Positions 1 to 64,000 of a stretch of DNA of 64,000 bases are shown in pieces. A program made the translations under genes and the position numbers. The notes under the pieces are model-generated. The model worked only from the letters and a program-made list of their open reading frames with translations. It ran no database searches and was not told the origin of the DNA. Every line of letters begins with the position of its first letter. Within the stretch, counting starts at the first letter, position 1. Origin of the DNA: Bradyrhizobium sp. CCBAU 53351 (lineage in GTDB: Bacteria; Pseudomonadota; Alphaproteobacteria; Rhizobiales; Xanthobacteraceae); contig NZ_CP030059.1 in assembly GCF_015291745.1 (NCBI RefSeq), positions 3,995,501-4,059,500 of the forward strand, read 5' to 3'.

Positions 1-968
1 TCGCCGCCGGCAGCACGCGCAACAGCAGCGGCGGCAACAACGGGCTCGCCAATGCCGGCGCCGCTGCGATCTCGGCGCCGCAGGAGGTGATCCGCCGGTC
101 GCTGCTGTCCTACCAGCGCCAGCAGGAGGAGAACGCCGACCGCGCCGGCGTGAAATTCCTGACCGCGACCCAGCAATCGCCGAAGGGCATGTACGAGACC
201 TTCAAGCGCTTCACCAGCGAGAGCCTGTTCGCTGCGCGCGGCGCCGACCCCTATCTCCAGTCGCATCCGATGCCCGCCGAGCGCGTTGCCGCGCTGCAGG
301 AGTTCGCGAGCTCCAGCCCCTACTGGAACAAGAAGGACGATGCAGCGCTCCAGCTCCGCCACGACATGGTGCGCGCCAAGATCTCCGCCTTCATGGAGCG
401 GCCCGAGACGGTGTACCGCCGCTATCCCCAGACCAATGACAGCATGCCGGCGCGCTATGCCCGCGCCATCAGCACCTATCTGCACGGCGATTTGCGCAGC
501 GCGCTCACCCAGATCGACGCGCTGATCCAGGTTCAGCCGAACAACCCGTATTTCTACGAGGTGCGCGGCCAGGCCCTCTTGGAAAGCGGCAAGCCGGCCG
601 ACGCCATCCCTGCCCTGCGCAAGGCTGTCGCACTCTCGAACAATTCACCCCTCATCGAGATGTTACTTGGGCAGGCTCTGGTTGGAACCGATAATAAGGC
701 CTACACCGACGACGCCGTTCGGATTCTCCGCGCCGCGGTGGCGCGGGAGCCCGAGGCCATCCTCGGTTATAGCCAGCTCGCGATGGCCTATGGCCGGAAG
801 GGAGATTATGCCGAGGCGGATCTCGCATCGGCCCAGGCCGCTTACTTGCGCGGCGACAACAAGACCGCCCGCGAGCTCGCCACGCGCGCGAAAACCCGTT
901 TTGCCGTCGGCACGCCCGGATGGGTCAAGGCCGACGACATCGTGGCGGCCAAGCCGCCGCGCAACTGA
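1..968 (+). CDS. M48-family metalloprotease with TPR repeats, C-terminal part
   Basis: The reading frame is open from the left window edge, so the gene starts outside the window and its HExxH zinc site is not visible. What remains begins with the segment typical of BepA/YfgC-like periplasmic M48 peptidases (ENADRAGVKFL, where an acidic residue normally gives the third zinc ligand, then a stretch about large gaps and K/R-rich turns). From about base 480 the protein has tetratricopeptide-like helices (alternating A/L/Y/G positions around NNPYFYEVRGQALLESGK). Such proteins act in outer-membrane protein quality control. It is followed by a thiol oxidoreductase gene on the same strand, a partnership that fits envelope protein folding. 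The assignment of subfamily is inference. Confidence 0.8.
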   Translation, partial: AAGSTRNSSGGNNGLANAGAAAISAPQEVIRRSLLSYQRQQEENADRAGVKFLTATQQSPKGMYETFKRFTSESLFAARGADPYLQSHPMPAERVAALQEFASSSPYWNKKDDAALQLRHDMVRAKISAFMERPETVYRRYPQTNDSMPARYARAISTYLHGDLRSALTQIDALIQVQPNNPYFYEVRGQALLESGKPADAIPALRKAVALSNNSPLIEMLLGQALVGTDNKAYTDDAVRILRAAVAREPEAILGYSQLAMAYGRKGDYAEADLASAQAAYLRGDNKTARELATRAKTRFAVGTPGWVKADDIVAAKPPRN

Positions 969-1060
969 CACCACGACGCCTGACACCACGACGTCACGAC
1001 CTTAGCTTTGAGTCCGCCGGGACGTATTCCGAAACCTGCTTTGGATAAGAGGATTTGCCT

Positions 1061-1828
1061 ATGCCTTCGCTGCGCCTGCTTGCTCCCGCGTTGTTTGCGC
1101 TCGCCATGTTCGGCGCAGCCGTGCCTGCATCGGCCGACAGCTTCTCCGATACCCAGCGCACCGACATCGAGAAGATCATCAAGAACTATCTCGTCAGCCA
1201 TCCCGAGGTGCTCGAAGAGGCCATGGCCGAGCTCAGCAAGCGCCAAGCCGCGGCCGAGACGCAGAAGCACGAGGCCAGCATCGCGCAGAACGCCGACGCG
1301 ATCTTCAACTCGCCGCGCCAGGTCGTGCTCGGCAACAAGGACGGCGACGTCACCTTCGTCGAGTTCTTCGATTACAATTGCGGCTACTGCAAGCGCGCGA
1401 TGGACGACATGCTCACCATCATGAAAGGCGATTCGAAGCTGAAGGTCGTGCTGAAGGAGTTTCCGGTGCTCAGCCAGGGCTCTGTCGAAGCGGCACAGGT
1501 CGCGGTCGCCGTGCGCATGCAGGATCCCACCGGCAAGAAATATCTCGACTTCCACCAGAAACTGCTCGGTGGCCGCGGCGCCGCCGACAAGGCACGCGCG
1601 CTTCAAGCGGCCAAGGAAGCCGGCCTCGACACCGCGAGGATCGAGAAGGACATCGCGAGCCCCGAGGTGCGCGCCACCATCGAGGAGAATTTCAAGCTCG
1701 CTGAAGCGATGGGCATGAACGGCACGCCGAGCTACGTCATCGGCAAGCAGATCGTGATCGGCGCCGTCGGCGTCGAAGGCCTCAAGGAAAAGATCGGCAT
1801 CGCCCGCTGCGGCAAGGCGACTTGTTGA
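1061..1828 (+). CDS. DsbA family thiol:disulfide oxidoreductase, periplasmic
   Basis: The 255-residue protein starts with a signal peptide ending near SASA and carries the thioredoxin-fold active site CGYC at about residues 107-110, inside the family phrase FFDYNCGYCKRAM. The cis-proline loop (GTPSY) is near residue 221. An N-terminal helical stretch before the fold resembles Com1/ScsC-type DsbA proteins, some of which oligomerise through it. It should act in the periplasm on cysteine pairs of secreted proteins. ATG 1061 is preferred to the TTG six bases upstream because an AGAGGA ribosome site lies 8 bases before it. A strong terminator follows directly, so the gene probably ends a transcript. 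Confidence 0.9.
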   Translation: MPSLRLLAPALFALAMFGAAVPASADSFSDTQRTDIEKIIKNYLVSHPEVLEEAMAELSKRQAAAETQKHEASIAQNADAIFNSPRQVVLGNKDGDVTFVEFFDYNCGYCKRAMDDMLTIMKGDSKLKVVLKEFPVLSQGSVEAAQVAVAVRMQDPTGKKYLDFHQKLLGGRGAADKARALQAAKEAGLDTARIEKDIASPEVRATIEENFKLAEAMGMNGTPSYVIGKQIVIGAVGVEGLKEKIGIARCGKATC

Positions 1829-1859
1829 TCGCACGTATTGCGATAGTGAAACACGAAGG

Positions 1860-1885
1860 GGCCGGCTGGAAAGCCGGCCTTTTTT
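1860..1885 (+). terminator. Rho-independent terminator after the dsbA-like gene
   Basis: A GC-rich inverted repeat (GGCCGGCT / AGCCGGCC with a short GAA loop) is followed at once by six T residues. It lies 30 bases downstream of the stop codon. Confidence 0.85.
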
Positions 1886-2035
1886 CTTGCGCGAAGCTTG
1901 GCGTCTTCGTGCAAGTTCATTCATCTGGCGTTCAACAAACAAATGCCGCGGAACAGCCGAAGTTCCGGAACAACTGAAACCTCCTTTCGTTGTTGGCGCG
2001 GGCAATGACGCAAAGAAACACGTGAGGAGAATTCG

Positions 2036-2860
2036 ATGTTGAACCGCTTTATGATCTCAGTTGCCGCAGTCGCCCTCGTTGCGGGCGCCGGTCTGGCGAA
2101 CGCACAGGACAAGGGTCGCGATAGCGGCGCTGGTTCGCAGCAGATGCAGCACTCCCAGCCCTCCGGCGGCGCCACTGAGCGCGGCGGCTCGATGGGCCGC
2201 GACTCCGTGAGCCATGACAAGGGTACCGTTGGCCAGGCCGGCGGCGCCATGAAGCCCGGTGGAGCCGACGACAAGTCGTCCGGCGCGATGCAGAAATCCG
2301 GCGCCACGGAAAAGTCCGGCGGGATGGAAAAGTCCGGCACGATGAACAAGAACGCGGCTGACGAGAAGGCCGGCATGAAGGGCGAGCACGCCCAGGGCGC
2401 GCAGGATAAGTCTGCGCAGGACAAGTCGAAGAGCATGAGCTCGGACTCGACGACCAAGTCCGATTCCACCAAGTCCGGTGCCAAGGACATGAAGGCCGAG
2501 GACAACAAGGCCAGCGGCGCTGCCAAGAGCAACAATGCCGAGAACCGCCCGGCCTCCACCGATACCAAGTCGCAGACCACGACCGGCAACGCCCCGGCCA
2601 CCGCCGCCGCGCCGCCGCCGGAGAAGCGGACGGAAATCTCGACCGCGATCAAGTCGACCAAGATCGAGGAGACCACGAACGTCAACTTCAACATCTCGGT
2701 CGGCACCGCGGTCCCGGCGTCCGTCCACTTCCACCCGCTGCCGCCCCGGATCGTCGAGATCTACCCGCAGTGGCGTGGCTATGAAGTGATCTTCGTCCGC
2801 GGCCAGTACGTCATCGTCCGTCCGCAGACGCGCGAGATCGTGTACATCATCGAGGGCTAA
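2036..2860 (+). CDS. DUF1236 domain protein, secreted, with long low-complexity linker
   Basis: The 274-residue protein has a signal peptide ending at NAQ. A hydrophilic central region of about 150 residues follows, rich in K, S, G, D and M with repeated KSG/DKS words. A C-terminal DUF1236 domain of about 80 residues ends in the family signature (YEVIFVRGQYVIVRPQTREIVYIIE). DUF1236 proteins are abundant in Bradyrhizobium and have no known biochemical role. A good GAGGAG ribosome site precedes the start. The central region looks intrinsically disordered and resembles hydrophilin-like stress proteins, which is only a resemblance. It stands alone between two terminators. Confidence 0.85.
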   Translation: MLNRFMISVAAVALVAGAGLANAQDKGRDSGAGSQQMQHSQPSGGATERGGSMGRDSVSHDKGTVGQAGGAMKPGGADDKSSGAMQKSGATEKSGGMEKSGTMNKNAADEKAGMKGEHAQGAQDKSAQDKSKSMSSDSTTKSDSTKSGAKDMKAEDNKASGAAKSNNAENRPASTDTKSQTTTGNAPATAAAPPPEKRTEISTAIKSTKIEETTNVNFNISVGTAVPASVHFHPLPPRIVEIYPQWRGYEVIFVRGQYVIVRPQTREIVYIIEG

Positions 2861-2882
2861 GCCGCTCGCTGACCGCCAAACG

Positions 2883-2909
2883 AGCCCCTGCCGAAAGATC
2901 GGCAGGGGC
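2883..2909 (+). terminator. Rho-independent terminator after the DUF1236 gene
   Basis: The inverted repeat AGCCCCTGCC / GGCAGGGGCT, with a GAAAGATC loop, runs into TTTT about 20 bases after the stop codon. Confidence 0.85.
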
Positions 2910-3107
2910 TTTTGGCCTATGGACCCGCGCGCCTCGGCCGCCAGCCATCCTTTGGACTGGTTAACAAGCAATTTCCGTGGTTTCCACACAGGTTTTTGCG
3001 CACTGGATGAGGTACTTGAACCCCTCCGGGAGGCCTTCAAGGCTTCCCCTCACGCGCTTTGTTACCTATAACCCCCGCCACGCCGAGCACCTCTTTGCGG
3101 GATTGGA

Positions 3108-3575
3108 ATGGCCGAACCAGCAACCGACACGATCCTCGTCCTGAACGGGCCGAACCTCAACATGTTGGGGACGCGCGAGCCGGAGAAGTATGGCCACGCG
3201 ACGCTGACCGACGTCGAGACGCTGTGCCGGGAGACGGCGGCGACGTTCGGTCTCAAGGCGGATTGCCGGCAGTCCAACCGCGAGGGCGAGTTGATCGACT
3301 TCATCCACGAGGCGCATCGCCGCAAGATGAAGGGCATCATCATCAATGCCGGCGGCTATTCGCACACCTCGATCGCGCTGCACGACGCATTGCTTGCGGT
3401 TCAGATCCCGACGGTCGAAGTGCATGTGACCAACATCCACGCCCGCGAGAGCTTTCGTCACCACTCCTATACGGCACGCGCGGCCTTCGCCTCGCTCTGC
3501 GGTTTCGGCATCGAGGGCTACCGCCTCGCCATCCAGGGCCTTGCCGCCAAGCTTGCCATCAAGCCCAAAGCCTGA
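3108..3575 (+). CDS. aroQ: Type II 3-dehydroquinate dehydratase
   Basis: The 155-residue protein is the usual length for the dodecameric type II enzyme, which converts 3-dehydroquinate to 3-dehydroshikimate in the shikimate pathway. The N-terminal signature [12 protein letters not shown] contains the flexible-loop arginine. The catalytic tyrosine (EKYG) follows, as do the substrate-binding phrase [12 protein letters not shown] and the histidine motif [16 protein letters not shown]. The gene is the first of an aroQ-accB-accC run on one strand, an arrangement common in alphaproteobacteria. Confidence 0.97.
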
Positions 3576-3612
3576 AGCTCCCTCATCAATCAGAACATTC
3601 GGATCAAACAAC

Positions 3613-4104
3613 ATGGCGCGCCAGCCAGACGACAAAGCAGCCGCAAAGTTTTCCAGCGAGGATTCCGCGCTCGTCCGCGAGCTCGCGCTCCTGCTCGATG
3701 AGACCAGCCTCACCGAGATCGAGATCGAACGTGCCGGCCTGCGCCTGCGCGTCGCCCGTAACATCAGCGTTGCCGCGACCATGCCTGTGCCGATGGCTGC
3801 GGCTCCCGCCGCCCTGCCGGCAGCCTCCGCCTCGCCTGCTGCCGCCGCCGGCCCCGACCTGTCCAAGCATCCTGGCGCGGTCAGCTCGCCGATGGTCGGC
3901 ACCGCCTATTGGGCGCCGGAGCCCGGCGCCAAGCCGTTCATCGAGGTCGGCAGCAAGGTCTCGGTCGGACAGACGCTGCTGATCATCGAAGCCATGAAGA
4001 CCATGAACCAGATCCCCTCGCCGCGCGCCGGCACGGTGACGCAGATCCTGGTCGAGGACGGCCAGCCGGTCGAGTACGGCGAGCCGCTCGTGATCATTGA
4101 GTGA
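3613..4104 (+). CDS. accB: Acetyl-CoA carboxylase biotin carboxyl carrier protein
   Basis: The 163-residue protein has the standard architecture: a helical N-terminal region, an Ala/Pro-rich flexible linker (about residues 55-85), and a C-terminal biotinyl domain. The biotinylated lysine lies in EAMKTMN at about residue 129. It carries carboxybiotin between AccC and the carboxyltransferase in the first step of fatty acid synthesis. ATG 3613 is chosen over an in-frame start at 3541 because the latter overlaps aroQ and adds non-homologous residues. It lies 38 bases after aroQ and upstream of accC. Confidence 0.96.
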
Positions 4105-4185
4105 GGGATCGGCGAACAGCGGGGGAGCGAATAGTTACTCCTGCCTGTTCGCCATTCGCTATTTCCCGTTCGCCCCCGAGGCACC

Positions 4186-5544
4186 ATGTTCGACAAGATC
4201 CTCATAGCCAATCGCGGCGAGATCGCCCTTCGCATCCTCAGGGCCTGCAAGGAGCTCGGGATCGCGACGGTCGCCGTGCACTCCACCGCCGACGCCGATG
4301 CCATGCATGTGCGCCTGTCGGACGAGAGCGTGTGCATCGGCCCGCCCGCCTCCAAGGACAGCTATCTCAATGTCCCCGCGCTGCTCGCGGCCTGCGAGAT
4401 CACCGGCGCCGACGCCGTGCATCCCGGCTACGGCTTCCTTTCGGAGAATGCGCGCTTCGCGGAGATCCTGTCCGAGCACAATCTGCATTTCATCGGCCCC
4501 AAGGCCGAGCACATCCGCCTGATGGGCGACAAGATCGAGGCGAAGAAGACCGCCAAGCGCCTCGGCATCCCCGTGGTGCCCGGCTCCGACGGCGCGGTCG
4601 GTCCCGACGACGATGCCTTGGCGATCGCAAGGAAGATCGGCTTTCCCGTGCTGGTGAAGGCGGCGGCCGGCGGCGGCGGCCGCGGCATGAAGGTCGCGCA
4701 CAGCGAGGCCGATCTGCAGGTGGCGCTGTCGACGGCGGCCAACGAGGCCAAATCCGCTTTCGGCGATGCCTCCGTCTACCTGGAAAAATACCTCCAGAAG
4801 CCGCGCCACATCGAGATCCAGATTCTCGGCGACGGCCGCGGCGGCGCGATCCATCTCGGCGAGCGCGACTGCTCGTTGCAACGCCGCCACCAGAAGGTCT
4901 GGGAGGAAGGCCCCTCGCCCGTCCTTTCCGCCGCCGCGCGGGCCAAGATCGGCGAGACCTGTGCGAAGGCCATGCGCGAGATGAAATATCTCGGCGTCGG
5001 CACCATCGAATTCCTGTTCGAGGACGGCGAGTTCTACTTCATCGAGATGAACACCCGCATCCAGGTCGAGCATCCCGTCACCGAGAGCATCACCGACATC
5101 GACCTCGTGCTGGAGCAGATCCGCATCGCCGCCGGCGGCAACCTGCCCGCCAAGCAGGACGAGATCCAGGTCATCGGCCACGCCATCGAGTGCCGCATCA
5201 ATGCCGAGAACCCCGAGACCTTCCGCCCCTCGCCCGGCCGCATACTGCAATACCATCCGCCGGGCGGCCTCGGCGTCCGCATCGATTCCGCCGTCTACCA
5301 GGGCTACATGATCCCGCCCTATTACGATTCCCTGGTCGGCAAGCTGATCGTGCACGGCAAGACCCGCGCCGAATGCCTCATGCGGCTCCGCCGGGCGCTG
5401 GACGAGATGGTGGTGGAAGGCATCGAGACCACGCTGCCGCTGTTCCGCGCGCTGGTGCGTGAAGACGACATCATCAACGGCGACTACCACATCCACTGGC
5501 TGGAACAGTACCTGGCCGGCAAGGCGGAACCCGCCCCGCGATAA
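4186..5544 (+). CDS. accC: Acetyl-CoA carboxylase, biotin carboxylase subunit
   Basis: The 452-residue protein is full length. It shows the N-terminal preATP-grasp motif ([16 protein letters not shown]), the ATP-grasp glycine loop GGGGRGMK near residue 165, and the catalytic segment [15 protein letters not shown] with the conserved glutamates and arginine. It performs the ATP-dependent carboxylation of biotin on AccB using bicarbonate. It sits about 80 bases after accB and is presumably co-transcribed with it. Confidence 0.97.
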
Positions 5545-5651
5545 TATTCGTCGCCCAAGGGAACCCTTTGGCCTCAATCGCGTTCTGGACGGTTGGGGCT
5601 AGTTCCAAGGGGGCGTTTTGAAATCCACTGCACGTAAACAGGTGAACCGTC

Positions 5652-7178
5652 GTGACGGCTGAAGCCCAACGACGGCGGGCATTCTGGCAGATCCTGCTGA
5701 TCGCGGCGGGTCTCGTGGTGCTGACTGTGATCAGCGCCGGCTCGGTCTACCTCGTCAACAAGGCGCGGGAAGACAGCAAATGGGTGGTCCATACCATCGA
5801 GGCGGAGAGCCAGATCAACGCCCTGTTGCTGGAGATCCGCCGTGCGGAGAGCAGCGCCCGCGGCTTTCTCCTGACGCAAGGACCGGATTTCCAGTCGGAC
5901 CACGAGAAAGCCGTGGCCGCGATCATTCCGGCGCTCGACAAGCTCACGCGCCAGATCGGCGACAATCCCGCGCAACGCGACAGCATCGAGAAACTGAGCG
6001 CGGCGATCGAGACCCGGCTCGACCAGTTCTCGCGCGAGATGAAGTTCGTCAGGGAGGGCCAACCCGACCGCGCCATTGCGCTGATCCGCGAGGCCGCGGC
6101 GGCCAATACCACGACCACGATCAGCAACCAGGCCAACGCGATGATCCGCGAGGAGGAACGGCTGTTCCGGCTCCGGACGGAAAACTCCGACCACAGTCAG
6201 ACCCTCGCTGCCTCGATGACCGGCATCGGCTCCGGCCTCGTGGTGCTGCTGGCCATGATCTCGACCTGGCTGGTGCGGCGCTCGGCGCGGGCCCGCGACG
6301 AGGCTGAAGCGCGCCTGCGCGATTCCAACGTCAATCTGGAATCCGTCGTCGACGAACGCACGGCGGATCTGCGCGAGGCCAACGACGAGATCCAGCGCTT
6401 CGCCTATATCGTCAGCCACGATCTGCGCTCGCCGCTCGTCAACATCATGGGCTTCACGAGCGAGCTCGAAGAGCTCGGCGGCGATATCTTCCGCCGCATC
6501 GGCAGCCTCGCCCAGGTTTCTGCGAACGGGGCGCCGCTGGCACCCGCAGCGCCCGGCGAAATCGCGCTGGAAGGCGCCGACAGGCAGCTCTCGGAGGATT
6601 TTTCCGAAGCTCTCGGCTTCATCAAATCGTCGATCGCCAAGATGGACCGGCTGATCTCGGCGATCCTCAACCTCACCCGCGAGGGCCGGCGCGAATTCCA
6701 GCCGGTGAAGATCGACACAGGCGAGCTGATCGAGGCCATCGTATCGACGCTGGCGCACCAGGCGGCCGAGGCGCAGGCCGAGATCCATCTCGAGCCGCTG
6801 CCTGACATCGTGAGCGACCGGCTCGCGCTCGAGCAGATCTTCTCCAACCTGATCGACAACGCGATCAAATATCTGAAGCGCGGGGTACCCGGAGACATCA
6901 GAATCCGCGGGCGAACCAAGCTCGGTTACGCTATCTTCGAGATCAGCGACAACGGCCGGGGGATCGATCCGAAAGATCACCAGCGGATATTCGACCTGTT
7001 CCGCCGCGCGGGAACCCAGGACAAGCCCGGCCAGGGCATTGGTCTTGCGCATGTGCGTGCACTTGTGCGTCGCCTCGGCGGCACCATGTCGGTATCATCG
7101 GAACTGAACGCGGGCAGCACCTTCACGATCACGCTGCCGATCGCCTGGAACGTGAACAACCGGAACAGAGATCGATGA
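5652..7178 (+). CDS. Membrane sensor histidine kinase with CHASE3 domain
   Basis: The 508-residue protein has two transmembrane helices (about residues 13-35 and 190-212) bracketing a periplasmic CHASE3 domain (RRAESSARGFLLT is characteristic). A HisKA domain follows with the phospho-accepting histidine in YIVSHDLRSPL at about residue 257, then a HATPase domain (N box NLIDNAIKY, G1 DNGRGID, G2 GQGIGLAHV). The start is GTG. The gene overlaps the next, a single-domain response regulator, by four bases. With the third gene this makes a signalling operon of a kind linked in other bacteria to phytochrome-type or stress phosphorelays; the input here is unknown. Confidence 0.9.
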   Translation: MTAEAQRRRAFWQILLIAAGLVVLTVISAGSVYLVNKAREDSKWVVHTIEAESQINALLLEIRRAESSARGFLLTQGPDFQSDHEKAVAAIIPALDKLTRQIGDNPAQRDSIEKLSAAIETRLDQFSREMKFVREGQPDRAIALIREAAAANTTTTISNQANAMIREEERLFRLRTENSDHSQTLAASMTGIGSGLVVLLAMISTWLVRRSARARDEAEARLRDSNVNLESVVDERTADLREANDEIQRFAYIVSHDLRSPLVNIMGFTSELEELGGDIFRRIGSLAQVSANGAPLAPAAPGEIALEGADRQLSEDFSEALGFIKSSIAKMDRLISAILNLTREGRREFQPVKIDTGELIEAIVSTLAHQAAEAQAEIHLEPLPDIVSDRLALEQIFSNLIDNAIKYLKRGVPGDIRIRGRTKLGYAIFEISDNGRGIDPKDHQRIFDLFRRAGTQDKPGQGIGLAHVRALVRRLGGTMSVSSELNAGSTFTITLPIAWNVNNRNRDR

Positions 7179-7615
7179 CCCAGCCTGTCACCATCATCAT
7201 GATCGAGGACGACGAGGGCCACGCCCGCCTGATCGAGCGCAACATCCGCCGCTCGGGGGTCAACAACGAGATCGTCTCCTTCCAGAACGGCACGGATGCG
7301 ATGCTGCATCTGTTCGGCGCCGACGGCAGCGGCCTCGTGCAGAAGGGCAATGCGCTTCTGATCCTGCTCGACCTCAACCTGCCCGACATGACCGGGATCG
7401 ACATCCTCCGGCAGATCAAGGAAAACAAATATCTGAAGGCTTCGCCCGTGGTGGTTCTGACCACCACCGACGATTCCCAGGAAATCAAGCGTTGCTACGA
7501 GCTCGGCTGCAACGTCTACATCACCAAGCCCGTCAACTACGAGAATTTCGCCAATGCCATCCGGCAGCTCGGCCTGTTCTTCTCGGTCATCCAGGTCCCG
7601 CCCGCCGCCCCATGA
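7175..7615 (+). CDS. Single-domain response regulator, Rcp1-like
   Basis: The 146-residue protein is a CheY-fold receiver with an acidic pocket (IEDDEGH), the phospho-accepting aspartate in LLDLNLPDMTG near residue 66, and the conserved lysine in YITKPVNY. The longer alpha4 insertion and overall length resemble Rcp1, the receiver paired with cyanobacterial phytochrome kinases. It has no output domain, so it probably relays phosphate. Its start and stop codons overlap the flanking kinase genes by four bases each (ATGA), which implies translational coupling. Confidence 0.9.
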   Translation: MTQPVTIIMIEDDEGHARLIERNIRRSGVNNEIVSFQNGTDAMLHLFGADGSGLVQKGNALLILLDLNLPDMTGIDILRQIKENKYLKASPVVVLTTTDDSQEIKRCYELGCNVYITKPVNYENFANAIRQLGLFFSVIQVPPAAP

Positions 7616-8727
7616 ACCAGCGCACGCCGACACTGCTCTACATCGATGACGACGGCGCGCTGGCGCGCCTGGTCGAACGCGGCCTGACGCGGCGCGGCTA
7701 CAGGGTCGTCCATGCCGCGAGCGGCGAGGAAGGCCTGGAGCGCATCCGCCGCGCGAGCGCCCAAGGTAATGTCGATGCCGGCATCGACGTGGTCGCGCTC
7801 GACCAGTACATGCCCGGCCTCGACGGGCTGGAGACGCTCGAGCAGATCATGGCGATCCCGGACGCGCCGCCGGTCGTGTTCGTCACGGCTTCGCAGGATT
7901 CCAGCATCGCCGTCACCGCGCTGAAGGCCGGCGCGGCCGATTATCTCGTCAAGGACGTCACCGGCGATTTCATCCCCCTGCTCCACGTCGCAGCCGAGGG
8001 CGCGCTGCGCCAGGCCGAATTGCAGAAGGCGCGCGAGGAGGCCGAGGCCGAGATTCATGCCTCGCGCGACCGCTACGCGGCCCTTGCCGCCGAACGCGAG
8101 ATGCTGCTGCGCGAGGTCAATCATCGCGTCGGCAACTCGCTCCAGATCATCGCCTCGCTGCTGCACCTTCAGGCAAGCTCCGCCGCGCAGGACGAGGTCA
8201 AGGCGGCGCTGACCAATGCGATGGGCCGCGTCGCCGCGGTCGCGCAAGTGCACCGCCGCCTCTACACCTCGCAGGACCTGAAGAGCGTGGTCCTGAACCA
8301 GTATCTGGATTCCCTGCTCGAGGATCTGCGCCGTTCGGCCGAAGGCAACCGGATGTCGCGCCTGACGCTGAAGGCCGAGCCGATCGAGATCGATCCGGAT
8401 CGCGCGGTTGCCGTCGGCATCATCGTCAACGAGCTGGTGATGAACGCCGTGAAATACGCCTATCCCGACGGCGCCGGCCCGATCCATGTCGAGCTGAACG
8501 CGAAAGGAGACGATCTCCTGCTGTCGATCACCGACAACGGCGTCGGCGACGCCGTCAAGGCCGATCCACGCTCCACCGGCATGGGCCAGCGCATCGTCGC
8601 GGCGATGGCCGCCAAGCTCGACGCCACGGTCGAGCGCGATCCCAGCCATTCCGGAACCCGGATCGTGCTGAAGTTCGGTCGCCTGCCCGCAGTTCCCGGC
8701 AAGACCAGCACCGCCGCCGCAAGCTGA
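7612..8727 (+). CDS. Receiver-histidine kinase fusion (REC-HisKA_2-HATPase)
   Basis: The 371-residue soluble protein begins with a receiver domain (IDDDGA, aspartate in VALDQYMPG, lysine in YLVKDV). A coiled linker follows, then a HisKA_2-type dimerisation domain with the histidine in [18 protein letters not shown], and a HATPase domain ([26 protein letters not shown]). The order, receiver first, suggests that phosphorylation by the upstream kinase controls this second kinase. The ATG overlaps the previous stop; an upstream in-frame extension into that gene is not needed. Confidence 0.9.
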
Positions 8728-8788
8728 GCTCGCGCCCTGCTGTGCACCCCATCGCAACGGCATCGCGATCCTGCTATGGTCGCGAACC

Positions 8789-9469
8789 ATGACTTCGCGC
8801 GACTCCGCTCCGTCTGAAATCACCCCGGCCGTGCTGCTGCGCGCCTATGCCTGCGGCATCTTCCCGATGGCGGAAAGCGCCGACGATCCGACACTGTTCT
8901 GGGTCGAGCCGGAATTGCGCGGCGTCATCCCCCTCGACGGATTTCGCGTCGCCTCGCGGCTCGCGCGCACCGTGCGCTCGGACGTCTTTCGCGTCACCGT
9001 CAACACCGCGTTCAAGGCGACGATCGCGGGCTGCGCCGCGCCGCAGGAAGGGCGCGAGGACACCTGGATCAACAAGCGCATCCGCGACCTCTATGGCGGC
9101 CTGTATCAGCTCGGCCATTGCCACAGCGTCGAGGCCTGGCAGGGTGAGGATCTCGTCGGCGGCCTGTATGGCGTCAGCCTGGGCCGCGCCTTCTTCGGCG
9201 AGAGCATGTTTCACACCGCGCGCGATGCCTCGAAGGTCGCACTGGTGCATCTGGTCGCGCGGCTGATCCATGGTGGGTTCGAGCTGCTCGACACGCAATA
9301 TGTCACGGAGCATTTGAAAAGCTTCGGCGCGGTCGAGATCTCGCGGCGGCGCTATACCGCCCTGCTCGACAAGGCGCTGGCCGGCGAGCCCGGCGATTTC
9401 CTCAGGCTCTCACCCGGCGACGCGATCCCGGGCGCGCGCGCGCTCGAGATCATCGCTTCTCGACAATAA
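8789..9469 (+). CDS. aat: Leucyl/phenylalanyl-tRNA--protein transferase
   Basis: The 226-residue cytosolic enzyme attaches Leu or Phe to N-terminal Lys/Arg of proteins, creating N-degrons read by ClpS/ClpAP. The family signatures are present: [10 protein letters not shown] near the N-terminus, [24 protein letters not shown], and the block [30 protein letters not shown]. Length and motifs are complete. In many alphaproteobacteria aat neighbours accC on one side and the DUF2155 gene on the other; here signalling genes lie between accC and aat. Confidence 0.96.
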
Positions 9470-9476
9470 TCCAGAC

Positions 9477-10511
9477 TTACCGGCTACCAAACCCGGGGAT
9501 ACCGAACAGACCCGGCCGCTGCTCCGGCGGCGGGGGCGGCGGTGGTGCCGGCTGCTGCTGCTGGATCGGCGGCGGAGGCTGCGGCGGACGCTGCTGCACC
9601 TGCTTCGGCGCGGCCTTCTTCTGCGCGGGCGGCGGTGGAGGGGCCGGCTTGGTCGCGGGATCCGGCGCCGCGGTCGCGATGGTCTGCTGCGGCTCTTTGC
9701 AGTCGGTGAGCCAGATGTCGTAGATCGGGTGCTCGACGCCATGCAGGCCGGGGCTTGCCGCGTACATCCAGCCCGAGAAGATGCGCTTCACCTCGCCCTG
9801 CAAGGTGATCTCGTCGACCTCGACGAAGGCGTCGGTGTTGGTGGCCTCCGTTGCCGGCCGCGTGTAGCAGGCGTCGGTCTTGACCCTGAGCGCGCCGAAC
9901 TGGACGGTCTCGCCGATCTCCTCGTCGAAATTGATGATGCGTCCGGTGATCTTGTCGAGGCCGGAGAAGGTCGCCTTCTTGTTCACGATCTTCTGCGCCG
10001 GCGGCTCGGTGACGACCTCGTCGCCCGGCTGCAGGCTTGCCGGGGTCTGCGGCACGGCGCCGGGAGCGCCCTTCTGCTGCGGCTGACGCTGGCCGGGCGC
10101 ACCTGGCTGGGCACCGCCCGGCGGCGCGACCGCCACGGGCGGCTGGTTCGGCGGAGCGACGGTGGAGCCCGGCGGCGGCGCCAGCGGCTGGCTCTCGACT
10201 GGTCCCGGCATCACATTGCCCTGCCGGCCCGGCGGCGGAGGCATCGGGCGCGACGGCAGCACGCGGCCCTGCGGCGGCAGCTCCGGCACCTCTTCGTCGT
10301 CGTCGGGAATCTGCTGCGGCTGCGGCTGGCCGCGCGGAATTGTGCCGGGCGGCCGCATCGGCGGCGGATCGGAAAAGATCGTGCCGATTTGCGCCTGAGC
10401 CGGCGTCGCAACCGTCAGCGCGGTGGCGGCCAAAAGCGCCGCAAGACCTGTCAGGGTAATGGTTCGAAACATCTCGCGCGGCTTCAACAGCGAATCGGGC
10501 TTGTTGGACAT
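9477..10511 (-). CDS. DUF2155 domain protein, secreted, proline-rich
   Basis: The protein (344 residues from the ATG at 10511) has a signal peptide ending at AQAQ. A long proline/glutamine/glycine-rich region follows, then the conserved DUF2155 core (ETVQFGALRVKTDACYTRPATEATNTDAF, then IFSGWMYAASPGLHGVEHPIYDIWLTDCK) and a second Pro-rich tail. An internal ATG at 10472 would give a tighter signal peptide and may be the true start. The function is unknown; the gene is often next to aat and the NDUFA12 gene in alphaproteobacteria. It converges with aat, with only seven bases between the stop codons. Confidence 0.85.
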   Translation of the reverse strand: MSNKPDSLLKPREMFRTITLTGLAALLAATALTVATPAQAQIGTIFSDPPPMRPPGTIPRGQPQPQQIPDDDEEVPELPPQGRVLPSRPMPPPPGRQGNVMPGPVESQPLAPPPGSTVAPPNQPPVAVAPPGGAQPGAPGQRQPQQKGAPGAVPQTPASLQPGDEVVTEPPAQKIVNKKATFSGLDKITGRIINFDEEIGETVQFGALRVKTDACYTRPATEATNTDAFVEVDEITLQGEVKRIFSGWMYAASPGLHGVEHPIYDIWLTDCKEPQQTIATAAPDPATKPAPPPPPAQKKAAPKQVQQRPPQPPPPIQQQQPAPPPPPPPEQRPGLFGIPGFGSR

Positions 10512-10717
10512 TCTACAGGGGTTACCGCCGCTCGCAGGCCATCCGGTTAACACGGCGAATACGGCGGGGGAAGGGCGGCAACCCTGCCCTTCCCGGCCCC
10601 ATCTGGCCAGACCGGCACCTGAATGGGATAGTCGCGGAGCCCCTCGCGGGGGCGCAGAGGCGGGCATCCCCCTAAAATGCAGCCAACCATAACCAGAAAC
10701 CTCCCGAGGTCGCTCCC

Positions 10718-11665
10718 ATGCCCGTCGTGCTCGATCCCGATGCCGCCGCCGTCTACAAGGCCTTCCAGGAGGCCGGCCGCCCCGCCTACGAGACCCTGAC
10801 CGCACCGGAGGCCCGCGCGTATTATGCGCAGGCGCGCTTTGCCACCAATCCTGACGCGCCCGAGCTCGCCCGCGTTGAGCCGCTCTCGATCCCGGCCCCG
10901 CACGGCGCCATTCCCGCCCGCCTGTATGTTCCCAAGGAGCCGCGCCGGCACGACGGCCTGTCGCCCGCGCTAGTGTTCTTCCATGGCGGCGGCTGGGTGA
11001 TCGGCGACCTCGACTCCCACGACGTCGTCTGCCGACAGCTCGCGGTCGAAGGCGCGCTGGTCGTGATCTCAGTCGATTACCGCCTCGCGCCCGAGCACAA
11101 ATTTCCCGCCGCGGCCGACGACGCGATCGCCGCAACCAGATGGGTTGCCGCCAACGCGCGCGAGCTCGGCATCGACGCGTCCCGGCTGTCGATCGGAGGC
11201 GACAGCGCCGGCGGCAATCTCACCGCCGTCGTGGCGCTCGCCGCGCGCGACGCCGGCGGGCCTGCACTCGCGGGCCAAGTGCTGATCTATCCCGCCACCG
11301 ATTTCGCCCTCACCCATGGCTCCCACAGCGAGCCCGAGACCAGCGTGCTGCTGACGCATTCGGTGATCCGCTGGTTTCGCGACCATTATCTGAACGGCGC
11401 CGCCGACATCCACGATTGGCGCGCCTCGCCGGCGCGTGCGCAAAGCCTGGCGGGCCTGCCGCCGGCCTATGTGCTGACCGCGGGCGCCGATCCCTTGCGC
11501 GACGAAGGCAACGAATACGCCGCGCGCCTCAAGCAAGCCGGCGTTCCCGTGACGACCAGGCATTATCCCGGCCAATTCCATGGCTTCTTCACGATGGGCA
11601 AGCTGTTGCGAGAGGCCAATGTCGCCGTCGGCGAGATCGGCGCATGGCTGAAGGGATTGGGCTGA
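10718..11665 (+). CDS. Alpha/beta hydrolase, hormone-sensitive-lipase-like esterase
   Basis: The 315-residue protein shows the oxyanion motif HGGGW at about residue 89 and the nucleophile elbow GDSAGG, both diagnostic of the HSL (family IV) esterases. The catalytic aspartate is in GADPLRDEG and the histidine in YPGQFHGF. It has no signal peptide, so it should act in the cytosol on short acyl esters; the natural substrate is unknown. It reads into the transporter gene 13 bases downstream, so the two probably form an operon. Confidence 0.92.
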   Translation: MPVVLDPDAAAVYKAFQEAGRPAYETLTAPEARAYYAQARFATNPDAPELARVEPLSIPAPHGAIPARLYVPKEPRRHDGLSPALVFFHGGGWVIGDLDSHDVVCRQLAVEGALVVISVDYRLAPEHKFPAAADDAIAATRWVAANARELGIDASRLSIGGDSAGGNLTAVVALAARDAGGPALAGQVLIYPATDFALTHGSHSEPETSVLLTHSVIRWFRDHYLNGAADIHDWRASPARAQSLAGLPPAYVLTAGADPLRDEGNEYAARLKQAGVPVTTRHYPGQFHGFFTMGKLLREANVAVGEIGAWLKGLG

Positions 11666-11678
11666 AACGCCGTCCCGC

Positions 11679-12683
11679 ATGGCCTCTCCACTGCAATCCA
11701 TCTCCGCTCTCCCGGCGCGCGTCCTGACCTGGCTCGGCAGCCAGGGCACGCGCGGCGTCGCCGCCATCGTGTTCATCGCGGCCGCAGTGCCGCCGCTCGG
11801 CGCATTGCTGCGTCCCTATCTCACCGAGGCTATTCTCTGCCTGCTCTGCATCTCCTTCATGCGGGTCGACCTGGCCGCGCTGTACAGCCACCTGCGCCGG
11901 CCGGCGCTGGTTGCGACAGCGACCGCCTGGACCACGATCGGCGTGCCGCTGATCGTCGGTCTGATCGCGCACGCAACCGGCCTCACGGCGCGCGCGCCCG
12001 GACTGTCGCTCGCACTGATGCTGCAGAGCATGGCCTCGCCGATGATGGCCTCCCCAGCCCTCGCCGCACTGATGGGTCTCGATGCCACGCTGGTGCTGAT
12101 CACGCTGGTGACCTCGACCGCGCTGGTGCCCTTCACCGCCTCGATCTTCGCCGGCCTTTTCCTCGGCGACATGCTGAGCATCACCCCGCTGACGCTGGGC
12201 CTGAAGCTGCTGGGCATCCTCGCCACGTCGCTACTGGCCGCCACGATCATCCGATGGATCTTCGGCGCGGAGGCGATCCGGCGTCACAAGACGCCGATCG
12301 ACGGCCTCAACATCATCATCCTCTTCATCTTCGCCGCCGCGATCATGGGCGACGTCGTGAGCGACCTCCTCGCACAGCCGCTCTTCACCCTCAGCCTCGC
12401 AGCTCTGTCCTTCGCGATCTATTTCACCCTTCTCGCGATCACCACGCTGCTGTTCCGCCGCATCGGCACCGAGCGCGCGCTGGCGCTCGGACTGATGGTG
12501 TCACAGCGCAATCTCGGCCTGATGCTGGCGGCAACCGCCGGTGTATTGCCACCCACCACCTGGCTCTATTTCGCGATGACGCAGTTTCCGATCCACCTTG
12601 CGCCGTACCTGCTGATGCCGATCGCGCGGCGGCTGACGGCGCGCGCGAAGGCCTCCGGCTCTCCCGCAACCAGCGCGCCCTAA
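11679..12683 (+). CDS. BASS-type (bile acid:Na+ symporter-like) membrane transporter
   Basis: The 334-residue protein has about nine to ten hydrophobic helices and the pattern of bile acid/arsenite symporter superfamily members. These include a Pro/Gly-rich crossing helix (MLQSMASPMMASPALAAL) and a C-terminal repeat (RALALGLMVSQRNLGLML). It lies 13 bases after an esterase gene and ends four bases into the convergent GlxA-like regulator. The substrate cannot be read from sequence; an organic anion released by the esterase is one possibility. Confidence 0.75.
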   Translation: MASPLQSISALPARVLTWLGSQGTRGVAAIVFIAAAVPPLGALLRPYLTEAILCLLCISFMRVDLAALYSHLRRPALVATATAWTTIGVPLIVGLIAHATGLTARAPGLSLALMLQSMASPMMASPALAALMGLDATLVLITLVTSTALVPFTASIFAGLFLGDMLSITPLTLGLKLLGILATSLLAATIIRWIFGAEAIRRHKTPIDGLNIIILFIFAAAIMGDVVSDLLAQPLFTLSLAALSFAIYFTLLAITTLLFRRIGTERALALGLMVSQRNLGLMLAATAGVLPPTTWLYFAMTQFPIHLAPYLLMPIARRLTARAKASGSPATSAP

Positions 12684-13618
12684 CTGGTCCTTGCCGCGCG
12701 CCGTAGCGCCTGCGGCGGCTGGCCGAAGGCGCGGATGAAAGCGCGGCGCATACGCTCGGGATCACGGAATCCCGTGGCTTCCGCAACGAGCTCGATCCCC
12801 TCGCGCGACGACTGCACGCGCTCGCGCGCGACCTCGAGCCGGAGCCGCTCGATCGCCTTCGACGGGGTCGTGCCGGTCTCGGCGGCGAAGGCGCGGGCGA
12901 AATGCCGCGCGCTCATGCCGGCGCGATCGGCGAGGTCCTCCACCGTCAGTGGTGCGTCGAGATTTTCGCGCGCCCAGGACAACAGCGCGCCGAAGCGGCC
13001 GTTCGGCGTCTTCAGCTCCAGCAGCGAGGAGAACTGCGACTGGCCGCCGCTGCGGCGATGATACAGCACGAGGTGGCGTGCCGCCTCCTGCGCGATTTCC
13101 TCGCCGAGATCTTCGGTCACCATGGCGAGCGCAAGGTCGATGCCTGCGGTGATGCCCGCCGATGTCCACACATTGCCGTCGCGGGTGAATATCTGGTCCG
13201 GCTCGAACTTCACCTTGGGATAGCGCGCGACGAAATCGCGCGTGCGTCCCCAATGCGTGGTGGCGCGGCGGCCGTCGAGCAGGCCCGCCTCGGCGAGCAC
13301 ATAGGCGCCCGAGCAGACGCTCGCGACGCGCACGCCGCGCTTTGCCAGCCGCTGCAGGAAGGCGCGCGTGACCTCGCAGCGCGCAGCATCAGCAACGCCC
13401 ACACCGCCCGCGATCACCAGCGTGGTGATGGCATTCGCCGACTTGAAATCGCGCGCCATCATCTCGACGCCGGAGGAGCTGCGCACAGGTCCCGCATTCA
13501 GCGCCAGCACCCGCAGCGCCAGCGGCTTGCCGGCGCAGCGTGCCGCGACCTCGAACACCGAGATCGGGCCGGCCGCATCGAGCAGCTGGAAGTCCGGGAA
13601 GATCAGAATGCCGATCAT
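12680..13618 (-). CDS. GlxA-family transcriptional regulator (DJ-1/PfpI + AraC HTH)
   Basis: The 312-residue protein fuses an N-terminal DJ-1/PfpI-like sensor domain (IGILIFPDFQLLDAAGP, and SVCSGAYVLAEAGLLDGRRATTHW with the nucleophile-elbow cysteine) to a C-terminal AraC/XylS DNA-binding domain with two helix-turn-helix units (VEDLADRAGMSARHFARAF and EGIELVAEATGFRDPERMRRAF). It is transcribed away from a PfpI-type hydrolase gene whose product closely resembles its sensor domain. The shared intergenic region holds a palindrome. It probably controls that gene and itself. Confidence 0.92.
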   Translation of the reverse strand: MIGILIFPDFQLLDAAGPISVFEVAARCAGKPLALRVLALNAGPVRSSSGVEMMARDFKSANAITTLVIAGGVGVADAARCEVTRAFLQRLAKRGVRVASVCSGAYVLAEAGLLDGRRATTHWGRTRDFVARYPKVKFEPDQIFTRDGNVWTSAGITAGIDLALAMVTEDLGEEIAQEAARHLVLYHRRSGGQSQFSSLLELKTPNGRFGALLSWARENLDAPLTVEDLADRAGMSARHFARAFAAETGTTPSKAIERLRLEVARERVQSSREGIELVAEATGFRDPERMRRAFIRAFGQPPQALRRAARTS

Positions 13619-13624
13619 GGGCGA

Positions 13625-13659
13625 TGTCCGAAATAGTGGGAATTATGCCATTTCAGACA
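13625..13659. promoter_or_regulatory. Inverted repeat between glxA-like and inhA-like genes, candidate operator
   Basis: TGTCCGAAAT at 13625-13634 is mirrored by ATTTCAGACA at 13650-13659, nine of ten positions complementary, 15 bases apart. It lies 6 bases upstream of the regulator start and about 55 bases before the divergent hydrolase gene. That position suits an AraC-family operator controlling both. Confidence 0.55.
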
Positions 13660-13713
13660 CGAAGGCAGCATGCCAGTCTTCGCTCGTCAAGCTCATCTTT
13701 GGAGAACTCGCCG

Positions 13714-14400
13714 ATGTCGTCACCGCTCCAGATCGGTCTTCTGATATTTCCGCGCGTCACCCAGCTCGACTTCACCGGTCCCCTGCAGGTGTTCGCCATG
13801 GTGCCCGGCGCGAAGCTGCATTTGATCTGGAAGCGGATCGAGCAGGTCGCAAGCGATTCCGTGCTGACGCTGACGCCGACCACGACGTTCGCCGAGTGCC
13901 CGCAACTCGACGTGATCTGCGTGCCGGGCGGCGGCGGCACCAACGACCTGCTGGGCGACGAGGAAGTGCTCGACTTCCTGCGCAAGCAGGCCGAGGGCGC
14001 GAAATATGTCACCTCCGTCTGCACGGGATCGCTGGCGCTCGGCGCCGCCGGCCTGCTCAAGGGCTACCGCGCCGCGACCCATTGGAGCGCGATGGAGATG
14101 CTCAGCCAGTTCGGTGCCACGCCGACCAAGTCGCGCGTCTGCATCGACCGCAATCGCATCACCGGCGGCGGCGTCACCGCCGGAATCGATTTCGCGCTGA
14201 CACTGGTGTCGATCCTGATCGACCGCACCACGGCGGAAGCGATCCAGCTCCAGATGGAATACAACCCGGCCCCGCCGTTCAATTCGGGCTCACCCGATAC
14301 GGCACCGGCCGAAGTGATGGCCCTGCTGCGGGAGCGCGGCGCGCAAAATCAGGCGCGGCGGCTGGAGGCGGTGAAGCGCGCGGCCGAGCGGGTGACGTAG
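13714..14400 (+). CDS. DJ-1/PfpI family protein, isonitrile hydratase-like
   Basis: The 228-residue protein matches the layout of Pseudomonas isonitrile hydratase InhA: FTGPLQVFAMVPGAKLHLIW near the N-terminus with the conserved aspartate, VCTGSLALGAAGLLKGYRATHW-type nucleophile elbow with its cysteine, GGGVTAGIDFALTL, and the C-terminal EYNPAPPFNSGSPDTAP. That enzyme hydrates isonitriles to N-formamides. The start at 13714 has a GGAGA ribosome site; an in-frame ATG further upstream overlaps the regulator region. The divergent GlxA-like regulator presumably controls it. The substrate is inferred from resemblance only. Confidence 0.85.
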   Translation: MSSPLQIGLLIFPRVTQLDFTGPLQVFAMVPGAKLHLIWKRIEQVASDSVLTLTPTTTFAECPQLDVICVPGGGGTNDLLGDEEVLDFLRKQAEGAKYVTSVCTGSLALGAAGLLKGYRAATHWSAMEMLSQFGATPTKSRVCIDRNRITGGGVTAGIDFALTLVSILIDRTTAEAIQLQMEYNPAPPFNSGSPDTAPAEVMALLRERGAQNQARRLEAVKRAAERVT

Positions 14401-14407
14401 TCCGTGT

Positions 14408-14451
14408 CCCGGACGCGGAGCAGCGTGCAACGCTGCTCCGCAGCGTCCGGG
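14408..14451. repeat. REP-like palindrome, family A copy 1
   Basis: Nested arms form a near-perfect cruciform: CCCGGACG / CGTCCGGG outside, CGGAGCAGCG / CGCTGCTCCG inside, TGCAA loop. A related copy lies at 55543-55671. It lies just after the inhA-like stop codon and could also stop transcription or protect the mRNA end. Confidence 0.85.
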
Positions 14452-14482
14452 GCGCGAGATCTGGCGCAAGCTGCCAACAGAA

Positions 14483-14512
14483 AAAGGCCGCTCGGTTTCC
14501 CAAGCGGCCTTT
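14483..14512. terminator. Bidirectional hairpin terminator between inhA-like and NDUFA12 genes
   Basis: AAAGGCCGCT and AGCGGCCTTT form a 10-bp stem with A and T tracts on both sides. It could end transcripts from both the plus-strand hydrolase gene and the minus-strand NDUFA12 gene. The stretch from here to 14810, about 300 bases, contains no gene I can support. Confidence 0.7.
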
Positions 14513-14810
14513 CCTGTCTTACGGCGGCTGCACATTCACATCGGGCGATGTCGGAGCTTCCAGACCGGGGGCCTATCTCCCGATCGAGTCCTTCCTCGGC
14601 GGCCGCTGCATCTCGGGACAGTCGCGAACTGTTGCCCGAACCGAACGCAATGGTCTCCCATCTCCGTAAGATGGGATCATTGAGCCGCACGGCTTGCGCT
14701 GTGGCAATGTCGGCGCAGACGCCTTCCCCGCTGTTCCCGTTGTTCACAGCAAGCGGCAGCGGATGCGCATGCATCCAGTTTGACGATGGAGATCGCGCCG
14801 GCCGGGAGGC

Positions 14811-15218
14811 CTAGCCAGGCGTCCAGGGCTGATAGTCGCCGGTCGCCTTCGGACGCTTGCCGCTGGCGAGGGTCGATCCCGAGGGACGGTAGGCCATCGC
14901 CGTGCCGGTGAGATTCGGCTGGTGCGGCTTCTCCCACTCGCGCGGCTGATAATTGGCCTCGGTCGGCGGCACGTCGACGACGTGATGGATCCAGCCGTGC
15001 CAGGACGGTGGGATCCGGCTCGCTTCGGCATAGCCGTTATAGACCACCCAGCGCCGCTCGAAGCCGAGGGTCGGATCGACCACCCCGCCGCGGGTGCGAT
15101 AGTAGAGATTGCCTTGCTCGTCCTGGCCGACCAGCTCCCCGTACCGCTTGGTCCAGAGTTGGGTGCCAAAAGTCTGGCCATTCCACCAGGTGAAGAGCTT
15201 GAGGAAGAACTGTTTCAT
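14811..15218 (-). CDS. NADH:ubiquinone oxidoreductase accessory subunit NDUFA12
   Basis: The 135-residue protein is homologous to the B17.2/NDUFA12 accessory subunit of complex I found in mitochondria and alphaproteobacteria. Recognisable blocks are FTWWNGQTFGTQLWTKRYGELVG, the RRWVVYNG-YAEASRIPPSWHGW segment, and WEKPHQPNLTGTAMAYRP. It should sit at the matrix/cytoplasmic face near the peripheral arm junction and help assembly. The ATG at 15218 removes a non-homologous N-terminal extension of about 55 residues. It stands alone here, on the same strand as the DUF2155 gene but about 4.3 kb away. Confidence 0.95.
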   Translation of the reverse strand: MKQFFLKLFTWWNGQTFGTQLWTKRYGELVGQDEQGNLYYRTRGGVVDPTLGFERRWVVYNGYAEASRIPPSWHGWIHHVVDVPPTEANYQPREWEKPHQPNLTGTAMAYRPSGSTLASGKRPKATGDYQPWTPG

Positions 15219-15459
15219 GCGGCAAGGGCCCTGCTTCGTCGGGCCCTGATGCCATCCGGGCGGCGAAATGTCCAGTTCGACGGGCGGCGGTGCCTGCCTC
15301 AAATGCGGGGCCTCGACCCCGGCGCCGCCGCAAATCGGACGCGATCCGTTCATGCCCGGTACAGCGGTTGCGAGAGAGGCTCCCATTCACGCGCAAACCG
15401 GCGTGATCCCAGGAACCCCAGCCCCTTCATAGGGTTTGCTTCCGGGAAAGGAGTTTATC

Positions 15460-16080
15460 ATGAACAGTCTGAGAGTTTTGAGTGCCGCCGCAACGCTGGC
15501 GCTCGTTCTACCCATGAGCTCACCGAGCTTCGCGCAGAACCCTGGCCCCCGTAGTGTCGGTGGTATCTCAGCCGGCGGTGGCGGCGGTGGCGGCGCTCAC
15601 TTCGGTGGTGGCGGCGGTGCACGCATGGGCGGCGGCGCAGCGATCCACGGCGGCGGCGGCAATTTCGCGGCCGGCCTGGCGGCGCGTCCGAGCGGCGGCA
15701 ATTTCATAGCGAGCCCGGGGCCCCGCACCGCCGTCTCGCCGTCGTTCGGCGGCAGCCGCGGCGTCGCGACGGCCGGCAACTGGCAAGGGGGAAGCAACTG
15801 GAGCGGTCGCCACTGGCACCATCGTCATGGCGGCGGTTTCTGGCCCGGCTTCGCGGCAGGCGCGGCGATCGGCGGCGTAGGCTCGTACGCCTATTACGGC
15901 GGCGGCTATTACGATGATCCCTATTACTATGGCGACAGCTACTATGACGAGCCATCAGTGGCAGTGGTTCCCGACAGCGGGGGTGACTCCTCGGCCTATT
16001 GCGCGCAGCGCTACAAATCGTATGACCCGGCTTCGGGCACCTATCTCGGTTATGACGGTCAACGGCATCCCTGCCCGTAA
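15460..16080 (+). CDS. BA14K family protein, glycine/tyrosine-rich, secreted
   Basis: The 206-residue protein has a signal peptide ending at SFAQ. A glycine-rich region with runs of G and H follows, then a hydrophobic glycine zipper (WPGFAAGAAIGGVGSYAYYGG), a tyrosine/aspartate-rich stretch, and the C-terminal BA14K motif (YCAQRYKSYDPASGTYLGYDG, ending HPCP). BA14K proteins, first seen as a 14-kDa Brucella antigen, are cell-surface proteins implicated in glycan binding. The start at 15460 has a GGAAAGGAG ribosome site. A very strong terminator follows. Confidence 0.9.
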   Translation: MNSLRVLSAAATLALVLPMSSPSFAQNPGPRSVGGISAGGGGGGGAHFGGGGGARMGGGAAIHGGGGNFAAGLAARPSGGNFIASPGPRTAVSPSFGGSRGVATAGNWQGGSNWSGRHWHHRHGGGFWPGFAAGAAIGGVGSYAYYGGGYYDDPYYYGDSYYDEPSVAVVPDSGGDSSAYCAQRYKSYDPASGTYLGYDGQRHPCP

Positions 16081-16102
16081 CCATTCCGACCGTGCGTGAA
16101 GG

Positions 16103-16131
16103 AAGGCGTCGCAGCGCTGCGACGCCTTTTT
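16103..16131 (+). terminator. Rho-independent terminator after the BA14K gene
   Basis: A perfect 24-base palindrome (AGGCGTCGCAGC / GCTGCGACGCCT) ends in five T residues, 23 bases after the stop codon. Confidence 0.9.
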
Positions 16132-16324
16132 CGCGCAGCACGTGCATATCGATGCTGTAGCCCGCGGCGAGCCCGTCGCCCGCGATGATACGTACATATG
16201 AATCCAAATGGACCTGTATGCATCGCACCGTGCATATCTACGTTGATCCAATCCAAAATTGACCCGGCACACGATTCGCGGATATCACCAATCCCAGTGG
16301 GGACTTCGATTACTGGGAAGTGTC

Positions 16325-16741
16325 ATGCCGCGTATTCTCGTGGTTGATGACGATCCGATGGTCGGCGCGACCATCGAGGTCCTCCTCCAACGTCAGGGCT
16401 TCGACGTCACGCTGGCCGACGGTGGTGAAACAGGACTGGCTGCGCTGGAAGCGCAAGCCTTCGAGGTGATGCTGGTCGACATCTTCATGCCGCACATGCG
16501 CGGCTTCGAGTCCATCCGCATTTTCCACGAGCGCGCACCAGCTACTCCGCTGATCGCGATGTCCGGTTACGCCTTCGCATCATCCGCCTCGCCTTCTCCC
16601 GATTTCCTCCGCATGGCGCTGGAGCTCGGCGCAACGCGCTGCCTGCGCAAGCCGTTCACGCCGGAAGCGTTGCTGACCACGATCCGGGAATGCCTCGCGG
16701 GCGAGAGCGCACAGCCGAAGGACAAGAAAGAAGCCCCTTGA
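16325..16741 (+). CDS. Single-domain response regulator
   Basis: The 138-residue CheY-like receiver has the acidic pair in VVDDDPMVG, the phospho-acceptor aspartate in MLVDIFMPHMRG at about residue 53, and the lysine in CLRKPFTPEAL. It has no output domain. Its stop codon overlaps the start of the following hybrid kinase (TTGA), so the two are translationally coupled and probably form one phosphorelay. The start at 16325 is the first that begins directly with the receiver fold. Confidence 0.9.
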   Translation: MPRILVVDDDPMVGATIEVLLQRQGFDVTLADGGETGLAALEAQAFEVMLVDIFMPHMRGFESIRIFHERAPATPLIAMSGYAFASSASPSPDFLRMALELGATRCLRKPFTPEALLTTIRECLAGESAQPKDKKEAP

Positions 16742-18978
16742 TTCCAACGCAGCGCGTCATTCTGGGTGCCGGACTTGCCATCCTCCTGATCATCACCGCG
16801 GCCTCGATCGCCCTCGACGTCAAGTCGCGGTCCGATGCGGCGTGGGTCCATCAGACCGTCCAGGTGCAGAAGAATATCTCCGATCTGCGCGTGCTGCTGC
16901 GCCGCGCCGAGAGCGCCGCGCGCGGCTTTGAGCTCTATCGCAATCCAGCCTTCAGCAGCGAATTCGACTCCGTTCACGCCCAGATCGCGCCGGCCCTCGC
17001 CGAGCTCAAGCGCAGCGTGCGCGACAACCCCGATCAGGTCGCGCTGCTGGAGGGTACCGAGCCGCTGGCGCTGCGCCGCGTCGAGATCGCCGCGACCGCG
17101 ATGCGCCTGCGCGCCGCGAACGACGAGGCCGGCATAGCCGCGCTCAACGGCAAGGCCGAGGGCCGTGGCCTGATGGACACGGTGATGGCCAATCTCGACC
17201 GTCTGAGCGCGGAGGAAGAACGTCTGCTCGCCGTGCGCTCCCAGGATTCGCGTCGCAACGGCATCGTGCTGCTCGGCATCGACGTCGCCGGCGCGATGGT
17301 GATCCTTCTGCTGGTCGTGATGGTGATGCGTGAGGGCCGACGCACGGAGGTCGCGCTCAAGAGCACGCTGATGGAGACCACAGCCGCCAAGGAAGCGCTT
17401 GCCGCGGCGGTGGCCGAGCGCACCGAGCATCTGGTCACCGCACATGACGAGCTGCGCCTGTCGGTCAACGTGCTGCAGAGCACGTTCCACAGCATGGCGG
17501 AGGCGGTGCTGGTCATCGATACCGAAGGCAATGTCCTGCTGTCCAATCCGGCCGCCGAGCGCATGCTGCTGCATCGGACCGGCATGAACCTGCGCAATCT
17601 GCGTGCGATGTCGGACGTGTTTCACGGCGACGGCGTCACGCCGATGAAGGCCGACGAGCTGCCCTCGGTGCGCGTGCTGCGCGGCGAGAAGTTCGAGGAC
17701 CTGGAGATGATCGTCCGCCCGCACAGCGGCAATCCTCCCCGCCATCTCATGGTCAGCGGCCGGCCGATGCTGGACGGACAAGGCGAGATTTCCGGCGCTG
17801 TGCTGGTCTATCACGACGCGACCATGTCGCGCGAGACCGAGCGGCAGCTGTACCAGTCGCAGAAGCTGGACGCCATCGGCAAGCTGACAGGCGGCGTCGC
17901 GCACGACTTCAACAACATGCTGACTGTGATCTCCGGCAACACCGAGACGCTGGTGGAAGGCCTGAAGCAGCAGCCCGAGCTGCAGCGCGTGGCGCGGCTG
18001 ATCGACGATGCCGCCGAGCGCTGCGCCGAGCTGATCCAGCATCTGCTCGCCTTTGCGCGCCGGCAGCCGCTGCAGCCGCGCAACGTCGAGATCAACGCCG
18101 CGATCGCCGACATCGCAAAGCTCTTGCGTCCCACCCTCGGCGAGCAGATCCAGATCGAGACAGTGCTGGAACAGGGACCGATGACCGCGCATATCGACCC
18201 GTCCCGGCTCACCAATGCCGTGCTCAACATGGCGATCAACGCGCGCGACGCCATGCCGAACGGCGGCAAGCTGCTGCTGGAGACCCACCGCGTCGTGCTG
18301 GACGAGGCCTATGTGCAGGCCCATGCGGACGTGGCGGCCGGCCCCTACATCATGCTCGCCGTCAGCGACACCGGCACCGGCATGACCATCGAGACCCAGC
18401 ACAAGGCGTTCGAGCCCTTCTTCACCACCAAGGAGGTCGGCAAGGGATCCGGCCTCGGCCTCTCCATGGTCTATGGCTTCGTCAAGCAGTCCGGAGGCCA
18501 CATCAAGATCTACAGCGAGGAAGGCCACGGCACCACGATCAAGCTCTATTTGCCGCCGGGCGAAGGCACGACGGAGATCGCCGCCGCCGCCGCGCCGCAG
18601 GCCGAAGGCGGCGCCGAGACCATCCTCGTCGTGGAGGACGACAATCTCGTGCGCAACTTCGTCACAGGGCAGCTGCAGAGTCTCGGTTACAAGACCGTGG
18701 CCGCGCCCGACGGCAAGGCCGCGCTTGACTTGATCGCGGCCGGCCAGACGTTCGACCTGCTGTTCACCGACGTCGTCATGCCCGGCGGCATGAGCGGACG
18801 CGAGCTCGCCGACGAAGTGGTCAAGCTGCGGCCGGGCGTGAAGGTGCTCTACACCTCCGGCTACACCGACAACGCCATCGTCCATCACGGCAAGCTCGAC
18901 GACGGCGTGCTGCTGCTGACCAAGCCGTACCGGAGAAACCAGCTCGCGGAGATGATCCGGAAGGCGCTGGGCCCCTAA
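16738..18978 (+). CDS. Hybrid sensor histidine kinase: CHASE3-PAS-HisKA-HATPase-REC
   Basis: The protein (746 residues from a TTG start at 16738) has an N-terminal helix, a CHASE3 periplasmic domain (RRAESAARGFELY) and a second helix (GIVLLGIDVAGAMVILLLVV). It continues with a PAS domain (about residues 255-380), HisKA with the histidine in GGVAHDFNNMLTVISGN, HATPase (NMAINARDAM, DTGTGM, GLGLSMVYG), and a C-terminal receiver (aspartate in LLFTDVVMPGGMSG). The TTG overlaps the preceding regulator stop; earlier in-frame starts would lie inside that gene. Its CHASE3 segment resembles that of the kinase at 5652-7178, so the two may sense related signals. Confidence 0.9.
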   Translation: MIPTQRVILGAGLAILLIITAASIALDVKSRSDAAWVHQTVQVQKNISDLRVLLRRAESAARGFELYRNPAFSSEFDSVHAQIAPALAELKRSVRDNPDQVALLEGTEPLALRRVEIAATAMRLRAANDEAGIAALNGKAEGRGLMDTVMANLDRLSAEEERLLAVRSQDSRRNGIVLLGIDVAGAMVILLLVVMVMREGRRTEVALKSTLMETTAAKEALAAAVAERTEHLVTAHDELRLSVNVLQSTFHSMAEAVLVIDTEGNVLLSNPAAERMLLHRTGMNLRNLRAMSDVFHGDGVTPMKADELPSVRVLRGEKFEDLEMIVRPHSGNPPRHLMVSGRPMLDGQGEISGAVLVYHDATMSRETERQLYQSQKLDAIGKLTGGVAHDFNNMLTVISGNTETLVEGLKQQPELQRVARLIDDAAERCAELIQHLLAFARRQPLQPRNVEINAAIADIAKLLRPTLGEQIQIETVLEQGPMTAHIDPSRLTNAVLNMAINARDAMPNGGKLLLETHRVVLDEAYVQAHADVAAGPYIMLAVSDTGTGMTIETQHKAFEPFFTTKEVGKGSGLGLSMVYGFVKQSGGHIKIYSEEGHGTTIKLYLPPGEGTTEIAAAAAPQAEGGAETILVVEDDNLVRNFVTGQLQSLGYKTVAAPDGKAALDLIAAGQTFDLLFTDVVMPGGMSGRELADEVVKLRPGVKVLYTSGYTDNAIVHHGKLDDGVLLLTKPYRRNQLAEMIRKALGP

Positions 18979-19871
18979 CGCGTCGCCAGCACCACCGCGG
19001 CCAGCGTGAACACCAGCGCGGCGATCTGCCCTGCCCCGAGCGGCTCGCCCAGCGCGATCGCGGAGGCGACGACGCCGATCACCGGCACCGCCATGGTGCC
19101 GATCGCTGCCACTGATGCCGGCAGCCGGGCAAGGGCCGCGAACCAGCTGACATAGGCGATGCAGAACTGCACCACCGTCGAATAAACCAGGAGCCACCAT
19201 CCGGCCGGCGTCACCTTGGACAGATGCGTGGTCTCGACCAGCAGGCCGATGATCGAGATCGGCAGGCAGCCGATGCCGATCTGCCAGGCTGCGGCCGTGA
19301 TCGGCGGCAGGTGGATCGGGTACTTCTTGGAGAACACCGTGCCGACGGCAAAGCCCAGCGCGCCGGCGAGCGCCATGACGATGCCAGGAAGCTTCTCGAC
19401 GCTGGCGGCGATGCCGTTGCCGCCCATGATCGAGGCAAGGCCGACGAAGGCCATCACCAGCCCGAGCGTACGGAGCAGCGTCGGCCGCTCGCCCAGCACC
19501 GGCCAGGCGATGATCGAGGCCCAGACCGGCATGGTGTAGGCGATCAGCGCCGCCTCGCTGGCGGGCAGCCAGAGCAGCGCCAGCCCCATCAGCACCATCC
19601 AGCCGGTGACGTTGAGCACGGCGGCGGTGAGCAGGCGCGGCCAGATCCCCGAATCCACACGCAAGCTCTGCCGGCGCAGAATCGCCAGCGCAGCGAGCAG
19701 GAGCGCGCCCAGCACCCCGGTCACGCCGCGCAGCGTCAGCGGCGGCAGCTCCGAGAGCAGGAATTTCGTGACCGGCCAATTGAAACCCCAGCCGATCGAG
19801 GTGATGGCGAGGAACATCAGGCCGGCCGGAGCGATGCGCGGTCGCGACACCGGCCTGGTCGAATCAAGCAT
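18975..19871 (-). CDS. EamA/DMT family transporter
   Basis: The 298-residue protein has ten predicted transmembrane helices in two EamA repeats. The first opens with FLAITSIGWGFNWPVTKFLLSELPPLTLRGVTG and the second has the matching GWWLLVYSTVVQFCIAYVSWF half. Such drug/metabolite transporters export amino acids or related metabolites; the substrate is not evident. The ATG at 19871 is preferred because the longer frame adds 28 residues of non-membrane sequence. Its stop codon overlaps that of the convergent hybrid kinase. No candidate partner gene is nearby. Confidence 0.9.
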   Translation of the reverse strand: MLDSTRPVSRPRIAPAGLMFLAITSIGWGFNWPVTKFLLSELPPLTLRGVTGVLGALLLAALAILRRQSLRVDSGIWPRLLTAAVLNVTGWMVLMGLALLWLPASEAALIAYTMPVWASIIAWPVLGERPTLLRTLGLVMAFVGLASIMGGNGIAASVEKLPGIVMALAGALGFAVGTVFSKKYPIHLPPITAAAWQIGIGCLPISIIGLLVETTHLSKVTPAGWWLLVYSTVVQFCIAYVSWFAALARLPASVAAIGTMAVPVIGVVASAIALGEPLGAGQIAALVFTLAAVVLATR

Positions 19872-20144
19872 TGGGGGTATCCGGCAAAATCGAGCGTCAG
19901 CTTGGCGCGGATTCGCGCAGCCCACCACCACCTCGGCGGGCATGCCTGCCCTCACCTTCCGTAGGGCTACGTGAGTCCTGCTGACGCAATCCCTTCGGCC
20001 AAAAATATACCTGCCCTGTGAACAGCGGGATGAAGCATCTGCAGCATCACCGAATGCAAATTTTTTCGGTTGGGAATCTCTGAGGACTCACTGATACTTG
20101 GGCACACAACAGGCGCGGCACCGACCCCTGTTATCCCCCACAAT
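19872..20144. other. Intergenic region upstream of the nrdJ control region
   Basis: This stretch of about 270 bases separates the EamA gene from the NrdR boxes of nrdJ. I see no credible reading frame or RNA gene; the open frames crossing it lack family features. It is slightly richer in A+T near 19995-20065. Confidence 0.5.
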
Positions 20145-20191
20145 CCACCATATTTAGTATTTGATTCAGGAACCCGCACTAGTTCTTGACG
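20145..20191 (+). promoter_or_regulatory. Tandem NrdR boxes upstream of nrdJ
   Basis: CCACCATATTTAGTAT at 20145-20160 matches the known NrdR-box consensus (acaCwAtATaTwGtgt) at most conserved positions. A second, weaker match, GCACTAGTTCTTGACG, begins exactly 31 bases later at 20176, the spacing typical of paired NrdR boxes (three helical turns). The second box overlaps the proposed -35 element, so NrdR with bound (d)ATP could repress nrdJ. NrdR itself is not in the window. Confidence 0.7.
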
Positions 20192-20214
20192 GGCGCAACG
20201 GAGAGTCCTAGCTT
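20186..20214 (+). promoter_or_regulatory. Candidate sigma70 promoter of nrdJ
   Basis: TTGACG at 20186 and TAGCTT at 20209 are separated by 17 bases, a good housekeeping promoter for alphaproteobacteria. It predicts a transcript start near 20221 and a 5' untranslated region of about 450 bases. Confidence 0.6.
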
Positions 20215-20216
20215 TC

Positions 20217-20668
20217 GGTCCGTTCGGCGCGAGTGAGTTTGCGTCCCGCCGGCACTCCCCTAAAGGGTCTCGCAAATCTTCACCTCCGTCGGCCAGCCAA
20301 AGGCAGCGGATGAGGGCTTGTCTGCCCGCGAAAGGCAGACTCTTCGGGCGCCGAACGGGCCGACAACAGGCTCGGATGGCAGATTTCACGCTGGTGCAAA
20401 CCGGCACCTGCGTGAAGTGAGAGACGTTGTGACGGTGGGGCGTTGAACGCGTGTCGGGCTCATCCCCTTGGGGGCGGATGGGCCTGGGCATGCCGGCGGG
20501 TGATCGGTGCGCGCATCGAACCACCGCGTCGGGAGAACAAGGGCCGGGTCCACCGGCTGAACTGCGGTTGCCAAAGGCCGAACGGGCCGAAGGCGCCGCG
20601 AAACGAAATGTCGACCGGCAGGCCTGAACGGAGGCTGGACCGGTCAAACTTAAGGACGGGGCAAGACG
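20217..20668 (+). promoter_or_regulatory. Long structured mRNA leader of nrdJ with two competing pairings
   Basis: The leader contains many strong stems. A long-range helix joins 20217-20230 to 20348-20361 (14 pairs, one G-U). Inside it are GTGA/TTTGCG arms at 20233-20243 pairing with 20271-20283, and the perfect hairpin GTCTGCC/GGCAGAC at 20320-20340. Further hairpins are at 20385-20416 (seven plus five pairs around a T-T mismatch), 20458-20483, 20543-20557 and 20613-20645. The last ends six bases before the AAGGACGGGG ribosome site. The sequence GCCGAACGGGCCGA occurs twice (20350-20363 and 20577-20590), and both copies complement 20215-20228, so two alternative folds are possible. No cobalamin-riboswitch B12 box is present. 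Confidence 0.7.
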
Positions 20669-23600
20669 ATGCGGATTGAGCGGCGCCACACCACGGTAGG
20701 ACAGTCACCTTACGCCGGGATCGATTTCCGGCTGACCACGTCGGAGATCAGGAATCCCGACGGCTCGGTCGTGTTCAAATTGGACGGCGTCGAGGTCCCG
20801 ACCGAGTGGTCGCAGGTCGCCTCCGACGTGCTCGCCCAGAAGTATTTCCGCAAAGCGGGCGTTGCCGCGCTCCTGAAGAAGGTCGAGGAGGAATCCGTCC
20901 CCTCCTTCCTGTGGCGTTCCGTGCCCGACACCGACGCCCTCGCAGCCCTGCCCGAGAAAGAGCGCTATGTCAGCGAGCTCTCGGCCAAGCAGGTGTTCGA
21001 CCGCCTCGCCGGCTGCTGGACCTATTGGGGTTGGAAGGGCAAGTATTTCTCGACCGACGAGGACGCCCAGGCCTTCTACGACGAGCTGCGCTACATGCTC
21101 GCGATGCAGATGGTCGCGCCGAACTCGCCGCAATGGTTCAACACCGGCCTGCACTGGGCCTATGGCATCGACGGCCCCGGCCAGGGCCATTATTACGTCG
21201 ACCCCTTCACTGGCAAGCTGACCAAGTCCAAGTCGGCCTATGAGCACCCGCAGCCGCACGCCTGCTTCATCCAGGGCGTTGGTGACGACCTCGTCAACGA
21301 AGGCGGCATCATGGACCTCTGGGTCCGCGAGGCCCGCCTGTTCAAATACGGCTCCGGCACCGGCTCCAACTTCTCCCGCCTGCGCGGCGAAGGCGAAAAG
21401 CTCTCCGGCGGCGGCCGGTCGAGCGGCCTGATGAGCTTCCTCAAGATCGGCGACCGCGCCGCGGGCGCGATCAAGTCGGGCGGCACCACGCGCCGCGCCG
21501 CCAAGATGGTCGTCGTCGACGTCGACCACCCCGACATCGAAACCTATATCGACTGGAAGGTGAAGGAGGAGCAGAAGGTCGCCGCCCTCGTCACGGGATC
21601 CAAGATCAACCAGAAGCACCTCAAGGCGGTGCTGAAGGCCTGCGTCAACTGCGAAGGCTCGGGCGACGATTGCTTCGACCCCGAGAAGAACCCGGCGCTC
21701 CGCCGCGAGATCAAGCTCGCGCGCCGCAGCCTCGTGCCTGACAATTACATCAAGCGCGTCATCCAGTTTGCCAAGCAGGGCTACAAGGACATCGCGTTCG
21801 ACACCTACGACACCGACTGGGACAGCGAAGCCTATCTCACGGTCTCCGGCCAGAATTCCAACAACTCGGTCTCGCTGAAGGACGACTTCCTGCGCGCGGT
21901 CGAGACCGACGGCGACTGGAATCTGAACGCCCGCACCTCCAAGAAGGTGACGAAGACGCTGAAGGCGCGCGACCTCTGGGAGAAGATCGGCTACGCCGCC
22001 TGGGCCTCGGCCGACCCGGGCCTGCACTTCAACACCACCATGAACGACTGGCACACCTGCAAGGCGTCCGGCGACATCCGCGCGTCGAACCCGTGCTCGG
22101 AATACATGTTCCTGGACGACACCGCCTGCAACCTCGCCTCGGCCAACCTGCTGACCTTCTACAACACCGAGACCAAGCGCTTCGACGTCGAGAGCTATGA
22201 GCATCTCTGCCGGCTCTGGACCATCGTGCTCGAAATCTCGGTGATGATGGCGCAATTCCCGTCGAAGGCGATCGCCGAGCTCTCCTACGAGTTCCGCACG
22301 CTCGGCCTCGGCTACGCCAATATCGGCGGCCTCCTGATGACCATGGGCCTGCCCTATGACTCTAAGGAAGGCCGTGCGATCGCCGGCGCGCTGACCGCCG
22401 TGATGACCGGCATCACCTACAAGACCTCGGCCGAAATGGCGGCCGAGCTCGGCACCTTCCCCGGCTACAAGAAGAACGCCGCGCACATGCTGCGCGTCAT
22501 CCGCAACCACCGCCGCGCCGCGCACGGCCAGTCCAACGGCTATGAGGCGCTGTCCGTCAACCCGGTGCCGATGGACCTCGTCTCCTGCCCGCAGGCTGAC
22601 CTCGTCAGCCACGCGCAGGCGGCCTGGGATGCGGCGCTCGAGCTCGGCGAGCAGCACGGCTATCGCAACGCCCAGACCACGGTGATCGCGCCCACCGGCA
22701 CGATCGGCCTCGTCATGGATTGCGATACGACGGGCATCGAACCGGACTTCGCCCTTGTAAAATTCAAGAAGCTCGCCGGCGGCGGCTACTTCAAGATCAT
22801 CAACCGCGCGGTTCCCGCGGCGCTGCGCGCGCTCGGCTATCGCGAAGCTGATATCGCGGAGATCGAGGCCTACGCCGTCGGCCACGGCTCGCTCTCCAAC
22901 GCGCCCGGCATCAACGCCTCGACCCTCAAGGCCAAGGGCTTCACCGATGAAGCCATCGCCAAGGTCGAGAAGGCGCTGCCGACCGCCTTCGACATCAAGT
23001 TCGCCTTCAACAAGTGGACCTTTGGCGAGGATTTCATCCGCGACCAGCTCGGCATCGGCGCCGAAGCCATTGCGGCTCCGGGCTTCGACCTCCTCCAGGC
23101 CGTCGGCTTCACCAAGCGCGAGATCGAGGCGGCCAACGTCCACATCTGCGGCGCGATGACGGTGGAAGGTGCTCCGCACCTCAAGGCCGAGCACTATCCG
23201 GTGTTCGACTGCGCCAATCCCTGCGGCAAGATCGGCAAGCGCTATCTGTCGGTCGAGAGCCACATCCGCATGATGGCAGCTAGCCAGCCCTTCATCTCGG
23301 GTGCGATCTCCAAGACCATCAACATGCCGAACGACGCCACGGTGGAGGACTGCAAGTCCGCCTACATGCTGTCGTGGAAGCTCGCGCTGAAGGCCAACGC
23401 GCTCTATCGCGACGGCTCCAAGCTCTCCCAGCCGCTCAACTCGCAGCTCATCAGCGACGACGAGGACGAGGACGATGCGGTCGAGAGCCTCTACGAGAAG
23501 CCGATGGCGGCGCGTGCCACGCAGGTCTCGGAGAAGATCGTCGAGAAGCTGGTCGAGCGCATCATCGTGATGCGCGAGCGCGAGAAGATGCCTGACCGAC

Positions 23601-24439
23601 GCAAGGGCTACACCCAGAAGGCGGTCGTCGGCGGCCACAAGGTCTACCTGCGCACCGGCGAATATGACGACGGCCGTCTCGGCGAGATCTTCATCGACAT
23701 GCACAAGGAAGGCGCCGCGCTCCGCTCCTTCATCAACAATTTTGCGATCGCGGTCTCCCTCGGTCTGCAATATGGCGTGCCGCTCGATGAATACGTCGAT
23801 GCCTTCACCTTCACCCGCTTCGAGCCGGCGGGCCCCGTGCAGGGCAACGACAGCATCAAGTACGCAACCTCGATCCTCGACTACGTCTTCCGCGAGCTCG
23901 CGGTGAGCTACATGTCGCGCTTCGACCTCGCCCATGTCGATCCCAACGAGACCGGCTTCGACGCGCTCGGCAAGGGCGTCGAGGAAGGCAAGGAGCCGGA
24001 CGAGGACGGCGGCCACCACGCCACCCGCCTGGTCTCGCGCGGCCTCACCCGCTCCCGGACCGACAACCTCGTCGTGATGCGCGGCGGCAGCGCCGCAGTC
24101 ACCCAGGGCAACGACAGCGCGCCCTCAGGCGGCAGCAAGGTCACGGCGATGGCGGCCCACGCCACCAGCGCCCGTGTCGGCGATGCCCTCGAAGGCGCCG
24201 TCGCCCTGAAGCAGGAAGTCCAGCACGACCTCTCGCCGACGGAGAAGCTGGAAGCCCTGCAATGGAGCAAGGCCGGCAGCGCCGCCACCGCCGTCCCCAG
24301 CAAGGCCGAGCGCCGCGCGGAGGCCAAGGCCAAGGGCTACGAGGGCGAGATGTGCTCGGAGTGCGGCAACTTCACGCTGGTTCGGAATGGCACATGCATG
24401 AAGTGCGATACTTGCGGCAGCACGACGGGGTGTAGCTGA
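20669..24439 (+). CDS. nrdJ: Vitamin B12-dependent (class II) ribonucleoside-diphosphate reductase
   Basis: The 1256-residue enzyme reduces ribonucleotides using adenosylcobalamin as radical source, so DNA precursors can be made with or without oxygen. Active-site landmarks are the cysteine in [10 protein letters not shown], the radical-site triad N-x-C-x-E in NPCSEYMF at about residue 475, and the partner cysteine in [11 protein letters not shown]. The extended C-terminal region ends in a zinc/redox cysteine cluster ([21 protein letters not shown], then GSTTGCS) that re-reduces the active site. The length matches the large proteobacterial NrdJ form. The NrdR boxes, promoter and long leader upstream indicate layered control. 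Confidence 0.97.
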
Positions 24440-24470
24440 TATCAACAGCGCAAGCCGCCCGGAGGCACCG

Positions 24471-24716
24471 ATGCCGGTTGCATTACGCCAGGGCGGCTTG
24501 CGCTACTATTTCTTCTCGAACGAAGGGCAGCCGCCCGAGCCGCCCCACGTCCATGTCAAAGGCGGCGGCAAGGACGCCAAGATCTGGCTCGAACCCGCCA
24601 TCTCCATTGCGGACAGTTACGGCTTTAATCCGCGGGAACTTTCGAATATCCTGCGCGTCGTCGAAGACAACCGCGATCTTCTCCTGAAGGCCTGGCATGA
24701 CCATTTCGGCAACTAG
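24471..24716 (+). CDS. DUF4160 domain protein
   Basis: The 81-residue protein carries the DUF4160 pattern: FFSNEGQPPEPPHVHVKGGGKDAKIWLEP, then a helix with NPRELSNILRVVEDN and a C-terminal LLKAWHDHFG. A CGGAGG ribosome site precedes the start. It overlaps the next gene by 20 bases. DUF4160 and DUF2442 genes are frequently paired and the pairs travel with mobile or accessory regions. A toxin-antitoxin-like role has been a natural guess, but nothing in the sequence proves it. Confidence 0.85.
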   Translation: MPVALRQGGLRYYFFSNEGQPPEPPHVHVKGGGKDAKIWLEPAISIADSYGFNPRELSNILRVVEDNRDLLLKAWHDHFGN

Positions 24717-24945
24717 CGTTCGCTTTGACGAACACACGATGTGGGTCGAATTGTCGGACGGCCGGACCCTCGGTATTCCGCTAGCTTGGTTTCCGCGGCT
24801 GCTGCACGCGACACCAGCCGAGCGCGAGCAGGTCGAACTAAGCCGAGTCGGGCTGCACTGGGAAGCGCTCGATGAGGATATTTCGATTGCCGGCCTCCTC
24901 GCGGGACGCGGCGACATCACGCGGTCCACGGAACACGCCGCCTGA
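24697..24945 (+). CDS. DUF2442 domain protein
   Basis: The 82-residue protein matches DUF2442: VRFDEHTMWVELSDGRTLGIPLAWFPRLLHA, followed by LSRVGLHWEALDEDISIAGLLAG. It overlaps the DUF4160 gene by 20 bases, so translation is coupled. No catalytic residues are recognisable. The pair lies immediately before an island of unusual composition. Confidence 0.85.
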   Translation: MTISATSVRFDEHTMWVELSDGRTLGIPLAWFPRLLHATPAEREQVELSRVGLHWEALDEDISIAGLLAGRGDITRSTEHAA

Positions 24946-25146
24946 GCAATCGAGACATTTGGATTTACGGCGCTTCAGCTCGCGTGGCGCGCGAAGCAAT
25001 TGAGTGCGCTGTCACCGTAATCCCCTGAAGCTTGTTTTCACGGTTTTTTCGAGGGCCCGGAGTCGTTTGTTGTACGTACTGTTGCCAGTTCGCAGGGGGC
25101 TACTCGGCAGGGTTTTTAGACCGGAACGATCACGGAAGATCACGCG

Positions 25147-26001
25147 ATGGACATTAGCAAAAATGGGCGTGACAGGGAAGGTGGTGACTTACTTCCCATG
25201 CCACCGACACGAGGCACAAGCGCGTTACAGGCATACAGTCGCGCTTCGATAGCCGACTTACGATTTTTTAGCTTCATTTGCGACACGGTAGTTTCGAGCG
25301 ACTATGTAGTACACGTCGCGAAACACGCTCTTGATGGAGCTGAAACGAAGGTCAAGGAGCCTATCGACCTGGCTAAATCGACCCTGGAAATCGCACGATT
25401 TTTCTCAGACAGAACAGCCAAGCTCTTCTTGAAATGTTTGTCGCCAGGCAGGTCGATAACTTCCAAAAGTACCTTGTCGATCTTATCCGGGAAGTTTTGC
25501 GCTCAAAGCCGTCCATGCTCAGCACTAAGCAGCAATCCATTTCGCTAGAAGATATTTTGAAGCATGGCAGTATCGAAAGCTTGGTGCATGACGTTATCGA
25601 GCGCCGGGTCAACACGCTGTCTTACGACGGATTCGCCGACCTCCAAAAATGGTGCGACGAACGAGGAATTCAAATCAAGGTCCCTGCATCGAAGCGCGAT
25701 GCTGTCGTTGAGCTAATCTCTAAACATCATTGCGCATAACCGTGGCTTTGTGGATGAGCGCTATTTGCGATCGGTAAAGAATGCAAAATTCAAAGTTGGA
25801 AAATGTCGGAAGATTGAGGTTGACGAACTATTCAGTGCCTTGAAGCTGCTGAATGGTGTTGTCTTCGGCACGGATGGCTCCACGCGAAGGAAGTTCAAAC
25901 TGGCAACCGTCGAAATAAGGCCGCGCAATAAGCCGGAGCGAAGAAAGAAAAAGGAAACCGAGAACTCGCAGCAACAGCTTCCTTTGGGGCGCGGCGGCTG
26001 A
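25147..26001 (+). pseudogene. HEPN-like protein gene broken by two frameshifts
   Basis: Three fragments read as one protein of about 284 residues. Frame one runs from ATG 25147 to about 25430 (ending LEIARFFSDRTAKLFL). Frame two continues EMFVARQVDNFQKYLVDLI to about 25727, and frame three continues AHNRGFVDERYLRSVKNAKF to 26001. Adding one base near 25431 (TTGAA from TTGGAA) and removing one near 25731 restores the whole. The helical pattern and the HNRG motif resemble HEPN-type proteins, which is inference. Codon use is more A/T-rich than its neighbours. Sequencing error is an alternative to true decay. Confidence 0.6.
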
Positions 26002-26045
26002 TTAAGCGACCGCCTTACGTGGCCATTGCCGCTTAAGTTTGATGC

Positions 26046-26136
26046 AGCTCGTAGGATGGGTTGAGCGCAGCGAAACCCATCAATAGCACCCACGGCGAAG
26101 AAGGGTTTCGCAAGGGCTCAACCCATCCTACGAGCT
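26046..26136. repeat. Long palindromic repeat (GTAGGATGGGTTGAGC type), family D
   Basis: A perfect 21-bp inverted repeat (AGCTCGTAGGATGGGTTGAGC at 26046-26066, mirrored at 26116-26136) encloses a second pair (GCGAAACCC / GGGTTTCGC) and a central spacer of about 24 bases. This motif type is widespread in proteobacterial intergenic DNA. Confidence 0.85.
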
Positions 26137-26222
26137 ACTCCGAAGCGAACCAGTTACAGTGACAGTGCACTAAACATTGCTCCCGCCCCTCGTCCACGAC
26201 CACCGCCGGGTGGCGTCGACTC

Positions 26223-26242
26223 AGTGCGCCGTCACCGCAATC
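26223..26242. repeat. Third copy of the island-end motif
   Basis: AGTGCGCCGTCACCGCAATC differs from the left island end at 25003 by two bases and has the same orientation. It lies just after the stop codon of the PfpI-like gene on the minus strand. Confidence 0.6.
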
Positions 26243-26246
26243 GTGG

Positions 26247-26810
26247 CTAAGCCGCGCTGCTGCGCTGCATGTGGCGACCTTCCTTCACCTCTTCGATGAT
26301 CTTCGCGCTGAACGCCTTGAGGTCACCGGGGTTGCGCGAGGTGATGACGCCTTGATCGACGACGACCTCCGAATCCTCCCACTTCGCCCCGGCATTGGCG
26401 ACGTCGGTCTTGATCGATTTGTACGACGTCATCCGGCGGCCCTTCGCGATCCCCGTCTCGATCAGTAGCCAGGGCGCGTGGCAGACCGCGGCGACGACCT
26501 TCTTGGCATCGAAGACGCTTCTAATGAATTGAAGCGCCTCGGGCTCGACGCGCAGCAGGTCGGGGTTGATCTGCCCGCCGGGCAGCACGAGCGCGTCATA
26601 GTCGGCGGCGGTGGCCTGATCGAGGGTCTTGTCGACCTTGACGGGGCGGCCCCAGTCCTTCTCGTCCCAGCCCTTGATCTCGCCAGCTTGCGGCGAAATG
26701 ATCTCCACGGTCGCACCGGCCGCCTTGAGTGCGTCACGCGGCACTTCGAGTTCCGATTGCTCGAAGCCATTGGTAGCGAGAATCGCGATCTTCTTCCCGG
26801 ACAGTTCCAT
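26247..26810 (-). CDS. Type 1 glutamine amidotransferase, DJ-1/PfpI (YhbO-like) protein
   Basis: The 187-residue protein begins KKIAILATNGFEQSELEVPRDAL and carries the nucleophile elbow VCHAPWLLIETG, with the cysteine preceded by alanine-valine, and DAGAKWEDSEVVVDQGVITSRNP-type C-terminal phrases. This is the PfpI/YhbO subfamily of general-stress proteins, variously described as proteases, chaperones or protein deglycases. ATG 26810 has a perfect AGGAGA ribosome site. It is a single-gene unit transcribed toward the island. Confidence 0.92.
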   Translation of the reverse strand: MELSGKKIAILATNGFEQSELEVPRDALKAAGATVEIISPQAGEIKGWDEKDWGRPVKVDKTLDQATAADYDALVLPGGQINPDLLRVEPEALQFIRSVFDAKKVVAAVCHAPWLLIETGIAKGRRMTSYKSIKTDVANAGAKWEDSEVVVDQGVITSRNPGDLKAFSAKIIEEVKEGRHMQRSSAA

Positions 26811-26976
26811 CCGTGTCTCCTGTGAGCGTGTGGTGATGCCTATCAATCGAACGCTTTCGCATTTCGTTCCTCACGCCCCGCCGCCGAAATTGCCTTTGCG
26901 GTCGAGCCCTTCCGCCCTAGACTCCCACCCCCACCGGCATGCATTCCGACGCGCCCGGTAGCAGCGGAGTCAAATT

Positions 26977-27492
26977 ATGCCCAAACCGGAAAGCTTCCCG
27001 ATCGAGACAATCTTCGTTCCCACCAAGCAGAAGAAGGCTCTCAAGCCCGAGACGGTCGCGGAGATCGCGGAAAGCATGCTGGACATTGGGCAACAGACCC
27101 CCATTTCCATCAGGCGTGACGGAGACCGCCTCGTTCTGGTCGAGGGACTGCATCGGCTGGAGGCCTGCAAGGCGCTTGGCGAGACGACCATTCTCGGTGT
27201 GCTGGTTTCGGCAGAGCTGGCGCAAGCCAGGCCGCAGCTCGCCGAGCGCCCCGAAGTCGAGGCGGAGCGCCTCAAGATGGCGCGATTGAAGCAGTTGCGC
27301 CTGGAGAAGGAAGCCGCGGAGGCATCGGCGGCTTCCTTGAAGGGCGCAGGTGCATCGCAAGCGACGCGCACCGGTCCGGCGAAGGGCGTTCGCGGCAATG
27401 CGAAGGCGTCACCCGTCCGGATGGTGAAAGCGAAACCGAAATCATTGTCGGACTGGATCACCCAGCAGAAGGGCAGCGGCAGCCGCTATTGA
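26977..27492 (+). CDS. ParB N-terminal-like (ParB/Srx) domain protein
   Basis: The 171-residue protein has a ParB/sulfiredoxin-fold domain in its first 90 residues: IPI-like ETIFVPTKQKKALKPETVAEIAESMLDIGQQTPISIR, then LVEGLHRLEACKALG with the nucleotide-binding GxxRxxA-like motif (here GLHRLEA). It has no helix-turn-helix domain of chromosomal ParB. The C-terminus is a basic, Ala/Lys-rich tail, likely disordered. Stand-alone proteins of this kind bind DNA or nucleotides; the role here is unknown. Confidence 0.85.
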   Translation: MPKPESFPIETIFVPTKQKKALKPETVAEIAESMLDIGQQTPISIRRDGDRLVLVEGLHRLEACKALGETTILGVLVSAELAQARPQLAERPEVEAERLKMARLKQLRLEKEAAEASAASLKGAGASQATRTGPAKGVRGNAKASPVRMVKAKPKSLSDWITQQKGSGSRY

Positions 27493-27500
27493 TGGCGCGC

Positions 27501-27608
27501 CGTCATTCCGGGGCGCGCCCGCTTGGGCGCGAGCCCGGAATCCATCTGATGGCATGACAGGTGGCGCGATGGATTCCGGGTTCGCGCTTCGCGCGCCCCG
27601 GAATGACG
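27501..27608. repeat. REP-like palindrome, family B copy 1
   Basis: The 18-base arms CGTCATTCCGGGGCGCGC / GCGCGCCCCGGAATGACG are perfectly complementary. Between them are inner arms around GGAATCCATC / GATGGATTCC. This is the common Bradyrhizobium-type intergenic repeat; a second copy is at 62051-62175. Confidence 0.9.
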
Positions 27609-27695
27609 ATGCATTACCTTGGGTCGTTGCCACCGCATGACGACCGCAATCCCGGGGACCGCGGCCGCCTCGCCTCACCCATCAACCCGCTCCTC

Positions 27696-27962
27696 TCACG
27701 CCGCCTTCGCCTGCTCCGGCGATGCGGTCTCCATCGCGCGCATGTAGAGGTCGAGCAGGCTTTCGCGCTCGTCGCGCTCGTTCTTGTCTTCCTTGCGCAG
27801 CTTGATGATCTCCTTGAGGATCTTCACGTCGAAACCGTCGCCCTTGGCTTCCGCGAAGACTTCCTTCTTCTGCTCGCTCAACTCCTGCATCTCCGTGTCG
27901 AGGTTCTCGATCCGCTCGACGAAGGAACGGATCTTGCCGCCGGGAATGGTGATGTCGGACAT
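27696..27962 (-). CDS. DUF2312 (UPF0335) family protein
   Basis: The 88-residue protein is almost entirely helical and matches the DUF2312 pattern: LRSFVERIE-type opening (KIRSFVERIENLDTEMQELSEQKKEVFAEAKGDGFD), then VKILKEIIKLRKEDKNERDERESLLDLYM. It is a small cytosolic protein conserved across alphaproteobacteria with no assigned function; the coiled-coil character suggests oligomerisation. It diverges from the methyltransferase gene at 28073. Confidence 0.95.
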   Translation of the reverse strand: MSDITIPGGKIRSFVERIENLDTEMQELSEQKKEVFAEAKGDGFDVKILKEIIKLRKEDKNERDERESLLDLYMRAMETASPEQAKAA

Positions 27963-28072
27963 GGTGTCTCCTCGCTGACTGAGGTCGCGAAAATGACCGC
28001 AAAGACATAACCAATGTGTTAACCTCGAAGGCCCCGCGCATTGCCCTGTGGAAACATTGAGGGAGCCGTTTC

Positions 28073-28855
28073 ATGGCCGAGCTTCGCTTCGATGACGGTG
28101 CCGCTTACGAGCAGATGATGGGTGTGTGGAGCCGGTCGGTCGGCGAGGTCTTTCTCGACTGGCTGAAGCCGGGACAAGGCCTGCGCTGGATCGAGGTCGG
28201 CTGCGGCAGCGGCGCCTTCACCGAGCTCATCGTTGCGCGCTGCGCCCCGCTCGAGGTGCAGGGCATCGACCCTTCCGAGGGACAGCTCGCCTTCGCCCGC
28301 ACGCGCCAGGCCGCGCGCGGCGCAATGTTTCAGACCAGCGATGCCATGGCGCTGCCGTTTCCGGCCGCAAGTTTCGATGTCGCAGTGATGGCGCTGGTTC
28401 TCGTGTTCGTGCCGGATGCTGCGAAGAGCGTCGCGGAATTGGCGCGGGTCGTTCGTCCCGGCGGCCTCGTTGCGACCTACATGTGGGACATGCTGGGCGG
28501 CGGATTTCCGCTCGATCCGATCCTCGACGAGATGCGCGCGATGGGGCTGTCGCTGACGCGTCCGCCGCATATGGAAGTGTCGTCCCTTGCGGCGCTTCAG
28601 GGCTTCTGGAGCGCGGCCGGCCTACAGCAGATCGAGACCCGCGAGATCACCGTGCAGCGGACGTTTGCCGATTTCGACGAATTCTGGACCGTGGAGACGA
28701 AGGCCCCCTCCACCGCGCCCGTGATCGCCGCCATGCCGGCGGCCGATGTCACCGCGCTCATGCAGCGCGTGAGCGCGCGGTTGCCCGCTGATGCGGACGG
28801 CCGCATCACCTACAGCGCCCGCGCGCACGCGATCAGCGGACGCAAGCCGGGGTGA
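28073..28855 (+). CDS. Class I SAM-dependent methyltransferase
   Basis: The 260-residue protein has the Rossmann-type methyltransferase motifs: WIEVGCGSGAFTELI (motif I), GIDPSEGQLAFAR (acidic motif II), DAMALPFPAASFDVAVMAL, and ELARVVRPGGLVATYMWD. It belongs to the broad UbiE/Methyltransf_11 group, and the acceptor cannot be told from the sequence. It is separated from the nitroreductase gene by about 115 bases on the same strand. Confidence 0.9.
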   Translation: MAELRFDDGAAYEQMMGVWSRSVGEVFLDWLKPGQGLRWIEVGCGSGAFTELIVARCAPLEVQGIDPSEGQLAFARTRQAARGAMFQTSDAMALPFPAASFDVAVMALVLVFVPDAAKSVAELARVVRPGGLVATYMWDMLGGGFPLDPILDEMRAMGLSLTRPPHMEVSSLAALQGFWSAAGLQQIETREITVQRTFADFDEFWTVETKAPSTAPVIAAMPAADVTALMQRVSARLPADADGRITYSARAHAISGRKPG

Positions 28856-28969
28856 CAAAGTTGCGAGCGGGCTACGAACTCAAATCAACGCATTGCGCCA
28901 ACCTCGCGCTTTCGCCAACGCCCCTCCCGCCCTACACTCCCGTCAAACAAACACCGGGAGGACAGCCAG

Positions 28970-29833
28970 ATGACCGACGCCCCCCTCTTCCAGGACGTCA
29001 TTCGCAAGCGCCGCAGCGTGCGGAAGTTCGAATCCGGCCGCAGCGTCGGGCGTGACGTGCTGGAGCGGATCGTCGATTGCGGGCGCTGGGCGCCGTCGGG
29101 GGCGAACGTGCAGTGCTGGGACTTCATCGTCGTCGATGATCCCGCAATGCGCGACAAAGTGCTCGCGGTGTTCCTGCGCCAGGCGCAGCGGCTGGTCGAC
29201 CACGCCAAGGGCTTTCCGGCCGTGAAGAAGACCTATCTCGCCAACACGGTCGCGATCATTCTCGTGCTCGGCGATCCCCGCTGGAAGGTCTGCTTTCCGC
29301 AGGCGACCTCGCCCCAATTCGACGCCGAGTATCGCGACAACAACGAGGCGATCTTCTACTGCTCGCTGGGCGCGGCCATCCAGAACATCCAGCTCGGCGT
29401 CACCGCGGAAGGGCTGACCTCGGCTTGGCTCTCCGGTGGCGGCGAGGCCGAGACCAATCGAGAGCTCGCGGAGGTCCTGGGCTATCCGTCATGGATGACG
29501 GCCTATGGAACGATCCCGATCGGCTATCCCGCAATCGACCAGGACCGCCGCTACCGCCGGCCGCTCGGCCAGCTCGTGCACTGGAACGGCTACCAGCCAC
29601 AGCAGTATCGCACGCATGCGCAGGTCGATTTCTACGAGAGCACGCTTCGCCCCTTTGCGATGTACCGCGACCAGGAATCCATGGACGCCTGGCCGGATCG
29701 CGACGAGATGCTGGGAGAGTGGACGAACGCCTTCACCGGCCCCGTCAGCAACCCCGCGCAAACGCTTGAAAGCGAAGCCGACTTCTCTCATCCCAGGGTG
29801 ATCGGCCAGGCGACCAAGCGGCGCCGGAGCTGA
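28970..29833 (+). CDS. Nitroreductase family protein
   Basis: The 287-residue protein shows the FMN-binding start of the family (RRSVRKFESGRSVGRDVLERIVDCGRWAPSGANVQCWDFIVV). The central IFYCSLGAAIQNIQLGVTAEGLTSAW segment and the C-terminal VLGYPSWMTAYGTIPIGYP follow. It is longer than typical (about 200-230 residues) through a C-terminal tail of about 70 residues with no recognised domain. It should be a flavin-dependent NAD(P)H oxidoreductase; the substrate is unknown. Confidence 0.9.
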   Translation: MTDAPLFQDVIRKRRSVRKFESGRSVGRDVLERIVDCGRWAPSGANVQCWDFIVVDDPAMRDKVLAVFLRQAQRLVDHAKGFPAVKKTYLANTVAIILVLGDPRWKVCFPQATSPQFDAEYRDNNEAIFYCSLGAAIQNIQLGVTAEGLTSAWLSGGGEAETNRELAEVLGYPSWMTAYGTIPIGYPAIDQDRRYRRPLGQLVHWNGYQPQQYRTHAQVDFYESTLRPFAMYRDQESMDAWPDRDEMLGEWTNAFTGPVSNPAQTLESEADFSHPRVIGQATKRRRS

Positions 29834-29850
29834 AGCGCGTCAACCGGCCC

Positions 29851-30132
29851 CTACCACCAATACGGCCAGCGCCATCCCTGATAGCGCACATAGGACGGCA
29901 CGATCGGCGGGCCGTAGGGATCGACCTTGTCGTCCTCGGGGCGGTAGCGATAACGCGGAACGACGTTGTAATCCCACGGCGTCGGCCGCAGCACGGGCGC
30001 GGTGACGATGAGGCGCTCTTGCGGCGCGCGGACGACGACGGCCTTGCGCGTACGGGCCTCGGCGCCTGACGTTGCAAGGCTGCACAGCACCAGGGCGGTT
30101 CCGAGCGCGCAGGCGGCGGTTGTTCTTGTCAT
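29851..30132 (-). CDS. Small secreted hypothetical protein
   Basis: The 93-residue protein has a signal peptide (MTRTTAACALGTALVLCSLATSG, cut near AEA) and a mature part rich in R, P, Y and V ending in WRWPYWW. ATG 30132 follows a GAAGGAG ribosome site; a longer frame exists but lacks one. Small secreted proteins of this kind are numerous in Bradyrhizobium and uncharacterised. No cysteines are left after processing. Confidence 0.75.
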   Translation of the reverse strand: MTRTTAACALGTALVLCSLATSGAEARTRKAVVVRAPQERLIVTAPVLRPTPWDYNVVPRYRYRPEDDKVDPYGPPIVPSYVRYQGWRWPYWW

Positions 30133-30254
30133 GCACGGGTCTCCTTCGCGCGAAGAGTGCAAAAGGATGTGGGGCAAGGCAAGCAAATTTCGCGCGAGAT
30201 TTTTTCGCGACCCTCCTTCGAGCGGCGCGCTCAGGCGTTTCCGCGAGCCTGGCC

Positions 30255-30788
30255 CTACGCCTCGACCTCCTCAGGCACCGGCCCCGCAACCAGCCCGTCG
30301 AACCCGACCATCAGCAGATCGGCGATGTGCATCAGCTGGTACAACGGAATATCAACGTCGCCCCGCTCGGCCTCGGCCACGAACGCCGGCGCGACACCCA
30401 GGTGCTCGGCGAGCTGGCTTTCCGTGTAGCCGCGGGCCTCGCGCGCGGCTTTGACGCGCGCGCCGATGCCGAGCCGGTGCCGGGCCTGCTCGTCCGCGGT
30501 CATCATCGCCGCCTGCTCGGTCGCGCTCGCATAAGCCGCGGTGAACGCGCCGCCGATCAGGCGTTCCCTGCGCCAGGCGAGCCGGCAGTCCTTGCGCAGG
30601 CCGCCCCTGAAGATCAGCGAGAATTGCTCTGCGATCCATGCCGAGCTGTTGAGCTGCAGCCGCGCGCCGGTGGCGGAGACATCGCGGATCGTGCAGGGCA
30701 CGCTGACGATGCTGCCGCTGCCATTGTCGAATTCGACAAGGCCGGTCCGCAAGGTGTGATGCCTGAGGGCGGCGCGAAGATCGCTCAT
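30255..30788 (-). CDS. PilZ-like domain fused to a C-terminal XRE-type HTH
   Basis: The 177-residue protein begins with a PilZ-like beta-barrel (about residues 1-85) with the family's D-x-S-x-x-G phrase in CTIRDVSATGARLQL and an arginine-containing N-terminal strand. The classic RxxxR di-GMP contact is not clearly conserved. Residues 108-165 form a Cro/cI-type helix-turn-helix (GARVKAAREARGYTESQLAEHLGVAPAFVAEAERGDVDIPLYQLMHIADLL). PilZ-HTH fusions are uncommon and suggest a DNA-binding protein whose activity follows cyclic-di-GMP or another ligand. The pairing is seen; the role is inferred. Confidence 0.8.
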   Translation of the reverse strand: MSDLRAALRHHTLRTGLVEFDNGSGSIVSVPCTIRDVSATGARLQLNSSAWIAEQFSLIFRGGLRKDCRLAWRRERLIGGAFTAAYASATEQAAMMTADEQARHRLGIGARVKAAREARGYTESQLAEHLGVAPAFVAEAERGDVDIPLYQLMHIADLLMVGFDGLVAGPVPEEVEA

Positions 30789-30930
30789 GACAGCTCCGAA
30801 AAATCCTGCGGCGGCGTCGAAACGGATCGAGGCCGCCGTGATCGGAGCACGCTAGCGCAGAATTTTTCCGCGAGCCCTAATCTTGTCGCAGTTCGGCCGG
30901 GACAAGCTTCTATGGTAAAGGATACGTCAC

Positions 30931-31227
30931 CTACTTCTTCAAGGCGCCCACGGCATCGAGCAGCAGCATGTCGCGATTCTGCTCGCAGAAGCGGGACAGC
31001 TTGCTCGAATTCCGCTCCAATTGTTGGGTATCGAGAACCGGGTCGTTGCGCCGCCCGGCGTAGAAGCCGCTTATCCAGATGTTAACGCTGCGAGTGTGGG
31101 TGATGCGCTGGGTAATGTATTGGTCGCACGTGATCTTCGACACGTCGACCGTCACCTGGGCCTCGGCCTGCGAGACCGTCAGCATGGCAGCAAACAGTGC
31201 GGCAGCTGCCGCCTTCAAACGGACCAT
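30931..31227 (-). CDS. HdeA/HdeB-family periplasmic acid-stress protein
   Basis: The 98-residue protein has a signal peptide ending at AEAQ. The mature HdeA-like domain has two cysteines (ITCDQYITQR and SRFCEQN) that would form the family disulfide, and contains the phrase IWISGFYAGRRNDPVLD. HdeA-type chaperones protect periplasmic proteins at low pH. ATG 31227 has a strong GGAGG ribosome site. It stands alone; no acid-resistance genes are adjacent. Confidence 0.88.
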   Translation of the reverse strand: MVRLKAAAAALFAAMLTVSQAEAQVTVDVSKITCDQYITQRITHTRSVNIWISGFYAGRRNDPVLDTQQLERNSSKLSRFCEQNRDMLLLDAVGALKK

Positions 31228-31353
31228 GAAATTTCCTCCGAACGATGCGGCCAAGGTCCGATGATCGCGCGCGGGGCCGTTGATCCAGATCAACGAGCTG
31301 CCCAAGTGTCGCGGAGGCTGTCGCGGCGGCCCGCGCGGCGACGACGGAAAAGA

Positions 31354-31680
31354 TCAGCCACCGCGTTCGCCGTTCAGCAGCTTGAGCGCCCACGGCACCT
31401 GGTCGCCGTCCGCGACCAGCACATATTCTTGCCGCGCCAGGCTCGTGCCGCTGGCGAGCACGACCGCCTTCTTCGGGCACAGGCCGAAACATCCGGTCAT
31501 GATCAGCTTGGCCGGCTTGCTGCCGTCATGCTTGCGCGCCTTCAGCTCGGATTTCAGCGCACGCCTGACGTCGCGGCCGTCATCGCTGCGCTTGAGGCAT
31601 TTGCGGCAGACCAGCACCGGCGCCGCGCGGCGCGGCCGCACGACCATCGGGCTTGCGGACTTTTGTTTGTTTTCGGGCAT
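31354..31680 (-). CDS. (2Fe-2S) thioredoxin-like ferredoxin domain protein
   Basis: The 108-residue protein has cysteines in LVCRKCLKRS and TGCFGLCPKKAVVL. The latter CxxxC-P motif is typical of thioredoxin-like [2Fe-2S] ferredoxins (NuoE/CooH-like small proteins). A basic N-terminal tail precedes it. It should be a cytosolic electron carrier or metal-binding protein; the first cysteine pair is closer (CxxC) than in classic members, so cluster binding is not certain. It diverges from the PhzF-like gene. Confidence 0.75.
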   Translation of the reverse strand: MPENKQKSASPMVVRPRRAAPVLVCRKCLKRSDDGRDVRRALKSELKARKHDGSKPAKLIMTGCFGLCPKKAVVLASGTSLARQEYVLVADGDQVPWALKLLNGERGG

Positions 31681-31841
31681 GAAGAACCTGTATGAGACCG
31701 CAGCTCATATAGGCATGGAACCGCGCCTTCGCCGCTGCGACGGGGAGCGGACGCCATGGTAAGGAATTGCTGCCGGGCAACCGCTCCCGGTGCGTCGCGC
31801 CGACCCGTTGGCCTTACTGAAGGCAACATACAGGATCCCCC

Positions 31842-32678
31842 ATGACAACAGTCCTTCGTATCGCGGCGTTTTCCGACGGCAACATGGGCGGCAATCCCGC
31901 CGGCATCTGGATCGGCGACGCCCTGCCGGATGCAGCCAGGATGCAGGTGATCGCAGCGGACGTCGGCTTCTCGGAAACCGCCTTTGCCGCGCCCGAGGGC
32001 GAGGCCTGGCGCGTCCGCTATTTCTCGCCCGCCATGGAAGTGCCGTTCTGCGGCCATGCGACGATTGCCCTGGGCGCGGCGCTCGCGCACCAGCACGGCG
32101 ACCGGCGTTTCCAGCTGCATTTGAACGAGGCTGCCATCTCGGTTTCGGGACGCCGCGACGGCAACACCATCGCGGCGGCGCTGCAATCGCCGCCGACCCG
32201 CAGCGCGCCGCTCGATCCATCGCTGCGGGATCAGCTGCTGGATCTGTTCGGCTATGCGGCCTCCGATCTCGATCCCGGACTCCCGCCGGCGAAAATTCAT
32301 GCCGGGGCCGATCATGCCGTCCTCGGCCTCAAATCCCGCGAGGCGCTCGCCCGCATGACCTATGATTTCGCGCGCGGCCGCGCCCTGATGGAGCAGGCCG
32401 GGCTCGTCACCATCGCGCTCGTCAATGTGGAGAGCGCGCAACTCTTTCACGTGCGCAACGCGTTCGCCGCCGGTGGCGTCGTCGAAGATCCCGCCACGGG
32501 CGCGGCGGCCGCCGCGTTTGCAGGCTATTTGCGCGATCTCGGCTGGCCCCATGGCGGCGCCATCGACATCGTCCAGGGCGAGGACATGGGCGCGCGGTCG
32601 CTGATCCGCGCGGAGATCGGCGAGGCCCGCGGCAGCTCAATCCGGGTCTCGGGGACGGCACGTTTCATGGATGCGTGA
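31842..32678 (+). CDS. PhzF-family isomerase
   Basis: The 278-residue protein has the two-domain PhzF fold pattern: an N-terminal FSDGNMGGNPAGIWIGD, the catalytic-type glutamate in GFSETAFA, PFCGHATIALGAAL, and the second-half ATGAAAAAFAGYL repeat. Known members isomerise small cyclic acids such as the phenazine precursor; no other phenazine genes are present, so the substrate is different or unknown. It is cytosolic and overlaps no neighbour; the convergent TolA-like gene ends 15 bases downstream. Confidence 0.9.
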   Translation: MTTVLRIAAFSDGNMGGNPAGIWIGDALPDAARMQVIAADVGFSETAFAAPEGEAWRVRYFSPAMEVPFCGHATIALGAALAHQHGDRRFQLHLNEAAISVSGRRDGNTIAAALQSPPTRSAPLDPSLRDQLLDLFGYAASDLDPGLPPAKIHAGADHAVLGLKSREALARMTYDFARGRALMEQAGLVTIALVNVESAQLFHVRNAFAAGGVVEDPATGAAAAAFAGYLRDLGWPHGGAIDIVQGEDMGARSLIRAEIGEARGSSIRVSGTARFMDA

Positions 32679-32692
32679 ACGGGGGCGCCGCG

Positions 32693-33340
32693 CTACTCCC
32701 GCGCGCGGCGCAACGCCTCCTGCAGCTTCATCCGCTGCTTGTCCCAGCGGGTCTGTTCGGCCTCGGCGCGGTCGTCGAGCGCGGCGCGCGCGGCCTCGAT
32801 CTCCTCCGTCTTCGCCTCGTGCTCCCGCCTCGCTCTGTCCAGCGCCGCTTCGGCTGCGGCGACCGCCTTGTCGCGCCGCACGCGCTCTTTGGCGCGGGCG
32901 GCCTCCTCCTTGCGCCGCTCGGCCTCGCGCCGCCGCTCCTCCTTCTCGAACGCCGCGGCGGCCTTGCGGGCCGCCTGGTCGTCGAGCTTGCGCGGAGGCT
33001 TCTTGGTGGTCCTGGGTTTCTTGGCCGGACGCTTGGGTTTGCGTTTGGGGCTGGAATGCTCCTCGGCGAGATCGGTGGGCAGCTCGGCGCTCTCCCTGAA
33101 CGCCCCGTCCGATCCGACCGGGCGCCTGAGCACGACCCCCGGCTTCGCCAAGGTCGCCGCGACGATATCAGGATCGTCAGTCTCCTTCGCGGCGCCCTGA
33201 TGGAACAGATTGGAGCTGGCGCCCCAGGCCTCGAGCGCCGCCTTCATCGAGGGCGCGGCGATGGCCTGGTCGTAGAAGCCGAGCGAGGTCTGGTAGGTCT
33301 TCAGTTTCCGTGTCGGTTTGCTTTTCGCGCGTTTCGGCAT
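32693..33340 (-). CDS. Basic, coiled-coil hypothetical protein (TolA-like composition)
   Basis: The 215-residue protein starts with a lysine/arginine-rich leader, a conserved segment KTYQTSLGFYDQAIAAPSMKAALEAWGASSNLFHQG and PDIVAATLAKPGVVLRRPVG. It then has a long charged helix rich in K, E, R and A (about residues 115-215). Proteins like this are labelled cell-envelope biogenesis TolA by composition, but it has no membrane anchor. The conserved first half is probably the functional part. ATG 33340 is chosen over an upstream extension that enters a palindromic repeat. Confidence 0.75.
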   Translation of the reverse strand: MPKRAKSKPTRKLKTYQTSLGFYDQAIAAPSMKAALEAWGASSNLFHQGAAKETDDPDIVAATLAKPGVVLRRPVGSDGAFRESAELPTDLAEEHSSPKRKPKRPAKKPRTTKKPPRKLDDQAARKAAAAFEKEERRREAERRKEEAARAKERVRRDKAVAAAEAALDRARREHEAKTEEIEAARAALDDRAEAEQTRWDKQRMKLQEALRRARE

Positions 33341-33362
33341 GTCGCCCCGATATTGGATTCGC

Positions 33363-33445
33363 AGCCCGGATGGAGCGTAGCGCAATCCGGGGTCTTGTGT
33401 CCGCGGGGCAAGCGTGCCGGATTACGCTTGCGCTCGATCCGGGCT
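33363..33445. repeat. REP-like palindrome, family C copy 1
   Basis: AGCCCGGAT and ATCCGGGCT arms enclose ATCCGGGG/CCGGATTACGC-type inner arms (GGAGCGTAGCGCAATCCGG versus CCGGATTACGCTTGCGCTC). Other copies are at 33887-33967 and 40744-40823. Confidence 0.85.
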
Positions 33446-33450
33446 ACGGA

Positions 33451-33855
33451 TTAGTCCGCTTCCAAAAGCGCATCGTATCCCTTCTCGCTGAAGGCCAGCA
33501 GGCAGAACCCGTGCCCGAACGGATCGGCCAGCATAGCAATCCGGCCATAGGGCGCATCGCTCGCCGGCACCTCCAGGATCGCGCCGGCGCGCAGCGCGCG
33601 TTCGACCGCGGCATCGACATCGTCGACGACGACGTCGACATGCACCGGCGTCCAGTGCCGTTCGTAGCGGCGGCGGTCGCCGCCGGCCCCGACCGTGCCG
33701 GCCTGCTTGGTCAAGAGATAGACCGGCGCCGGCCAGCCGAGCAGCTCGACGAAGCCGGTGCCGAAGCGGCGGCCGACCGTGAGGCCGAAGGCTTCGGTGT
33801 AGAACGTCGTGGCTTGCTCGATATCGGGGACATCGATGTTGAGGAGGAAGCTCAT
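33451..33855 (-). CDS. VOC family (glyoxalase/bleomycin-resistance-like) protein
   Basis: The 134-residue protein has the paired beta-alpha-beta-beta-beta pattern of the vicinal-oxygen-chelate fold: NIDVPDIEQATTFYTEAFGLTVGRRFG in the first half and VHVDVVVDDVDAAVERALRAGA, then DPFGHGFCLLAF in the second. Metal ligands are plausible (H in HVDV, E in the N-half) but not certain. The reaction is unknown. It lies between two family-C palindromes. Confidence 0.85.
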   Translation of the reverse strand: MSFLLNIDVPDIEQATTFYTEAFGLTVGRRFGTGFVELLGWPAPVYLLTKQAGTVGAGGDRRRYERHWTPVHVDVVVDDVDAAVERALRAGAILEVPASDAPYGRIAMLADPFGHGFCLLAFSEKGYDALLEAD

Positions 33856-33886
33856 CTCGGACTCGCTGCGCAGTTGCGCGGCGAGC

Positions 33887-33967
33887 GTAGCCCGGATGGG
33901 GCGCAGCGCAATCCGGGATGTTGCCGCACGCTGGCCCCCGGATTCCGCTCGCGCTCCATCCGGGCTA
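33887..33967. repeat. REP-like palindrome, family C copy 2
   Basis: Arms GTAGCCCGGATGG and CCATCCGGGCTAC bracket inner arms GCGCAATCCGGG / CCCGGATTCCGC. It lies just upstream of the VOC gene start on the minus strand. Confidence 0.85.
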
Positions 33968-34125
33968 CGCAGCGACCGTCTCACCCGACGGGTGGCACCA
34001 TGTCATTCTGCCCCTGTTTTGCCCGACGCCGCAAACACCTCTTCGGCATTACCGAAAACATGAGGAGTTTCAAGGCCATTCCTACTGTGCATGGGGTTGT
34101 TTTCGAAAAATCGAGTTGGCCGCCC

Positions 34126-34485
34126 TCATTTGCCTCGCAAGCTCAGGATATAGGCCGACAGCACATCCGCCTGCCCCTGCGCGATCACGAGGTTCGGCAT
34201 GTTCTGGTGGCTGGTCTGCCAGAACACCTTGAGCGACAACGCGGTGGTGCCGCTGCGGTCGGCGATGGACTGAAAGCTCGGCGCCTCGTCGAAGAAGCCG
34301 GCCATACCCGGCTCGACCGCGTGACAACTCTGGCACCACGCTTGCGCCAGGCGATGGCCTTCGGCAACCGCGCGCGGGCCCGACCGCGGAGCCCCGGCAG
34401 CAGTGTGGACGACGCTGAACAGAAACAGCACCGACAATACGACCAGAAGAGCGAGACCGAGATAGATTCGGGTACTGTGCGACAT
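34126..34485 (-). CDS. Small monoheme c-type cytochrome, membrane-anchored or secreted
   Basis: The 119-residue protein has an N-terminal hydrophobic helix (IYLGLALLVVLSVLFLFSVV), then the heme attachment motif CQSCH at about residues 52-56 and a distal methionine candidate in HQNMPNLV. This is the class I cytochrome c layout. The helix may be an uncleaved anchor. It likely moves electrons in the periplasm. The start at 34485 avoids a cysteine-containing extension with no ribosome site. A similar cytochrome is at 43337-43702. Confidence 0.85.
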   Translation of the reverse strand: MSHSTRIYLGLALLVVLSVLFLFSVVHTAAGAPRSGPRAVAEGHRLAQAWCQSCHAVEPGMAGFFDEAPSFQSIADRSGTTALSLKVFWQTSHQNMPNLVIAQGQADVLSAYILSLRGK

Positions 34486-34653
34486 GGCGCTTCCCTCGCT
34501 GTTGCTTCGCCGGCACACGAAGCGTAAGTCGGCGCAGGCCGATGAAATTGATCTGCGTCAAGGGCCTGACGCGAGGCCCGTAGCCAGAGCTGGAGCGACG
34601 TGTCCGCCGCTTCGAAAAAGCGACGCCGGCAGCACAGAAGCGAGACGAGAAGT

Positions 34654-35004
34654 ATGACCGACACGATGAAATGCCCCGCCTGCAGCTCCGAACACGCCTA
34701 TCAGGACCGCGATCTCTGGGTCTGCCCGGAATGCGGCCACGAATGGAGCGGTGCGGCGGAGGCGGCCGCGGAGACAGCGCAGGATGCCGGCGTGCGCGAT
34801 GCCAACGGCAATGCGCTCGCTGACGGCGACAGCGTCATCGTGATCAAGGATCTCAAGATCAAGGGCTCCTCCTCGGTGGTGAAGGGCGGCACCAAGGTGC
34901 GCAACATCCGCCTGCAGGACGCAACCGATGGTCACAACATCGCCTGCAAGATCGACGGCATCGGCGCGATGAACCTGAAGTCGGAGTTCGTGAGGAAGGC
35001 GTAG
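34654..35004 (+). CDS. Zinc-ribbon protein of the YjdM (PhnA-like) family
   Basis: The 116-residue protein has an N-terminal zinc ribbon with two CxxC knuckles ([12 protein letters not shown] and [10 protein letters not shown]). The conserved YjdM core follows ([39 protein letters not shown]). Despite the historic PhnA name it is not a phosphonatase. It is cytosolic and its role is unknown. It converges with the EamA gene. Confidence 0.92.
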
Positions 35005-35015
35005 CCGCGAGCTGG

Positions 35016-35936
35016 CTACCGCTGCCGCTGCGCCAGGTAAAACCCGCACAGCACCGTCACGAGGCCCGCGGTCTGCAACATCGTCGGCGGCTCGCCGAGC
35101 AGCAACCAGCCGGTGAGCAGCGTCAGCGCCGGCACGCAGGCCGGAAACACCGCGGCGCGGGCAACGCCGAGGCGCTGCACCGAGACGGCGAACAGATAGA
35201 GCGCGGCGGGGCCGGCCAGCACGCCCTGCGCCAGCGCCTGGATGGCATTTTCGGCGACGCCGATCGCCGCGACGTGAGCAAGCCCGACGGTCGCGACATA
35301 GATTGGCAACAAGAGCAGCGAAAGCACGTTGATGACCAGCGCGGCCGACACGGCGGAGACGCGCCAGTGCCGCAGCGCCGTGCCGAAGCCGGCGAACATC
35401 AGTCCGGTGAGCACGAAGATCAAATCCCCGAGCACGCCGTCGGCCCCGATATGGCCGATCGATTCCGCGCCGATCACGCCGAGACCGCCGACGATGACGA
35501 GCGCACCGACGAGGCGCGAGGCGGAGACGTGCTCTTTCAGGAACAGTGCAGCCAGCAAGAGGCCGCCGAGCGTGGCACAGGAGGGCTGGATCACGCTGCC
35601 GTGGCCGAGCGGCACGAACAGGAAGCCGGTGTAGGAGATCAGCGACATCACGGGGCCGCCGAGCACCATCAGCACGAGACCCCTGCCCCAGCCGATGCCG
35701 CAGAGATCCCCAATGCCGGCGCGCAGGACCAGCGGCAGGAATGCGATCCCCGACCAGACATAGCGATGCACCAGCAGATCGACCGGCGTGAAGCCGACCT
35801 TGAGCCCGTGCCGTGTCCCGGCGAAGCCGAGCGCCCAGAACAGCGCCGCGGCCAGGCCGCAGGTGACGCCGAGCAATGCCGGCGCCGCATCGTGCTTCTG
35901 AGAAAGAGCGTCGGCGCCGCTCGTCCGCTGATCCAT
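35016..35936 (-). CDS. EamA/DMT family transporter
   Basis: The 306-residue protein has ten hydrophobic helices in two EamA repeats, beginning LGVTCGLAAALFWALGFAGTRHGLKVG and ending LLLGEPPTMLQTAGLVTVLCGFYLAQ. The GEPP-x-x-x motif in the last repeat is characteristic. It probably exports a small metabolite. It is distinct in sequence from the EamA protein at 18975-19871. It converges with the YjdM gene, with 11 bases between. Confidence 0.9.
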   Translation of the reverse strand: MDQRTSGADALSQKHDAAPALLGVTCGLAAALFWALGFAGTRHGLKVGFTPVDLLVHRYVWSGIAFLPLVLRAGIGDLCGIGWGRGLVLMVLGGPVMSLISYTGFLFVPLGHGSVIQPSCATLGGLLLAALFLKEHVSASRLVGALVIVGGLGVIGAESIGHIGADGVLGDLIFVLTGLMFAGFGTALRHWRVSAVSAALVINVLSLLLLPIYVATVGLAHVAAIGVAENAIQALAQGVLAGPAALYLFAVSVQRLGVARAAVFPACVPALTLLTGWLLLGEPPTMLQTAGLVTVLCGFYLAQRQR

Positions 35937-36025
35937 GGATCAAGCCTTATGTCAGCGCCTCCATCGGCTCAACCCACGCAGGTGCAGGGCTGACACGCGG
36001 CGGGATTCGTGGCCCGAATGGCCCG

Positions 36026-36442
36026 TCACGCCCGCTCTTCGAACACCATCCGCCATCCCTTGCGCGTATCCATGTATTCGCGCACTTCGCGGATCCTGTC
36101 GCCCGCCACCGTGAACACGAAGCAATAGTCGTTCTCGTAAGGCTTGCCGCCGGTCAGCGTGGCGCGCATCCGCTCCTCCACGATCACGACGTCGCCGTCG
36201 GCGTACACGCCGCGAAACGCGATATCGATGTTCGAGAACATCTTGTGCATCTCCTGGGCGATGAAGCGCGCGATCTGGCCCGCGCCGACCATGTGGTCGG
36301 TGTGATCGAGCGCGACCGCGGTGGCGTTGCCCTTCGGCGCGATCCATTCGGCGTCGTCGGTGAACAATGCGGCGATACGCAGCGCATCCCGCGACGAAAA
36401 GGTTTTCCAGGCGTTCAGGACAATCTCTCTCGGGCTGGACAT
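36026..36442 (-). CDS. NTF2-like (SnoaL-type) protein
   Basis: The 138-residue protein shows the NTF2 cone-fold pattern: an N-terminal helix (SPREIVLNAWKTFSSRDALRIAALFTDDAEWIAP), a second helix with MVGAGQIARFIAQEM, then four beta strands ending IREVREYMDTRKGW. Such proteins include SnoaL-like cyclases, limonene epoxide hydrolases and small-ligand binders; catalytic residues cannot be assigned. ATG 36442 is preferred over an extension by ten residues. Confidence 0.85.
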   Translation of the reverse strand: MSSPREIVLNAWKTFSSRDALRIAALFTDDAEWIAPKGNATAVALDHTDHMVGAGQIARFIAQEMHKMFSNIDIAFRGVYADGDVVIVEERMRATLTGGKPYENDYCFVFTVAGDRIREVREYMDTRKGWRMVFEERA

Positions 36443-36548
36443 GGTGCGCTCCCTGGCTTGCATTGCGGCCACCTTCTAGGCCGCGGTGGGCGTTGCAGCT
36501 CGCCACAATCGGACTCGGTCATCCCGCAGCCCTTCCGGCCCCATCGCC

Positions 36549-37136
36549 ATGCGCTATGATCCGGCCATGCTGAGCTTCGAGACCTGCAACGCCGCCCGCC
36601 TGCGCCGCGATCCCCGTTACGACGGCCGCTTCTTCACCGCGGTGAGAACCACCGGCATCTACTGCCGCCCGGTCTGTCCGGCCAAGCAGCCGCTGACGCG
36701 CAACGTAACCTATCATCCGACGGCGGCGGCGGCCGAGGCCGCCGGCTTCCGGCCATGCCTGCGCTGCCGCCCCGAGACTGCGCCGTTCTGCCCGGCCTGG
36801 AACGGCACGCGCTCCACGGTGGCGCGCGCCATGAAGCTGATCGATGGCGGCGCGCTCGACGAAGGCTCGGTGGTCGACCTGGCGATGCGGCTCGGCATCT
36901 CGTCGCGTCATCTGGCGCGTCTGTTCGAGCGCCACGTCGGCGCCACGCCGCAGCAGCTCGCCAAGACGCTGCGCGTCCAGCGCGCCAAGCGCCTGCTCGA
37001 TGCCGGGGAGAACAGCATGACAGATATCGCGTTCCAGTCCGGCTTCGGCAGCCTACGCAGGTTCAACGCCGCCTTCGCAGAGCTCTACGGCCGCTCGCCG
37101 TCGAGTTTGCGCACGGCGCGCGTGCGGCGGGCTTAG
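36549..37136 (+). CDS. Ada-type zinc domain fused to AraC HTH (alkylation response regulator)
   Basis: The 195-residue protein begins with the Ada N-terminal zinc domain: FFTAVRTTGIYCRPVCPAKQP and FRPCLRCRPE hold the four zinc-binding cysteines, one of which in Ada accepts methyl groups from phosphotriesters. The AraC-type helix-turn-helix follows (VDLAMRLGISSRHLARLFERHVGATPQQ, then MTDIAFQSGFGSLRRFNAAF). The O6-alkylguanine methyltransferase domain of full Ada and the AlkA glycosylase domain are both absent. It resembles AdaA-type activators. ATG 36567 is an alternative start. Confidence 0.92.
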   Translation: MRYDPAMLSFETCNAARLRRDPRYDGRFFTAVRTTGIYCRPVCPAKQPLTRNVTYHPTAAAAEAAGFRPCLRCRPETAPFCPAWNGTRSTVARAMKLIDGGALDEGSVVDLAMRLGISSRHLARLFERHVGATPQQLAKTLRVQRAKRLLDAGENSMTDIAFQSGFGSLRRFNAAFAELYGRSPSSLRTARVRRA

Positions 37137-37155
37137 CGCGCAGCTTGAAGACCTC

Positions 37156-37302
37156 TCAGAAAAATCCCGGGCTGAGATCGAGGCCGTATGTCAGGCTCAG
37201 CACGAACACGAACAACACGGCGGCGGCGAACAAAGCGGCGTGCCTGACAATGAACGCACGCGGCGAGGTGGGAGCAGCAACGACTTTCTGCGCAACCGGC
37301 AT
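37156..37302 (-). CDS. Small single-span membrane protein
   Basis: The 48-residue protein has one transmembrane helix (HAALFAAAVLFVFVLSLTYGL) after a short basic N-terminus. The ATG at 37302 is set by a GGAGG ribosome site nine bases upstream; a longer frame to 37461 would include an implausible second hydrophobic segment without a ribosome site. The function is unknown. It is smaller than most gene finders accept. Confidence 0.5.
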   Translation of the reverse strand: MPVAQKVVAAPTSPRAFIVRHAALFAAAVLFVFVLSLTYGLDLSPGFF

Positions 37303-37599
37303 GATGGCCTCCATTATGATTTCAAAAACTGGCCGCGACGATGCGGCCGCCGCATCAGGCAATGCGGTCTGCAAAACAAATGTTAAGAGGATCACGCTCG
37401 TTATGAACGGGGATACATAACCGGCATAGTCACGCGAACTTGTTCGCGGCCGGCGTCTCAATCAGCGCATCGATGTCAATTGATCGCGCCGAGACATTGC
37501 GCAACGCGCGCTGGCGCGAGATTGCGCACGGGACAGTTTCAACGATGGCTGCGCGCGCGATACGCAAGCAGCATCGGCGTCGAGGACGTCAAATGAAAC

Positions 37600-37629
37600 G
37601 GCGGGTTCCGCCTCTCCGCGGAACCCGCC
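37600..37629 (-). terminator. Hairpin terminator after the small secreted protein gene
   Basis: GGCGGGTTCCGC and GCGGAACCCGCC form a 12-bp stem, followed on the minus strand by GTTTCATTT. It lies about 20 bases beyond the stop codon at 37649. Confidence 0.7.
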
Positions 37630-37648
37630 AATCTCTCAGCGATGGAGC

Positions 37649-37903
37649 TTAGCGGGCCGAGCCCGTGGTGACGTCAGCGGTCTTCAGCTTGCGGGGGCTG
37701 AGCACTTTCGTCTGGTGGGCCGAGGCGACGGTGGTTGGCGCAGCAGCCTGCTGCTCGACATGTGCGGCACCCAGGACGCGAACCTGCAAGGGCGAGACCG
37801 GAAATCCATTGGTCTCGTAAGTCGGCAGTTCAGCGGCGAAAGCCGCGGTGCTGCCCGCGATCGTCAGGATGGCGGCGGCGATCGACAAAGTCTTCTTGTT
37901 CAT
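37649..37903 (-). CDS. Small secreted hypothetical protein
   Basis: The 84-residue protein has a clear signal peptide (MNKKTLSIAAAILTIAGSTA, cut after AFA) and a short mature part with the phrase LPTYETNGFPVSPLQVRVLG. There are no cysteines and no recognisable domain. A hairpin terminator follows. Similar short proteins with the NGFP-I/V-S phrase are recalled from other Bradyrhizobium genomes, without a function. Confidence 0.75.
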   Translation of the reverse strand: MNKKTLSIAAAILTIAGSTAAFAAELPTYETNGFPVSPLQVRVLGAAHVEQQAAAPTTVASAHQTKVLSPRKLKTADVTTGSAR

Positions 37904-38075
37904 TGGTGGTGCTCCGGAAGTGGAAGAGTCGGAGCATATTTAGGTTCGCTTTGCTGCATTGCGACACGCCTTGTTGCAATGCAACAGCGCGTCCGGCGCA
38001 TAGCGATATGTTTAACATGTCCAAGGCCTTGGCCGAATCACGCCGGGTCCGACATGGCGCCTTTATGGGCGGTGC

Positions 38076-38279
38076 TCAGCCACCGAGCACGTTGCCCCAG
38101 CCGTCGAAGACATAGGCCTTCCAGGCCACGGTTCCGTCGCCGCCCGGTCGGCTGGCCCGTCGATAATCGTCCGCCTGGTCGGCGGTCCAGGTGATGATCG
38201 TGTCCGTGAGGCGATCGTGCAGGATGGCGGGCTCGGTGGGATCGAAAGCGTCCATGGGACGAAGCGTGGCATGCGTCAT
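38076..38279 (-). CDS. Small conserved hypothetical protein
   Basis: The 67-residue protein has no signal peptide and reads LTDTIITWTADQADDYRRA, ending in FDGWGNVLGG. The composition is that of a real soluble protein. The function is unknown. The 258 bases between its start and the peptidase gene at 38538 hold no other gene I can support. Confidence 0.55.
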   Translation of the reverse strand: MTHATLRPMDAFDPTEPAILHDRLTDTIITWTADQADDYRRASRPGGDGTVAWKAYVFDGWGNVLGG

Positions 38280-38537
38280 GAGCGACCGAACGCGCTACCC
38301 GCAACAAGGTTGCGACGACACGGCGATCAAGACACTTTTGTGGAACCCGCGTTGCACCTCGGCAACAGTGCCGCGAAAAGCCGTTTTCGCCGATTTGCGC
38401 CATTGCGCTGCCACATGGTCCTCCGAACAATCGACGCACTGCGTGCCTTTCCGTGCAAGACTGTTTGCGTCAGACTGTTTGCATCATCACTGTCCGGGCA
38501 AGACGGGTTCGGGCAGAACCGTTTGGAGGCAGGGATC

Positions 38538-39878
38538 ATGGACGATCGGCGGTCTCTTCTAGTGGCGGTCACGTGCCCCTCGGCTGTGCTCGCCGGCTGG
38601 CTGGCGCTCTCCCTCTCCGCCTATGCCCCTGCCCTCATCGAGAACAGCGGTGCCAACGCGGCCGCCGTCTCACGCGCCAAGGACCACGCTAAGGATCACG
38701 CCAACGACCAAGCTAAGGATCTCAGCCGGCTCGACCTCGCCGACGTACCGCGCGCTGCGACGATCGAGGACGGCATCGCCTTGACCGCCGATATCGCCGC
38801 TGCCCTGGCTGCGGCACCGGCCCTGACAATCGTTGAAGCGGCACCCGAGACGCCCGCTCCCGCAATCAAGCTCGCCTCGGCCGATCCGGCGCTGATCCTG
38901 CCGGTGGACGCACCGCCCGCGCCGCAGATAACACCCGAACCAGAATCCGTCGTCAGCGAGGCGGCCCCGGTCGCGCCGCCGGAGCCGATCAAGCTCGCAT
39001 CTGCCGATCCCACCGACATCGTGACGACGGACGCGCTGTCTCCCGCGGCGATCGCCAGCGGCCCGGTCAACCCTGCGAGCAAGGCATCGCCGCCGGCCGA
39101 TACCGTCGCCGTGCTCGACGAATGCTTCGTCATGGATGCCTGCATCGACCGCTATCTCTGGACGCTCTATCAGCGCACCGCAAAGGAAGACTCGATCAAG
39201 GTCCAGGAGCGCCGCGCCGTCACCATCAAGCGCAAGGGCAAGACGGTCACGGTGATGCGCAGCTTCACCAAGCTGGTCGATGAGGATTTCGGCTGGAAGG
39301 ATCCGAAGGCCGCCGAGCACGCCGGCATGTCGATGATGGATTATGTCATCGGCGGCATGGACAAGAGCTTCAAGCGGAAGCTGTTCCGTACGCTGCTCGC
39401 GGCGGAAGCCGCCGGCCTTTCGCCCGGCATCACCAGCGCGTTCCGAGACGATTATAGACAGTCAATCGCGAGCGGCCTGAAGGCCGCCTCCGACCGTTCC
39501 TATCACGGCGGCAGCACGCGCGGCGGCTACGGCCACGGCATGGCGGCGGACATCGTCAGCACGCAAGGCAATAACCGCGCGCAGCGCTGGGTCTCCACCG
39601 AAATCCTGTGGAAGTGGGTCGACGCCAACGGCAAGGCCTACGGCATCGGCCGGCCCTATCTCGGCCGTGACCCGCCGCATGTCGGCCCCGTCGATGGCGC
39701 GGAATACATCTCGCGCCGCGGCACGGGAGACGGAAAGCAAGTCGCCAGCGTGAAGTCCAAGAAGGTGGTGCGCGCCGCGGCCCATGCCAAGCCGCCGAAG
39801 GCCCAGGCCGCGCGCGAGCAGAAGAGCCCGGCCAAGCCGCAAAAATCAGCGCAATCGACCGGCAAGCGCGCGACCTGA
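38538..39878 (+). CDS. M15-like peptidoglycan peptidase with long N-terminal linker
   Basis: The 446-residue protein has an N-terminal hydrophobic anchor (about residues 6-30) and an Ala/Pro-rich linker with two copies of KLASADP. The C-terminal half carries a conserved domain with SYHGGSTRGGYGHGMAADIVS and RPYLGRDPPHVGP, where H-x-x-x-x-x-x-D and the final H resemble the zinc ligands of M15/D-Ala-D-Ala carboxypeptidases. A basic Lys/Ala tail ends it. It probably acts on cell wall in the periplasm. ATG 38538 follows a GGAGG-like site; the longer frame is not supported. Confidence 0.75.
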   Translation: MDDRRSLLVAVTCPSAVLAGWLALSLSAYAPALIENSGANAAAVSRAKDHAKDHANDQAKDLSRLDLADVPRAATIEDGIALTADIAAALAAAPALTIVEAAPETPAPAIKLASADPALILPVDAPPAPQITPEPESVVSEAAPVAPPEPIKLASADPTDIVTTDALSPAAIASGPVNPASKASPPADTVAVLDECFVMDACIDRYLWTLYQRTAKEDSIKVQERRAVTIKRKGKTVTVMRSFTKLVDEDFGWKDPKAAEHAGMSMMDYVIGGMDKSFKRKLFRTLLAAEAAGLSPGITSAFRDDYRQSIASGLKAASDRSYHGGSTRGGYGHGMAADIVSTQGNNRAQRWVSTEILWKWVDANGKAYGIGRPYLGRDPPHVGPVDGAEYISRRGTGDGKQVASVKSKKVVRAAAHAKPPKAQAAREQKSPAKPQKSAQSTGKRAT

Positions 39879-39884
39879 CGCCCG

Positions 39885-40703
39885 TTACGCCTTACGCGTC
39901 GGGATCGGCAACGGCACCAGCCGCATCTCGGCCGTGCCGGCGTCCTGCGTTCGCACCAGCACGGCAAAGATGGTGTCGACCGCAAGGCGCACCGCGGCCT
40001 CAATCGCTTCGCCCTTGGCCAGATGGGCTGCGATAAGACCGGTAAGAAGATCGCCGGTGCCGTAAGGGCGGATCGGCAAACGCGGCGTTGCAAAGCGCGA
40101 CACCTGCCCGTCGGCGCACAGGATCGTCTCCACGTGCCCTTCTGCCGTATCGCTGAGCGTGCAGCCGGTCGCGACGACGTCGATGCGGCCGGTCCCCGCC
40201 AGCGCAGCGCACGCCGCGCGCAGGCCCTGCGTATCCGCGATCGCGAGACCTGAGAGCAGCTCGAGCTCGAACTGGTTCGGCGTCGTCAACCTGGCCGCCG
40301 GCAGCAGCCGGTGCCGGACCACGTCCAAAATGCCGTCGGCGACATAGACGCGGCCGTCATCGCCGATCACGGGATCGCAGAGATAGACGAGCTCAGTATT
40401 CCGCGTCAGCGCCCGCTCGGCGAAATCGGCGATCACGGCGGCATTGCCCGGCGAGCCGAGATAGCCGGTCACGAGCACGGCCGCCTCGTCGACGAGCCCG
40501 CGCTCCTCAACACCCTTCAGAAGATCGGCGACCAGCTCGGTCTCCAGCACCCGCCCATGCAGGCTCGGATAGCGCGGATGATTGGACAGCAGCGTCGTCG
40601 GCACCGCCGCAACGTTCACGCCCTCCGCCTGCATAGCGTAGGCCGCCGCGCTGTTGCCGACATGGCCATGGACCACCTGGCTTTGAATGGAGATGACGAG
40701 CAT
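39885..40703 (-). CDS. pdxY: Pyridoxal kinase
   Basis: The 272-residue ribokinase-fold enzyme phosphorylates pyridoxal to pyridoxal 5'-phosphate in vitamin B6 salvage. Family motifs are ISIQSQVVHGHVGNSAA at the N-terminus, YLCDPVIGDDGRVYV, TPNQFELELLSG, and the anion-hole phrase PYGTGDLLTGLIAAHL containing the catalytic aspartate. ATG 40703 gives the canonical N-terminus. It is the last gene before a family-C palindrome on its upstream side. Confidence 0.95.
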   Translation of the reverse strand: MLVISIQSQVVHGHVGNSAAAYAMQAEGVNVAAVPTTLLSNHPRYPSLHGRVLETELVADLLKGVEERGLVDEAAVLVTGYLGSPGNAAVIADFAERALTRNTELVYLCDPVIGDDGRVYVADGILDVVRHRLLPAARLTTPNQFELELLSGLAIADTQGLRAACAALAGTGRIDVVATGCTLSDTAEGHVETILCADGQVSRFATPRLPIRPYGTGDLLTGLIAAHLAKGEAIEAAVRLAVDTIFAVLVRTQDAGTAEMRLVPLPIPTRKA

Positions 40704-40743
40704 GAGAGAGGTCCGTAGAGTCAAACGCCGGATGTGGCAAGCG

Positions 40744-40823
40744 TAGCCCGGGTGGAGCGTAGCGAAATCCGGGGCCTGATGTCGCGGCAAGAGTCCCGGA
40801 TTACGCTACGCTCCATCCGGGCT
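40744..40823. repeat. REP-like palindrome, family C copy 3
   Basis: GTAGCCCGGGTGGAGCGTAGC is mirrored by GCTACGCTCCATCCGGGCT, with inner ATCCGGGG / CCCGGAT arms. It lies between pdxY and a TetR gene. Confidence 0.85.
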
Positions 40824-40839
40824 GCAGGCCTGCCACGCG

Positions 40840-41472
40840 TCAGCGCCTCGCCAGCTCACCGAGATAAGCACAAAACATGTCGGCCAGCCCGTCGGCATGA
40901 CGCGCGACGTCGGCCTCGCTGCGCGGCACTTCCGAAAATCGCTTGCCGACCTCACTCAGCGTCGTCTTGATGAGTTCGCCGGCAAGCGCGCGTGGCGCAG
41001 CGGAGGCTTTGGGCAGCGCCTCCCGCATGAACGCCGCGATGATCCCCTCGCCGGCGGCCCGCGCGTCGTGGGCCTCGGGCGCGTCGCGATAGAGCGGCGC
41101 GGCATCGCTGAGCGCGATGCGGATTGCAGCCTCCTCGCACTCGGAGCGGATGAAGGCATGGACCAGCGCGCGCAGCCGCACCAATGGCGGCTTCGTCCGG
41201 TCCGCAAGGATGCCGCGCAGCAGATCGCTGGTGCGCCGCCACTCGTCGCTCTGGAGACGGAACAGGATCGCGGCCTTGTTGGGAAAATATTGATAGAGCG
41301 AGCCGACGCTCACGCCGGCCCGCTCCGCCACCCGTGCCGTGGTGAAACGCTGCGCGCCTTCCTTCGCCAGAACCTGAACAGCGGCATCCAGGATCGCCGC
41401 CACCAGCTCGTTGGAGCGGACCTGTTGCGGCTGTTTTCGTGAGGAAACTGAACGGCTTCGACGATCGGCCAT
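40840..41472 (-). CDS. TetR/AcrR family transcriptional regulator
   Basis: The 210-residue protein has the N-terminal TetR helix-turn-helix (ILDAAVQVLAKEGAQRFTTARVAERAGVSVGSLYQYFPNKAAILFRL) and a helical ligand-binding C-terminal domain. It diverges from an O-methyltransferase gene. The 97-base gap holds a strong palindrome (41497-41522), so it very likely represses that gene and itself. The inducer is unknown. Confidence 0.93.
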   Translation of the reverse strand: MADRRSRSVSSRKQPQQVRSNELVAAILDAAVQVLAKEGAQRFTTARVAERAGVSVGSLYQYFPNKAAILFRLQSDEWRRTSDLLRGILADRTKPPLVRLRALVHAFIRSECEEAAIRIALSDAAPLYRDAPEAHDARAAGEGIIAAFMREALPKASAAPRALAGELIKTTLSEVGKRFSEVPRSEADVARHADGLADMFCAYLGELARR

Positions 41473-41496
41473 GGCGCGCCCGGTGAATGCGAATAG

Positions 41497-41522
41497 GAAA
41501 TGCGACGAATTAGTCGTATTTC
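41497..41522. promoter_or_regulatory. Palindromic operator between tetR and O-methyltransferase genes
   Basis: GAAATGCGAC at 41497-41506 and GTCGTATTTC at 41513-41522 are complementary at nine of ten positions around GAATTA. The size, symmetry and position between divergent starts fit a TetR-family operator. Confidence 0.75.
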
Positions 41523-41569
41523 ACTCCGCACGCAAGCACCCAACTCATCGCCACATCTGGAGACCTCAA

Positions 41570-42235
41570 ATGACCACCCCAACCATCACATCGCTTGCGC
41601 CGCTGCTGGATCGCCTGTTCGACGAGGCCGAGGCGGCAAACGGTGCAATGCGAGCCGCCGTCGCCGATTTGTCCGATGCGGACCGGGCGCGGATGATGCG
41701 GAGCAAGACCGATTATCGCGACCTCTACGGACGCCTGAAGGAGATACCGCTCGCGGTCTCGCGCGAGACCGGATCACTGCTCTACATGCTGGCACGCAGC
41801 TCCCGCGCGAGGACGATCGTGGAGTTTGGCACGTCGTTCGGCATCTCGACGCTGCACCTTGCCGCAGGCTTGCGCGACAATGGCGGCGGCCGCCTCATCA
41901 CCAGCGAGTTCGAGCCGTCCAAGGCGGCGCGGGCGCGAGAAAACCTCATCGCCGGCGGCCTGATCGATCTCGTCGAAATCCGTGAAGGCGACGCGCTGAA
42001 GACGCTTCAGGCCGATCTGCCTGTTACGATCGATCTCGTGCTGCTCGATGGGGCCAAGGCGCTCTACCCGGATATCCTCGACCTGCTCGAAAACCATCTC
42101 GGACCTGGTGCGATCATCGTCGCCGACAATGCCGACGACAGCCCGGACTATCTGGCGCGCGTGCGCAGGCCCGGCAGCGGCTACATGTCGACGCCCTTCG
42201 CCGAAGACGTCGAGCTCACCGTGCGGATCAACTGA
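41570..42235 (+). CDS. Class I SAM-dependent O-methyltransferase
   Basis: The 221-residue protein follows the caffeoyl-CoA/catechol O-methyltransferase pattern: an N-terminal helical region, TIVEFGTSFGISTLHLAAGL (motif I), LITSEFEPSKAARARENL (acidic residue for SAM ribose), IDLVLLDGAKALYPDIL with the metal-linked aspartate, and IIVADNADDS. The acceptor is unknown, though the family prefers catechol-like or small hydroxyl substrates. Divergent TetR control suggests induction by an aromatic or toxic compound. Confidence 0.88.
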   Translation: MTTPTITSLAPLLDRLFDEAEAANGAMRAAVADLSDADRARMMRSKTDYRDLYGRLKEIPLAVSRETGSLLYMLARSSRARTIVEFGTSFGISTLHLAAGLRDNGGGRLITSEFEPSKAARARENLIAGGLIDLVEIREGDALKTLQADLPVTIDLVLLDGAKALYPDILDLLENHLGPGAIIVADNADDSPDYLARVRRPGSGYMSTPFAEDVELTVRIN

Positions 42236-42382
42236 CGCCGCTCTGACCGCCACGAAATCCTGGAGCCGCTGCGCAACCATCGCGCGGCGGCTTCATGCCG
42301 CGTTCCGGCACCGTCGCAGGCTCGTCACTCAGACGTGATACTTGCTGCCGGGAAAAGCCAAGCGCCGCGTGCTAAACATACC

Positions 42383-42394
42383 TACCGCGCGGTA
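42383..42394. promoter_or_regulatory. Candidate TetR operator upstream of the SMR transporter gene
   Basis: TACCGCGCGGTA is a perfect 12-base palindrome 19 bases before the SMR gene start, embedded in ACATACCTACCGCGCGGTAT. The sequence type is common for TetR regulators of efflux genes, and the next gene but one is a TetR. Confidence 0.65.
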
Positions 42395-42413
42395 TCTCTT
42401 TTCCGAGCTGACC

Positions 42414-42758
42414 ATGACCCCCGCCTTCAACGCCTACGCAATGCTCGCCCTCGCCATCATTCTCGAGGTCACGGCATCGGCCTTCCTGCAGCAATCCGCG
42501 CAGTTCACCCGCCCGTGGCCAACGCTGGCCATGGTGCTGTGCTATGTCGCCTCGTTCTACGCGCTGTCGGTCGCGATCCGCGTCATCCCCTTGAGCATCG
42601 CCTATGCGATCTGGGGCGGGGTCGGCATCATCCTGACCGCCGCTGTCTCCTTCGTGCTGTTTCGTCAGATGCTGGACGCCGCGGCCTTCGTCGGCATCGC
42701 ACTGATAGTCTCAGGGGTCGTGGTCATCAACCTGTTCTCGCAGACCACGGCGCATTGA
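42414..42758 (+). CDS. Small multidrug resistance (SMR/EmrE-type) transporter
   Basis: The 114-residue protein has four transmembrane helices. The essential membrane glutamate lies in LALAIILEVTASAFLQQS (the E14 equivalent), and the SMR signatures AYAIWGGVGIILTA and GIALIVSGVVVINLFS follow. It exports cationic drugs or metabolites, or guanidinium, as an antiparallel dimer in exchange for protons. ATG 42414 begins the first helix correctly. Its stop codon overlaps the TetR start (TGATG), so the two are coupled. Confidence 0.93.
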   Translation: MTPAFNAYAMLALAIILEVTASAFLQQSAQFTRPWPTLAMVLCYVASFYALSVAIRVIPLSIAYAIWGGVGIILTAAVSFVLFRQMLDAAAFVGIALIVSGVVVINLFSQTTAH

Positions 42759-43327
42759 TGCCGGAAAACCGCTACGCCCGCGCCAAGCAGCCGGAGCAGG
42801 TTCGGCGCGCCCTGCTCGACCATGCCGCTGCGATCGCCATGGACCATGGCGTCGCCGGCATCACGGTGCAGGCAGTCGCCGCGGCGGCCGGCGTCACCAA
42901 GGGCGGGCTGTTCCACCACTTCGGCAGCAAGCAGGCGTTGATCGAGGGCCTTTTCGCCGAGCTGCTTGCCCGCGTCGACGCCGAGATCGACGCTGCGATC
43001 GAGAACGATCCCAAGCCGCGCGGCAGTTTTACACGCGCCTATGTGAATGCGGTATTCACCGGCAGAACCTTCGGCTTTACGACCCCATGGGCGGCGCTGA
43101 GCATGGTCGTCGTCACCGATCCGCCGCTGCGCCGGCTCTGGAACGACTGGATCAAGGCCCGCCTGAAGCGGCATCGCACCACCGACGGCTCGCCCGATCT
43201 GCAAATGGTGCGCCTGGCCGCCGACGGCGCCTGGCTTTCCTATGTCACGACGGGACAGACGCGCATGAACGCCGAGCTACGCGCCGTGCACGCACGTCTG
43301 CTCGCGCAGACCTACCGGCGCGGATAG
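42758..43327 (+). CDS. TetR/AcrR family regulator of the SMR gene
   Basis: The 189-residue protein has the TetR DNA-binding domain (LLDHAAAIAMDHGVAGITVQAVAAAAGVTKGGLFHHFGSKQALIEGLF) and a TetR_C_6-like C-terminal part (GFTTPWAALSMVVVTDPPLRRLW). It overlaps the SMR stop by one base, so the operon is self-regulated, probably through the palindrome at 42383-42394. It converges with the cytochrome gene. Confidence 0.92.
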   Translation: MPENRYARAKQPEQVRRALLDHAAAIAMDHGVAGITVQAVAAAAGVTKGGLFHHFGSKQALIEGLFAELLARVDAEIDAAIENDPKPRGSFTRAYVNAVFTGRTFGFTTPWAALSMVVVTDPPLRRLWNDWIKARLKRHRTTDGSPDLQMVRLAADGAWLSYVTTGQTRMNAELRAVHARLLAQTYRRG

Positions 43328-43336
43328 CCGCTCGCC

Positions 43337-43702
43337 CTACTGGCTCTGCATCGGCTTGGGCTGACGCGGGGTGGATCGTGCGGGCTTCTTCGCGGGCTTG
43401 GCCGCGGCGCGTGGCGGCGGCTCGTCGACCGATTCCAGATAGGCAGCGAGCACCTTGGCGGAGTCCGAGCTGGTCGCGTAATGGTCCTTCAGGAACCAGG
43501 ACAGCGTCAGGCTGAAGCGCCCCTTGGCGAGGCCGCGCGGACTGCGATGGCACGTCGCACAGCCGTCAGCGAAGAGCTTGGCAGGCGGCTTGCCGGCATC
43601 GAGATTTTGCGCGGCCGCAACCGTCGCCGTCACAACGGCGGCGGCTGCAAGACCCATCACGGGCACGATCCGCTCGCGCCCCAGTCCAAACAGCGATGTC
43701 AA
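43337..43702 (-). CDS. Small monoheme c-type cytochrome, secreted
   Basis: The protein of about 121 residues (TTG start at 43702) has a basic n-region (GRERI), a hydrophobic signal (VMGLAAAAVVTATVAAA) and the heme motif CATCH. The mature domain of about 55 residues is followed by a Pro/Lys-rich tail. ATG 43657 is an alternative start but would lack the positive charges of the signal. A methionine ligand is not obvious after CATCH, so the sixth heme ligand is uncertain. It is cousin to the cytochrome at 34126-34485. Confidence 0.75.
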   Translation of the reverse strand: MTSLFGLGRERIVPVMGLAAAAVVTATVAAAQNLDAGKPPAKLFADGCATCHRSPRGLAKGRFSLTLSWFLKDHYATSSDSAKVLAAYLESVDEPPPRAAAKPAKKPARSTPRQPKPMQSQ

Positions 43703-43740
43703 ATGTCGGCCCCAGAGCGTTTTCGAGCGAAGCCCGTCGG

Positions 43741-43920
43741 TCACGCCGCCGACAGCTGATCGAATTCGGGCGGCGCATAGGCCTTGCCGTCCTGGTCGGT
43801 GACGACGACCCGCCACCCTTCGCTCGCCCACACCTTTGCCTTCGCCACGATGAGCAACCGGCTCTCGCGGGCGAAACTGTATTTCTCGTTGTCGCGTTCT
43901 GCGATCATCTTGTAGGCCAA
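43741..43920 (-). CDS. Small conserved hypothetical protein with TTG start
   Basis: The 59-residue protein reads MAYKMIAERDNEKYSFARES, then LLIVAKAKVWASEGWRVVVTDQDG, ending near residue 59. The TTG at 43920 is chosen because AGGGG lies eight bases upstream and the N-terminus then matches the length I recall for similar small rhizobial proteins. The beta-strand/helix pattern suggests a compact soluble fold. The function is unknown. Confidence 0.6.
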   Translation of the reverse strand: MAYKMIAERDNEKYSFARESRLLIVAKAKVWASEGWRVVVTDQDGKAYAPPEFDQLSAA

Positions 43921-44197
43921 TTCGCATCCCCTTGCGTCGCCCTGCACCCGACCTCCTCGTGGCAGCGGGCTGCGGCGGCAATTCGCCGGGAGCGTGGCAA
44001 TTTGGTGCCATCCGCAGGCATGGCGCCGGCGTTCGGCATCGCGCGTGCCCACGGGAACGCGATTCCACCCGTCGCAGGCTGGCCGCCTGCGACGGCACGG
44101 CGCCGTCTTCATGTCGTGCTATGTCGTGCTGAATCGGCGGCCGGAAGCCGGTCCGTCGCATCAGCGACGGAACCGATCGTCCCATGTCCGAGCTCCG

Positions 44198-44476
44198 CTA
44201 ATGCACGCGGATGATGTGGGGGCGACCGAGATCGATCAGTCCCTGCACCGCCGAGAGGCGGTCATCGAGGGCTGCAATGGTGAGCAGCAGATTGTTACGG
44301 CGCTCGTCAAGCATGCCCATCTCGGCGCCGGTGAGCTTCGCGCTCGTCCGCTCCTTGTGGATCCCTTCGAGGGATTCACGCAACCCCGCAATCAGACCGG
44401 CCAGCTGCTTGGCCTCTTTGGTCATCGACCGCTTCGCGACATTCTGGCGGCGCGTCTCCGCCTGGCTCTGTCTCAT
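44198..44476 (-). CDS. Small helical (coiled-coil) hypothetical protein
   Basis: The 92-residue protein is basic at the N-terminus and then largely helical with heptad-like leucines (KQLAGLIAGLRESLEGIHKERTSAKLTGAEMGMLDERRNNLLLTIAALDDRLSAVQGL, read in parts). ATG 44476 follows GGGAGG with a six-base gap. No domain is recognised. A dimeric structural or regulatory role is possible. Confidence 0.65.
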   Translation of the reverse strand: MRQSQAETRRQNVAKRSMTKEAKQLAGLIAGLRESLEGIHKERTSAKLTGAEMGMLDERRNNLLLTIAALDDRLSAVQGLIDLGRPHIIRVH

Positions 44477-44608
44477 CTTCATCCTCCCGTGCCCCGCTGC
44501 CCCGAGTGGATGCTTACATCTTTGGGTACACATCTTACGATCGATGAAATCTGCCCGCGAAGAACTTTCTTAAATTGTACGCGCACGGAACCCGGATCAA
44601 TCCAGCAG

Positions 44609-44634
44609 AAAGCCCGGCGCGAGAGCCGGGCTTT
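44609..44634. terminator. Bidirectional hairpin terminator after the SH3-domain gene
   Basis: AAAGCCCGGC and GCCGGGCTTT form a 10-bp stem around GCGAGA, with A/T tracts on both sides. It lies 37 bases beyond the stop codon of the minus-strand gene at 44671. Confidence 0.75.
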
Positions 44635-44670
44635 CCTTGGAGGTTTACTTGACGCTTTCGTTGGAGCTTG

Positions 44671-45663
44671 TCAGTGCTTCTGGTGACCGCCGCCCGGGCC
44701 GCCGGCCGGGGCACCGCCGCCGCGAGGTGCGGCGTTGACGTGCGGAGCGCCGCCACCGCCGTGCGGCATTGCAGGCGCAGCGGCACGGGGCGCCGGCATT
44801 TGCGCACGGGCATTCATGGGCGAGCCGTGGCTCACATTCGGCTGCGCGACATGCGGCATCGCGGCTCGCGCAGCCGGTGCGGCGGACACACGAGGTGCTT
44901 CATGCGCGCGTGTCATCGGCTGGGCGCGCACCGCAGCGCGGCTCGCGGCCCGTTCATGCATCACGCGCGCCTGGACATCGCGCGGATTGCGCGTCTGCGT
45001 CTGCTCTCGGGTCCGCTCATGCGCGATGCGCTCGCTCCGTCCGGCACGCGTCCGGTCGGCGGCAACAGCGGCATCGCGTTTCGCAGCGTCGCGCGTCGCG
45101 ATCGCAGCGTCAGGCCGCGCATTCGCGGCGTTACGTCCGGAGATCGCGGCTCCGCCCTTGCCCCGCACGCCTTCCCGTTCCAAAGCAACCGCCGCATCGC
45201 GCGTCGCCGCGCGGCCGATCCGGGCCGCACGCGGATCAAGCGTCATTCGCGTCGCGACACTCTGGTGCGAGCTCCAGTAATTATTCCAGTAGGCGTGGCG
45301 GTGGTACCAGGGACGCCCCGCATAGTAGCTCGACCAGTACGATGTCAGCACGAATGGGACGACGGGCACGTCGATCTCCTCGACATAGTCGGGCAGATAG
45401 ACGTAGTGGTTGCGATAGAGATATTCGAGATATTGCGACGACACCCAGCCGCGATCGTCGGAGAAGCTGACGTCGCACCAGGCATTGCCGCGCAGGCAGC
45501 CATGGATGTTGACGCGGGCGCCCTCGGGGACACGGTCGACGAGTGGAAAACCCGGCCCCGGTCCGGCGCGCAAGCCGGTCGAGACGGTGACGATGCCCGG
45601 CGCGGCCAGTGCGGCTGTTGGCGCGAGCAGCAATGCGGCAATAAAAACGCTCCTGAACTTCAT
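44671..45663 (-). CDS. Secreted SH3b-domain protein with disordered Ala/Arg/Gly tail
   Basis: The 330-residue protein has a signal peptide ending at ALAA. A bacterial SH3 domain follows (VSTGLRAGPGPGFPLVDRVPEGARVNIHGC, then GWVSSQYLEYLY), along with a Tyr/Trp-rich linker (YWSSYYAGRPWYHRHAYWNNYW). The tail of about 170 residues is rich in A, R, T and P and ends GGGHQKH. SH3b domains bind cell-wall peptides, so an envelope role is likely. ATG 45663 starts the signal peptide directly. Confidence 0.85.
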   Translation of the reverse strand: MKFRSVFIAALLLAPTAALAAPGIVTVSTGLRAGPGPGFPLVDRVPEGARVNIHGCLRGNAWCDVSFSDDRGWVSSQYLEYLYRNHYVYLPDYVEEIDVPVVPFVLTSYWSSYYAGRPWYHRHAYWNNYWSSHQSVATRMTLDPRAARIGRAATRDAAVALEREGVRGKGGAAISGRNAANARPDAAIATRDAAKRDAAVAADRTRAGRSERIAHERTREQTQTRNPRDVQARVMHERAASRAAVRAQPMTRAHEAPRVSAAPAARAAMPHVAQPNVSHGSPMNARAQMPAPRAAAPAMPHGGGGAPHVNAAPRGGGAPAGGPGGGHQKH

Positions 45664-45819
45664 GGCGTATTCCTCCTCTTTCGAGTCGGAACGCGCTGAC
45701 GGAACGGGCGTTCCGTCAGCGAGGGCCGCCCGCATAGAAAGATTGAAGCGCGGGCGGCTCGCGGTTCAATATTCATCCGTTGTTCATCGGCGCAACGCGT
45801 CATCTGCGCTGCCGGACCG

Positions 45820-47742
45820 TCAGTCGACCTGCAGCATGAACGCGTCGAAATACGATGCAAGCCGGGCAAAGTCGTCGAGCGGAAGCACGTTCGCGACATA
45901 CTGGTCAGGCCGCACCACGACCATGCAGCCGGCTTTGCGATCGATGCCGCGCATGGCGAAGATATCGTGGCCACTCTTGAGGTCCGGGCAGAACATCTTC
46001 TCGTAGTCGATCAAGCCGTAGCGCCCTTTACGCGGGAGCAGCAGCGGGGGCATCGCTTCGACGGCGAGTTCGCGATGATCCTGCTGAAACACCGCACGCA
46101 GATCGATCACGCTGTCGATGTCGGCGCCACCTTGCGTATAGCGCTTGACCGGCGAATCCCTGGCCTCGGTGAGGAAATTGCAGAGCGCGCGAATGGCCGA
46201 GCCTGCGGCGGCAGGATCTTCCGCGGGGGAAAACGCGTAGATCCGGAATCGGCCATCGGCCTGCCCGGCATGGCCGAGATGCACCGGCTTTGCGTCAGCC
46301 AGCCGGATCACCGGGGCGGAATGGAAGCGCTTGCCGATGACGAGGCCTTGCGCGAGGTGCTGATGCGACGCCGCGCCGGTGAGAAGCGACGGCCTGTAGT
46401 GCGTCGCCGTGCCCGCGGTGTAGCGGCCGTGCCGCACGAAATAGTCTTGGGTCCTGGCGGCATCGGCGCCGCCGGCCTTGGCGGCGGAGGCAAGAATGCC
46501 CGCCCATTCGCGGTCGAAATCGATCAGCTCTTTCGCGACCGCCTGGCGCTCCGCCGAATAGGAATGCAACAGCTGAGGGGCACACTGCTTCCGCAGCACG
46601 GCGGCGAGCTTCCAGCCGAGATTGAAGGCATCCTGCATCGAGACGTTCATGCCCTGCCCCGCCTTCGGGCTGTGGGTGTGGCATGCATCGCCGGCGATGA
46701 AGATGCGCGGCAGGTGCGTTGCGATCTCCGCGTCCGACACGTCGTCGAACTTGTCGGTCAGACGCTGACCGATCTCGTACACCGACCACCAGGCGATCTC
46801 CTTCACCTCGAGCGTGTGCGGCTTCAGGATCCGCTGCGCCTTGGCGATCACGTCGTCGGCAGTGATGTTGCGGTTCGCGACGCGCTCGCCGACCTCGAGC
46901 TTGGCGATCTCGACATAGATGCGGACCATGTAACCGCCCTCGCGCGGAATGATCAGCAGGCTGCCGTCCTTCGCCGACTGGATCAGCGACTTGAAGCGGA
47001 TGTCCGGAAAATCCGTCACCGCCAGCACGTCCATCACGCCCCAGGCGTGGTTGGCGGAATCGCCGTGCAGTTCCCGCCCGATCGACTTGCGCACCGTGCT
47101 GCGCGCGCCGTCGCAGCCGACGACATATCGCGCCTTGACCGTCTCGACCTTGCCCTTGTTCCCGGCGTCGACGCGTTCGAGGCGCACGGTCACGGCATGA
47201 TCGCCAGGCCCCGCGGCCGGATCGACCTGGAGGTCGAGAAGACGGCGGCTGTAATGGGGTTCGAGCTTCGCCGGTGATTTGCGCATGACGTCGAGAAAGC
47301 CGTCATGGATGCGCGCCTGGTTGAGGATGACGTGCGGGAATTCAGACAGCCCGTCCTCGACGTCCTGCACCCGGCCGCTGCGGATGATGGTCTCGGGCAG
47401 CCGTTCGTCCGGCTTCCAGAACGTCGTCTCGTTGACCCAATAGGCCTCCTTCAGCACCCGCTCGCTGAAGCCGTAGGCATGAAACATCTCCATGGTGCGG
47501 CAGGCGATGCCGTCGGCCTGCCCGACCAGCAGCCGGCCCGGCTTCTGCTCGACGATGCAGGTCTTGATGTCGGGGAATTGCGCGAGCTGGGCGGCGAGCG
47601 TGAGGCCGGCCGGCCCGCAGCCGACGATGAGGACATCGACCTCGTCAGGCACGGCGCCCGCAGCACCCGACGCCTGAACACGCTCGGCGGGATCGGCGAT
47701 TTCAGGGTCGCCCGGCCGGAATCCATTGAGATGGAATTGCAT
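45820..47742 (-). CDS. mobA: 3-hydroxybenzoate 4-monooxygenase
   Basis: The 640-residue FAD enzyme matches Comamonas MobA along its length from the shared N-terminus MQFHLNGFRPGDP. It has the FAD motif VLIVGCGPAGLTLAAQLA, the second FAD motif YVVGCDGARSTVRK, and FIAGDACHTHSPKAGQGMN. The C-terminal thioredoxin-like phenol hydroxylase dimerisation domain ends MVVVRPDQYVANVLPL. It converts 3-hydroxybenzoate to protocatechuate with NADPH and oxygen. ATG 47742 has a GAGGTG ribosome site. The divergent MarR regulator and the palindrome between them indicate aromatic-acid induction. No other ring-cleavage genes are in the window. Confidence 0.95.
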   Translation of the reverse strand: MQFHLNGFRPGDPEIADPAERVQASGAAGAVPDEVDVLIVGCGPAGLTLAAQLAQFPDIKTCIVEQKPGRLLVGQADGIACRTMEMFHAYGFSERVLKEAYWVNETTFWKPDERLPETIIRSGRVQDVEDGLSEFPHVILNQARIHDGFLDVMRKSPAKLEPHYSRRLLDLQVDPAAGPGDHAVTVRLERVDAGNKGKVETVKARYVVGCDGARSTVRKSIGRELHGDSANHAWGVMDVLAVTDFPDIRFKSLIQSAKDGSLLIIPREGGYMVRIYVEIAKLEVGERVANRNITADDVIAKAQRILKPHTLEVKEIAWWSVYEIGQRLTDKFDDVSDAEIATHLPRIFIAGDACHTHSPKAGQGMNVSMQDAFNLGWKLAAVLRKQCAPQLLHSYSAERQAVAKELIDFDREWAGILASAAKAGGADAARTQDYFVRHGRYTAGTATHYRPSLLTGAASHQHLAQGLVIGKRFHSAPVIRLADAKPVHLGHAGQADGRFRIYAFSPAEDPAAAGSAIRALCNFLTEARDSPVKRYTQGGADIDSVIDLRAVFQQDHRELAVEAMPPLLLPRKGRYGLIDYEKMFCPDLKSGHDIFAMRGIDRKAGCMVVVRPDQYVANVLPLDDFARLASYFDAFMLQVD

Positions 47743-47783
47743 GAGCACCTCTCCCCGCGAACGTTCTGTTTGGATATTGCTCA

Positions 47784-47804
47784 GTATGCTGACTATCAGT
47801 ATAC
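47784..47804. promoter_or_regulatory. MarR-type operator between mobA and its regulator
   Basis: GTATGCTGA at 47784-47792 and TCAGTATAC at 47796-47804 are complementary at eight of nine positions around CTA. The 21-base site sits 42 bases before both divergent starts, typical for MarR regulators of aromatic catabolism. Confidence 0.8.
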
Positions 47805-47846
47805 TTGTCAACGATCCGACCGTCCCAGTCCGAGGAGGAGAATTCG

Positions 47847-48311
47847 GTGAAAGACAACAACGAGATGCCCGGGCATCTGGCGCGCCGGTTCCAGCAGATT
47901 GCGGTCGCCGTGTTCCTGGCCGAGGTCGAGGATGCGGGCTTCGACCTGACGCCGGTGCAATACGCCGCGCTCGCGACCATCAAGGCCAATCCGGGGCTCG
48001 ACCAGGTGACGCTCGCAGGATTGATCGCCTATGACCGCACCACCATCACTGGCGTGATCGACCGCCTCGTGCAGAAGGGTCTTGCCGAGCGTCGCGCCTC
48101 CAGCCGCGACCGCCGCGCCCGCGAGCTCGAGATCACCGACGAGGGCCGGCGCACGCTGCGCAAGATCACACCGGCCGTGGAATCGGCCCAGCGCATCATG
48201 CTGCGTGGCCTCAGCGCGAAAGAGGGCGAAGAGTTGATGCGGCTGCTGCGCAAGGCGATCGCCGCCGGCAACGATTTGAGCCGCGCACCGCTGCGCGATA
48301 GTCCGGTATGA
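47847..48311 (+). CDS. MarR family transcriptional regulator, probable mobA repressor
   Basis: The 154-residue protein has the winged helix of MarR: FDLTPVQYAALATIKANPGLDQVTLAGLIAYDRTTITGVIDRLVQKGLAERRASSRDRRARELEITDEG. It starts at GTG 47847 after a very strong GAGGAGG ribosome site; the in-frame start at 47805 lies inside the operator edge. By position it is the counterpart of MobR, which senses 3-hydroxybenzoate in Comamonas. That function is inferred. Confidence 0.92.
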   Translation: MKDNNEMPGHLARRFQQIAVAVFLAEVEDAGFDLTPVQYAALATIKANPGLDQVTLAGLIAYDRTTITGVIDRLVQKGLAERRASSRDRRARELEITDEGRRTLRKITPAVESAQRIMLRGLSAKEGEELMRLLRKAIAAGNDLSRAPLRDSPV

Positions 48312-48429
48312 TACGGACCCCTATTTGCAATTGTCTGAGGTCCGCGAAACCTGGAACTAACCTTCGCCTGCTAGGGTCCGCAACATTCTGCGATTAACGC
48401 GCGATTAACTTTGCAGGGCGGGGGTTCGG

Positions 48430-48861
48430 ATGTTCAGGTGTCTCATTGCGGCCGCGGCCATCGCGCTCTCGACCGGCCATGCGCTCGCGAACGGCCATGG
48501 CGGCGGCGAACCTCCTCCGCCGAAGCCGGAGGCGACGACTGCGCCCGCGAAGGTGGTCATCACCAAGCAGGGTCCCAAGCTCGTCGATCTCAAGGGCATG
48601 ACGCTCTATTATTACGAGCGCGACACCACCGGAAAGACCTCGAACTGCAACGGCAAGTGCACCGAGAGCTGGGTGCCGCTACCGGCAACGGCCGACGCCA
48701 AGGCCATCGGCGATTTCACCGTGATCAGCCGCAACGACGGCAGCAGGATGTGGGCGTACCGCTACCGTCCGCTCTACACCTCGCCCGCCGACAAGGCGCC
48801 GGGCGACGCCAATGGCAACGCCACGACGCTGCAATGGCGGATCGCGCGGCCTGAAAACTAG
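48430..48861 (+). CDS. Secreted COG4315-type protein
   Basis: The 143-residue protein has a signal peptide ending at ALAN and the motif Y-x-[FWY]-x-x-D as YYYERD in GMTLYYYERDTTGKTSNCNGKC. The cysteine-containing phrase CTESWVPLPA and a C-terminal MWAYRYRPLYTS strand follow. This family of secreted repeat proteins normally carries two or more such units and may bind metals or dyes; its function is unknown. No lipobox is present although many relatives are lipoproteins. Confidence 0.85.
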   Translation: MFRCLIAAAAIALSTGHALANGHGGGEPPPPKPEATTAPAKVVITKQGPKLVDLKGMTLYYYERDTTGKTSNCNGKCTESWVPLPATADAKAIGDFTVISRNDGSRMWAYRYRPLYTSPADKAPGDANGNATTLQWRIARPEN

Positions 48862-48900
48862 CGCGGTCACGTGGACGCCGGAGCACTCGCGTAAGTTTCT

Positions 48901-49554
48901 TTATCCGCGCCAGCTTCCACCCGTCTCGGCCCGCGCGCTCTGTCCGGGCGGCAGCACCACGACCGTCGAATTGAGCTTCACCCGGTCGTACAGATCGATC
49001 ACGTCCTCGTTGCGCATCCGGATGCAGCCCGACGAGATCGCCTGCCCGATATATTCGGGCTGGTTGGTGCCGTGGATGCGATAGAGCGTGTCCTTGTTGC
49101 CGGCATAGAGATAGATGCCGCGCGCACCCAGCGGATTGGCGGGTCCACCGGGAACACGTGCCGGATACGGTCCGAGCCGCGCCTGGATATCCGCCGTGGG
49201 AACCCAGTCCGGCCATTCCGCCAGCCGGCCGACCCGCGCCACGCCCGAGAACGCCATGGCTTCCTCGCCGACCGCAACGCCGTACCGGATCGCCTTGCCG
49301 TCCGGCAGCACATAATAGAGATAGCGCGCATCGGTATCGACCAGGATGGTACCGGGCTGCTCCTTGCGGTGATAGTCGACGATGTGACGGAGATATTGCT
49401 CGGGCACGTTCGCCTGCGCGTACGGCGTATGCGCGAGCAACTGCCGGTCGCGCGGCGTCATGCTCGCGTCGGTCGACGGTGATAGCGTCGTCTGCATGCA
49501 GCCGCCCAGCGGCAGCATGGCGATAGCGAATAAAGCGATGAGAGATCTTGGCAC
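48901..49554 (-). CDS. L,D-transpeptidase (YkuD domain) lipoprotein
   Basis: The 217-residue protein has a lipoprotein signal (ALFAIAMLPLGGC, lipobox LGGC). The YkuD catalytic domain follows, with the histidine in YRIHGTNQPEYIGQAISSGCIRMRNEDVIDLY and the nucleophile cysteine in SSGCIRM. It should form 3-3 peptidoglycan cross-links or attach proteins to the wall from the inner or outer membrane surface. The GTG at 49554 is chosen because the longer frame has no signal. L,D-transpeptidases are abundant in rhizobia. Confidence 0.93.
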   Translation of the reverse strand: MPRSLIALFAIAMLPLGGCMQTTLSPSTDASMTPRDRQLLAHTPYAQANVPEQYLRHIVDYHRKEQPGTILVDTDARYLYYVLPDGKAIRYGVAVGEEAMAFSGVARVGRLAEWPDWVPTADIQARLGPYPARVPGGPANPLGARGIYLYAGNKDTLYRIHGTNQPEYIGQAISSGCIRMRNEDVIDLYDRVKLNSTVVVLPPGQSARAETGGSWRG

Positions 49555-49865
49555 CGCCGGCCCCTGTAGCGGATAGCAGCACCCCCAGCATCGCCAGATG
49601 TTGCCAAAATCGTGCTGAAAACAAGGCAACGGGAAACACGTGCGCGTGTTCGAAAAACTGGGTTCCATCACCACAAACGGCGGAAGAGCGTCGCATCATC
49701 TCCATCCCCTCGCCTTGCTTTGGTCAAATCCGGCTGGACTCGTGGGGGTCATCGGGCCGGGCGCATCGGATTGATGGGCTCACCTCAACAACATCGGCTC
49801 GCGCCAATGCGGACGACCAGGACTTAACACCCGGGCTTCAACGCCTGTGCTTTAAAGGAGCGGCG
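49555..49865. other. Intergenic region between divergent genes
   Basis: This gap of 311 bases between the L,D-transpeptidase and a plus-strand gene contains a small perfect hairpin (AACACG/CGTGTT with TGCG loop, 49635-49650) and presumably two promoters. No gene is supported within it. Confidence 0.5.
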
Positions 49866-50924
49866 ATGCTCGCGACGCTGAACCCCAAGCAAATCGTCGA
49901 TGAGATCGTGAAGGACACGGTCAAGGACAACGATCCGCACGACGCGATTCAGATTTCGCCCGACATTGTACTGGCCTCGCGCCCCGTCAGCGTTGCACCC
50001 ACGCTGGCGCCTGACGTCACGCCCCGTCCGGAGCCGAAATTCGCGCCGCCGCCCAAAATCTCTCTGGAGCCCAGGCTCTCGCTGGAGCCGAGGTTCGCGC
50101 CCGTCTCGGAGCCGCAGACGGCGGCACCGCCGTCGGTCGACACGGCCGTACGCGTCGCAGCGAGCGATGACCATGTTCGGCCGAAGCGATCCGCGGTGCG
50201 CAAGTGGTTGCGCGGCGCGTTCGTCACGTTTCTGTTTGCGGGAGGCAGTGCGGCCGCCACGATCGCCTGGGAGAAGCACGGCGATACGGCCAAACAGATG
50301 CTCGCGGAATGGACGCCTGCCCTGGCGTCGTTGAGGTCGCTGCTGCCTTCCACGTCGCAGACCGCGCAGGTCGCGCCCGCGCAGGCCGCAGCGCCTGCGG
50401 AGCAAGCCGTGCCGCCCGCAAGCCAAGCGGCGACCGATCAAACCACCACCGATCAATCGACCGCGACGGCGCCCGTGGCACAGGTCGCGACAGCCATGCC
50501 TGCGGCAACGCCGCCCGATGCAGTGCAGTCGGTGCAATCGATGACGCGCGACCTTGCTGCAATGGCGCAGCAGATCGAGCAGCTCAAGGCCAACATCGCC
50601 GAGTTGAAGGCCGGACAGGAGCAGATGGCGCGCGAGATGGCGAAGCCGCCCGCGCCAAAACCGGTCGCTGAGGCCAAGCCGGTCGATCCGCGCGCACGCG
50701 CTGCTGCGCTGCCGCCGAAGCCTCCGGCGCCGCCGGCAGTTCATAAACCGAAACCAGTGGTGTCGCGGACCTACATGCCCGCCTATTCGCCCGCGCCGCT
50801 CGCGCCTCCCCCGCCGCCTTCGCAAGCCGCCGCAATGCCGCCGCCGGCTGCACCTGTCACCACGACGCAAGCCGTTGCCGATGACGACGGACCGGTCGTG
50901 CGTCCGCCGATGCCGCTGCGCTAG
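49866..50924 (+). CDS. Hypothetical single-span membrane protein with coiled coil
   Basis: The 352-residue protein has a Pro-rich cytosolic N-terminus (about 115 residues, with repeated PRLSLEPRF) and a transmembrane helix (WLRGAFVTFLFAGGSAAATIAW). An Ala/Gln/Thr-rich region, a predicted coiled coil (MTRDLAAMAQQIEQLKANIAELKAGQEQMAREMA) and a Pro-rich tail follow. AAAGGAG precedes the ATG. Similar proteins are common in Bradyrhizobium and unassigned. The layout suggests an envelope-spanning scaffold. Confidence 0.75.
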   Translation: MLATLNPKQIVDEIVKDTVKDNDPHDAIQISPDIVLASRPVSVAPTLAPDVTPRPEPKFAPPPKISLEPRLSLEPRFAPVSEPQTAAPPSVDTAVRVAASDDHVRPKRSAVRKWLRGAFVTFLFAGGSAAATIAWEKHGDTAKQMLAEWTPALASLRSLLPSTSQTAQVAPAQAAAPAEQAVPPASQAATDQTTTDQSTATAPVAQVATAMPAATPPDAVQSVQSMTRDLAAMAQQIEQLKANIAELKAGQEQMAREMAKPPAPKPVAEAKPVDPRARAAALPPKPPAPPAVHKPKPVVSRTYMPAYSPAPLAPPPPPSQAAAMPPPAAPVTTTQAVADDDGPVVRPPMPLR

Positions 50925-51027
50925 ACGCGCGCAACAGCACGGTGCACAGCAACGACGTCGCGTATGCTGTCCGAGTCGATGTGATGCGTTGAGTCCGGGC
51001 GATTACGGAAAGCGCTATTTTTCGCTC

Positions 51028-51069
51028 AAGAGAAAAGGCCGTCGGGAGCTATGCCGGCGGCCTTCTCTT
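51028..51069 (+). terminator. Possible hairpin terminator
   Basis: AAGAGAAAAGGCCG pairs with CGGCCTTCTCTT, with one mismatch, about 100 bases after the stop codon of the gene at 49866. The T tract is weak, so this is uncertain. The rest of 50925-51306 shows nothing I can name. Confidence 0.4.
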
Positions 51070-51306
51070 GCAGCTGCCGGTTCCCGGAGCCCGGTTCTGC
51101 TGCAATTCCATGCCTTATGATTGCGCCGCGTATTTAATAAACTCTTAACGACCCCGCATGCTGCACATCATTTCTGCGCCATAAGCACAGAGATTGCGCG
51201 ACCTGTTCATTCGATAGATATCGACTCAGTGATACCATCCCGGATGTGTCGAGATTTCCATTGAAGACTTGTTTTTGAAGCTGGGTCGTCACATCGGGGA
51301 ATTCGG

Positions 51307-51537
51307 ATGCCTTACTACTCCTTCGATCTCGTGGTTGGTGAAGAGTTCAGGAACCAGGGCGGAATCATTCTCGAAGACATCGAGGTTGCCTCCGATCGCG
51401 CCGATCAACTCGCATGCGAGCTGTCGCAAGTGAAGCCGGAGCTGCAGCAGAAGGGTTGCGCGGTGCGCGTCACCGATCGTGACGACAACGAGCTCTATCG
51501 CACGCCGCTCGATCCGGTGCCGGCCTGGCAGCGCTGA
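51307..51537 (+). CDS. DUF6894 family small protein
   Basis: The 76-residue protein matches the DUF6894 pattern: it opens MPYYSFDLVVGEEFRNQGGI, has DIEVASDRADQLACELSQVKPEL, and ends with a VTDRDDNELYRTPLDPV strand. Members typically start MPRYFFD and are very numerous in Bradyrhizobium, without a known function. It is followed with no gap by the convergent SDR gene. Confidence 0.85.
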   Translation: MPYYSFDLVVGEEFRNQGGIILEDIEVASDRADQLACELSQVKPELQQKGCAVRVTDRDDNELYRTPLDPVPAWQR

Positions 51538-52323
51538 CTATTCGTCGAATGCCGGCGGCTCGAACCAGTTGGTGAGCGACAAGCCGCCGTCGACGACAAA
51601 GGCAGCGCCGGTGACGTAACCGGAAAGCTTGTTCGACAGCACCGCGAGCGCCATCGGTGCGAGGTCGCCGGCCTCGCCGAGACGCCCGAGCGGAATGTGC
51701 CGCGCCAGCGCGGGATCCGCAACGAACCCGCCGGCCGCGATCGCACCGGGCACCAGCGCGTTGACGCGGATGCCGTAGCGGCCAAACGTCTTGGCCAGTT
51801 CCTTCACCAGCATCGCCATCCCCGCCTTCGCCGTCGAATAATGCGGAAGGTTGCGCGGCGTGCCCGCATGCAGCGAGGTGAGAAACAAAAACGAGCCCGG
51901 CCGCTTCGCCGCGATCAGCCGCTTTGCGAGCTCGCGGGCGAGGTGAAAGCCGGCATCGAGATTGACGGCATGCATCTGCTGCCAGGTCCTGCGATCGACC
52001 GCGAGCGCGTGATCGGCCTCCCGCCGCGGCGGCGATGCACTGTGGACGAAATGCGTGATCTCGCCCAAGGCGGCATGCGCGACGGCAAGCAGTGCGTCGC
52101 ACGTCTCCAGCTCGGCGAGATCGCCGACCCAGGGTACCGCCAGTTCAGGCTTCTCGCTGGCGCTGATCGCGGTCCTCACCCGCTCGGCGTTCACATCGGC
52201 GAACACGGTCCGGACGCCCTCGCCGACCAAGGCCTGCGCGATCGCGCGGCCGATGCCATTGCCCGCGCCGGTCACGAGCGCCGTGTCACGGATGGGGTCG
52301 AACGGCGTGCTGAACAGGCTCAT
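51538..52323 (-). CDS. Short-chain dehydrogenase/reductase
   Basis: The 261-residue Rossmann-fold protein has the cofactor motif TGAGNGIG, the NNAG-position HSASPP variant, the catalytic serine in FLTSLHAG, and YxxxK in HYSTAKAGM. The C-terminus has GRLGEAGDLAPMALAVLSNKLSGYVTGAAFVVDGG. DVNAER at the second strand favours NAD(H) over NADP(H). The substrate is unknown. ATG 52323 gives the canonical length; a longer frame adds a non-homologous N-terminus. Confidence 0.92.
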   Translation of the reverse strand: MSLFSTPFDPIRDTALVTGAGNGIGRAIAQALVGEGVRTVFADVNAERVRTAISASEKPELAVPWVGDLAELETCDALLAVAHAALGEITHFVHSASPPRREADHALAVDRRTWQQMHAVNLDAGFHLARELAKRLIAAKRPGSFLFLTSLHAGTPRNLPHYSTAKAGMAMLVKELAKTFGRYGIRVNALVPGAIAAGGFVADPALARHIPLGRLGEAGDLAPMALAVLSNKLSGYVTGAAFVVDGGLSLTNWFEPPAFDE

Positions 52324-52454
52324 GTCGCTCTCCGAGGCCGGGATACGGGCCACGATAGCGCACCGCAGCGGGAAGCGACAAATTCGCACTCGGCGCCATT
52401 GCGGAGCAGCCCGCCGGACGCTAGCCTCCCCAAAAAATGGAGGAGATACCAAGG

Positions 52455-52844
52455 ATGCGCTACGGTTTCCTGATGGCCGGCCTGTTGCTGATCGCCGCTC
52501 CGGCCCAAGCCGAGGACCATCCACGCTCGACCTATGTGACCCTGGTGCTGCAGGCCTTCGCCGCCAAGGTCGAATGCCCGGGCACGGACGTGGTCTACCA
52601 GGACCTAGTCCAGAAGGCGGAGCAGATGCACCTGCCCGATGGCACCACCGAGAAAGTGCGCAAGGCGATCGCCTGGATGCACACCGGCGGCAAGATGGGC
52701 GAGAAGCAGGATGACGATTTGATGGCTGAGGTGGCGGTGGCGACCCAGGCGACCGATCTCAACCAGCGCCGCCTCGGCATGCCCACCTGGTGCGAGGCCC
52801 AGAAGACCAACCTCGCCGGCCTGATCCGCGCCAAGGGCGGCTAG
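52455..52844 (+). CDS. Small secreted hypothetical protein
   Basis: The 129-residue protein has a signal peptide (MRYGFLMAGLLLIAAPAQA) and a helical mature part with two cysteines (KVECPGTDVV and TWCEAQKTN), which could form a disulfide. ATG 52455 follows an AAGG ribosome site. I do not recognise the family. It is presumably periplasmic. Confidence 0.75.
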   Translation: MRYGFLMAGLLLIAAPAQAEDHPRSTYVTLVLQAFAAKVECPGTDVVYQDLVQKAEQMHLPDGTTEKVRKAIAWMHTGGKMGEKQDDDLMAEVAVATQATDLNQRRLGMPTWCEAQKTNLAGLIRAKGG

Positions 52845-52952
52845 CAAGCCAACCGCCGCAGCGTTAAGCACACCGCGACGGAACCTGCGTTTCGGCCAAC
52901 AATCGTCACATTCCCGGCCAGCATGCGGGCTTCTTCATACAGGAGAACCCTC

Positions 52953-53204
52953 ATGCGGTTGACGCATCTCATTGTCGCCGGCGTGCTCGCGGTGAGCGCA
53001 GCGCTGGCCGGCCCGGCACAGGCAAGGAATTCAGACGCCCAAAAGGCCGAAGACAAAACGGCCTCGTCGTCATCGTGCAGCGCCTATCAGCAGGCGCCGG
53101 ACGGATCGTGGGAACAGCTCCCGTGCAAGGAGACAGGCGAGCGCGGCCAGCCGCAAACGCAGCATCGATCCCGCGCACCGGGATCGGACCGCGAGGAACG
53201 CTGA
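52953..53204 (+). CDS. Small secreted hypothetical protein
   Basis: The 83-residue protein has a signal peptide (MRLTHLIVAGVLAVSAALA, cut near AQA) and a short polar mature part with two cysteines (SSCSAYQQAPDGSWEQLPCKE). AGGAG lies upstream of ATG 52953. The S-C-x4-QQ-x-PDG-x-W phrase is typical of small periplasmic proteins in this genus. The function is unknown. Confidence 0.7.
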   Translation: MRLTHLIVAGVLAVSAALAGPAQARNSDAQKAEDKTASSSSCSAYQQAPDGSWEQLPCKETGERGQPQTQHRSRAPGSDREER

Positions 53205-53223
53205 ACCGCTTCCTGTCCGGCGA

Positions 53224-53409
53224 TCAGCTATGGTGAGGCCCGCGCATGATCTTCATGGCGTCGGCGATGTGACGCCATTCCTTGGCCTCGTCGGCCTCGC
53301 CGCGGCCCTCGCAGGCCTGGGCCTGCTCGGCGGCCTTCGCGATCGCAGCAAAACCGTGCTGTTCGAGCATCTGCCGCGCAACGGTGTGGACCTGGACCTC
53401 GGACATCAT
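53224..53409 (-). CDS. Small conserved hypothetical protein
   Basis: The 61-residue protein is helical and charged: VHTVARQMLEQHGFAAIAKAAEQAQACEGRGEADEAKEWRHIADAMKIMRG. It has no signal peptide. The frame is well separated from neighbours and has a GGAG ribosome site. ATG 53406 is an equally good start. The function is unknown. Confidence 0.6.
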   Translation of the reverse strand: MMSEVQVHTVARQMLEQHGFAAIAKAAEQAQACEGRGEADEAKEWRHIADAMKIMRGPHHS

Positions 53410-53616
53410 GGGCGCTCTCCGTCTGATGAGGCCGCGGGGTCTGGCTCGACTCTCCCGCGGTCTTCGACAACGATTTCGCCTCCGATGGCGTTCCCCTTAC
53501 CGTCGATCACATCGGCGGCCCCGAGAATGTGAGTACCCAAACGACAAAGGCGGCCCGCCATGCCCGGCGGACCGCCTTCACCCACCCCAAAGCTGGGAGT
53601 CGTCGGCCGCGTGCCC

Positions 53617-53898
53617 CTACGCGACCGCCACTTTCTTGCGCTCGAAATCGTTGGGCACCTCGATATCGACCTCGAGGGTCGAGACCTCGTCGCCGCGCTC
53701 GAGCCGGACGATGACCTTGGTCGGGTCCAGCATCACGTGCTTGGACACGACGGCGAGAATTTCCTCACGCAGCACGCCGAGCAGATCGGGCTGGCCACGC
53801 ATTCCGCGTTCATGGGCAAGCAGGATCTGCAGCCGTTCGCGAGCGACGGGTGCAGAGGCCTTGTTGCCGCGGAGAAGCCGAAGCAGACCCATGCTCAT
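53617..53898 (-). CDS. minE: Cell division topological specificity factor MinE
   Basis: The 93-residue protein has the membrane-targeting/anti-MinCD segment near its N-terminus (SMGLLRLLRG, then ARERLQILLAHERG) and a C-terminal dimerisation domain ending EVDIEVPNDFERKK. It stimulates MinD ATPase and sets the oscillation that keeps Z-rings at midcell. Its ATG overlaps the minD stop by four bases, the standard minC-minD-minE order. Confidence 0.96.
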   Translation of the reverse strand: MSMGLLRLLRGNKASAPVARERLQILLAHERGMRGQPDLLGVLREEILAVVSKHVMLDPTKVIVRLERGDEVSTLEVDIEVPNDFERKKVAVA

Positions 53899-54710
53899 GC
53901 AGCCCTCCGTCGCAGCAGGCGATCCATGAAGCCCTTGCGCTCGGTCGGCACCTGCATCGGCACGGTGTCGCCGCACAGCCGGCGCGCCGCGTCGATATAG
54001 GCCCGCGCCGGAGCACCTTCCGCATTCGACAACGTCACCGGCGTGCCGACGTTGGAGGCGCGCAGCACGTCCTGGCTCTCGGGAATGATGCCGAGCAAGG
54101 GTGTTGCGAGGATCTCGAGGATGTCCTCGATGGTCAGCATCTCGCCGCGCGCGGCGCGGGAGGGATCATAGCGGGTGATGAGAATATGCTTCTCGACGCG
54201 CTCGCCCTTCTCGGCCCGCACGGTCTTGGAATCGAGCATGCCGATGATGCGGTCGGAATCGCGTACCGAGGAGACTTCCGGATTGGTCACGATTACTGCC
54301 TCGTCGGCGAAGCGCATCGCCATGGAGGCGCCGCGCTCGATGCCGGCCGGGCTGTCGCAGATCACCCAGTCGAAACGGGCACGCAGATCGTCGATGACCT
54401 TGCCGACGCCCTCTTCCGTCAGCGCATCCTTGTCGCGGGTCTGCGAGGCCGGCAGCAGCCAGAGGTTCTCCAGGCGCTTGTCCTTGATCAGCGCCTGCGG
54501 GAGTTTCGCAACGCCCTGCACCACGTTGATGAGGTCGAACACGACGCGGCGTTCAGCCCCCATCACGAGGTCGAGGTTGCGCAGGCCGACGTCGAAATCG
54601 ACGACGACAACCTTGTCGCCGCGTTGCGCCAGCGCCGCTCCCAGTGCGGCGGTCGTCGTGGTCTTGCCGACGCCCCCCTTGCCTGATGTCACGACCAGTA
54701 CCTTGGCCAT
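53895..54710 (-). CDS. minD: Septum site-determining protein MinD
   Basis: The 271-residue ParA-type ATPase has the deviant Walker A motif VTSGKGGVGKTTTTAALGAAL, the switch region VVVDFDVGLRNLDLVMG, and CDSPAGIERGASMAMRFADEAVIVTNPE. The C-terminal amphipathic helix (RKGFMDRLLRRRA) is the membrane-targeting sequence. It recruits MinC to the membrane and oscillates with MinE. It lies 19 bases after minC. Confidence 0.97.
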   Translation of the reverse strand: MAKVLVVTSGKGGVGKTTTTAALGAALAQRGDKVVVVDFDVGLRNLDLVMGAERRVVFDLINVVQGVAKLPQALIKDKRLENLWLLPASQTRDKDALTEEGVGKVIDDLRARFDWVICDSPAGIERGASMAMRFADEAVIVTNPEVSSVRDSDRIIGMLDSKTVRAEKGERVEKHILITRYDPSRAARGEMLTIEDILEILATPLLGIIPESQDVLRASNVGTPVTLSNAEGAPARAYIDAARRLCGDTVPMQVPTERKGFMDRLLRRRAA

Positions 54711-54729
54711 CTCTGAAATCTCCTTCTGG

Positions 54730-55431
54730 TCAGTTCAGCGCGGTAATTCGCATTGTGTTGCCTTGCAGGAAGGCTTGGGCAGGCCGGCCGCGGAGCGCGG
54801 CGTCGATATCGTCGGCGGTCTGATAAAACCCATCGATCGCAAGCAGTTCGGCTTCGATCTTCTGACAATAGATGCGCGCGCTGGTGTGACCGTTCACGCC
54901 CGCCATGGCGCGGCCGCGCAGCGCGCCGTAGACGTGGATCGAGCCGCCGGCGACCACCTCCGCGCCGGAGCCCACCGAACCCAGGATGGTGACGTCGCCT
55001 TCCGGGAAGATCACGGTCTGCCCCGAACGCACCGGGTTTTCCAGCAGCAGCGAGGTCGGCTTGGCCTCGGCCTTGGTCTCGGGTTTCTTCGGCGCGCTTG
55101 GCTCGACCACGCAACTGCGTCCGCCCGACAGCAGCGGCGGCATCATCGGGGTCAGCCTTGCCTCTTCAACGCCCTCGATGCCGAGCACGCGGATGTTGCG
55201 ATCCTGCAGGCTGGTGAGCAGATGACCGATGCCGGACTGGCTGAGATCGACCGAGGACAGGTCGATCACCACGGGCCGGCCCGCAAAGAAGCCCGGCGAG
55301 CGCGCGATGGTGGTGTCGATCTCCTGCAGCCAGTCCTGGACCGGAACCGTTGGCGTAAACACGAAAGCCACGTAGGAGCGCCCGCGCAGGCGCACCATTT
55401 GGCGTTGAGGTTTGACTGCAGCCTCCATCAC
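54730..55431 (-). CDS. minC: Septum site-determining protein MinC
   Basis: The 233-residue protein has the N-terminal FtsZ-inhibiting domain (RLRGRSYVAFVFTPTVPVQDWLQEIDTTIARSPGFF) and, after a Pro/Lys linker at about residue 120, the beta-helical MinD-binding domain (VRSGQTVIFPEGDVTILGSVGSGAEVVAGGSIHVYGALRGRAMAGVNG). It blocks FtsZ polymerisation at the poles. It is the first gene of minCDE and its promoter must lie in the AT-rich 55432-55500. Confidence 0.95.
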   Translation of the reverse strand: MMEAAVKPQRQMVRLRGRSYVAFVFTPTVPVQDWLQEIDTTIARSPGFFAGRPVVIDLSSVDLSQSGIGHLLTSLQDRNIRVLGIEGVEEARLTPMMPPLLSGGRSCVVEPSAPKKPETKAEAKPTSLLLENPVRSGQTVIFPEGDVTILGSVGSGAEVVAGGSIHVYGALRGRAMAGVNGHTSARIYCQKIEAELLAIDGFYQTADDIDAALRGRPAQAFLQGNTMRITALN

Positions 55432-55542
55432 GGCCGACTCGTTCCCTATTATTGAATGGTTAACGATGCGGCGAATATGGTTAACGGTCGGTTAATTCTC
55501 CGTGGGAATACGTGGGGGATGGGCAGGCTGGAGCCGCTTTCT

Positions 55543-55671
55543 TGTCCCGGACGCGCTGCAGCGTGCAACGCTGCTGCGCAGAGCCGTCTCCCCTCCCGGA
55601 TCATGCTCTCGGCAAAATGGGCCCCGGCCCTGCAGCGCACCGTCTAAGGGACGCTGCGCTGCGTCCGGGGC
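55543..55671. repeat. REP-like composite palindrome, family A copy 2
   Basis: GTCCCGGACGC at 55543 is mirrored by GCGTCCGGGGC at the right end, with nested arms around CTGCAGCGTGCAACGCTGCTGC at the left. It extends the 14408 copy with an inserted middle segment. It sits between minC and the substrate-binding gene. Confidence 0.7.
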
Positions 55672-55701
55672 ACGTGCGGGGAACGGGGCAACGGCTGCCC
55701 T

Positions 55702-56706
55702 CTACTTCTTCACCTTGCTCGCATCCATCTTGATACTGGGATCCAGCATCTTGGTCGTGAACACCGTGGTCACGTCGAACGGCTTCTCCATGCCGAGATA
55801 GGTCTGGACCAGCTCGTAATCCTTCTTCATCCGCTCGCCGTCGATCCAGCCGAGGCCCTTGGTGGTGGTGAACTCGTCCGTCATCAGGAATTTGATGCGC
55901 TCCCACTGGCGCTCCTGGTTCTCCTTGTCGAGACCGGAGACCTGGTCGAGCAGCGCCTTCAGGCACGGCGTGGCGTCGGCAACACAGGCGGCAAAGGCCT
56001 TCTGCGTGACGCGCACGAAGTCTTCGACGACCTTCGGGTTCTTCTGCAAATACGCGCCATTGACGATCAGCGAATTGCCGTAGGGATTGAGCCCGATGTC
56101 CTTCCAGTTGACGTAGCCGAGGTCGGGCCCGAACTCGATCACCTTCAGGTCGTGCTCGTTGTAGAAGTCGCTGATGATGTCGACGGTGTGGCTCTTCAGG
56201 GCCGCGATCTTCGCGGTCGGCCCGACATTGACGAAGCCGACGGAGTCCGGCGCGAGCCCTGCGGCTTTGGCGAAGGCCGGCCACATCACGCGCGAGGCAT
56301 CGCCGGGCGGATTGCCGATCTTGTGGCCTGCAAAATCCTTCACCCCGTTCACGCCATAGCTCTTCAGCCAATAGAAGGTCTGCCCGGTATTGGCGTAGAC
56401 GCTCATCACGGCAACGGTGTCGGCGCCCTTACTCTTGGCCACCAGCATGGTGGCGAGATCGGCGACGCCGAAGGGCGAGCCGCCCGAGCCCACCTTGGCG
56501 GCGGAGACGCCGGAGCCCTTGCCGACCTCGATGGAGAGGTCGATGCCCGCCTTCTCGTACCAGCCCTGCGCCTTGGCGTAATAATACGGCGAGTGGTCGG
56601 CCGTCGGCGTCCAGTTGAGGATCAGGTTGACCGCCTCGCCCGCGCTCGCCGGCAGCGCCGGCAAACCGAGCATCAGGGCCACAACAGCCGCCTGCAAACG
56701 CTTCAT
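55702..56706 (-). CDS. ABC transporter substrate-binding protein, NMT1/THI5-like
   Basis: The 334-residue periplasmic protein has a signal peptide ending at ASAG and the family phrases NLILNWTPTADHSPYYYAKAQGWYEKAGIDLSIEVG, SPFGVADLATMLVAKSKGADTVAVMSVYA and VNVGPTAKIAALKSHTVDIISDFYNEHD. NMT1/THI5-like proteins bind pyrimidines, riboflavin-like or other small heterocyclic or sulfonate ligands. It is divergent from a TetR gene and clearly belongs with the permease and ATPase downstream of that TetR. ATG 56706 has a GAGGAGAG ribosome site. Confidence 0.9.
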   Translation of the reverse strand: MKRLQAAVVALMLGLPALPASAGEAVNLILNWTPTADHSPYYYAKAQGWYEKAGIDLSIEVGKGSGVSAAKVGSGGSPFGVADLATMLVAKSKGADTVAVMSVYANTGQTFYWLKSYGVNGVKDFAGHKIGNPPGDASRVMWPAFAKAAGLAPDSVGFVNVGPTAKIAALKSHTVDIISDFYNEHDLKVIEFGPDLGYVNWKDIGLNPYGNSLIVNGAYLQKNPKVVEDFVRVTQKAFAACVADATPCLKALLDQVSGLDKENQERQWERIKFLMTDEFTTTKGLGWIDGERMKKDYELVQTYLGMEKPFDVTTVFTTKMLDPSIKMDASKVKK

Positions 56707-56788
56707 CGCATCTCTCCTCATGCCAGCGACCCGGCTTGTCGCTCTCCCCTCGTGAGGATACCAATGCAACAAGCCCGCCCTCCACTTG

Positions 56789-56804
56789 TCAACTGTTTGG
56801 TTGG
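56789..56804. promoter_or_regulatory. TetR operator half of a pair, upstream of tetR and substrate-binding gene
   Basis: TCAACTGTTTGGTTGG matches the palindrome at 57455 in 12 of 16 positions. It lies just before ATG 56807 and within the divergent control region. Confidence 0.6.
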
Positions 56805-56806
56805 AA

Positions 56807-57454
56807 ATGCCCGCAAAACGATCTGGCGACACCGTGCCGCAGCGCCGAGACCCCGTCGCCACCCGCAAGAAGCTGCTCACCGCGGCCCGCCTGGAATTCG
56901 CCCGGCACGGCTTTGCGGGCGCCCGCGTCGACGAGATCGCGATGCGCGCCGGCGTCAACAAGCAGCTCGTCTACCACTATTTCGGCGACAAGGACGCGCT
57001 CTACCTCGCCGTGCTGGAATGGGTCTATGAAGACATCCGCGAGCAGGAGCGCAAGCTCAACCTCGAAGGCCTGCCGCCGGAAAAGGCAATCCGCAACCTG
57101 ATCGAAGCCTCGTTCGACCATCTGGCCGCAAACCCCGATTTCATCGTGCTTTTGAACGACGAGAACCGCGGCGGCGCCCGCCACGTCCGCGGCTCGACGC
57201 GGCTGGAAGCGATGCACTCCCCGCTCGTGAAGAGCGTTTCGAATATCCTCAACGAAGGGGTGCGCGCGGGCGTGTTCCGCAAGGGGATCGACCCGGTCCA
57301 GCTCTATATCTCCATTGCGGGCCTTAGCTATTTCTTCTTCTCCAACACACCAACATTGTCGGCGATCTTTGGCAAGGACCTGTCGAGCCGCAGCCAGCGC
57401 AGCGCCCGCCGCCGCCATGTCGCTGATCTGGTGCTGCAGTCGCTCCGGCCCTAA
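56807..57454 (+). CDS. TetR family regulator of the ABC-transporter operon
   Basis: The 215-residue protein has the TetR helix-turn-helix (LLTAARLEFARHGFAGARVDEIAMRAGVNKQLVYHYFGDKDALYLAVLEWVYED) and a RutR-like C-terminal domain ending VADLVLQSLRP. RutR-type regulators respond to pyrimidine-related ligands, which agrees with the NMT1/THI5 binding protein but is inference. A TTG start at 56786 would place the first residues over the operator, so ATG 56807 is preferred. It reads into the permease operon. Confidence 0.9.
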   Translation: MPAKRSGDTVPQRRDPVATRKKLLTAARLEFARHGFAGARVDEIAMRAGVNKQLVYHYFGDKDALYLAVLEWVYEDIREQERKLNLEGLPPEKAIRNLIEASFDHLAANPDFIVLLNDENRGGARHVRGSTRLEAMHSPLVKSVSNILNEGVRAGVFRKGIDPVQLYISIAGLSYFFFSNTPTLSAIFGKDLSSRSQRSARRRHVADLVLQSLRP

Positions 57455-57470
57455 TCAACCAATTGGTTGA
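57455..57470. promoter_or_regulatory. Perfect palindromic operator before the ABC/catabolic operon
   Basis: TCAACCAATTGGTTGA is a perfect 16-base palindrome directly after the tetR stop codon and 83 bases before the permease GTG. Its degenerate copy lies before tetR itself. Confidence 0.8.
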
Positions 57471-57553
57471 AACTTTCCCCGAAGGCGGCTAGGCTCGTGA
57501 CTGCTTAGGCTGAAGATTTGCGGCATCGTCGCCGCGCCAACAGGGAGCAAGCG

Positions 57554-58327
57554 GTGGTGACAGCAGACGGGGCACGCACCTCGCGCAGCTTTGCGATCAT
57601 CCTGATCGTGCACCTCGCCGTGCTCGTGCTCTGGCAGGTCGCGGTCGACGCTTTCCACGTGCCGAAATTCATCCTGCCCTCGCCGCTCGCGACGGTGCAG
57701 ACCCTGGGCACCGCAGGCTATGCCTGGGGCGCCAACACGCTGGTGACGGCGGTCGAGATCCTCGGCGGCTTCGCGCTCGGCGCCTTCGTCGGCGTCGCGC
57801 TCGCGGTGATCTTCAGCTGGGCACCGCTGCTCAGCCTCGTGCTGCTGCCGCTGTTCGTGACGCTGAACATGATCCCGAAGGTCGCGCTCGGCCCGCTCTT
57901 CATCGTCTGGTTCTCCTACGGCATCGTGCCGAACATCCTGATCGCGTTCAGCATCTGCTTCTTCCCGATCCTGCTCACCACCGCGCGCGGCCTGCGCGAG
58001 GTCGAGCCGGATCTGCTCGATCTCGTCAAATCGCTGCGCGGCTCGCGCTGGACGCTATTCCGCAAGATCCAGCTGCCGGGATCGCTGCCTTACATCTTCT
58101 CCGGCATGAAGGTCGGCGCCATCCTGGCGGTGGCCGGCGCCATCGTCGGCGAGTTCATCGCCTCCGAGCGCGGGCTCGGCTACCTCATGATCCAGGTGCA
58201 GTCCTCGCTCGACACGCCCGCAATGGTGATGGCCGTCGTGCTGCTGACGCTGCTCGGCGTCGCGCTTTACGGCCTCGTCCTCGCCCTCGAACGCATGTTC
58301 GTGGTCGGCGACGCCAGGCAGACTTAG
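57554..58327 (+). CDS. ABC transporter permease (NitT/TauT type)
   Basis: The 257-residue protein has six transmembrane helices and the BPD permease EAA loop (LRGSRWTLFRKIQLPGSLPYIFSGMKVGAILAVAGAIVGEF). It belongs to the TauC/SsuC/ThiX group that works with NMT1-like binding proteins. The GTG at 57554 follows AGGGAG at a good distance. It is the first gene of a five-gene operon ending with the matching ATPase. Confidence 0.92.
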   Translation: MVTADGARTSRSFAIILIVHLAVLVLWQVAVDAFHVPKFILPSPLATVQTLGTAGYAWGANTLVTAVEILGGFALGAFVGVALAVIFSWAPLLSLVLLPLFVTLNMIPKVALGPLFIVWFSYGIVPNILIAFSICFFPILLTTARGLREVEPDLLDLVKSLRGSRWTLFRKIQLPGSLPYIFSGMKVGAILAVAGAIVGEFIASERGLGYLMIQVQSSLDTPAMVMAVVLLTLLGVALYGLVLALERMFVVGDARQT

Positions 58328-58353
58328 CAACGGCAGACCTAAAGGACAGAACC

Positions 58354-59391
58354 ATGCTGCTCACTCGCCAGACGCTGCCGAAGACCATCCCCGATATCGC
58401 AGCCCTCGACGATCTCTTGTGCCGGCCGACGCAGGCCCTGATCGACGATCTCAAGAAGGTCGAGGGCGACATCATGATCCTGGGTGTCGGCGGCAAGATG
58501 GGGCCGACGCTGGCGGGGCTCGCGAAAGCCGCCGCGCCCGAACGCCGCGTCATCGGCGTCGCCCGCTTCAGCGAGGCCGGCGTGAAGGACTGGCTGCACG
58601 CGCGCGGGGTCGAAACGATCAGCTGCGACCTGATGGACGAAAAAGCGATCGCGGTGCTGCCGAAGGCGCCGAACATCGTCTTCATGGCCGGCCGCAAGTT
58701 CGGGGCCGAGGGCGATCTGGCGCTGACCTGGGCGATGAACGCGCATGTGCCGGCGCTGGTCGCACAGGCCTTCCCCTCCTCGCGCATCGTGGCGTTCTCG
58801 ACCGGCTGCGTCTATCCGTTCGTGCCCGTCGACGGCAAAGGCTCGACCGAGGAGATGGCGCCGAACCCACCCGGCGAATACGCGCAATCCTGCGTCGGCC
58901 GCGAGCGGATGTTCGAATATTTCTCGCACAAATTCGCAACGCCCGGACGCCTGTTCCGCCTCAATTACGCGATCGACATGCGCTACGGCGTGCTGCACGA
59001 CATCGCGACGAAGGTGCTCGCGGGCACGCCGATCGACGTCAGCCTCGGCCACGTCAATTTCATCTGGCAGGGCGATGCCTCCGCGCAGGCGCTGCGCTGC
59101 CTTGCCCACTGCACCACACCGACCTCGCCGATCAATGTCAGCGGCCACGAGATCCTGGCGGTGCGCGATCTCGCGCAGAAATTCGGCGCGAGGTTCGGCC
59201 GCGCCCCGGTGCTGACGGGCAAGGAGGAGCCGACCGCATGGCTAACCGACACCTCCAAGGCGGTCGAGCGGTTCGGCCTTCCCGTCGTCGACACCGAGCA
59301 GCTGATCGCCTGGACCGCGGATTGGGTCTCGCGCTCCATGCCGAGCCTCGGCAAGCCGACCAAATACGAGGTGCGCGATGGCCGTTACTGA
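58354..59391 (+). CDS. NAD-dependent epimerase/dehydratase-like protein
   Basis: The 345-residue protein has an extended-SDR Rossmann fold (IMILGVGGKMGPTLAGLAKAA with glycine loop) and family landmarks IVAFSTGCVYPF, MAPNPPGEYAQSCVGRE and NVSGHEILAVRDLAQKFG. The usual YxxxK pair is altered: the tyrosine is in EYAQS and no lysine stands four residues after it. Catalysis may therefore be changed, or the protein may only bind the cofactor. Its end overlaps the GNAT gene by 14 bases. Confidence 0.85.
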   Translation: MLLTRQTLPKTIPDIAALDDLLCRPTQALIDDLKKVEGDIMILGVGGKMGPTLAGLAKAAAPERRVIGVARFSEAGVKDWLHARGVETISCDLMDEKAIAVLPKAPNIVFMAGRKFGAEGDLALTWAMNAHVPALVAQAFPSSRIVAFSTGCVYPFVPVDGKGSTEEMAPNPPGEYAQSCVGRERMFEYFSHKFATPGRLFRLNYAIDMRYGVLHDIATKVLAGTPIDVSLGHVNFIWQGDASAQALRCLAHCTTPTSPINVSGHEILAVRDLAQKFGARFGRAPVLTGKEEPTAWLTDTSKAVERFGLPVVDTEQLIAWTADWVSRSMPSLGKPTKYEVRDGRY

Positions 59392-60199
59392 CGCCCCGCC
59401 CATCATCAAGCTCGGCGTCGACGACGCGATCGCAGGCCTGGCGTTGTCGACGGAAGCGCGGTGGAACCAGACCGAGGAGGACTGGCGCATCTTCCTGCGC
59501 GACGGGATCGTCTTCGGCATTCGTGACGGCATGCGGCTGGTCGCAACCGCTGCCTTGCTGCCCTATTCCGGCAACAATGCCTGGATCAGCATGGTGCTGG
59601 TCTCAGCAACGCATCGCCGCCGCGGCCTTGCCACCCGTCTCGTCGACGCCTGCCTGGAAACGGCACGAAAGAACGGCCTGACCAGCTGGCTCGATGCCAC
59701 GCCCGACGGCGCGGCCGTCTACGGACCGCTGGGGTTCATGCCGACCCTGCAATTGCGCCGCCTGAAGCTGGTGAAGCCTGCGCGGGCCGAAGCACCGCCA
59801 ATATCATCCGCCACGCTCGATGCGCTTCGTGCGCGCGATTGGCGCGCCACCGGTTTCGACCGGACCGCACTCCTCTCCGCCTTCGTGCAGCGCTCCGGCT
59901 CGCGTATCGTCGCCGCGAACGGCGCCATCGCGCTGGTGCGAGACGGCCGGACCGCCCGCCATATCGGTCCCTTGCTTGCCGACAATGCCGCGGCAGCCCT
60001 GGCTCTGGTTGACGCGATCGTGCGATCCGAGACAGGCCCGCTGCTGCTCGACGCCGTCGCGTCGCAAGCCCCGTTCCTCGAAGGCTTGACGGCCACCGGC
60101 TGGAGTGTCGAGCGCCCGTTCCAGCGCATGCGGTTCGGCCCCGCCACCGTCATGGGTGACGAAACCCCGTTCGCCGTCGCCGGCCCCGAATTCGGATAG
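59378..60199 (+). CDS. GNAT family N-acetyltransferase
   Basis: The 273-residue protein has the acetyl-CoA-binding motif in SMVLVSATHRRRGLATRLVDACLE at about residues 70-95, followed by a second domain of about 120 residues (SGSRIVAANGAIALVRDGRTARHIGPLL) also resembling a GNAT half. The two-domain layout fits acetyltransferases acting on small amines. It overlaps the previous gene by 14 bases and is 6 bases from the next, so it belongs firmly to the operon. Confidence 0.88.
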   Translation: MAVTDAPPIIKLGVDDAIAGLALSTEARWNQTEEDWRIFLRDGIVFGIRDGMRLVATAALLPYSGNNAWISMVLVSATHRRRGLATRLVDACLETARKNGLTSWLDATPDGAAVYGPLGFMPTLQLRRLKLVKPARAEAPPISSATLDALRARDWRATGFDRTALLSAFVQRSGSRIVAANGAIALVRDGRTARHIGPLLADNAAAALALVDAIVRSETGPLLLDAVASQAPFLEGLTATGWSVERPFQRMRFGPATVMGDETPFAVAGPEFG

Positions 60200-60205
60200 G
60201 ACATC

Positions 60206-61261
60206 ATGCACCGCAGCCAGATCGACGCCGACATCCGCAAGCTGATCGCCGACGGCACCGTGCTGCCGGCGCACCCCCTCGCGCTCACCGCCGAGCGCCA
60301 GCTCGACAAGACGCATCAGCGCGCGCTGACGCGCTATTACATCGACGCAGGCTCAGGCGGCCTTGCGGTCGGCGTGCACACGACGCAATTCGCGATCCGC
60401 GATGTCGGCCTCTACCGCCCCGTGCTCGAGCTTGCCGCCGAGACAGCGACCAACTGGACCAAGCGTCCGCTGGCGATGGTCGCGGGGCTTGCAGGTCCGA
60501 CCGCGCAGGCGGTCACCGAAGCCCGCACCGCCCGTGACATCGGCTATCACGCCGGCCTTCTCAGCCTTGCCGCGATGAAGAGCGCCTCCGAGGACGAAAT
60601 CATCGCGCATTGCACGGCGGTCGCCGCGGAAATCCCGCTGGTCGGCTTCTACCTGCAGCCCGCCGTCGGCGGCGTGATCCTGTCGAGCCGGTTCTGGCAG
60701 CGCTTTGCCTCGATCGACAATGTCATCGCCATCAAGATCGCGCCGTTCAACCGTTACCGGACGCTCGACGTGCTGCGCGGTGTCGCAGCGGCCGGCGCGC
60801 TCGACCGCGTCGCGCTCTACACCGGCAATGACGATCACATCCTGCTCGACCTGATGCTGCCGTTCGACCTGCGCGACAAGGGCGTTACCACGCGCACCTA
60901 TTTCAAGGGCGGCCTGCTCGGCCATTGGTCGGTGTGGACCGCGAGCGCCATCAAGCAGTTCGAGCGTTGCAAGGCGGCGCGGCACAAGGACAGCGTCCCG
61001 GCCGACCTGCTCGCCCTCGATGCCCGCGTCACCGATTGCAACAGCGCCTTCTTCGACGTCGCCAACAATTTTCACGGCTGCATCGCCGGCTGCCACGAAA
61101 TCCTGCGCCGCCAGGGCCTGATGCAGGGCCTGTGGTGCCTCGATCCGAACGAGCGCCTCAGTCCCGGCCAAAAGGAGGAGATCGATCGCGTCACGCGCGA
61201 GCACGCCGACCTCAGCGACGATACTTTTGTCGCCGCGAACCTGAACAAATGGCTGGCATGA
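60206..61261 (+). CDS. Dihydrodipicolinate synthase-like (DapA/NanA superfamily) aldolase
   Basis: The 351-residue protein has the TIM-barrel pattern of class I pyruvate-type aldolases. The Schiff-base lysine is probably in VIAIKIAPFNRY, with a conserved-type tyrosine in VGFYLQPAVGG. It is longer than DapA (about 290) by a C-terminal extension. Members make or cleave keto acids such as sialic acid or 4-hydroxy-2-oxo compounds. Its last bases overlap the ATPase start (ATGA). The substrate is unknown. Confidence 0.85.
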   Translation: MHRSQIDADIRKLIADGTVLPAHPLALTAERQLDKTHQRALTRYYIDAGSGGLAVGVHTTQFAIRDVGLYRPVLELAAETATNWTKRPLAMVAGLAGPTAQAVTEARTARDIGYHAGLLSLAAMKSASEDEIIAHCTAVAAEIPLVGFYLQPAVGGVILSSRFWQRFASIDNVIAIKIAPFNRYRTLDVLRGVAAAGALDRVALYTGNDDHILLDLMLPFDLRDKGVTTRTYFKGGLLGHWSVWTASAIKQFERCKAARHKDSVPADLLALDARVTDCNSAFFDVANNFHGCIAGCHEILRRQGLMQGLWCLDPNERLSPGQKEEIDRVTREHADLSDDTFVAANLNKWLA

Positions 61262-62031
61262 GTCCAACCCCCTTCATCAGCCTGCAAGGCGTCCGCAAGG
61301 TCTATCGCAGCGGCGGCGCCGAATTCCTGGCGGTGTCCGACGTCACGATGGACGTGCAGGAAGGCGAGCTCGTCTCGCTGGTCGGCCCGTCCGGCTGCGG
61401 CAAGACGACGGTGATGAAGATTCTGGCCGGCCTGCACGGCGCCGACGGCGGCACCGTCAGGATCGGCAATGCCGATAGCCCGTTCGATCCGAGCCGCGAC
61501 ATCGGCATGGTGTTCCAGCAAGCGCTGCTGCTGAAATGGCGCAACATCCTGGACAACGTGCTGCTGCCGGCCGAGATCGTCGGCCTGCCGATGAAGGCCG
61601 CGCGCGAGCGGGCGCGCGACCTGCTCAACCTCGTCGGGCTCGCCGGCTATGAGCAGAAATATCCGCGAGAGCTCTCCGGCGGCATGCAGCAGCGCACCGC
61701 GATCGCGCGCGCCTTCATCCACGATCCCAAGCTGATCCTGATGGACGAGCCGTTCGGCGCGCTCGATGCGCTGACGCGCGAGCAGATGAATCTGGAGATG
61801 CAGCGGATCTGGCGCGAGAGCGGCAAGACCATCATCTTCGTCACGCATTCGATCCAGGAGGCGGTGTTCCTGTCCTCGCATTGCGCCGTGCTGACGGCGG
61901 GACCTGCGAAGATGGCCGACTATTTCCCGATCGACCTGCCCTTCCCGCGCGATCTGCCGTTGAAGACGACAGACGCGTTCGGCGCCTATGCGCGAAGGAT
62001 CTACGCGAAGCTGGGGCTGGGCGCGGCCTGA
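61258..62031 (+). CDS. ABC transporter ATP-binding protein (NitT/TauT type)
   Basis: The 257-residue ATPase has Walker [10 protein letters not shown], the Q-loop, the signature LSGGMQQR, Walker [13 protein letters not shown] and the H-loop FVTHSIQEA. It pairs with the permease at 57554 and the binding protein at 55702. ATG 61258 overlaps the aldolase stop by four bases; ATG 61249 is a possible alternative. It closes the operon; a family-B palindrome follows. Confidence 0.95.
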
Positions 62032-62050
62032 CAAGCCACCTCTCCGCTGT

Positions 62051-62175
62051 CATTCCGGGGCGCGACGAAGTCGCGAACCCGGAAATCCATTGGGCAGCAG
62101 GACAGGCGGTGACATGGATTCTCGGATGCGCAATTGCGCATCACAGCTCGCGCCCAAGAGGCGCGCCCCGGAATG
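62051..62175. repeat. REP-like palindrome, family B copy 2
   Basis: CATTCCGGGGCGCG at 62051-62064 is mirrored by CGCGCCCCGGAATG at 62162-62175, with inner GGAAATCCAT / ATGGATTCTC arms. It is the counterpart of the copy at 27501-27608. Confidence 0.9.
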
Positions 62176-62185
62176 ATGGCGTCTA

Positions 62186-63280
62186 TCAGCTCTTGTTGCG
62201 CATCTTGCTGAGCAAATAGTTGTCGTAAAAGTTTTCCGCGATCTGCGTATAGAACAGCAGCTCCTTCATATACGCATCGTGGCTCTCCTTGGTCCGCTTG
62301 AACAGATCGCTCTTGGCGGCGAGCTCGTTCAGATGGTCCTGGGCCGCGCTGTAGCAGGCTTCCATCACCGGCTGCGGGAACGCCTTCAGCTCCGCGCCAT
62401 TGGCGATCAGCCGCTTCAGCGCCGCCGGATTCACGCTATCGTATTTTTCCAGCATCCAGGCGCCGGCCGCCGAGGCTGCCTGGTTGACGATCGCCTGGTA
62501 CTGCTTGGGGAGCGAGGCCCATTTCTCGTCGTTGACGACCATGTGCAGCATGGCGCCGCCTTCCCACCAGCCGGGGAAGTAATAGTACTTGGCGACCTTG
62601 TGGAAGCCGAGCTTCTCGTCGTCATAGGGACCGACGAACTCGACCGCGTCGATCGTGCCCTTCTCCAGTGCCGGATAGATGTCGCCGCCCGCGATCTGCT
62701 GCGGCACGACGCCGAGCTTGGCCAGCACATGGCCGCCCATGCCGGCGATGCGGAATTTGAGGCCCTTGAGGTCGTCGACGGTCTTGATCTCCTTGCGGAA
62801 CCAGCCGCCCATTTGGGTGCCGGAATTGCCGCACAGGATCGCGTGCGCCTTGAACGGTTTCAGCGCCTCATTGGTGAGGTCGGCGCCGCCGCCGAAATGC
62901 CACCACGATTCCTGGTGGCGATGGTTCATGCCGAACGGCGCGCCGGTGGCATAGGCCAGCGCCGGCTCCTTGCCGATGTAGAAATAGAGCGGGGTCTGCG
63001 CGATCTCCACCGAGGCGGTGCTGACGGCGTCGAGCGCCTGCAAGCCCGGCACGATTTCGCCGGCGCCAAAGGTCTGGATCTGGAATTTGTTGTCAGTGGC
63101 CTCGGCAACATATTTCGCGAAGATCTGCGCCGTGCCGTAGATGGTGTCGAGCGACTTCGGGAAGCTCGAGGTCAGGCGCCATTTGATCTCGGGCGCGCTC
63201 TGCGCGATCGCAGGGGCAGCAACCAGCGTCGTCGCGCCGGCAACCGCGCCGCCCTTGAGGAACGTACGGCGTTTCATCAT
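62186..63280 (-). CDS. TRAP transporter substrate-binding protein (DctP/TakP family)
   Basis: The 364-residue protein has a twin-arginine-like signal (KRRTFLKGGAVAGA, cut after AIAQ) and DctP-family phrases: KWRLTSSFPKSLDTIYGTAQIFAKYVAEATDNKFQIQ, FRIAGMGGHVLAKLGVVPQQIAGGDIYPALEKGTIDAVEFVGPYDD. The RIAG-arginine normally binds a carboxylate, so a keto acid or similar organic acid is likely, as in TakP. No membrane subunits are adjacent in the window. A strong ribosome site is not obvious before the first ATG. Confidence 0.95.
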   Translation of the reverse strand: MMKRRTFLKGGAVAGATTLVAAPAIAQSAPEIKWRLTSSFPKSLDTIYGTAQIFAKYVAEATDNKFQIQTFGAGEIVPGLQALDAVSTASVEIAQTPLYFYIGKEPALAYATGAPFGMNHRHQESWWHFGGGADLTNEALKPFKAHAILCGNSGTQMGGWFRKEIKTVDDLKGLKFRIAGMGGHVLAKLGVVPQQIAGGDIYPALEKGTIDAVEFVGPYDDEKLGFHKVAKYYYFPGWWEGGAMLHMVVNDEKWASLPKQYQAIVNQAASAAGAWMLEKYDSVNPAALKRLIANGAELKAFPQPVMEACYSAAQDHLNELAAKSDLFKRTKESHDAYMKELLFYTQIAENFYDNYLLSKMRNKS

Positions 63281-63410
63281 GGCAATCTCCGTTGAATTCA
63301 GTTTTCAAACATATGGGTTTTGCGGCGACGGTCTTCGCGGACCGTTTGCCCGTTCCCAAAGCAGAGTTCAAGATGCGACAGAACGGCCGGTAGCCGGGAG
63401 CTGAAGACCC

Positions 63411-63668
63411 TCAGAGCAGCTTGGCGCTGACGAACAGCGCGCGCACGGCGTTGGTCGCCTGCACCGCCAGCATCGCATTACCGGCAGCGCCTTCCAGGGC
63501 CGCGACGGCATCCTCGTGCAGGGAACGGAATTCCATCCACTCGACCGACTTGAAGTTGGTGAGGAATTGATAGGCCTGGCCGACCGTCGCGATCGCCAGC
63601 GTGTCACCGTTCAACTTGATCTTGAACGTCGTACGCAGCGGGGTCTCGGAATTTGATGGATCACTCAT
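63411..63668 (-). CDS. Small hypothetical protein
   Basis: The 85-residue protein has a polar start and a segment with FKIKLNGDTLAIATVGQAYQFLTNFKSVEWMEFRSLHEDAVAALEGAAGNAMLAVQATNAVRALF. It has no signal peptide and reads as a soluble helical protein. It lies 67 bases downstream of a DUF2778 gene on the same strand. If the neighbour is a secreted wall enzyme, this protein is unlikely to be its periplasmic immunity partner because it lacks a signal. Confidence 0.75.
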   Translation of the reverse strand: MSDPSNSETPLRTTFKIKLNGDTLAIATVGQAYQFLTNFKSVEWMEFRSLHEDAVAALEGAAGNAMLAVQATNAVRALFVSAKLL

Positions 63669-63735
63669 GGGCTGCTTCTGGACGATGACGGCTTAACGAA
63701 GGGGAAACGGCAGCCCCACAGCAAGCAGGCAAATA

Positions 63736-64000
63736 TCAGGAGTCGGTGCTCGCGCGCTGCGAGGCAGTCGCCGATCCACTCAGGCTCGGCACCACCACAA
63801 GGCGGTTGAACTCGCCATTGTCCCAGGCCTTGAGGAAACGATCATAGTCCTTGATCGAAACGCAGCCGTTGGAATCGCCGCGCGGCCCGAGCATGTAGCT
63901 GTGGGTGAGAAGGCCGACGCGGCCGAGCGCACTGGTGCCTTCGGTCGGCGTCAAGCGCAGGGCGCGGATGCCGTGGAACAGTTTTTCGCGTGGCTTCAAA
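63736..64000 (-). CDS. DUF2778 (Tlde1-like) domain protein, C-terminal part
   Basis: The frame runs off the right edge of the window, so only about 88 residues of the C-terminus are visible. They contain the conserved phrases GIRALRLTPTEG, GRVGLLTHSYMLGPRGDSNGCVSIKDYDRFLKAW and RLVVVP. The cysteine in SNGCVS with the histidine in THSYML fits the L,D-transpeptidase-like active site of DUF2778/Tlde1. Some relatives are type VI secretion effectors; in rhizobia many are housekeeping wall enzymes. The start is outside the window. Confidence 0.85.
   Translation of the reverse strand, partial: LKPREKLFHGIRALRLTPTEGTSALGRVGLLTHSYMLGPRGDSNGCVSIKDYDRFLKAWDNGEFNRLVVVPSLSGSATASQRASTDS

Follow-up and report, generated by a model that had tools for sequence, protein, structure and literature searches.

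The window, that is, the whole 64 kb stretch of Bradyrhizobium sp. CCBAU 53351 DNA analyzed here, contains the nrdJ gene preceded by a promoter with NrdR-like boxes and by a long leader (Table 1). The nrdJ product is presumably a class II ribonucleotide reductase, as it was named in the original prediction. Ribonucleotide reductase determines how many DNA building blocks are supplied, and the class II enzyme encoded by nrdJ requires adenosylcobalamin. In a domain search of the strain's own genome, PF02867 was found in nrdJ only and PF13597 was absent; nrdJ is the only ribonucleotide reductase gene found in the genome. A conserved RNA on this sole gene would thus let the supply of nucleotides or cofactor govern DNA synthesis via translation.

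Table 1. Features of the nrdJ locus (positions are those of the window).
Feature	Positions	Strand	Basis or remark
NrdR-like box 1 (CCACCATATTTAGTAT)	20145..20160	+	Conserved in alignments; resembles the NrdR consensus
NrdR-like box 2 (GCACTAGTTCTTGACG)	20176..20191	+	31 bp from box 1, overlaps -35; resembles the NrdR consensus
-35 hexamer TTGACG	20186..20191	+	Conserved spacing to -10-like hexamer
-10-like hexamer TAGCTT	20209..20214	+	17 from TTGACG
HP-I, hairpin at predicted 5' end	20222..20254	+	Swap test
Putative pseudoknot, HP-I loop 20231-20243 with 20271-20286	20231..20286	+	UUGCG/CGCAA and GAGUG/CACCUC
HP-II (CCC/GGG)	20258..20267	+	89.2% of cells paired
HP-III	20285..20310	+	94.9% of outer cells paired
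HP-IV (GGGC/GCCC)	20314..20327	+	Swap test
GUCUGCCC, candidate anti-ribosome-site strand	20320..20327	+	Best mean partner of ribosome-site region
First copy of GCCGAACGGGCCGA	20350..20363	+	Its CGGGCC doubles as 5' arm of P5
P5, local hairpin CGGGCC/GGCTCG	20356..20374	+	Cells paired, swap test, compensatory events
Insert of about 35 nt resembling nrdJ 3' end	20385..20419	+	28/35 bases as at 24371-24405
Conserved box GGGGCGUUGA	20437..20446	+	Alignments
Variable hairpin	20450..20492	+	Swap z -5.95
Variable hairpin	20493..20532	+	Swap z -6.78
HP-V (GCCGG/CCGGC)	20543..20557	+	Swap z -3.0, p 0.0014
Helix VI, variable tip	20564..20599	+	Swap z -4.7; blind scan t -6.1
Second copy of GCCGAACGGGCCGA	20577..20590	+	In variable tip of helix VI; not conserved
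HP-VII, terminal hairpin	20613..20645	+	Swap z -6.8; blind scan t -6.7
Conserved ribosome-site region ACGGGGCAAGAC	20656..20667	+	Alignments
nrdJ, adenosylcobalamin-dependent (class II) ribonucleotide reductase	20669..24439	+	ORF and PF02867 match

The promoter box lay at most 620 nt from the start in 86 of the 100 loci taken first; together with 80 named nrdJ loci these 86 gave 166 leaders, 142 of which were unique. The named loci comprised 68 Bradyrhizobium (by title), the others being assigned to Rhodopseudomonas, Nitrobacter, Afipia, and Tardiphaga, with four loosely or oddly named. Four outliers (L064, L079, L082, and L098) were dropped before the 138-row alignment. The leader length, from the predicted transcription start to the start codon, varied from 294 to 465 nt with a median of 411 nt (137 leaders); among 41 divergent leaders the range was 292 to 449 nt. 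In the alignments, the leader is bordered by the conserved promoter on its 5' side and by ACGGGGCA immediately before the start codon. No consistent small ORF was found in the 41 leaders, the longest ORFs varying in position and length; the leader lengths modulo 3 were distributed as 12, 14, and 15, with no conserved reading frame, which does not fit a leader peptide or an upstream ORF.

Both promoter boxes were assigned to NrdR by eye, from their likeness to the NrdR consensus. Two such boxes at this distance over the -35 hexamer would make this a candidate NrdR-controlled promoter; NrdR acts on transcription, and a leader RNA would add a layer. A TA(G/A)..(T/C) hexamer follows the -35 hexamer at a spacer of 17 or 18 in 137 of the 138 leaders. 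A generic sigma-70 promoter scan reported no promoter at TTGACG/TAGCTT. From the conserved -35/-10 pair we infer a transcription start near 20221, which is the first base of HP-I. The two NrdR-like boxes are separated by a GATTC (GANTC) site at 20163-20167 that 128/138 leaders retain; further GANTC sites of the window lie nearby at 20074, 20085, 20203, and 20338, GANTC being the CcrM methylation motif. Conserved blocks CCTGTGAACAGCGGG and GAGGACTCACTGATACTTG were also observed upstream of the promoter, at about 20015-20105. At locus L233 (G015:C1:5336500-5340300), the nrdJ promoter block occurs a second time, complete with its two NrdR-like boxes; this copy is remote from nrdJ, lacks the leader, and is followed by ORFs.

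A DNA query covering 20090-20668 found matches in 39 of the 60 genomes searched. These were the window's own, every one of its 35 congeners, and three more distant ones, in which the match was a short stretch resembling the nrdJ 3' end. Within the genus, some matches took in the entire query and others no more than its first ~180 bases (promoter and leader start). The nrdJ gene itself was detected by protein search in 232/248 genomes of the family. A covariance model of the 5' third of the leader (R1, 119 positions), for which 53 of the 56 non-redundant candidates were used, gave 140 matches in 139/248 family genomes and 29/47 genera (E <= 0.001), and 138 of the 139 matched genomes carry a single match. 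The other 109 family genomes had no R1 match under these strict filters, which lose weak matches. Among the matches listed with an nrdJ position, 106/107 were located directly upstream of the gene and in its orientation, at a median distance of 229 nt, the exception being a decayed second copy in G238; of the remaining 33, the two inspected (G085 and G247) both lie upstream of an nrdJ start. The decayed copy (L235, G238:C1:926000-929200; R1 E 7.7e-6) consists of an nrdJ promoter and 5' leader domain situated away from nrdJ.

Of the family loci fetched, 58/70 matched R1 at E < 1e-7; since 34 of these 70 had served to build the model, the held-out match rate is 24/36. All 80 named nrdJ loci matched, 68 of them being Bradyrhizobium and many near the members of R1. 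Over the order, R1 matched 12/297 genomes, namely ten within the family, one in another family (G380, upstream of nrdJ), and one by chance; the chance match (L112) falls in an apparent coding sequence, and no nrdJ start was found in its locus. When R1 was run on 60 upstream loci with E up to 10, one of the 41 loci from other families (L111) scored below 0.001 and another (L114) reached 0.005. Plasmids gave no R1 match, and the next R1 match in the window's own genome had an E value of 0.11. A long element at a fixed place, with one match per genome, makes a clear, testable orphan regulatory RNA of soil and symbiotic bacteria.

Base pairing was evaluated by swap tests, in which the partner strand from the same leader was compared with that from another divergent leader, using 41 representatives of the 138 leaders (<80% identity) or 31 of 58 model-aligned rows. 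Negative controls gave z values of -0.2 and +1.1 (41 representatives) and +0.2 and +2.2 (31 representatives). These tests, which only partly remove relatedness, favour the putative helices HP-VII, P5, helix VI, HP-V, and HP-IV, the two variable hairpins, and the pseudoknot. In tree-based counts of compensatory events, the slid controls were exceeded by P5 and the pseudoknot. When 4095 tile pairs were scanned blind, HP-VII and helix VI took the five highest ranks and P5 came next (-3.77). Values of the wrong sign reached t +3.9, so that the top five pairs alone, those of HP-VII and helix VI, are clear of noise. A G-test applied column by column against a tree-based null yielded no pair at E < 0.05, and the pairs that it ranked highest tracked clades rather than base pairing. 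RNAalifold kept 5 pairs on alignment A1, in which 12 pairs changed on both sides compared with 9.0 in shuffles (matched by 41/500). The leader of this one gene thus shows conserved secondary structure, a general mark of riboswitches, with the column-wise test speaking against it. The claim that nrdJ has a structured leader RNA is borne out by data on its conservation, its location, and several covarying helices.

For P5, 345/348 cells were paired in close leaders and 369/454 in distant ones. Its swap test gave z -6.2, and z -5.2 with the 41 representatives; 13 compensatory events were counted against 0-1 in slid controls, ten of the 13 at the single pair 20358/20372. HP-VII kept its swap support among close relatives (z -4.2), with 2 compensatory events against 0-1 slid. 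Helix VI gave z +0.4 among close relatives and no compensatory events on MAFFT columns.

In the 5' domain, the window pairs of HP-I are 20224-20226/20250-20252 and 20229-20231/20247-20249; the swap test favoured them when the alignment was model-based (z -2.18, p 0.016) but not when it was made with MAFFT (z +0.5). For the pseudoknot, z was -1.6 (p 0.051) with 41 representatives, and p was 0.006 with 31 representatives on the alignment made by R1, a model which itself holds no pseudoknot; values of z -3.69 and p 0.0003 were reached once the strands had been widened after the p 0.006 output was seen. Its UUGCG/CGCAA part had 6 compensatory events compared with 0-2 slid. HP-IV gave z -2.8, z -2.95 (p 0.0023), and p 0.069 on the model-based alignment. 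For HP-III, p was 0.047 on the model-based alignment and, with 41 representatives, 0.20 for the outer and 0.60 for the inner part, with 1 compensatory event against 0-4 slid; the HP-II swap test gave no support (p 0.31). The minimum-energy fold of the window (20221-20690) contradicts this arrangement, pairing the 5' strand with the second copy of GCCGAACGGGCCGA and GUCUGCC with GGCAGAC at 20334-20340. The latter hairpin, strong in the window, lacks support in the family (z +0.75).

The region of the ribosome site has its best mean partner at 20314-20337 (-12.8 kcal/mol in 40 leaders, compared with a median of -7.6 and -11.7 for the next separate place). The GUCUGCCC stretch could pair with it at -6.5 to -17.8 kcal/mol in 41/41 representatives. 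Other strands come near these energies (-11.7, and in another comparison -10.7 against -11.3), and GGGG-rich sites were also found upstream of nrdJ in loci of other families. Covariation between GUCUGCCC and the ribosome site was absent (swap z +1.2 to +1.5), and it is sequence conservation that points to this putative pairing. In the covarying HP-IV, the GCCC of this strand has GGGC as its partner, which suggests a gate. Since all 41 divergent leaders can pair the site with GUCUGCCC, which also belongs to HP-IV, translational control by a riboswitch-like leader is favoured; and since a scan detected no terminator-like site on the + strand, translation is favoured over attenuation. The original prediction is partly supported, in that the leader has conserved structure and could act on translation.

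Taken as a whole, these results are best read as a conserved cis-acting RNA in the nrdJ leader, extending from an NrdR-type promoter to the start codon and most likely controlling translation via the GUCUGCCC gate (probability of about 0.55). The transcript would start at ~20221 and run to the nrdJ start codon; the 5' third would form hairpins that an H-type pseudoknot links together, and the 3' third would form a string of hairpins (HP-V, VI, and VII) ending at the ribosome site. We infer that translation is controlled by alternative pairing: with the 5' domain folded, HP-IV would occupy GUCUGCCC and leave the ribosome site free, while with the 5' domain open, GUCUGCCC could pair with GGGGCAAGAC (20658-20667) and initiation would be blocked. 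The signal would probably be a small molecule of ribonucleotide reduction, and nucleotides and adenosylcobalamin are both natural candidates.

The leader appears to be a regulatory RNA of a known kind (a conserved leader and candidate riboswitch), of which it seems to be a new member. The comparison with Rfam proposed in the original prediction returned no fitting family (cmscan, 4227 families, the window region and 10 relatives). Four chance-level hits (E 0.6-7) were obtained in 18000-24500, none of them within the leader; the 10 relatives gave four hits under the gathering scores, of which RF02599 (E 0.68, L063) lies within the leader and looks like chance. In L060 (2788-2951, - strand), a stretch upstream of the nrdJ leader resembled RF02600 (Brucella sRNA CI27) with 33.3 bits, the gathering score being 59.8. 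No description of the leader was found in the literature searched, a 2017 survey of 224 candidate RNAs lying outside that search; an RNA motif named after nrdJ may have been described. In a published start-site map of Bradyrhizobium japonicum, a maximum 5' leader of 200 nt was applied, except before predicted riboswitches (PMC4842269), which may explain why a leader of such length went unnoted in that source.

Known leaders offer partial parallels. The 2'-deoxyguanosine riboswitch of Mesoplasma florum, described as a guanine-riboswitch variant acting by transcription termination, likewise precedes a ribonucleotide reductase gene and follows a nucleotide-pool logic (PMC12268651). In contrast, the nrdJ leader has a length of about 290-465 nt, a proposed pseudoknot, no terminator-like site on the + strand, and no Rfam match; the 2'-dG and purine riboswitch models found no match in the window region and 10 relatives (cmscan). 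The serC and speF elements are conserved leaders in the same class, the alpha-proteobacteria; the serC element was proposed to hide the ribosome site, and the tests reported gave no ligand (PMC1273637). These elements belong to other genes, and RF00517 and RF00518 were unmatched in the window region and 10 relatives. A new riboswitch class, with a pseudoknotted 5' sensor of a nucleotide or adenosylcobalamin gating translation of the only ribonucleotide reductase, is a narrower proposal that we put forward tentatively. If true, it would place an RNA layer atop NrdR control in many genera of one alphaproteobacterial family and in at least one neighbouring family.

Instead of sensing a metabolite, the leader might be a protein-binding, stability, or thermal element. 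Conserved boxes without a clear partner, such as GGGGCGUUGA, for which a partner scan over the leaders gave none, could be protein sites; the size, the pseudoknot, and the conserved unpaired boxes nevertheless resemble metabolite-sensing leaders, and we regard this alternative as rather doubtful.

Two further alternatives descend from the original prediction, which was built on TCGGTCCGTTCGGC (20215-20228). This strand is indeed complementary, with one G-U, to GCCGAACGGGCCGA, and the latter does occur exactly twice in the 64 kb window. The helix with the first copy (helix 1) was retained in close relatives (>=70% identical, window included), at least 12 of 14 pairs being formed in 55/58 close and 0/80 more distant leaders and 775/809 cells being paired in the close ones; clear covariation was absent. 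In a modified form of the switch, the first ten bases of the transcript would pair either with the 3' arm of HP-I, in the pseudoknotted state, or with GCGCCnnAACG at 20348-20357 as a closing helix, so that one strand is needed by both partners. Each pair in the inner part of helix 1 (20221-20230 with 20348-20357) is standard in between 62 and 132 of at most 138 leaders, and the whole helix is kept among close leaders as stated. This modified form is nonetheless unlikely: swap tests gave z -1.4 to -1.6 (p 0.06-0.08; z -1.6 and p 0.06 without the window) and z -0.9 among close relatives, and 115 breaking events accompanied the 12 compensatory ones (slid controls 48-69 and 4-7, respectively). Helix 1 also competes with HP-I and the pseudoknot and with P5, which have better support.

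An unrecognised cobalamin riboswitch (RF00174) is linked to nrdJ through the adenosylcobalamin that the enzyme is established to need, and the genome carries four matches to this family. It is very improbable here, as 0/4 of these matches lie at nrdJ and the leader has none. The cobalamin box was already said to be absent in the original prediction, and no cobalamin-family match appeared in 18000-24500 (E up to 10) or in the 10 relatives (E up to 3).

The switch as first drawn, with 20215-20228 choosing the first or the second copy of GCCGAACGGGCCGA and so opening or closing the leader, finds an exact repeat and complementarity in this genome, minimum-energy folds of the window that use the second copy, and a swap test of 20213-20230 with 20572-20598 that was mildly positive both when the window was included (p 0.009) and when it was left out (z -2.1 and p 0.021). 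The stretch 20572-20598 also includes the 3' arm of helix VI. Relatives do not keep both partners: allowing two mismatches, GCCGAACGGGCCGA occurred twice in one of the 142 unique leaders (the window), once in 10, and not at all in 131, and at least 12 of 14 pairs with the second copy were reached by 5/58 close and 0/80 distant leaders. The swap test among close relatives gave z +1.8, compensatory events numbered 7 against 0-9 slid, and, as had been cautioned, the conserved -35/-10 pair probably leaves the outer six of the 14 bases upstream of the transcript. Because the second copy is a peculiarity of this genome and falls within helix VI's variable tip, where aligned relatives have hairpin tips of differing sequence and length, the two-partner switch is unsupported and can hardly be credited.

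The hairpin at 20385-20416, said to be disturbed by that switch, sits in the ~35 nt insert, which was found in 2/142 leaders (<=9 mismatches, ungapped). The likeness of the insert is to the codons of the Cys-rich C-terminus of nrdJ, and a two-sequence BLAST aligned its surroundings at 74% across 58 nt. L188 (B. manausense) carries a related insert at the same place.
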